Virus record (IMG/VR): IMGVR_UViG_3300017735_000124
Span: 1 to 21,631 of that record
Length of the DNA stretch: 21,631 bases
From: a virus
Reading direction: 5' to 3' (one strand)
Of this stretch, positions 1 through 21,631 are shown one piece after another. A program made the translations under genes and the position numbers. Position 1 is the first letter of the stretch. Every line of letters starts with the position of its first letter. The notes beneath the pieces are model-generated. The model was given only the letters and a program-made list of their open reading frames with translations, searched no databases and was not told the origin of the DNA.

Positions 1-83
1 AGTAGTTTCTTGAACCATTTGCTGTTGCGAATGTCCTGTTCCATTTGTCCTAGCATCTCTGCCAAACGATCTATCTCTCTCAT
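1..83 (-). CDS. Hypothetical phage protein, N-terminal part only (runs off the left edge)
   Basis: Reading leftward from an ATG at 83-81, an open frame runs to the window edge and gives about 27 residues beginning MREIDRLAEMLGQMEQ, with no stop. The peptide is charged and looks like an amphipathic helix. The ATG overlaps the stop of the upstream gene (ATGA at 80-83), and a purine-rich AAGGAA lies 9 nt before it, so translational coupling is likely. Every other junction in this leftward operon is equally tight, which supports a real gene. No family can be assigned from this fragment. Confidence 0.6.
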   Translation of the reverse strand, partial: MREIDRLAEMLGQMEQDIRNSKWFKKL

Positions 84-382
84 GATCTGATTCCTTTTTC
101 TGCTCGTTCAGAGAACTCTCCTCCCAACGCAGTGTACCCTGCTTTGTCGATCCATGAATCCTGGTGGTCTATAGTTTCCAGTAACCTAGAAGTTTTCAAC
201 CAGTCCATCATCAGTACGACATGTTGTTCAGTGACCTCACCATGACTTAGTATAGCACCACGGACAATTATATTCCAACCCTCGGCTATACGACTGTGAT
301 TATCAAACGCATCCCCGTAATCCTTGGCTCTCTGTCCACTAATTAATTCCTTGGCGGTGTCTAAGATTTCTGTACGTTTCAT
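80..382 (-). CDS. DUF6378-like small phage protein
   Basis: This is a 100-aa protein. The order of conserved blocks (MKRTEILDTAKELISGQR near the N-terminus, KDYGDAFDNHSRIAEGW at about 20-36, LMMDWLKTSRL at about 57-67, and DSWIDKAGYTALGGE at about 75-89) matches the small phage family I know as DUF6378. Its role has not been established. The pattern of Asp, His and Lys residues in helical segments is typical of that family and its length is normal. The start overlaps the stop of the upstream UvrD-like helicase gene (ATGA at 379-382), and its own stop overlaps the next gene, so it sits inside a translationally coupled replication operon. Family recognition is from memory of the motif pattern. 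A role in nucleotide or DNA metabolism is inferred only from the neighbours. Confidence 0.75.
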   Translation of the reverse strand: MKRTEILDTAKELISGQRAKDYGDAFDNHSRIAEGWNIIVRGAILSHGEVTEQHVVLMMDWLKTSRLLETIDHQDSWIDKAGYTALGGEFSERAEKGIRS

Positions 383-1908
383 AATGTATACCTGTATTTG
401 TTATCGGATTGTAATATGTATAGTCGTCGTCGGGCTCTTGTTATCCCAACATAGAATGCTCGATGCTCGTCTTCTGGGAACAGTGTTTCATAGCATGCCT
501 TAGTGGACGCTGTGTACACCACGCAGTTATCATCTTCTCCACCTTTCATAGCATGGAATGTAGACAACTTAATCCTTGGCGCAGACAGAAGCCCCTCGCC
601 CCTTCGTTCTATAGCCTCGATATAATTTCTCTCAGACGTACTGACCTTCAACACATCATACGCAGAACTCTCTGCTCCACATAACAGACCAAGATCGTTT
701 TGAAGTTGAGCCATATCTATCAAAGCCTCGGGATCTAACGCATCCAGTAGCTTGGACGACGCTCGTTTAAGCTTGGCATCCTTACCTTGTTTAGGCAGGG
801 CAGAGTACAGCTGCCGAATCCGTTCTAAACCCACGGACTTATCCTGACATAGATCGTTCCACGTTAAGATGTTGCCCACCAATTTGTCTGAGATACTGGG
901 GTATCCACGTACAGAATACTTGAACCCTGACTTACGAAACCATTTAGCTAGCTCTATTACATAGAAGTTTGTTCGACACATCACTGTCCACGTTCCTTCT
1001 TGGAAGGGGATGGAGTCCAGATGATAAGTGTATTCAACCATGCCCTCCTCTTCACGAGGCTCGAACTCTTTCTCTAAACGGCCACCTATCCTTTCGGATA
1101 TAACACTAGCCAAACGATGTACTGATCTAGGTATACGATAGGATTGTGTGAGACGCTCGACGTTGTCAGAAGATTTGATAAACAAATCAACATCAACACC
1201 CGTCCATCTGTGAACAGCCTGGTCATCATCTCCTGCAATAATTACTCTTCCTGCTTTGGAAGCTATGAACTTAGCCATCTCCCACTGGAGCGGTGTGAAA
1301 TCCTGGGCTTCGTCTATGAACAGATAGTCTAAGCTCGGTGGATCGCCTACATCAATGTACTTCTCTATCATATCTACGAAGTCATACTTGCCCATTGCAG
1401 ATTTGTATTCGCTCAGTTGCTGATTTAGCTGCACAAGTTTAGGGTAGAACAGTTCTCTGTTTGCCGCATGGTTAAACTCTTCTTCCAAAGTAACCATTCT
1501 GTATCGAGCTCGATGCTCTAGCTGTAGATACTGTGATCCAGATCCTCCGATAGTAGGTAACTGAACACCATCATCGATACTTGTCTTGTCATCCCCCTCA
1601 AAGTTAAGACCAAGATCCGATCCAACAACAGCATAGTCCTCGGCACTCATAACATCTTGCCGCTGTAATCCCAACCCATTGAACCCAAACGAATGACTGG
1701 TTCTCATGTAAGGGAAATCCTTGGGGGTTAGGTTGAACTCAGCACAAGCTCGAGACACCATCTCTTCGATAGCCTTTCGGGTAAACGAGATCACACCAAT
1801 GCGAGAAGGATGTACCCCAGAATCTAAGGCGCTCTTAATTTCCTGTATCAACCGATAAGTTTTACCGCAACCAGGAGGACCCAGTATAAGTAGAGAGTTA
1901 TCGATCAT
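379..1908 (-). CDS. SF1 UvrD/Rep-type DNA helicase
   Basis: This 509-aa protein is an ATP-dependent DNA helicase of superfamily 1. All the main motifs are visible: Walker A GPPGCGKT at residues 10-17, motif Ia around SFTRKA (41-46), Walker B DEAQD (199-203), motif III GDDDQAVHRW (226-235), motif IV QSYR (255-258), motif V STFHAMKGGE (449-458) and motif VI VGITRARRRL (487-496). It is shorter than bacterial UvrD or Rep (about 670-720 aa), so the accessory 1B/2B domains must be reduced, as in other phage SF1 helicases. The ATP site begins only ten residues from the start, which supports this ATG. ATGA overlaps at both ends couple it to an HTH gene upstream and a DUF6378-like gene downstream. It probably acts in phage replication, recombination or fork restart. 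The helicase call is secure; the exact pathway is inferred. Confidence 0.95.
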   Translation of the reverse strand: MIDNSLLILGPPGCGKTYRLIQEIKSALDSGVHPSRIGVISFTRKAIEEMVSRACAEFNLTPKDFPYMRTSHSFGFNGLGLQRQDVMSAEDYAVVGSDLGLNFEGDDKTSIDDGVQLPTIGGSGSQYLQLEHRARYRMVTLEEEFNHAANRELFYPKLVQLNQQLSEYKSAMGKYDFVDMIEKYIDVGDPPSLDYLFIDEAQDFTPLQWEMAKFIASKAGRVIIAGDDDQAVHRWTGVDVDLFIKSSDNVERLTQSYRIPRSVHRLASVISERIGGRLEKEFEPREEEGMVEYTYHLDSIPFQEGTWTVMCRTNFYVIELAKWFRKSGFKYSVRGYPSISDKLVGNILTWNDLCQDKSVGLERIRQLYSALPKQGKDAKLKRASSKLLDALDPEALIDMAQLQNDLGLLCGAESSAYDVLKVSTSERNYIEAIERRGEGLLSAPRIKLSTFHAMKGGEDDNCVVYTASTKACYETLFPEDEHRAFYVGITRARRRLYILQSDNKYRYTL

Positions 1909-2120
1909 AGATCCTTGCCCCTCGGTCTAGAGTTTACCCAGTCCTCGATCTCTGTCAGAACCCAACGGCTTGACGATCTCTTACTGTGCTCATCTCCTAG
2001 AACTATTGGCTGCGGAAAGTCTGTCTTCTGAGCAACCAACTTATAAATGTAGGACTTGGATACCCCTAGCATCTGAGCTACTTCTCCTACGCGCAGTAGT
2101 CTATTAGAATGGGATGTCAT
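1905..2120 (-). CDS. AlpA-like helix-turn-helix DNA-binding protein
   Basis: This is a 71-aa protein with a MerR/excisionase-like winged HTH. The segment LLRVGEVAQMLGVSKSYIYK (about 8-27) is the helix-turn-helix. It is followed by a wing with FPQPIVLG and a closing strand and helix, RWVLTEIEDWVNSR. This order is typical of AlpA regulators and small excisionase-like proteins. The gene overlaps the end of the primase gene by 17 bp (2104-2120) in another frame and overlaps the helicase start as ATGA, so it is made with the replication proteins. It could regulate transcription or act as an architectural or origin-binding protein. No integrase is seen, so an excisionase role is not supported here. 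Confidence 0.8.
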   Translation of the reverse strand: MTSHSNRLLRVGEVAQMLGVSKSYIYKLVAQKTDFPQPIVLGDEHSKRSSSRWVLTEIEDWVNSRPRGKDL

Positions 2121-3627
2121 TGTTCATCTCCCTTACTGATAATTCTATTTCTTCTTGTTCGAAAGCGGGTATGTGCCAACACCTAAGTGTTGTTCGTTTG
2201 CCGTCTGATTTATGGATAGCTTGAACACCATTGTCGCCACCCATATCACGGATCATTTGAATAAGGTGTCCTCTGTTATCCACCTTAAATCTTCGATGGT
2301 GTAAAAATTCAATTAAACCCTCAAGCTTAAACTTTGTGGTGCCTCCATCAGTCCATGGTTTATTCATCTCCATCTCCTCTGGAACCATCGCTCGGATGTG
2401 GCTCGTACAATAAGCTTTAAGATGCTCCTTAAACTGTCCCTTAACTGTAGCTTCTTCTGGGACTTCAAGAACAGTAGCCCCCTGCATTAACTGGTTAATC
2501 ATCTGCTGCCACTTCTGGGGTTTAACTGTCGGGGGCATGATGTTCATCTGCTCCATGCATGCTCGTTGCCAAAGCACTTGGTTCTGCAATTGCTCTGTTG
2601 AAATCTGTATGCGTGACCCATCAACATCCATGAAGTATACTCTAGGTTCGGATAACATAATAGTCAGTCCGCCAACACTGGGCATGTCAGGGGATTCGTT
2701 CCCTATCCCATGCTTACGACTAGCGCACAGCGTAGGATCACAGTAACTTTTGAAAGGTTCTTCTTTACATTTGTATGCCCAATCCTTCTTGTCCAGGGAT
2801 TTACCTAGGTTGATAACTTCGTGAGAAGGTAACGGCTCAGTACACAGCGTTCGATTAAACTCTTCTAACTTGCTCTTCCAGTTATCAGGTTCAGATAACT
2901 TAGCGTAGATCCCGCATTGATACATGCAAGTATTGCGTGGTGTATCGATAGGACCATCCGCAAACAAATGCTCAAGGCAGGGCGGACCATCGGTGAAATA
3001 CTTACGTTTGCCAGAGAAGCGCAGACCTTCAAGCTCGGACTCTGTTACACGGATCTCTTCGACCGCATCGAGGAACTCGTCTAGTTCTAATGCTTCACAC
3101 TTAGCATTGAATGCGTAGCGTTGTGGCATCTCAGCATTGAAGTAAGGCATGTTGATAAAGTTACCCACATCTCCACGCTCTGCAATTATAGTATCTTGTT
3201 TTGGAAAGATCTCACAGCCACTGAACCCTAGAGCTATAGACATCTCAGTCAGGTAGTCTCGGATGTTAGCTGCAGGAACCCAGTCTTTTAAGAATAGATA
3301 GAGGTGAGCTCCCCCTGATTTGGATCGGCAGTGCATCAACGGAAGCTTCAGCTTCTGGATCTTTGCCTGTAGTTCGTTATGGTTTAAATCGTAGACGTCA
3401 ATGTCCAACGCCGCAAACTTGCATACATTCTCTTCGTTGATTGGTATTGCACCCACGCCCTGCTTACCATCGATATGGTCCTGGACTAAGTCAACAGTCA
3501 GAGGGGATCTTATGATCATGCTCTTGGATTCTGCTTTTCCATTTCGCCCTATGCGTCCGACAGTTGTCGTGCCATGGGCTGATTTTGCTCCGATGAAAAC
3601 GGAGAGTAGTCGTTCTGCCTGTGTCAT
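2104..3627 (-). CDS. Archaeo-eukaryotic-type (AEP) DNA primase with C-terminal DIPF tail
   Basis: This 507-aa protein carries the AEP primase core: the metal-binding DID at 75-77 (FAALDIDVYD), the nucleotide-binding SKSGGAHLYLF at about 102-112 with His108, CEIFPKQ at 138-144, and GNFINMPYF at 155-163. This arrangement matches the TOTE/phage-type AEP domain that makes primers. A Cys cluster (C287, C296, C301, ending in ASRKHGIG) resembles the metal-binding region found after AEP cores in phage primases. A C-terminal region around 440-490 could be a winged helix. The last residues are NNDIPF, which resembles the SSB C-terminal tip. A hairpin terminator separates the gene from the SSB-like gene upstream, so it is probably made at a lower level. 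The RBS is TAGGAG, 8 nt before the ATG. No helicase motifs are present; helicase activity probably comes from the two separate helicase genes. Confidence 0.88.
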   Translation of the reverse strand: MTQAERLLSVFIGAKSAHGTTTVGRIGRNGKAESKSMIIRSPLTVDLVQDHIDGKQGVGAIPINEENVCKFAALDIDVYDLNHNELQAKIQKLKLPLMHCRSKSGGAHLYLFLKDWVPAANIRDYLTEMSIALGFSGCEIFPKQDTIIAERGDVGNFINMPYFNAEMPQRYAFNAKCEALELDEFLDAVEEIRVTESELEGLRFSGKRKYFTDGPPCLEHLFADGPIDTPRNTCMYQCGIYAKLSEPDNWKSKLEEFNRTLCTEPLPSHEVINLGKSLDKKDWAYKCKEEPFKSYCDPTLCASRKHGIGNESPDMPSVGGLTIMLSEPRVYFMDVDGSRIQISTEQLQNQVLWQRACMEQMNIMPPTVKPQKWQQMINQLMQGATVLEVPEEATVKGQFKEHLKAYCTSHIRAMVPEEMEMNKPWTDGGTTKFKLEGLIEFLHHRRFKVDNRGHLIQMIRDMGGDNGVQAIHKSDGKRTTLRCWHIPAFEQEEIELSVREMNNDIPF

Positions 3628-3642
3628 GTACTGCTCCTAGTG

Positions 3643-3682
3643 AAAAAGGGGAACGGAAAAATGCGCCCGCACTCCGTTCCCC
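3643..3682 (-). terminator. Intercistronic Rho-independent terminator or attenuator
   Basis: Read leftward, GGGGAACGGA (3682-3673) pairs perfectly with TCCGTTCCCC (3657-3648) over 10 bp, followed by TTTTT (3647-3643). The 15-nt loop contains a smaller TGCG/CGCA hairpin. It lies 7 nt after the SSB-like stop codon and before the primase RBS. Partial termination here would make the SSB-like protein more abundant than the primase and helicase. Confidence 0.85.
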
Positions 3683-3689
3683 AGACTGT

Positions 3690-4484
3690 TTAAAACGGGA
3701 TACTGTCATCCTGTTCAACAGATGAAGAGGTTGGCACACTCTCCTCTGCTACAGCCTTCGCATCGCCTGCCGCGACAGAGTCACGGAAAGCTTTTGCCTC
3801 GAGCATTAGGTCACGTTCACCAACTAACCCCACCTTCTCAACGGATGGATTGAACCACGAACCCTGGTCATTGCTTTCTTCAACAGTAGTAATCTTCCAT
3901 TCTGTTGCGAACAATGGAGGCGTAATCATCTGCCCAGTCTTTGGGTGTTTGATCTTTTGCATTGCAATCTGTGTCTTCCACCGACGGCTAACCTTCAACT
4001 GCGTTGACTTCATGTCGATCACAGCAGGTTGAAAGGATCCTTCGCCATCCAACACCAAGCAATAGTGTTGATCAGATTTAACCAGTTCATTACCAGTCGG
4101 TAACAGTTCCTTGGAACCCTGACGTGTCGTCTGTTGTAGAACAGGATTGGTTGGAGATATCTCTCCGCGGAAACCACCACCCATATCACGAGGTGTAAAC
4201 TCTAGATACTTTGTTACTTGGTAGCAGGGGATGATAGTGACCCCTTCTTCTCCCTTCCATACCTGACCAGTGACAGTGTTGAACAAATCTCCTTGCTCCG
4301 CACCATCGATGTACTCAGGTTTCTTTTTGTTTAGTTGTGGTGACAGAGCCTGTAACGCACGGATGAATGGGATCTGCATCTCATCAGCACCAAACGCGGC
4401 ACCTTCTCCTGCAAACTCTAGGATATCATCCATCAAGTCTGTGCTTAACTCTGCATTTTTTTTCGTTGCTACTTCACTAGCCAT
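3690..4484 (-). CDS. Putative single-stranded DNA-binding protein (SSB-like acidic tail)
   Basis: This is a 264-aa protein. Its C-terminus is a Ser/Glu/Asp-rich, probably disordered linker ending in EQDDSIPF. That closely matches the acidic tip DDDIPF with which bacterial SSB recruits partner proteins. The middle (about 80-220) is rich in predicted beta strands and aromatic residues (QVWKGEEGVTIIPCYQVTKY, RRWKTQIAMQ, FATEWKITTVEE), which would fit an OB-like ssDNA-binding domain, but I see no clear match to the classical SSB fold. It is first in line before a strong terminator, as expected for a stoichiometric ssDNA coat protein, and it lies next to primase and helicase genes. The RBS AGAGGA is well placed, and the start overlaps the upstream stop as TAATG. 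The function is inferred from tail and context. Confidence 0.7.
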   Translation of the reverse strand: MASEVATKKNAELSTDLMDDILEFAGEGAAFGADEMQIPFIRALQALSPQLNKKKPEYIDGAEQGDLFNTVTGQVWKGEEGVTIIPCYQVTKYLEFTPRDMGGGFRGEISPTNPVLQQTTRQGSKELLPTGNELVKSDQHYCLVLDGEGSFQPAVIDMKSTQLKVSRRWKTQIAMQKIKHPKTGQMITPPLFATEWKITTVEESNDQGSWFNPSVEKVGLVGERDLMLEAKAFRDSVAAGDAKAVAEESVPTSSSVEQDDSIPF

Positions 4485-5044
4485 TATGATTTCCTCTTGA
4501 TTACTGCGGTGTTAGAAATGAATGCCCCGAATAGATCGAGGTCGATAGGTTTGCCATCAGTGATGCGCTCTTTAACGAACGCCTTTAATGTGGATGGGTG
4601 AACGTGGGTCTTGGTCTTGGGATCAAAACCTTTACTCTGTAGCATGCCAACGACATCTCCCGCTACATTGTCTTCGCCCTTACCAAAGGACACAGTGATA
4701 TCGTTCTTGATGATATCATCTAGGCCATTGGTTCTTAACCATGCAAACGCATCGTCTTTATTAGCGACAGGTATAGAGGCGGCTACGATCATACGACGCT
4801 CAACGGACATGCCGTCTACATCTAATCGTTCCACACCCATCTCATCCATTAACGCAGGGATGTTCTCCACAGAGAGCTTATGCTTCTCTTGCTTCAGTGA
4901 TTTTAAATGTTGCTCCGCATCGTCGATCTGTTGCTCAACGTTACGAAGGCTTCGAACCAGTTGGCTGAGTTGCTTTCCAGTTCCTGTATCGATCTGGCTA
5001 ACTGCGTCAGCCTCGTCGAATATGTCTTCAAATATATCAGTCAT
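4484..5044 (-). CDS. Conserved phage coiled-coil protein of the replication module
   Basis: This is a 186-aa protein. An N-terminal acidic stretch is followed by a coiled coil at about 25-58 (RSLRNVEQQIDDAEQHLKSL and on). Then come ENIPALMDEMGVERL and a C-terminal domain containing DDIIKNDITVSFGKGE and VHPSTLKAFVKERI. I recognise this arrangement (coiled coil, 'IPALMDEMGV', 'VHPSTLKAxVxE') as a widespread phage family that usually lies beside SSB or recombinase genes, but I know of no proven function. It is the first gene of the leftward operon, 78 bp from the divergent SNF2-like helicase gene. The RBS is AGAGG, 10 nt before the ATG. A scaffold or partner for the SSB-like protein is possible, but that is context only. 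Confidence 0.75.
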   Translation of the reverse strand: MTDIFEDIFDEADAVSQIDTGTGKQLSQLVRSLRNVEQQIDDAEQHLKSLKQEKHKLSVENIPALMDEMGVERLDVDGMSVERRMIVAASIPVANKDDAFAWLRTNGLDDIIKNDITVSFGKGEDNVAGDVVGMLQSKGFDPKTKTHVHPSTLKAFVKERITDGKPIDLDLFGAFISNTAVIKRKS

Positions 5045-5122
5045 AAGTTTTTTACCTCTTCAGGGTTGCATTATCCGGTAGCCTCGTGCTATCCGTAATG
5101 AAGACAATAGTGGAGATATGTG
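5045..5122. promoter_or_regulatory. Divergent intergenic region between the replication operon and the SNF2-like helicase
   Basis: Two operons start outward from this 78-bp gap, so it must hold or be read through from at least one promoter. Leftward, GATAAT near 5073-5068 is a possible -10, but no good -35 accompanies it. Rightward, TTGCAT near 5065-5070 followed after 18 nt by TATCCG (with TG two bases before it) is weak. A partial dyad, CATTATCCGGTAG against CTATCCGTAATG (around 5068-5100), could bind a regulator. The functional assignment is inferred from gene orientation alone. Confidence 0.35.
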
Positions 5123-6592
5123 ATGGGTGTCAACTACAAATTTAAAATGAAACCATTTAATCATCAAAAAGATGCGTTAGAATTTGGTTGGGACAGGCCA
5201 GAGTTCGGTCTGTTCATGGAGATGGGCACAGGTAAGTCCAAGGTTCTCTTAGATAACATAGGTATGTTGTATCAAGATAGACAGATTGACTTCGCTTTAG
5301 TCCTCGCTCCCAAAGGAGTGTATCGTAACTGGGTTTCAAAAGAAATACCAGAGCATATGTCTGATGATGTGAAACATCGAGTGATTCGTTGGGTGTCAGG
5401 TCCCAATAAGAAACAGGCAGAAGAAATGCGCTCGGTCCAGGATGACTTCGATGGCCTGACTATATTTGTTATGAATGTCGAGGCGTTCTCTTCCATCAAA
5501 GGTCAGAAGGCAGGGACCTGGATGGCTCGTGCGCTCGGTCACAACGGATTAATTGCTATTGATGAGTCAACCACGATCAAGAACCACAAAGCCAAGCGCT
5601 CTAAAGCTTTAATGAAAATAGCTGCAGGTTTCAAGTACAGAAGACTATTAACTGGATCTCCAGTAACAAAAAGTCCAATGGATATCTATTCACAGTGCGA
5701 GTTCCTTAGACCAGGGCTTTTGGGACACGAGTCATACTACTCGTTCCAAGGTCGATATGCCATCGTGCAACGTAGAACCATGGGACACACAGCTTTCCAA
5801 CAGATTGTTGGGTTCAGAAACCTAGACGAGCTAACCAAAAGGATAGACATGTTCTCCTTTCGAGTACTCAAGAAGGATTGTCTGGATCTTCCTGATAAAA
5901 TATACACCGCTCGATATGTTGGCATGACCAAAGAACAGTTGAATATGTACGAACAGATCCGAAGACATGCCATGGTTCTGCTCGAGAATGGTGAGATGGC
6001 TACTGCTCCTGCTGTGATTACGCAGATGCTTCGCCTTCAACAGATTATGTCTGGGCATTTGAAGACAGACGAAGGTGAGATGCTATACTTCCCATCCAAA
6101 CGAATGGATGCATTGGAAGAGATCATCAACGAACACGATGGTAAAGCAATCATCTGGTCTAGGTTCCGTCATGACATCATAGGTATAACAGAAATGTTGA
6201 ACAAGAAGTTCGGTGAGGGTTCCGCTGCCGCCTACTTCGGGGACACATCAGACGATGATCGTAATGATATCGTTACAAATTTCCAGAACCCCAACCATCC
6301 TCTCAAGTATTTCGTAGGCAATCCTGCGACCGCAGGGTATGGGTTGACTTTGACTGAGGCTAATCTCGTGGTATACTACGCAAACGATTTCAATCTAGAG
6401 ACGCGCATTCAATCAGAGGATCGTGCTCATCGGATTGGTCAAAAGAATAATGTGACCTACATCGATCTCGTCTGTGAAGGTAGTATCGATGAACAGATTG
6501 TTAAAGCTTTACGCGCCAAGATAGACATCGGTGCAAAGGTACTAGGAGAAGAAGCAAAAGAATGGCTAAGTCTAAGACCCACGATCAAGTAA
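5123..6592 (+). CDS. SNF2-like SF2 DNA helicase/translocase
   Basis: This is a 489-aa protein from the ATG at 5123. GGAG at 5112-5115 is 7 nt upstream of that ATG, which I prefer to the in-frame GTG at 5120 (only 4 nt). SF2/SNF2 motifs are in order: Q-like FNHQKDALEF (12-21), Walker A MEMGTGKSKV (32-41), DExx box IAIDESTTIKN (144-154), motif III LLTGSP (175-180), motif V NPATAGYGLTLTEA close to the C-terminus, and motif VI QSEDRAHRIGQ (430-440). QxxDRAHRIGQ is diagnostic for SNF2-family ATPases. Phage members of this size are thought to remodel or unwind DNA during replication and recombination. The gene is divergent from the primase operon and overlaps the next small gene by 31 bp. Enzyme class is secure; the exact job is inferred. 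Confidence 0.95.
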   Translation: MGVNYKFKMKPFNHQKDALEFGWDRPEFGLFMEMGTGKSKVLLDNIGMLYQDRQIDFALVLAPKGVYRNWVSKEIPEHMSDDVKHRVIRWVSGPNKKQAEEMRSVQDDFDGLTIFVMNVEAFSSIKGQKAGTWMARALGHNGLIAIDESTTIKNHKAKRSKALMKIAAGFKYRRLLTGSPVTKSPMDIYSQCEFLRPGLLGHESYYSFQGRYAIVQRRTMGHTAFQQIVGFRNLDELTKRIDMFSFRVLKKDCLDLPDKIYTARYVGMTKEQLNMYEQIRRHAMVLLENGEMATAPAVITQMLRLQQIMSGHLKTDEGEMLYFPSKRMDALEEIINEHDGKAIIWSRFRHDIIGITEMLNKKFGEGSAAAYFGDTSDDDRNDIVTNFQNPNHPLKYFVGNPATAGYGLTLTEANLVVYYANDFNLETRIQSEDRAHRIGQKNNVTYIDLVCEGSIDEQIVKALRAKIDIGAKVLGEEAKEWLSLRPTIK

Positions 6593-6804
6593 TCGAAACG
6601 TTCTGCTCTCGACGCAGGGGTTGGATGAATGACAAGACCGCAACGCAAGCTTTGACAGACCTAGCAGGTTTAGATCCTGGCGTAGCCAATGCGCTCCTCA
6701 CAGAAATGAAACGTCATAACGTTACTCAGATCCGAGGGTACAGTAAAGAACCCGAACGTCTAGCTCGAGGCAAAAAGGGTACAAAGTTTGAGGCAAAAAA
6801 ATAA
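6562..6804 (+). CDS. Small basic hypothetical protein
   Basis: This is an 80-aa protein, rich in Lys and Arg at the C-terminus (ERLARGKKGTKFEAKK). It overlaps the 3' end of the SNF2-like helicase gene by 31 bp in another frame. Purine-rich AGGAGAAG lies upstream of the ATG but somewhat far away (about 13 nt); a later ATG at 6625 is an alternative start. The middle (DKTATQALTDLAGLDPGVANALLTEMKRHNVTQIRGY) looks like a compact helical domain of the kind that could contact DNA. I do not recognise the family. It is the last rightward gene before a convergent terminator, so it is co-transcribed with the helicase. Confidence 0.6.
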   Translation: MAKSKTHDQVIETFCSRRRGWMNDKTATQALTDLAGLDPGVANALLTEMKRHNVTQIRGYSKEPERLARGKKGTKFEAKK

Positions 6805-6884
6805 CCCCGACGTTGCAGTGCGAAACCTAGCCAGTCGGGGTCTAGTTGATGGTCGGTCACACAGGCGGAACCAACCGAGCAATT
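6794..6884 (-). ncRNA. Candidate phage small RNA (about 90 nt)
   Basis: A good promoter (-10 TATAAT at 6895-6890) lies exactly upstream of an otherwise non-coding stretch that ends in the terminator at 6795-6840. A transcript starting near 6884 would be about 90 nt long with two hairpins: GGTTGGT pairing with ACCGACC (one G-U pair, 12-nt loop) and then the terminator stem. No open frame with an RBS is present. The short transcript could instead just be the 3' UTR of the RHH gene; RNA data would decide. Confidence 0.3.
6795..6840 (-). terminator. Rho-independent terminator closing the leftward early operon
   Basis: Read leftward, CCCCGAC (6840-6834) pairs with GTCGGGG (6811-6805) over 7 bp with a long 22-nt loop, followed by TTATTTTTTT (6804-6795). 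The T-run is on the leftward transcript only; the rightward side (TCTAGTTGATGG) is poor. It therefore ends transcription coming from the RHH gene and prevents read-through into the SNF2-like helicase gene. Confidence 0.75.
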
Positions 6885-6889
6885 TGTGT

Positions 6890-6918
6890 ATTATATCATA
6901 CAGTATTGGTTTCGGCAA
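6890..6918 (-). promoter_or_regulatory. Sigma70-like promoter with extended -10
   Basis: Read leftward, TTGCCG (6918-6913), a 17-nt spacer and TATAAT (6895-6890), with TGA directly before the -10 giving the extended TGnTATAAT form. The -10 is perfect and the -35 matches 4 of 6. It overlaps the end and stop codon of the RHH gene, so the only thing it could transcribe is the short region up to the terminator at 6795-6840. Confidence 0.45.
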
Positions 6919-7066
6919 CTGCTCTGCGGATTAATACCGATAGCTGCCGAGCCATGGATCTCTGTTCTTTGTTCGCCAGTTCGCGAAGACTATCGTGATC
7001 CTTTTTAAGTAAGCCAACGTTCTGAAACTGTTGCTTATCTTCTTCTTTCATTTTCTTTCTAGCCAT
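6896..7066 (-). CDS. Ribbon-helix-helix (CopG/Arc-like) small DNA-binding protein
   Basis: A 56-aa frame runs leftward from an ATG at 7066-7064 to TGA at 6898-6896. A perfect Shine-Dalgarno AGGAGGT lies just before the ATG. The sequence has a basic N-terminus MARKKMKEEDKQQFQ. It continues with a short strand-like NVGLLKK, a helix DHDSLRELANKE, the turn RSMARQ and a second helix LSVLIRRAVAE. That strand-helix-turn-helix layout, with the typical 'LxxLAxxExRSxAxxLxxLIxxAV' pattern, is the RHH fold of Arc/CopG regulators. Such proteins dimerise and bind repeated operator sites, so it is a candidate repressor of an early phage operator. It has its own promoter (7090-7118) and sits at the end of the leftward early operon. 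It is easy to miss because of its length. Confidence 0.8.
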   Translation of the reverse strand: MARKKMKEEDKQQFQNVGLLKKDHDSLRELANKEQRSMARQLSVLIRRAVAETNTV

Positions 7067-7089
7067 AATGACCTCCTATTTGTTGGTAG

Positions 7090-7118
7090 CTTATACGATA
7101 TATGGTTGTAGGTTGCAA
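7090..7118 (-). promoter_or_regulatory. Sigma70-like promoter of the RHH gene
   Basis: Read leftward: TTGCAA (7118-7113), a 17-nt spacer and TATAAG (7095-7090). The -35 matches 4 of 6 and the -10 matches 5 of 6. It lies in the 55-bp gap after the stop of the upstream gene and about 24 nt before the RHH start codon, so the regulator could be expressed separately from the rest of the operon. Confidence 0.5.
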
Positions 7119-7121
7119 GTG

Positions 7122-7403
7122 CTACTCTTGATCAGGGTTTAAGTCCTCGAATTGACCATCGTCTTTCATGGTACTTGTTACTCGGATCGCTCTCCAAGGA
7201 GTTTCGTGCCGCTTGTCCTCGTAGTTTGGGATGCAATGTGCGACGACGATATCTCCCAGGTCCAGGTTTAATTTGTTAACCAAGCGATTGTTAAAGAACA
7301 CGACGTCGCCCTGTTCGTTCTGACCGAAGGCACTGTTCGTGTAAGTTAGATCCTCAATGATTACATTGAAAGGTGTAGTATTGAATGCATTATTTAAAGT
7401 CAT
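7122..7403 (-). CDS. Hypothetical phage protein with OB/cold-shock-like segment
   Basis: This is a 93-aa protein. The segment GDVVFFNNRLVNKLNLDLGD followed by IVVAHCIPNYEDKR and TPWRAIRV (about 32-75) reads as alternating beta strands. It follows the pattern 'G-x-V-F-x-x-x-x-L-x-x-x-L-x-L-x-x-G-D', seen in cold-shock-like OB-fold proteins of phages. The C-terminus is acidic (DDGQFEDLNPDQE). The RBS AGGAAAA is well placed before the ATG. An ssRNA/ssDNA-binding role is plausible, but the fold call is only pattern-based. It lies between an HTH protein and the RHH protein in the leftward early operon. Confidence 0.65.
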   Translation of the reverse strand: MTLNNAFNTTPFNVIIEDLTYTNSAFGQNEQGDVVFFNNRLVNKLNLDLGDIVVAHCIPNYEDKRHETPWRAIRVTSTMKDDGQFEDLNPDQE

Positions 7404-7422
7404 ATTTGTTTTCCTATTTAAT

Positions 7423-7779
7423 TTAAGTTCGCGGCAAGCCGTAGCGTTTCTTGATGTAGCTCACAGAGTGGCGCGAGGTTCTAAGTTCTTCCGACATCTC
7501 TTGCAATGTCATGTCTGTTGTCAGCATCATGTTGTTGATTAGTGTTGCGGACTTAGACAAGGGGCGATCTTTCGGATCGATGCTCTCCAACGTGGTTGAA
7601 GGCACTTGATCTGTGCGAATGCGTGTACTTGTTCCGCGCTTCGCATTTTCCAACGCCCTTCGTGTCATGGGCGATGGTCCCCGAGCCAGAGGGTTTTCTT
7701 TGCGGTCGATTTTATTCTGCCTGTCCCAAGCTTCTTTGTATATGTCTTGGTACTTCTCGATTTTTTCCTGCTCGTTCAT
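7423..7779 (-). CDS. Putative HTH DNA-binding protein
   Basis: This is a 118-aa protein. The first two thirds are charged and basic (RKENPLARGPSPMTRRALENAKRG). The C-terminal part, DMTLQEMSEELRTSRHSVSYIKKRYGL (about 88-114), has the spacing of a helix-turn-helix: a helix TLQEMSEEL, the turn RTS, and a recognition helix RHSVSYIKKR. It therefore probably binds DNA and may regulate phage or host genes. The start codon overlaps the stop of the upstream gene as TGATG, which implies translational coupling. I do not recognise a named family. Confidence 0.65.
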   Translation of the reverse strand: MNEQEKIEKYQDIYKEAWDRQNKIDRKENPLARGPSPMTRRALENAKRGTSTRIRTDQVPSTTLESIDPKDRPLSKSATLINNMMLTTDMTLQEMSEELRTSRHSVSYIKKRYGLPRT

Positions 7780-8165
7780 CAGTGATGTGTCCTTTCTTCG
7801 GGTTTACTTACCATGCGTTCGGTAATCTCCTGGAGCAAGCAAAATAGTCCTGCCATTTCTTCGGGTGAGTTGGCATAGACCGAGCCGATTGTCATTAAGG
7901 CAGCGGGCACTTCCTCGTCGGTTAGATTGTCGGGCAGAACCCGACAGATATTATTTAGCAATGCAGATTTTTCTTTGTCCGCGTGAGTATCCACTCGAGC
8001 CTGGTCTTTAAACCTACTGTCGATAACCAAAGTAATCGTCCAATCCATGACGTCGTCTCGAGCATCGAGGTCAGCCTTCCAAGACTGAACCTCCTTCCAT
8101 GTCTCAAACTTCCTGACCATATCGTGCGGCAGAGATCGTTCCCTGCTCCATGTTACTTGGTACAT
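7779..8165 (-). CDS. Hypothetical early phage protein
   Basis: This is a 128-aa protein. The N-terminal half looks alpha/beta (MYQVTWSRERSLPHDMVRKF, then DWTITLVIDSRFK). The C-terminal half is helical and acidic, with PDNLTDEEVPAALMTIGSVY. No motif or family is recognisable. Its start overlaps the end of the upstream gene by 13 bp in another frame, and its stop overlaps the next ATG (TGATG). This dense packing of coupled short genes is typical of phage early regions. No membrane segment or signal peptide is visible. Confidence 0.6.
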   Translation of the reverse strand: MYQVTWSRERSLPHDMVRKFETWKEVQSWKADLDARDDVMDWTITLVIDSRFKDQARVDTHADKEKSALLNNICRVLPDNLTDEEVPAALMTIGSVYANSPEEMAGLFCLLQEITERMVSKPEERTHH

Positions 8166-8380
8166 TGATATGCCCCCCTACAATCTAAATCGATAGTCAT
8201 ACTCAATCGCCAATAATCTCCATCCGACAGGTGAACAGCCATTTTATCTGCCAAATTCCAAGCATTATCTATAAACTCAGGAGGATCAATCCACTCGACA
8301 TAATTCTCGTCGCTCACAGTGGTTGTAGCCATTAGCTTATTGTCTCGGCTAAATAATTTAATCTTTGCGGTCATACTCAT
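8153..8380 (-). CDS. Hypothetical early phage protein
   Basis: This is a 75-aa protein beginning MSMTAKIKLFSRDNKLMATT. A second Met at residue 3 could also serve as the start; GGAGG lies 12 nt before the first ATG, which is nearer. The sequence alternates short strands and one helix (FIDNAWNLADKMAVHL) and ends with a Cys-containing tail. I recognise no family. It is separated from the upstream gene by 2 bp and overlaps the next one by 13 bp. Confidence 0.55.
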   Translation of the reverse strand: MSMTAKIKLFSRDNKLMATTTVSDENYVEWIDPPEFIDNAWNLADKMAVHLSDGDYWRLSMTIDLDCRGAYQCTK

Positions 8381-8382
8381 GT

Positions 8383-8580
8383 TCAGTATTTCCCTCCTGT
8401 TACATCGTATTGAAGACCTTTGATCACAGCTATCCTGCGTGAGATCGTTGCCATCTCATCCCAATCGTTGACAGTCAACGACACTCGGTTCTTCTGAGCA
8501 TGCTCATCGAACAGTTCTTGTTGCATCTCGAGCAGGTGATCTAGTGCTACTTGCACCACGTTTATTTCTTCTTTATTCAT
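8383..8580 (-). CDS. Small helical hypothetical protein
   Basis: This is a 65-aa protein made almost entirely of predicted helix: INVVQVALDHLLEMQQELFD, then NDWDEMATISRRIAVIKGL. The start overlaps the upstream stop as ATGA (8577-8580), so translation is coupled. GAAACA-type purine bases precede the ATG and the SD is weak. No family is recognised. The two-helix layout could be a dimerising host-interaction protein, but nothing in the sequence proves that. Confidence 0.55.
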   Translation of the reverse strand: MNKEEINVVQVALDHLLEMQQELFDEHAQKNRVSLTVNDWDEMATISRRIAVIKGLQYDVTGGKY

Positions 8581-8771
8581 AATTGTTTCCTTTTTTGAAT
8601 TAAGCTTTTAAGTCCTTGTTCAAACCCACGTTGAAAGTCACTGTCCGCAGGATCTAAAACAAATGTCATCAACGAACTCTCTACACAGTAGAGTTCGCCA
8701 GATGCATATTCTTCTTTCGCGCACTGATATCCCTCTAAGAAATCAGAACGTAATGATATTATATTTCCCAT
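8577..8771 (-). CDS. Small hypothetical protein
   Basis: This is a 64-aa protein. The repeated pattern FLEGYQCAKEEY (about 11-22) and FQRGFEQGLKSL (about 46-57) suggests two similar amphipathic helices of the type 'F-x-x-G-[YF]-x-x-[AG]'. Such short Gly/aromatic helices occur in many phage early proteins of unknown role. It begins one base after the upstream stop and ends in an ATGA overlap with the next gene. There is no named family. Confidence 0.55.
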   Translation of the reverse strand: MGNIISLRSDFLEGYQCAKEEYASGELYCVESSLMTFVLDPADSDFQRGFEQGLKSLIQKRKQL

Positions 8772-8772
8772 A

Positions 8773-9003
8773 TTAAAACGGCCTTAATTTAGGCAGAGGA
8801 CTTGTCATAGTTGTAGACATCTCTGCGGTTTCTAGGCATTGCGCCATACTATCTGGGTAATGCGCGAAGATCGTCGGATAGAAATCATCCATCACATCTC
8901 CGCATATTTCCATGGAAGGCAGAACGATACTCGAGGTCATCGGCTCTTGGTCATCGGTTCCTGCATGATAAGTTAGTAAAAGAACTGTCCAGAATTTAAC
9001 CAT
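8773..9003 (-). CDS. Small protein with hydrophobic N-terminus
   Basis: I place the start at the ATG at 9003, giving 76 aa beginning MVKFWTVLLLTYHAG. A longer version from 9036 adds 11 residues but overlaps the upstream gene by 41 bp; neither start has a clear SD. The hydrophobic FWTVLLLTY stretch is short for a membrane segment and could be a signal-like sequence or a first beta strand. Cys residues follow in MEICGDVMDD and MAQCLETAE. Small phage proteins with a 'W-x-V-x-L-L' start and scattered Cys are common, but none that I know has a function. It overlaps the upstream gene by 8 bp. Confidence 0.5.
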   Translation of the reverse strand: MVKFWTVLLLTYHAGTDDQEPMTSSIVLPSMEICGDVMDDFYPTIFAHYPDSMAQCLETAEMSTTMTSPLPKLRPF

Positions 9004-9274
9004 AGCAGGCACCAAAGATATTGCTGAACACTTCATCCAACACCGCTTCTATTCTGTCCGCGGTCAAAGTCCTGACACTATGGTAAGAAGGAGTATCGTG
9101 GTGCAATACATAGAACTCACCACTCACCCATTCAAACCAACCTTCTTGCCAATCTGTTTCGTCATAAGGCGTCCAATCGTCCGAGCGATCTCGATTGATT
9201 TCGCAAAGAACTTGATCCATTGACCACGACAAAACATCGCCAGTGGTCAAACATTTTATTTTAATATCCGACAT
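8996..9274 (-). CDS. Hypothetical early phage protein
   Basis: The best start is the ATG at 9274, with AGGAGG nine nt before it, giving 92 aa (MSDIKIKCLTTGDVLSWSMD...). An in-frame extension to 9316 lacks an SD and overlaps the upstream gene further. The protein is rich in Trp and acidic residues (DWTPYDETDWQEGWFEWVSG, about 32-51), giving a strongly negative patch. Acidic small phage proteins sometimes mimic DNA, but that is speculation here. The gene overlaps its neighbours at both ends (14 bp and 8 bp) in the coupled early operon. Confidence 0.6.
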   Translation of the reverse strand: MSDIKIKCLTTGDVLSWSMDQVLCEINRDRSDDWTPYDETDWQEGWFEWVSGEFYVLHHDTPSYHSVRTLTADRIEAVLDEVFSNIFGACYG

Positions 9275-9461
9275 GTTCTTCGACCTCCTCTTCTGGAACC
9301 ATATCAGTTCGGACAACCAAACCTGTTACAGCTTTCGTTCTAGACATGAACTCACAGTAGGCTTCCGACGAGGCATAGTGCTCGCCAATCGCCTCGACAT
9401 AATGCACTTCGCTGACCAATCCCTCGACGACCACGCGATAAACTTGAGGTATCTTTGACAT
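9261..9461 (-). CDS. Small hypothetical protein, acidic C-terminus
   Basis: From the ATG at 9461 (preceded by GGAGGGGG) this is a 66-aa protein, MSKIPQVYRVVVEGLVSEVH..., with a beta-like N-terminus and a C-terminal PEEEVEEHVGY. The longer frame reaching 9515 overlaps the upstream gene and is unlikely. Start and upstream stop overlap as TGATG. The pattern 'YRVVVEG..VEAIGEHYASSEAYCEF' suggests a small alpha/beta fold. No family is recognised. Confidence 0.55.
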   Translation of the reverse strand: MSKIPQVYRVVVEGLVSEVHYVEAIGEHYASSEAYCEFMSRTKAVTGLVVRTDMVPEEEVEEHVGY

Positions 9462-9790
9462 CAGTAATCCCCCTCCAATACAGGTTCGAGCGCGTCGAAC
9501 GCTTCTTGTGTCCACTCAGGAAAACCATGCTCCTCGTCCCTGAGATCCAATAAGTTTTGCGCCACGAAGAATGCAACTCGCTCGGTGCAATCCTCAAACG
9601 TCAAGGTGTCGGGATCTAATCGAAGCACTCGGATAGATGAGCAATCTTTGCAGTGATCATATGCCATGTGACATGCATCCTCAAAGTTTTCTGGAAGCTC
9701 CTCTGCGTGAGCGAGATCCTTGTATTGAACATGCTCGGTTCCATGCTGAAACGAACCTGTCGATGTGATTAAGAATTGATACGGCATCAT
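9461..9790 (-). CDS. Hypothetical early phage protein
   Basis: This is a 109-aa protein (108 if the second ATG at 9787 is used; GGAGG lies 7 nt before that one and only 4 nt before the first, so the second is slightly preferred). It begins with a beta-like MPYQFLITSTGSF, contains several His and Cys residues (ACHMAYDHCKDCSS, about 39-52), and ends in acidic helices. The His/Cys cluster C40, H41, H46, C47, C50 could bind a metal, but the spacing matches no standard zinc finger that I know. The first ATG overlaps the upstream stop as ATGA. Confidence 0.55.
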   Translation of the reverse strand: MMPYQFLITSTGSFQHGTEHVQYKDLAHAEELPENFEDACHMAYDHCKDCSSIRVLRLDPDTLTFEDCTERVAFFVAQNLLDLRDEEHGFPEWTQEAFDALEPVLEGDY

Positions 9791-10320
9791 CGCGCCTCCT
9801 CCTTCATTAAGTTTTTAAATACATCTATGGTGTCCTCGAGGCCAAGTTCTTCATCCTCCTCTTCAATCTCAGGCCTCCAACAGTTGTCCTGACCCAAGGC
9901 ATACTCGCCCTCGAACCATCCGCCTTCGTCAACGTATTCCGCTTGGACTTCAATACCCATGGCAAACAACTTATTCCACACTGGAATAGGTGGTGCCCAA
10001 GCCGTCCAACATCGGAACGTGAACCACGCTGTGTCCTTGTCTTCGCTGAACTCGATCTTGTCCTCGATCTCAACTTCACAAACATCCCACTTGGTATTCC
10101 AGTTTTCATTACGCCACTCGTGAGCAGAGTGGATCTCAAGTTCATGTTGCCCATGCATCCTCTTAGTCACAGGATCAAGCAATACTTGCAGAGGCATAGG
10201 TGAGATGACACTACAAAAACGAGGATCATCACAAAGATCTGGGCTTAGATATTGGTATAATTCATATACCACTTTACTAGCTCCATGAAGATAAACAGTT
10301 TGGTCACAATGATTAGGCAT
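9787..10320 (-). CDS. DUF1281/Api92-like ferredoxin-fold protein
   Basis: This is a 177-aa protein. The landmarks are an N-terminal MPNHCDQTVYLHG (1-13), FCSVISPMPLQ (about 35-45), a central NENWNTKWDV (about 70-79), and FRCWTAWAPPIPVWNKL (about 102-118). A late YVDEGGWFEGEY also follows the family pattern. This order matches the DUF1281/YubB (Api92-like) ferredoxin-fold domain found on plasmids and phages. Its function is unknown; the fold suggests a small-ligand or protein-binding module. The acidic tail (EIEEEDEELGLEDT) is variable in the family. Start and upstream stop overlap at one base. Confidence 0.8.
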   Translation of the reverse strand: MPNHCDQTVYLHGASKVVYELYQYLSPDLCDDPRFCSVISPMPLQVLLDPVTKRMHGQHELEIHSAHEWRNENWNTKWDVCEVEIEDKIEFSEDKDTAWFTFRCWTAWAPPIPVWNKLFAMGIEVQAEYVDEGGWFEGEYALGQDNCWRPEIEEEDEELGLEDTIDVFKNLMKEEAR

Positions 10321-10523
10321 TACACATCCTCCTGTGAAAGAAAGGCATAGGCAGGGTTCTTGAATTCTTCCTCAAACAACCCAATCTCATCAAAGCCGTA
10401 CAGAACTAATGCGTCCTCGGTACTCTGTCCATATTCATAAACAACCAAGTCATATCCAACAGGGATACCACCCTCGAAGTCCTCATGAATTGGCATTACT
10501 TTAGGTAAGGTAGTCTGGTTCAT
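10320..10523 (-). CDS. Small acidic hypothetical protein
   Basis: This is a 67-aa protein (MNQTTLPKVMPIHEDFEGGI...). It is acidic and aromatic, with VGYDLVVYEYG (about 22-32) as a likely strand and ALVLYGFDEIGLFEEEF as a helix. It touches both neighbours (one-base overlaps at 10320 and 10523), so it is coupled inside the operon. No family or motif is recognised. Confidence 0.55.
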   Translation of the reverse strand: MNQTTLPKVMPIHEDFEGGIPVGYDLVVYEYGQSTEDALVLYGFDEIGLFEEEFKNPAYAFLSQEDV

Positions 10524-11257
10524 TATAAATACTCCTTGTTTAAAATATTAAATAACTCACTGATGTATTCTGCTCTCGCTTCATCAGGTACAGTTTTGTA
10601 ATCTAAGAACTTAGCTTCAACTGGATCTAGATCCTTGTCGAAATATCCCACGACAACTTCCCAATCGTTGATAACCTGACCTTTACGATCACGCTCAAGC
10701 TTAGATCGATCCTTCATATTAACAGTGATCTCGTAGTAGCTTTCGTCCTCCTCGTTAAACCTAATCAACGATGGACACTTCTCACCCTCAACGCCACCAT
10801 GTGTGAAGCCATCTGGCTCCATCTCTGTAATGATTGCATTGTATAGAGACACGTTATCAAAGTCAGGGAACATCGCTTCAAGATGTTTGCCATGTACAAA
10901 GTCGATTACTTCTTGAAAGTTATTAGTGTGCAAACTGTCATGGAAGTTTGTCCAATCTGAATTGTGACCATTGTATCGGTCAGATGTCTGGACAATGAAC
11001 CTCGGTGCCAATGTATGCTCAACCTTGGATAAATCAAAACCCTCAGAGAGATCCTCTCTCCTCCAATACCATTCTAATAAATCGTGATTGGTTCCCATGA
11101 TACGAGCAGAGTTCATGACACGCTCTTGAAGGTGGTGGCTATCCATCCAAATGTGAAAGCCGTTTACTTGGTAGCTCGGTAACTCATCGTTACCATACGT
11201 CGTGCATTCCCAGTGATCTGGTATTTGCAAGTCGTCAGTGTATGTTTCGAAACTCAT
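10523..11257 (-). CDS. Hypothetical protein, first gene of the leftward early operon
   Basis: This is a 244-aa protein, the largest in the early block. It is soluble and acidic, with many aromatic and His residues (GFHIWMDSHHLQERVMN, about 33-49, and YWRREDLSEGFDL). There is a His/Asp-rich centre (NSDWTNFHDSLHTNNFQEV). It has no signal peptide, membrane segment or nucleotide-binding motif. I do not recognise the family. It lies directly behind the divergent control region, so it should be among the earliest and most strongly made leftward products. The RBS CAAGGAG sits 9 nt before the ATG. Proteins in this position often alter host metabolism, but nothing in the sequence shows which target. 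Confidence 0.65.
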   Translation of the reverse strand: MSFETYTDDLQIPDHWECTTYGNDELPSYQVNGFHIWMDSHHLQERVMNSARIMGTNHDLLEWYWRREDLSEGFDLSKVEHTLAPRFIVQTSDRYNGHNSDWTNFHDSLHTNNFQEVIDFVHGKHLEAMFPDFDNVSLYNAIITEMEPDGFTHGGVEGEKCPSLIRFNEEDESYYEITVNMKDRSKLERDRKGQVINDWEVVVGYFDKDLDPVEAKFLDYKTVPDEARAEYISELFNILNKEYL

Positions 11258-11369
11258 TGTGGAAATCTCCTTGTTTCATAGTCTGATTAAATTGGTAGTA
11301 AGTAACAAGTTAAAGGTTCTTGCTCCTTGGGTCAAGGAAATAATTTTAGAGGGGTGTATACAAAGATTA

Positions 11370-11392
11370 CTATATAAGCGTATTTCCCACAG
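11370..11392 (-). promoter_or_regulatory. Left copy of mirrored TATATAG element (promoter or DnaA-box site)
   Basis: Read leftward, this 23-bp element is CTGTGGGAAATACGC followed by TTATATAG. It matches 20 of 23 bases with the element at 11521-11543 on the other strand. The TATATAG end faces the leftward operon, about 110 nt from its first start codon, so it may be a -10 box. The opposite end, read rightward, is TTTCCCACA, one mismatch from the DnaA box TTWTNCACA. There is no good -35 hexamer. Confidence 0.5.
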
Positions 11393-11427
11393 ATTTTATT
11401 TTTTTTTGAAAACTAAATTCATATTGG

Positions 11428-11517
11428 GTGTAAACAATGTAAACAATGTAAACACCTCTATATTTATATACTTCAAACTAGCCCAGAGCTGTTTACCCTT
11501 GTTTACTTTGTTTACAC
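11428..11517. repeat. Opposed GTAAAC iteron arrays (operator or replication origin)
   Basis: Three GTAAAC units at exact 9-bp spacing (GTAAACAAT type) occupy 11428-11455. Three inverted GTTTAC units occupy 11490-11517 (spacings 9 and 10). The outer 19 bases of the two 28-bp arms pair with one mismatch. The 34-bp spacer is AT-rich (TCTATATTTATATACTTC). The array lies between mirrored outward elements and between divergent operons. Such iterated sites bind a regulator or a replication initiator. Confidence 0.8.
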
Positions 11518-11520
11518 TTC

Positions 11521-11543
11521 CTGTGGAAAAAACGCCTATATAG
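11521..11543 (+). promoter_or_regulatory. Right copy of mirrored TATATAG element (promoter or DnaA-box site)
   Basis: CTGTGGAAAAAACGCC followed by TATATAG faces the small terminase gene, 59 nt upstream of its ATG. It starts 3 bp after the right GTTTAC array, so a protein bound there would touch it. Read leftward it contains TTTTCCACA, a full match to the DnaA box TTWTNCACA. If it is a promoter, the -35 is non-standard, which suggests an activator or a phage-specific recognition. Confidence 0.5.
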
Positions 11544-11602
11544 AGAAGTTGCCCTCTCTCTTTCTTTGATATAACTTGTACCTAAAGAACAACGAGGATC
11601 AA

Positions 11603-12181
11603 ATGAACTCTGCAAAAAAGAAAATAGAAAAAGAACATGGTCGAACTCTGACCAATAGACAAATGACTTTTGCAAGACACATCGTGGAAGGCATATATTC
11701 CAATGCAGAATGTGCCAGAAAAGCAGGTTATTCACATGATGTAGCAAACAACCAAGCTTCAAAACTTTTAAATGGTAGAGATTATCCTCATGTATTGGAG
11801 TACATCCAAGATCTAAGGGATGAGAGGGAACGTAGGTATGGCGTGACAACCATTGGACAACTTGAGAGACTTCATCAACTATCTAGTGGAGCCGAGGAAG
11901 CAGGGCAATTTTCAGCGGCAATCAATGCGGAAAAAATCCGCGCCGCTTTGGGTGGATTAACTGTTGATCGAAGGGAACAAGTGAACACAATTGATCAACT
12001 ATCTCGTGATGAAATTGTTGGAAGGTTGGCAGATTTACAGAAAAAATACCCTCAAGTTTTTGAGATCGAGGGAACATATAAAGATGTAACAGGAGCAAAA
12101 AATAATGAGCGGACAAGAGGCGAACTTTTGGAGCACGATACGAAAAAACCTACCGAAGAAGTGCTTCGCAACGAGGATTGA
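11603..12181 (+). CDS. terS: Terminase small subunit (TerS)
   Basis: The ATG at 11603 with GAGG five nt upstream gives 192 aa; an upstream in-frame TTG at 11576 has no advantage. The N-terminal part is the Terminase_2-type DNA-binding domain: LTNRQMTFARHIVEG (16-30), NAECARKAGYSHDVANNQAS (34-53), then LLNGRDYPHVLEYIQDLRDE. This is the helix-turn-helix that recognises the packaging site. A helical oligomerisation region (QLERLHQLSSGAEEAGQFSA...) and IRAALGG follow, and a hydrophilic tail (about 157-192) ends the protein. TerS docks with the large subunit to start DNA packaging. The large subunit gene is 4.9 kb away, separated by an oppositely oriented block, which is unusual. The gene overlaps the nuclease gene by 77 bp. 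Confidence 0.85.
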   Translation: MNSAKKKIEKEHGRTLTNRQMTFARHIVEGIYSNAECARKAGYSHDVANNQASKLLNGRDYPHVLEYIQDLRDERERRYGVTTIGQLERLHQLSSGAEEAGQFSAAINAEKIRAALGGLTVDRREQVNTIDQLSRDEIVGRLADLQKKYPQVFEIEGTYKDVTGAKNNERTRGELLEHDTKKPTEEVLRNED

Positions 12182-12524
12182 AAACAAACATGGAGGTGGT
12201 GTTCCAGACGTTCACCTTGTCTGGGAAGGTCTACCCTTCTGGCTAGAACTCAAGGTTACAAAATCCAACGCGGTCGCCGTCTCGCCTCATCAAGTCGCTT
12301 GGCACATGGCATATTGGGCACGAGGAGGGTCAAGTTTCTTCTTAGTAAAGAGAGCCTCTGACCGACAACTACTTTTATTTGGAGGGGAAAAAGGGGTGGA
12401 TTTGGCACGAGGTGGGTGCTCCGCGGTTCAAGTACCTAGTTTCAAGAGCGTTGATGATATGTTTTGCGCCTTGCGACCTGTTTTAATTGATAAATATTCT
12501 AATGCTTTGCGCCTTGCGCCCTGA
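12105..12524 (+). CDS. PD-(D/E)XK nuclease, VRR-NUC/resolvase-like
   Basis: This is a 139-aa protein. The catalytic core is visible: Glu26 in RIENKHGGG, Pro34-Asp35 in GGVPDVHLVW, the pair ELK at 48-50, and Gln63 in SPHQVAWH. This is the signature of the VRR-NUC and Holliday junction resolvase branch of the PD-(D/E)XK nucleases. A likely role is resolving branched DNA before or during packaging. AGGAG nine nt upstream supports the ATG at 12105, so the 77-bp overlap with terS is real; the first 25 residues, including the family-typical FWSTIRKNLP, are encoded inside it. The last residues (FCALRPV and ALRLAP) are encoded by TTGCGCC-type repeat DNA, so the C-terminus may have been extended by repeat growth. 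Confidence 0.85.
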   Translation: MSGQEANFWSTIRKNLPKKCFATRIENKHGGGVPDVHLVWEGLPFWLELKVTKSNAVAVSPHQVAWHMAYWARGGSSFFLVKRASDRQLLLFGGEKGVDLARGGCSAVQVPSFKSVDDMFCALRPVLIDKYSNALRLAP

Positions 12525-12566
12525 TACTTGTCTTTTATTTTTATTTGTTTTGCGCCTTGCGCCCTG
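12463..12566 (+). repeat. Three 18-bp TTTGCGCCTTGCGCCCTG repeats, exact 43-bp period
   Basis: Copies are at 12463-12480 (one base changed), 12506-12523 and 12549-12566. Starts are exactly 43 bp apart, and the 25-bp spacers are AT-rich and unlike each other. The first two lie inside the 3' end of the nuclease gene. A period near four helical turns would place all copies on one face of the DNA, as expected for a protein-binding array. Confidence 0.85.
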
Positions 12567-12649
12567 TACCTTGATCCTTGGTTCTATTTGTTTTCTTCTC
12601 AGATTTTAGGCAAAAAAAACTAGGCGATTGCTCGCCTAGCTCCTTGGTT
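12525..12649. other. Convergent intergenic gap between the nuclease and the Cys-rich protein
   Basis: This gap holds the third 18-bp TTGCGCC repeat, a T-rich stretch and the leftward terminator at 12612-12639. No gene fits. No good rightward terminator follows the nuclease gene, so its transcript may run on against the leftward genes. Confidence 0.6.
12612..12639 (-). terminator. Strong Rho-independent terminator of the Cys-rich gene
   Basis: Read leftward, CTAGGCGA (12639-12632), a GCAA loop and TCGCCTAG (12627-12620) form a perfect 8-bp stem with a tetraloop, followed by eight T (12619-12612). It lies 11 nt after the stop of the gene at 12650-13342. Confidence 0.9.
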
Positions 12650-13342
12650 CTAGTGTTCTACGATTGCTATTGATTTGCCTAGGCTCGAACCTTTGCATAG
12701 TTTGCAAGCTGTACATTGGACGCGACGACCTGCCTCTTTTGATGCAGGACAAAGCGCCTCGTTTGCTTTGTCTAATTGCCCTAGATCCGCGATTACTCGA
12801 AAGGTTCGACGACCTTGTGCCCAGTGGTCGAGTGCCTCTTGCTTATTGTCCGCGCTTTGCATCGCAATATCTGGACGCCAACCGCTTTGGTGGCTGTATG
12901 CCGTGAAAGTGGACGCTTCTTTTAGTAGTTGTTCCCATACAAAAGAGGGTACCGCGGCCGGATCTCCATAAGTTCCCACTCTAACGAACCGATTACGGCC
13001 GAGCGTGTTCCTATTCTTTTGAGTATTGGCAATTGGATATATACCTTTGATAAAAGATTTATAAACAATCAAAACGCCTTGCCCTAGGTTAACATAGCAA
13101 CGCCGACCTTTTGCAATCTTGCGCTCTGGATCTGTTGTTGTTTCACCTCGCATTGTGCAATCGCCACAGATAGAAAAATCCGCGCCTGTCTTGCTTGCTT
13201 CTCTCGGATCTATATCCGAGCGCAAGATATAAGTTTGTACGACCTTGCCTGTCTTGGTGTTTCGGTCGGAATATGTCGCAATAACGACGATAGGTTTACC
13301 ATCCAATAGGCTCTTGCCATTGTATATGATCCCGTTTTTCAT
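12650..13342 (-). CDS. Cys-rich phage protein, DUF7227-like
   Basis: This is a 230-aa protein. Cys and aromatic landmarks are FSICGDCTMRG (about 56-66), RRCYVNLGQG (about 80-89), FTAYSHQSGWRPD near the middle, then LCPASKEAGRR and VQCTACKLCKG near the C-terminus. This order matches the phage family I know as DUF7227, in which the paired Cys motifs probably bind metal; I know of no proven function. An extended -10 promoter lies 38 nt upstream and a strong terminator follows, so it is a self-contained transcription unit. The RBS is AAGGAA. Arrays of TTGCGCC flank it on both sides, which makes it look like an inserted cassette. The family call is from memory of the pattern. Confidence 0.7.
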   Translation of the reverse strand: MKNGIIYNGKSLLDGKPIVVIATYSDRNTKTGKVVQTYILRSDIDPREASKTGADFSICGDCTMRGETTTDPERKIAKGRRCYVNLGQGVLIVYKSFIKGIYPIANTQKNRNTLGRNRFVRVGTYGDPAAVPSFVWEQLLKEASTFTAYSHQSGWRPDIAMQSADNKQEALDHWAQGRRTFRVIADLGQLDKANEALCPASKEAGRRVQCTACKLCKGSSLGKSIAIVEH

Positions 13343-13378
13343 GATATTGTTTCCTTAATATGGTTAAATTGTAAGTAA

Positions 13379-13406
13379 ATTATAGCAGAATATAGACCAG
13401 GCACAA
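13379..13406 (-). promoter_or_regulatory. Extended -10 promoter of the Cys-rich gene
   Basis: Read leftward, the -10 is a perfect TATAAT (13384-13379) preceded by TGC, giving the TGnTATAAT extended form. TTGTGC (13406-13401) lies 16 nt upstream as a weak -35. The start codon is 37 nt downstream of the -10. Confidence 0.65.
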
Positions 13407-13427
13407 GTTAAATAACATTTAATAAAA

Positions 13428-13560
13428 TTGTATGTCTTGCGCCTTGTTCTTAAACTTTGCGCCTTGCTTGTATGTCTTGCGCCTTGCGCCTTGCGCCTTG
13501 ATTGTTATTTTTTATTTTTTTATTTGTTATATCGTGTGGCCTTGCGCCTTGCGCCCTTGT
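13428..13560 (+). repeat. Second TTGCGCC heptamer array
   Basis: Seven TTGCGCC copies lie here, including three perfect tandem heptamers at about 13477-13497 and a pair at about 13542-13555. A 19-bp unit beginning TTGTATGTCTTGCGCC occurs twice (13428-13446 and 13468-13486). Between the groups is a T-rich tract. The heptamer has the same orientation as in the array at 12463-12566 on the other side of the Cys-rich gene. The region 13343-13635 contains no gene. Confidence 0.8.
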
Positions 13561-13593
13561 CCTTATTTCGTCTTGTTATTGTTTTGGTAGCGC

Positions 13594-13621
13594 AAAAGAA
13601 AACCAGGTCCAAGGACCTGGT
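13594..13621 (-). terminator. Rho-independent terminator
   Basis: Read leftward, ACCAGGTCC (13621-13613) and GGACCTGGT (13610-13602) form an 8-9 bp stem with a very small loop, followed by TTTCTTTT (13601-13594). It ends the gene at 13636-13908. Confidence 0.75.
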
Positions 13622-13635
13622 CTATTGGTTTTATA

Positions 13636-13908
13636 TTATACGTTGTATTCGTCGCGCCACTGTGGATCAGCATCCAAGAGCTTTCCAAATTGAGTGATTT
13701 CCCTGGCGTAGGTATCACCCATTTCATATTGACCATCATGCATCATGGGTGATGTGGCCGCCACAAACCATCTCGCATATGGGTCTTGCATTTCTGCAGC
13801 CGAATGTTTGTAGGTCTTTAAAACTTTCCACACCCATCCCTGATCGTTCACATAGGTTGCGTATGGTGTATCAGCATCACGAGTTTTTCCAAAAGATGTT
13901 CTAGGCAT
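13636..13908 (-). CDS. Conserved hypothetical phage protein
   Basis: This is a 90-aa protein. The blocks YATYVNDQGWVWKVLKTYKH (about 16-35), DPYARWFVAATSPMM (about 42-56) and GQYEMGDTYAREI (about 59-71) form a pattern I have seen in other phage and bacterial small proteins, always without a function. It is rich in Trp and Tyr, is soluble and lacks a signal peptide. The RBS AAGGAGAA is 5 nt before the ATG. A hairpin lies between it and the upstream gene, and a terminator follows, so it may be an independent transcription unit. Confidence 0.65.
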   Translation of the reverse strand: MPRTSFGKTRDADTPYATYVNDQGWVWKVLKTYKHSAAEMQDPYARWFVAATSPMMHDGQYEMGDTYAREITQFGKLLDADPQWRDEYNV

Positions 13909-13933
13909 ATTGTTCTCCTTAATTAAGTTGATA

Positions 13934-13966
13934 CCCTATTGTACACCATGCACAATAGGGCTTCAA
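13934..13966 (-). promoter_or_regulatory. Intercistronic hairpin overlapping a candidate promoter
   Basis: Read leftward, CCCTATTGT (13960-13952) pairs with ACAATAGGG (13942-13934) over 9 bp with a 9-nt loop, 10 nt after the upstream stop. There is no T-run, so it is not a terminator. The same bases hold TTGAAG (13966-13961), a 17-nt spacer and TACAAT (13943-13938), a fair sigma70 promoter. Either role is possible. Confidence 0.4.
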
Positions 13967-13969
13967 GTT

Positions 13970-14194
13970 TTATCTTTTCCAAGCAAACTTATTATATGTA
14001 CTTTTCGTCACATATTTTTCCCATGATCTAGGGTATTGTTCCCGCCACCACGATAGGTTTGGGGTATTCGTTCTAGTCCTTTGGACGAAGTAAGCAAAGT
14101 CCTTATCAATTGCTTCAGCACATAAGGCATCTCTCTGTTTCTTTAACTTGGCAATCTTTTTGTCGATATCTTTTACTTTGTTTTCGAAATCCAT
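13970..14194 (-). CDS. Small basic coiled-coil protein
   Basis: I place the start at the ATG at 14194 (SD AAGGAG six nt upstream), giving 74 aa. The frame continues upstream to 14236, but that part is the duplicated hairpin leader and not protein. The N-terminal half, MDFENKVKDIDKKIAKLKKQ, is a charged coiled coil. The C-terminal half is Trp/Tyr/Arg-rich (NLSWWREQYPRSWEKYV). This looks like a small nucleic-acid- or protein-binding factor, with no family recognised. The gene before it shares the same leader. Confidence 0.6.
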   Translation of the reverse strand: MDFENKVKDIDKKIAKLKKQRDALCAEAIDKDFAYFVQRTRTNTPNLSWWREQYPRSWEKYVTKSTYNKFAWKR

Positions 14195-14237
14195 TTTATT
14201 CTCCTTAGTTGAAATGGTGGGGCGTTGCCGCCCCACT
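14190..14237 (-). repeat. Duplicated hairpin/RBS leader, copy 1
   Basis: This 48-bp sequence is identical to 14410-14457. Read leftward it holds a perfect 8-bp hairpin GTGGGGCG-GCAA-CGCCCCAC (14236-14217), CATTTCAACTAAGGAG with the SD, then AATAAAATGGA with the start codon. The hairpin begins 8 nt after the preceding stop codon, exactly as in copy 2. No T-run follows leftward, so it is not a terminator of the operon. Confidence 0.95.
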
Positions 14238-14243
14238 TTTTGA

Positions 14244-14414
14244 TTATTCTTCTGACTTGGCTATTTTAGCGGCAAGGTTAAAGGCCATGAAAGCAAATAG
14301 AGTTGCAATAACTTTATCTTGCCCGCTCAGCTGATTAATACGAGCATTTAAATCTTGCATGTCCTCTGGTGTATCGAATAGTAGAAATTCGTTTAATGTG
14401 TCAATCTTGTCCAT
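14244..14414 (-). CDS. Small hypothetical protein with hydrophobic C-terminal helix
   Basis: From the ATG at 14414 (SD AAGGAG, six nt) this is a 56-aa protein, MDKIDTLNEFLLFDTPEDMQ and on. The apparent extension to 14495 reads through the duplicated leader and is not real. The C-terminal VIATLFAFMAFNLAAKI is hydrophobic and long enough to be a membrane or buried amphipathic helix. That might suggest a membrane-associated early protein. No family is recognised. Confidence 0.6.
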   Translation of the reverse strand: MDKIDTLNEFLLFDTPEDMQDLNARINQLSGQDKVIATLFAFMAFNLAAKIAKSEE

Positions 14415-14457
14415 TTTATTCTCCTTAGTTGAAATGGTGGGGCGTTGCCGCCCCACT
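14410..14457 (-). repeat. Duplicated hairpin/RBS leader, copy 2
   Basis: Exact second copy of the 48-bp leader, 220 bp from copy 1. The hairpin is at 14456-14437 and the SD and ATG have the same spacing. The identity extends through the first codon of both genes and stops there, so the cassette covers just the control sequences. Confidence 0.95.
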
Positions 14458-14463
14458 GTTGAT

Positions 14464-14712
14464 TTAGATATCGATTGATATCGATGCATATTCAATAATA
14501 TCTTTTACTTCTGATCTGATCTGAGAAGAGAAGTCCTCCATATCCAAGTTATTATTAACGACATCCATGATATCGATCGCATGATCTTTCAAATTAAGCT
14601 CGACGCTTGTGTCAGCCTCTTCAATCTTTAGATCGATCATGCGTGAGATACGCCCCTGCAATGCCTCCCAGATTGCTTCAGTGACGTTGTCTTCAGTATC
14701 CAAATATCCCAT
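14464..14712 (-). CDS. Small acidic hypothetical protein
   Basis: This is an 82-aa, strongly acidic helical protein (MGYLDTEDNVTEAIWEALQG..., with NLKDHAIDIMDVVNNNLDME in the middle). The RBS is AAGGAGAA. It is the first gene of this leftward group, behind a good promoter (14768-14797) with a palindrome over its -10, so it is probably regulated. The size and strong acidity would fit a DNA mimic or an anti-host factor, but nothing proves it. No family is recognised. Confidence 0.6.
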   Translation of the reverse strand: MGYLDTEDNVTEAIWEALQGRISRMIDLKIEEADTSVELNLKDHAIDIMDVVNNNLDMEDFSSQIRSEVKDIIEYASISIDI

Positions 14713-14756
14713 GATATTCTCCTTAGTTTAGTTGACTAGAAACAAACCACTTGTTC

Positions 14757-14774
14757 CTATAAGTAAACTTATAG
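14757..14774. promoter_or_regulatory. 18-bp palindrome over the -10 (candidate operator)
   Basis: CTATAAGT-AA-ACTTATAG is a perfect 8+8 palindrome that covers the -10 (TATAAG) of the leftward promoter. A third half-site ACTTATAG lies at 14870-14877. A repressor bound here would block RNA polymerase, so I infer an operator. Confidence 0.55.
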
Positions 14775-14797
14775 ATCAGAACGATACCTAATGTAAA
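14768..14797 (-). promoter_or_regulatory. Sigma70-like promoter of the leftward small-gene group
   Basis: Read leftward: TTTACA (14797-14792), an 18-nt spacer and TATAAG (14773-14768). Both boxes match 5 of 6. It lies about 55 nt before the start codon at 14712. Confidence 0.65.
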
Positions 14798-14959
14798 GAG
14801 TTAATTTCAAGTAAAATGAAATTAATTACAAGTTATACATGTAAGCTACAGAGTTATGTTATGGGGGTTACTTATAGGTTTTGATACCATCAACAGACCG
14901 AAGCCTGACCCCCAACCCCCTATATAAAGACGTGGGTTCTCTCCCCGGCAGCTATTAAA

Positions 14960-14988
14960 TTGGTTTGGTAAATTCATTCGCAGATAAT
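14960..14988 (+). promoter_or_regulatory. Weak candidate promoter for the late genes
   Basis: TTGGTT (14960-14965), a 17-nt spacer and GATAAT (14983-14988). The -10 matches 5 of 6 but the -35 only 3 of 6. It is the best rightward candidate I see before the late operon, which may instead use a phage-dependent promoter. Confidence 0.3.
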
Positions 14989-15082
14989 TTCATTGCCCCC
15001 TTAAAACGACCGCCTAAAAAATGCCCACTATATTTTCATTTGGGTTTATAGTATGTTGTATGTAATTTCATTTGGGGTTGTT

Positions 15083-15490
15083 ATGACGAAGCAAGCAGAT
15101 TTCATCGATTGCGTTGATCTTTGGACCACGGTCCTCCCTTATTCGACTTTTCCTTCGAGTACGATTGCGTGGCGTTTGGTACCTGCGATTGAGAGTGGTC
15201 AGTATAAGATTTGGCATAACGAGGGTGGATCGTGTGCAGGGTTTGTGACCTGGGCGTGGATGACGGATGAGGAGTTTGAGACGCGGGAATATTGGGGACC
15301 TGATATATTTCAGCGAGAAACAGGTGACAAATTAGTTTTTGTTGATATGATTGCACCCGAGGGCACTTCTGGTGTATTAGGATTTTGTAGGGATCTTCGT
15401 AGGATGTTTGTCTCGGAGTTCCCGGAAGTTAAAAAGGTTTGGTCGCATCGTGGCCAACGGAGCGGTGTTTATCCGAACAAAGGTGGCTAG
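15083..15490 (+). CDS. HlyC-like toxin-activating lysine acyltransferase homologue
   Basis: From the ATG at 15083 (GGGG five nt upstream) this is 135 aa; an in-frame ATG at 15053 adds ten residues with a poor RBS. The sequence follows the HlyC/CyaC family: VDLWTTVLPYSTFPSSTIAW (11-30), LVPAIESGQYKIWHNEGG (32-49), GFVTWAWMTDEEF (53-65) and GDKLVFVDMIAPEG (81-94), then RDLRRMFV. Family members attach acyl groups to lysines of RTX toxins. Asp88 in FVDMIAPEG aligns with the conserved catalytic Asp of HlyC (FIDWIAPFG). The catalytic His of HlyC falls at Tyr20 in my hand alignment, so the activity may be lost or changed. No RTX toxin is in the window. It lies directly before virion genes (3 bp gap), which suggests a virion protein as partner or substrate. 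Confidence 0.82.
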   Translation: MTKQADFIDCVDLWTTVLPYSTFPSSTIAWRLVPAIESGQYKIWHNEGGSCAGFVTWAWMTDEEFETREYWGPDIFQRETGDKLVFVDMIAPEGTSGVLGFCRDLRRMFVSEFPEVKKVWSHRGQRSGVYPNKGG

Positions 15491-15493
15491 GAC

Positions 15494-17071
15494 ATGTATA
15501 ACGTATTATTTTCATTTTTAAAACCTCAACTCTGTTATGGCGGAGAGTCTACTGGTGGAGGTGGCGATGGCGGATCTTCTGATAATGGTAGAGGAAGTAG
15601 CTATGGAATGGAGGGCGCAGGAGATGGCGCGGCGACAAGTGCGGGGCAAGCAAGAGCGGCGCAACTAAGAGCGCAAGCTGAAGCTCAACGAGCAGTTCAA
15701 CAACAGGCTCGAGACAACGACCGAGACAGAAGAACTGCGGTAAGTAAGGCTAGAAGCGCAGGGAAAGCAGCTCCCCCAGTAGTTGTGTCTAATGCTACAA
15801 CAACAGCGGAAGATAACAACAGAAGTATTTTTGATCAGTTAGAAAATATCCAGTTAGTGTCTAAGGATCGCCCCGAGTTACAATATAAGAGAGCCGATGC
15901 AAAAGGTGCCCAAGCAATACTTACCCAGCCACCCAAGAATCAAGTATTTAAAAGTTCGGTTTTAAATCCTACAGGTTTATCAAGTTCAGAATTAGTAACT
16001 TCGGCTAAAAATAAAAACTACACGAACTTAACTGCTGCAGAGGAGGGTGCATTGTATGGTCAGTACGGTCAACAGCCTAACGCTGCTGAGTATGCTCAAA
16101 TGACCGAGGTTATGAAACGCATGCGTAACGTACCAAGTACATCGGAGTTTCAAAGTTCAGTTGCCGATCAATTACGTGCTGGAACCACCCGAAGAGGTGG
16201 GATCATAGATGCGGACGCCGCCGCCAAATCAGCACAGAACTACATTTCGAATAACCCTGTTGGCAAAAATGTTAATCCGTTCTTTACCCCGTATAGTGAA
16301 TTAGACGGTTTTTTTCCTAAACTAGAACGAGGAATTGAAAACGCTGGAATTTTTGCAATAAAAGGTCTTACGGGTGGTATTATCGACCCTGTCAAAATGG
16401 ATAAAAACATAGCGGAAAAGTACATGAAGGCTTTACAGGAAACAGGTACCTACGATTATGACGATCCTAACTACCTCGATATTTCTGACAGCAAACAGGG
16501 TAACGCAAACTTTGATAAAATTCTAGAAATGTCTGGCAGAGGACCGGAGGACTATGAAGCAACAAATATTTTACGAGGTGTTAAAGACGCTGAAGGAAAT
16601 ACTGTTGCCGGTTTCAACCAGTACCAGAACACTATCACTGGATATGACCCAAAGACAGGGGAGTATGAGTCTGGTGCCGTTGTTTATAACGAAGAGGAAA
16701 GAGAAGAGGATCGCGATCGCGATAGATGCCCAGAAGGTTTCTACTACGACGTAGAAGAAGAGATGTGCATGCCTATAGTAGACTCTTTAGTAGACCCAGA
16801 TCCTACCTGCCCAGACGGATACACATTTGACAGTGAAGAAAACGCCTGTGTCCTCGATCCGTTCCAACAACCGTTCCCAGACGCACCGACCACGGGCGGT
16901 GGAACATATACCGCGCCTGCATTGTCGCCGTACACGAGTGTATCTCCGGTTACATTACCGTCACTTATGCCTGGACAACAACCTGCTTTCGTAGTACCTA
17001 CACCCACAGCACAACCGATTACTGTTGCAGCACAAACACCCGTAGGATTAGCATCACTTAGGCGCTCATGA
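15494..17071 (+). CDS. Gly-rich, probably virion-associated protein with two CPxG repeats
   Basis: This is a 525-aa protein. After a short hydrophobic start (MYNVLFSFLKPQLCYGG) comes a Gly-rich linker (about 16-45) and an Ala/Gln/Arg-rich coiled coil (about 50-90). The large middle is Asn/Gln/Tyr-rich. Near the end are two similar Cys motifs, CPEGFYYDVEEEMC (412-425) and CPDGYTFDSEENAC (439-452), 27 residues apart. A Pro/Thr-rich tail follows. The low-complexity build suggests a structural or injected virion protein, but I recognise no family. It lies between the acyltransferase homologue and the large terminase (ATGA overlap at 17068), so it could be the acylation partner. The RBS is weak (AGGAC). 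Confidence 0.55.
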   Translation: MYNVLFSFLKPQLCYGGESTGGGGDGGSSDNGRGSSYGMEGAGDGAATSAGQARAAQLRAQAEAQRAVQQQARDNDRDRRTAVSKARSAGKAAPPVVVSNATTTAEDNNRSIFDQLENIQLVSKDRPELQYKRADAKGAQAILTQPPKNQVFKSSVLNPTGLSSSELVTSAKNKNYTNLTAAEEGALYGQYGQQPNAAEYAQMTEVMKRMRNVPSTSEFQSSVADQLRAGTTRRGGIIDADAAAKSAQNYISNNPVGKNVNPFFTPYSELDGFFPKLERGIENAGIFAIKGLTGGIIDPVKMDKNIAEKYMKALQETGTYDYDDPNYLDISDSKQGNANFDKILEMSGRGPEDYEATNILRGVKDAEGNTVAGFNQYQNTITGYDPKTGEYESGAVVYNEEEREEDRDRDRCPEGFYYDVEEEMCMPIVDSLVDPDPTCPDGYTFDSEENACVLDPFQQPFPDAPTTGGGTYTAPALSPYTSVSPVTLPSLMPGQQPAFVVPTPTAQPITVAAQTPVGLASLRRS

Positions 17072-18534
17072 ATTTACAAGCCCTCCCAGAGGAAGCACTA
17101 AAAGAGATCTTGGCCTTAACGGAGGCCAAGAAGCGCATAGATTTGCGCGAACAAGCACATGACAACTTCATGCCTTTCGTTCATCATGTGTACGATAACT
17201 TCATTGAAGGGCAACATCACCGCATCATAGCCGAAAAACTTGAACGTGTTGCACGAGGAGAGCTCAAGCGATTGATTATCAACATGCCTCCACGGCATTC
17301 TAAGTCTGAGTTTGCAAGCTACTTGATGCCTGCTTGGTTTCTAGGTAGAAACCCTAAACTGAAAATCATCCAAGCGACGCACAACACTGAGTTGGCGGTA
17401 CGTTTTGGTCGTAAAGTGAGGGACTTGATCGATGACCCTGAGTACAAAACTATATTTCCGGATACAAACCTTAAAGAAGACAACAAAGGAGCGGGTACGT
17501 GGGGCACGGACAAGGGTGCTGAGTACTTCGCGGCGGGTGTTGGCGCTGCCATCACGGGTCGTGGTGCGGATTTACTCGTCATTGATGACCCGCATTCGGA
17601 ACAAGATGCGTTAAGCTCCACTGCATTCGACCATGCATACGAATGGTACACCTCTGGACCGCGACAACGGCTCCAACCAGGGGGTGCAATCATAATTGTT
17701 ATGACCCGATGGGGTAAAAAGGACTTAACGGGTAGATTATTGGCGCAACAGGGCAGTGATGTCATGTCTGACAAGTGGGAAGTTGTGGAATTTCCTGCGA
17801 TATTGCCTAGTGACAAGCCGTTATGGCCAGAGTTCTGGGAAAAGAACGCCTTATTGTCCATCAAAGCGTCTCTGCCCGTGGGCAAATGGAACGCGCAGTG
17901 GCAACAGAACCCTACTGGCTCCGAATCGGCGATAATTAAGCGCGAATGGTGGAATGCGTGGGAAGAGGAGAAGATTCCTAGGCTCGATTACATCCTACAG
18001 TCCTACGATACAGCGTTTTCCAAGAAGGAAACAGCGGATTACTCTGCGATCACAACGTGGGGTATCTTCAAGCCGGAAGAAGGTGGGGCAGACAACATCA
18101 TTCTGCTAGATGCACAGCGTGGCAGGTGGAATTTCCCCGAACTCAAGGAGGTTGCCTTCGAAGAACACGAGTATTGGGAGCCTGATATGGTGTTGGTAGA
18201 GGCGAAAGCGACAGGTACACCGCTCATTGACGAACTTAGATTGCGCGGAATACCCGCATTGGGGTTCTCACCGGGCAAAGGAAGTGATAAGGTGACCAGG
18301 ATGCACATGGTTGCACCGCTATTTGAAGCGGGAATGGTATGGGCACCAGACGACAAGAAATTTGCAGACGAAGTGATTGAAGAAGTTGTTTCGTTTCCTA
18401 ATGGTGACAACGATGATTATTGTGATAGTATGACACTAGCACTTATGCGTTTCCGTCGAGGTGGATTTATCTCTCTTCACGGAGAAGACACACAAGACGA
18501 TGAATGGAGGCCCCGTAAACGGGAGTATTATTAA
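17068..18534 (+). CDS. terL: Terminase large subunit (TerL)
   Basis: This is a 488-aa DNA-packaging motor. ATPase motifs: Walker A variant MPPRHSKS (73-80), Walker B LLVIDDPH (169-176) and the coupling motif TRW (213-215). RNase H-like nuclease acidic residues: Asp314 in SYDTAFSKKETADYS, Glu378 in VLVEAKATGTP and Asp450/Asp453 in DDYCDSM. This is the Terminase_6-type arrangement at the usual length. TerL cuts concatemeric DNA and pumps it through the portal encoded next. The start overlaps the upstream stop (ATGA), and the stop overlaps the portal start (TAATG). Its partner terS is 4.9 kb upstream. Confidence 0.97.
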   Translation: MNLQALPEEALKEILALTEAKKRIDLREQAHDNFMPFVHHVYDNFIEGQHHRIIAEKLERVARGELKRLIINMPPRHSKSEFASYLMPAWFLGRNPKLKIIQATHNTELAVRFGRKVRDLIDDPEYKTIFPDTNLKEDNKGAGTWGTDKGAEYFAAGVGAAITGRGADLLVIDDPHSEQDALSSTAFDHAYEWYTSGPRQRLQPGGAIIIVMTRWGKKDLTGRLLAQQGSDVMSDKWEVVEFPAILPSDKPLWPEFWEKNALLSIKASLPVGKWNAQWQQNPTGSESAIIKREWWNAWEEEKIPRLDYILQSYDTAFSKKETADYSAITTWGIFKPEEGGADNIILLDAQRGRWNFPELKEVAFEEHEYWEPDMVLVEAKATGTPLIDELRLRGIPALGFSPGKGSDKVTRMHMVAPLFEAGMVWAPDDKKFADEVIEEVVSFPNGDNDDYCDSMTLALMRFRRGGFISLHGEDTQDDEWRPRKREYY

Positions 18535-21059
18535 TGGCAACACCACCTAACATGGTCGCATCAGGTCTTGACCTCGACGACACAGCGGGACTTCCCGAAC
18601 TAGAAGTATCAGTAGACGCACCGATGGAGTTTCCAGGCGGTGCCGAAGTTATAGAAGATGGGATGGGCGGCGCAACCGTACAGCCTATAGACTTCAATAG
18701 TTTAGAAGGACTAAGCCAAGAAGATCTTATTCCGTTTGACGCGAACCTCTCAGAGTTCCTAGATGATGGGGTCTTGGGCGAACTATCCTCTGATCTTCGT
18801 AGCATGTACCAAGATGATTTGTCCTCACGTTCTGAGTGGGAAGATGCATACACCAACGGCCTAGACCTATTAGGAATTAAGACGGAAGACCGCTCTACTC
18901 CGTTTGAAGGAGCCTCTGGCATTACGCATCCTATGATTAGTGAAAGCGTAACCCAGTTCCAAGCACAGGCATACAAGGAACTCTTGCCATCGGGCGGACC
19001 AGTACGCACCGCGGTCCTGGGACTTAAAGACCGCGCACGAGAAGAGCAGGCTAAACGTGTAAAAGATTTCATGAACTACCAGATCACGGAGATCATGGAA
19101 GAGTACGATCCCGATATGGATCAGATGCTGTTCTATTTGCCGCTATCCGGTTCTACATTTAAGAAAGTATACTTCGATCCAACGAAACAACGCGCTATAG
19201 CTAAGTTTATTCCGGCACAAGACCTTGTTGTTTCATACGCTGCATCTGATTTAGCAACAGCTAGCCGTGTAACCCACGTTCTACGCATGGATCTCAACGA
19301 TGTTGTGAAAATGCAGTATGCGGGCATGTACCGTGACGTTGATCTGTCTGCATCTGAGGATGTTGAAGAGGATCAAGTACGCCAGAAGGTAAACGAATTA
19401 GAGGGATTATCTAAGAATTACAGCGATGATGTGCTTAATATCTTGGAAATGCACGTTGATTTAGACCTCGAAGGGTTCGAGGACATGGATCCAGAGACTC
19501 AAGAGCCTACAGGTATCAAGCTCCCATACATCGTTACACTGGACGATTCGTCTGGTTCGATCTTATCTATCCGTCGTAACTACGAGATGGAAGATATCTT
19601 CAAGCGTAAGCGCCAGTATTTCGTACACTACAAGTTCATGCCTGGTCTTGGGTTCTATGGCTTCGGTCTGATCCACATGGTTGGTGGGCTTGGTAGAGCG
19701 GCAACGAGCCTCCTACGTCAGCTTATCGATGCAGGAACACTCGCTAACCTCCCTGCCGGTTTTAAAGCCCGTGGAGTGCGTGTACGCAACGCAGATGAGC
19801 CATTACAGCCTGGAGAGTGGAGAGACATTGACGCCCCAGGAGGAAGCATTAGAGACGCTATCGTACCGCTGCCATACAAAGAACCATCAGGTACACTGGC
19901 TCAATTACTAGGTGGACTGGTGAATGACGGACGTCGGTTCATTGCATTAGCCGATCAACAGATCTCGGACATGGGTCAGGAGACTCCTGTCGGAACTACA
20001 GTAGCTATGTTGGAACGCGGGATGAAGGTTATGTCCGCGATTCATAAACGATTGCACTACGCTCAGAAGACGGAGTTCCGTTTACTGGCGCGTATCTTCT
20101 CTGAAAACCTCCCTCCTATGTACCCCTACGAAGTAGCGGGCGCGCAGGCGCAAGTTAAAGTAGAAGACTTTGATGCTCGGGTAGACGTCCTCCCAGTCTC
20201 AGACCCTAACATCTTCTCCATGTCGCAACGTGTTACACTCGCGCAAACTCAGCTCCAACTGGCGCAGTCTAACCCGCAGATGCACAATCTGCATGCCGCA
20301 TATAGAAGAATGTATCAAGCATTAGAGGTGCAGAATATCGACGAGATCCTACCACCGGCTCCAGAGCCTATGCCACAAGACCCTGCTACAGAGAATGCGG
20401 CTATGATTGGTGGTAAAACACCACAAGCGTTCCCTCAACAGGATCACGACGCGCATATTCAAAGCCACTTGGCTATGCTCGAGCTTGATATACTACAACA
20501 AACACCGGCAGTTCTGGCCGCAATCTTCAGTCATGTGTTCCAACACGTCAGTATGAAAGCCAGAGTTATGGTTCAAATGGAGATGCAGCAGATGCAACAA
20601 GCGCAGATGCAAGAGCTACAACAACAGATTGCTCAGATTACAAACCTAGTTCAAGCAGGAGCATTGCTTCCTGAGATGGCGCAGACACAGATTGCTCAAC
20701 TGCAACAGCAGATGCAACAGTCTCAAATGCCACCAGATCAAGTGGAGGCTCGAGTTTCACAGGTTGAATCAGAGTTGCTACAAGAGGTTATGCCTCTACT
20801 GACCTACAAAGGTGAAGGTGGTGCAGAGCAAGATCCGCTCGTAACTATCCGTATGCAAGAGCTAGCAATCAAGGAGATGGAAGCTTCGCAGAAAGCACAG
20901 ATGGAACAAGCTAAACTACAGCTAGACCAGATGAAGCTAGAACAACAAGCTACTACTGATTCCGCTAGGCTAGAACTTCAAGAGCAGATCGCTGATGATC
21001 GCAGTGAGGTAAACAGGGAACGCATTGACGTACAACGTCAGGCTATGGAAAGAAGATGA
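18534..21059 (+). CDS. Portal (head-tail connector) protein
   Basis: This is an 841-aa protein directly after terL, which is the usual place for the portal. After an acidic N-terminus come landmarks of long P22-like/podovirus-type portals: WEDAYTNGLDLLGIKTEDRS, PFEGASGITHPMISESVTQF, then AYKELLPSGGPVRT. The motif YLPLSGSTFKKVYFDP is at about 200-215, with GFGLIHMVGGLGRAATSLLR and LRQLIDAGTLANLPAGFKARG about halfway. The C-terminal quarter is an unusually Gln/Met-rich coiled coil (about 680-740), followed by another helix to the end (about 780-841) that would form the barrel-like extension. It forms the dodecameric ring through which DNA enters and leaves. The size favours a short-tailed phage, but that is not proof. 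Confidence 0.9.
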   Translation: MATPPNMVASGLDLDDTAGLPELEVSVDAPMEFPGGAEVIEDGMGGATVQPIDFNSLEGLSQEDLIPFDANLSEFLDDGVLGELSSDLRSMYQDDLSSRSEWEDAYTNGLDLLGIKTEDRSTPFEGASGITHPMISESVTQFQAQAYKELLPSGGPVRTAVLGLKDRAREEQAKRVKDFMNYQITEIMEEYDPDMDQMLFYLPLSGSTFKKVYFDPTKQRAIAKFIPAQDLVVSYAASDLATASRVTHVLRMDLNDVVKMQYAGMYRDVDLSASEDVEEDQVRQKVNELEGLSKNYSDDVLNILEMHVDLDLEGFEDMDPETQEPTGIKLPYIVTLDDSSGSILSIRRNYEMEDIFKRKRQYFVHYKFMPGLGFYGFGLIHMVGGLGRAATSLLRQLIDAGTLANLPAGFKARGVRVRNADEPLQPGEWRDIDAPGGSIRDAIVPLPYKEPSGTLAQLLGGLVNDGRRFIALADQQISDMGQETPVGTTVAMLERGMKVMSAIHKRLHYAQKTEFRLLARIFSENLPPMYPYEVAGAQAQVKVEDFDARVDVLPVSDPNIFSMSQRVTLAQTQLQLAQSNPQMHNLHAAYRRMYQALEVQNIDEILPPAPEPMPQDPATENAAMIGGKTPQAFPQQDHDAHIQSHLAMLELDILQQTPAVLAAIFSHVFQHVSMKARVMVQMEMQQMQQAQMQELQQQIAQITNLVQAGALLPEMAQTQIAQLQQQMQQSQMPPDQVEARVSQVESELLQEVMPLLTYKGEGGAEQDPLVTIRMQELAIKEMEASQKAQMEQAKLQLDQMKLEQQATTDSARLELQEQIADDRSEVNRERIDVQRQAMERR

Positions 21060-21610
21060 CCCGCGGTCTTCTAGCGGCTATACTAATTATGATCGGCGGG
21101 GTTGTGTCCGCCGACGATACAATCAGAACTGATACTAACAGCACTATAACTTCTGACGGTTCGATGGATACCACCATCAACAGTCCGCCGCCTTCTGCAA
21201 TTTCTCCACAGATTAGCGCAAGCAACTCTGACCTATGTACTGTAGGTGTTGCGGGGGCGGTGCAGACACAGATCCTAGGTATATCCGCAGGTAGAACTGT
21301 ACGAGATATGAACTGTGAAAAGCTCAAGAACGCTAAGACTATGTACGATATGGGCATGAAAGTTGCTGCCGTATCAGTCATGTGTCAGGACGAAAGAGTG
21401 TTTGAAGCCATGCTTAATGCGGGGACGCCCTGCCCCAAGGATGGGTTGGTGGGCGATAAAGCTAGGCTTGCATGGGAAATGGAAGCTGTAAAGGAAGAAA
21501 TACGAAGAGATCAGAACAATCCAATGAGAAAGATGTTCAATGAAAACGTTGAAACAAAAACAGGTCTTAGTGTTATTATTAGCACTTTGGCCTTCGTACT
21601 CTTCTTGTGA
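21056..21610 (+). CDS. Secreted or membrane-anchored phage protein, conserved hypothetical
   Basis: This is a 184-aa protein. The N-terminus MTRGLLAAILIMIGGVVSA is a clear signal peptide with a likely cut before DD. The mature part is Ser/Thr-rich and then holds a conserved-looking domain (ILGISAGRTVRDMNCEKLKN, MGMKVAAVSVMCQDERVFEAM) with four Cys that could pair in the periplasm. The C-terminus, TGLSVIISTLAFVLFL, is a hydrophobic tail that could anchor in the membrane. No lipobox is seen, so it is not a typical o-spanin. A role in lysis, the cell envelope or DNA ejection is possible. It overlaps the portal gene by ATGA, so it is a late gene. Confidence 0.75.
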   Translation: MTRGLLAAILIMIGGVVSADDTIRTDTNSTITSDGSMDTTINSPPPSAISPQISASNSDLCTVGVAGAVQTQILGISAGRTVRDMNCEKLKNAKTMYDMGMKVAAVSVMCQDERVFEAMLNAGTPCPKDGLVGDKARLAWEMEAVKEEIRRDQNNPMRKMFNENVETKTGLSVIISTLAFVLFL

Positions 21611-21631
21611 TCCTTATAGTTATGGGGCAAC
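21607..21631 (+). CDS. Possible start of another gene (fragment)
   Basis: A GTG at 21607 overlaps the preceding stop (GTGA) and opens a frame reading MILIVMGQ to the window edge; an ATG at 21622 is in the same frame. No SD is visible. The tight overlap fits this operon, but the piece is too short to say more. Confidence 0.25.

Follow-up and report, generated by a model that had tools for sequence, protein, structure and literature searches.

An iteron array between divergent units of an uncultivated phage changes in step with the wing of the phage primase

Introduction

What does a phage gain from two mirrored, outward-facing elements that enclose two inverted triplets of a six-base repeat? 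The question is raised by positions 11370-11543 of a 21.6-kb IMG/VR phage contig that carries part of a genome; the whole contig, 21,631 nucleotides, is referred to here as the window. A sequence-only reading of the locus had taken it for either a two-way switch or an iteron origin. Support for the origin half of that proposal comes from co-variation between the repeats and the primase winged-helix domain. As for the switch half, the placement, conserved core and pairing of the outward elements make it plausible. Metagenomic contigs supply the evidence throughout; the phage collection yielded no DNA match to the window and no close cultured relative.

Results

The locus and its iterons

An intergenic region of 345 bp around 11370-11543 separates a leftward from a rightward unit. 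The first gene of the leftward unit (10523..11257, minus strand) is followed further on by the primase gene, a UvrD-like helicase gene and others, and in close relatives the unit also encodes helicases and a PolA-type polymerase. The rightward unit opens with the small terminase (TerS) gene (11603..12181, plus strand; phrog_51, 6e-13). The GC minimum of the window, 0.367, falls in this large divergent intergenic region, which holds the array. GC skew tracks the direction of transcription and so gives no independent origin signal. Some relatives carry a C5 DNA methyltransferase gene after that for the polymerase (L174:7012-8319 in G001; 6710-7885 in G007); it is missing from others, such as G002.

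Three copies of GTAAAC lie on the plus strand (11430..11435, 11439..11444 and 11448..11453) and three on the minus strand (11491..11496, 11501..11506 and 11510..11515). The two inverted triplets are thus placed between the elements as first described, and they are well above chance: six copies of a hexamer within 86 bp were reached in 0 of 1000 shuffles, the maximum being four. The spacing had been called helical-turn-like, but it measures 9/9 bp in the left triplet and 10/9 bp in the right, not the 10.5 bp of a turn. Two outer degenerate copies, GTATAC (11356..11361) and GTAATC (11365..11370), both on the minus strand and absent from the earlier description, lie 9 bp apart directly downstream of the left TATATA, and GTAATC overlaps the site at which a leftward start is expected. 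Both of these positions match the phage's own iteron core exactly in L082 and L086, and L087 has an exact core copy at the position of 11365..11370.

A T-tract and AT-rich stretch at 11393..11427, with the lowest GC of the window and a mean pairwise difference of 0.06 in the window clade, is a candidate unwinding region; the AT-rich centre between the inverted triplets (11457..11488) has a mean pairwise difference of 0.09. The locus therefore has two features of an iteron origin, regular direct repeats (3+3 GTAAAC) and an adjoining AT-rich region, the latter judged purely by composition. The third, a cognate initiator on the same replicon, is provided by purely genetic evidence, the co-variation of wing and iteron described below.

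The outward elements

The left element, CTGTGGGAAATACGCTTATATAG (11370..11392, minus strand), and the right element, CTGTGGAAAAAACGCCTATATAG (11521..11543, plus strand, 5' of the small terminase gene), are promoter-like mirrors of one another. Their arms of 23 nt are 87% (20/23) complementary, as the sequence-only reading had it, and 60 dinucleotide shuffles of the 345-bp region gave no inverted 23-mer better than 18/23. Each does end in TATATAG, at 11370-11376 (minus) and 11537-11543 (plus). Both elements are kept in relatives, with a consensus near CTGTGGAAAAAnnnCCTATATAG, a conserved CTATAT(A)G core and a conserved -10-like TATATA. In most close relatives the right element lies at -66 relative to the TerS ATG, and its mean pairwise difference in the window clade is 0.06. 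Of five relative genomes scanned, four have exactly two strong copies and the fifth (G004) has no clear copy.

From their sequence and position, the outward elements most likely act as a divergent promoter pair, one for each unit. They were rejected as sigma-70 promoters: neither gave a consensus match to -10 and -35 hexamers 16-18 bp apart, and their -35 part is unlike that of sigma-70. Promoters for a T7-like RNA polymerase gained no support: a PF00940 search for a single-subunit polymerase matched in 0 of 14 relatives, although its control also matched nowhere and is uninformative. A 1404-aa protein gave no PHROG match.

Each element had also been credited with a DnaA box. One exact match, TTTTCCACA, does lie at 11522-11530 (minus), but exact TTWTNCACA occurs twice in the window against 2.2 expected, and an exact box is present in just 1/36 right and 1/37 left distinct elements from relatives. 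The boxes are thus no more than chance would give, and this lack of conservation removes host DnaA both as a binder of the locus and as the reader of the iterons. A conserved DnaA box is found in many iteron plasmid origins, whereas phage origins do not require one. It is accordingly very improbable that the locus is an element driven by host DnaA or sigma-70 in which the iterons are incidental. One exact and one near box, and the resemblance of TATATAG to a -10, are in its favour, but it is largely refuted by the unconserved boxes, by the lack of a sigma-70 -35 at standard spacing and by iteron cores that co-vary with a phage protein.

Iteron cores in related phages

Relatives gathered through small-terminase homologues gave more than 80 loci with an upstream region, and the whole region is alignable where TerS is 92-100% identical to that of the window. 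In these close relatives the iterons are unchanged in number (six), in placement and spacing, and at the fixed bases (GT....A). The right element and the TerS leader are essentially unchanged while the six cores are replaced together. The core is GTAAAC in the window, L089 and L090, GTCAAC in L082, GTTCTC in L083 and L084, GTCCTC in L086, and GTACTC in L088 and in L004/L091, where one left copy reads GGCCTC. More distant relatives add GTAATC, GTATCC, GTGACC, GTACCC, GTCACG and TGACTC. Loss of both repeats from close relatives had been named among the findings that would refute the original proposal; what is lost is the GTAAAC core, but another shared core takes its place at all six positions and the outward elements stay.

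Within the window clade, iteron bases 3-6 show a mean pairwise difference of 0.43, against 0.02 for the fixed GT..A bases and 0.00 for the 58-bp TerS leader. The short iteron spacers vary (0.39) and are not homogenised within one genome. Computation thus establishes both the conservation of the array and the switching of its core. A fixed scaffold with a core that changes in a coordinated manner is the signature of a trans-acting reader changing its specificity.

Two arrays are mixed. That of L010/G007 is a hybrid of five GTTCTC copies and one GTACTC, the odd copy being on the right; that of L087 (upstream of TerS, 693) has GTCATC in its left triplet and GTCCTC in its right. Both may be real intermediates or assembly chimeras, and L087 in particular may be an origin caught mid-switch. 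The L087 triplets, together with the fact that metagenomic contigs can be chimeric, speak for gene conversion or assembly artefact making the repeats alike with no reader at all. Such an explanation is very improbable: only bases 3-6 switch while the fixed GT..A bases stay, homogenisation has not reached the spacers, identical cores turn up in numerous independent contigs, and the wing that changes with them is about 8 kb away.

Several further repeats were seen. The regions upstream in L201/L100 and L093 carry TGACTCA-type cores in which the usually fixed GT is shifted or replaced; the L201 primase has N470 and R477. Phage 023Pt_psg01 (L450, MW574966) has seven TGTGCCA copies in mixed orientation at 13574-13783, near its small terminase gene, possibly an analogous array in a distant phage with a different primase C-terminus. 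No clear iteron array was found in the cultured phages JeffCo, DSL-LC04 and HTVC027P, whose primases are about 27-38% identical. Among wider primase relatives in genome bins, repeats were found at 14/41 loci against 1/41 shuffled controls; several resemble tandem or coding repeats, and these loci are left out of the evidence. Within the window, TTGCGCC occurs seven times, partly in tandem, at 13436-13555, between the phrog_2554 gene and the next gene, and in G001 and G007 the ORFs in the stretch matching 13436-13555 have similar repeats.

Candidate readers

A protein that is identical between phages with different cores is excluded as the reader. The RHH protein (6896-7066), which had been put forward as a binder, is 100% identical in L084, whose core differs. 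The HTH proteins had likewise been suggested, and the AlpA-like HTH (1905-2120) is identical in the window, G001 and G007, which represent three iteron types. TerS is 100% identical across GTAAAC, GTCAAC and GTTCTC, and a 118-aa protein is identical in its HTH part across different iterons. The first leftward gene product (244 aa) is identical over 115 aligned residues in L087 despite the different cores.

The phrog_2554 gene (12650-13342) encodes a Cys-rich product and lies beside the terminase gene in nearly all relatives. Between the window and L082 it diverges together with the iterons while its flanks are identical, the one point in favour of some phage protein other than the primase (phrog_2554, RHH, AlpA-like, HTH-like or TerS) being the reader and of the primase correlation being hitch-hiking. 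However, the phrog_2554 protein is identical in L106 (GTACTC) and L110 (GTTCTC), the other proteins named are identical across different iterons, at least in the HTH part of the 118-aa protein, and hitch-hiking fails to explain residue-specific, tree-wide co-changes at primase residue 470. A different protein reader is therefore improbable, if somewhat less so than the DnaA and gene-conversion explanations.

The primase and its winged-helix domain

The proposed iteron-binding initiator is an AEP (TOTE-like) primase of 507 aa (2104..3627, minus strand; PF22548, 9.5e-15; phrog_21866, 1.3e-94). Its catalytic domain is recognised by profile and by fold, the best PDB match being the CRISPR-associated Prim-Pol 7p9j (E 3.5e-11), with RepB' at 6.4e-4. 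AlphaFold2 predicts a C-terminal winged-helix domain at residues 395-487 (2167..2445, minus strand), with pLDDT mostly 83-92 per 10-residue block. The model has helices at 395-408, 435-444 and 452-461 and a beta-hairpin, 465-472/478-487. This hairpin is the wing (residues 465-487; 2167..2235, minus strand), picked out both by AlphaFold2 and by co-variation. The candidate specificity residues, 470 (2218-2220), 480 (2188-2190) and possibly 468 (2224-2226), all on the minus strand, map to the wing hairpin and not to the third helix. The top solved neighbour of the C-terminal model is TcpK bound to oriT (Z 7.0, rmsd 2.9 over 84 residues), although Z values below 8 can reflect a common fold. Further winged-helix neighbours include SCCmec Cch (5dgk, Z 6.1) and the ORC winged helices (Z about 5).

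Co-variation of wing and iteron

Non-synonymous codon changes were counted inside and outside primase residues 455-489. Six near-identical pairs differ in core, and in five of them the changes cluster in the winged-helix domain. The clearest case is G008 (GTAAAC) and G002 (TGACTC), with 12 changes inside and 2 outside (P 9e-13) and 12/14 differences at 460-489. The counts are 10 against 6 for G001/G007 (P 1e-8), 7 against 4 for L545/L249 (P 2e-6), 6 against 13 for the window and G001 (P 0.0013), and 6 against 15 for the window and G007 (P 0.0024). The sixth pair, L260/L261 (GTACTC and GTCCTC), shows no clustering, with 1 change inside and 25 outside, the lone wing change being at 480. Four same-core pairs have no primase changes inside 455-489 and 0-14 outside.

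A scan by adjusted mutual information of every variable primase column, in 26 contigs holding both primase and array, ranked first residue 470 for base 5 (1.00), 468 for base 4 (0.78) and 480 for base 3 (0.67). Residue 470 is Ala or Ser where base 5 is A, Asn where it is T and His where it is C; Tyr goes with a GTCATCC variant. These choices match the usual preferences of side chains for bases on the complementary strand, Asn for A, His for G and Ala for the methyl group of T. As a control for descent, changes were placed on a tree of 32 contigs built from primase residues 1-440, which leaves out the winged helix. Base 5 and the residue-470 class each change nine times, eight of them on the same branches, a value reached in 0 of 5000 shuffles. 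Residue 470 is first of 371 columns for base 5, and 480 is first for base 3 (5/8), whereas the association of 468 with base 4 fails under this control.

The rule giving base 5 from residue 470 was fixed before new contigs were looked at. In a first batch, G025 fits, G036 fits but is not independent, and L353/G015 (N470), where a clean T was expected, gives a mixture of GTCCCC, GTCATC and GTCTCC. In a second batch all nine contigs fit, three of them new combinations. Four of the five independent new cases thus fit, the fifth being mixed. The co-variation of wing and iteron is a plain result of these comparisons.

Discussion

A probable origin read by the primase

The tip of the primase changes in step with the repeat core, so that the primase very probably reads the core directly, as far as sequence comparison can indicate. 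On the same basis, the six-repeat block is most likely the start point of phage genome copying. The best explanation of the whole, to which we give a probability of about three in four, is an iteron replication origin read by the primase winged helix and flanked by divergent promoters.

In such an origin, AT-rich DNA would be enclosed by two inverted triplets, six iterons in all (eight with the degenerate copies) of the form YGTnnnnA. They would be bound by the winged helix at the C-terminus of the AEP primase, through a wing code that pairs residue 470 with base 5, residue 480 with base 3 and possibly 468 with base 4. Bound primase would be placed on both sides of the AT-rich centre, where we infer that it could recruit the co-encoded helicases and PolA and prime both strands outward, making replication bidirectional. 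Each outward element would serve as promoter for one unit, the left for replication and the right for packaging. Outer iteron copies next to the leftward start hint at autoregulation, in which bound primase may dampen its own operon.

The same outer copies are open to another interpretation, that the array is an operator through which the primase winged helix represses or times two divergent promoters while replication starts elsewhere. The array lies exactly between the divergent units and beside promoter-like elements, the outer copies overlap the left start, and the co-variation fits an operator equally well. However, an origin is an obvious place for a primase to use a sequence-specific domain, AT-rich DNA between inverted triplets is a typical origin layout, and an array detector run on primase-bearing contigs gave this locus as the best array. 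An operator is thus unlikely, though it is the most serious of the alternatives.

Possible ‘origin types’

It is possible, though only as a tentative reading, that these phages fall into ‘origin types’, in which wing and array switch together in otherwise near-identical genomes, under diversifying selection and with a readable residue-base code. A switch might come about through a few point changes, or through recombination that exchanges two short segments lying about 8 kb from one another. Selection might come from origin-targeting nucleases, or from satellites and co-infecting relatives that pirate the origin. If true, the code would predict the origin of a phage from its primase, base 5 from residue 470 and base 3 from residue 480. 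The relatives offer roughly a dozen natural core variants built on one scaffold, with which specificity, co-infection incompatibility and origin piracy become testable using small proteins and short oligonucleotides. The array also aids the location of origins in a large group of uncultivated marine phages.

Comparison with known systems

AEP primases of mobile elements, the PolpTN2-like and PrimQH groups, carry a C-terminal winged helix for which origin recognition has been speculated (Kazlauskas et al. 2018, PMC5862659), and a relation to ColE2-type Rep is mentioned in the same work. The window primase, an AEP-TOTE profile match in Pfam and PHROGs, has the same order of AEP domain then winged helix. 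There, however, the suggestion came without a target site, whereas here a site is identified, co-variation is resolved residue by residue and specificity lies on the wing. The results thus offer direct evolutionary support for the idea that such primases recognise their own origins through the C-terminal winged helix, naming residues and bases and mapping specificity to the wing rather than to the recognition helix. ColE2-type Rep is a plasmid primase that itself recognises the replication origin; it is likened here by function, being of a different AEP family, on a plasmid, and without a six-copy inverted iteron array.

Change of iteron and initiator together also has precedents. In geminiviruses, iterons differ between close viruses and the iteron-related domain of Rep changes to match (PMC12548392), but Rep is an HUH nickase of ssDNA plant viruses, unrelated in fold and mode of replication to the window primase. 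In the PLE satellite, an iteron origin and its cognate RepA are exchanged as a module, and the origin-cutting ICP1 nuclease Odn is a proposed driver of PLE diversification (PMC8263062). PLE differs in being a satellite, in exchanging a whole domain where the window phage changes the wing, and in that its RepA is not described as an AEP primase.

The initiator helicases SaPI Rep and SCCmec Cch2 place a C-terminal DNA-binding domain on origin iterons (PMC7581432), whereas in the window phage the domain is on the primase. TcpK of pCW3 binds tandem 9-nt oriT repeats by a winged helix whose beta-wing sits in the major groove (PMC6137059, PDB 5vfx), which fits the 9-bp iteron period and the wing-borne specificity seen here. 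It is, however, a conjugation accessory protein without a primase, and the likeness, at Z 7.0, is maybe that of a common fold.

Lambda O is a phage-encoded initiator acting on phage iterons; its array lies inside the O gene and it recruits host DnaB. It is not a primase, whereas the candidate initiator of the window phage is. The literature searched, with most subscription papers outside its scope, yielded no description of a tailed-phage iteron array with specificity on a primase wing. By its sequence, the window phage appears to combine in a tailed phage the recognition of an origin by an AEP winged helix with the joint change of iteron and initiator.
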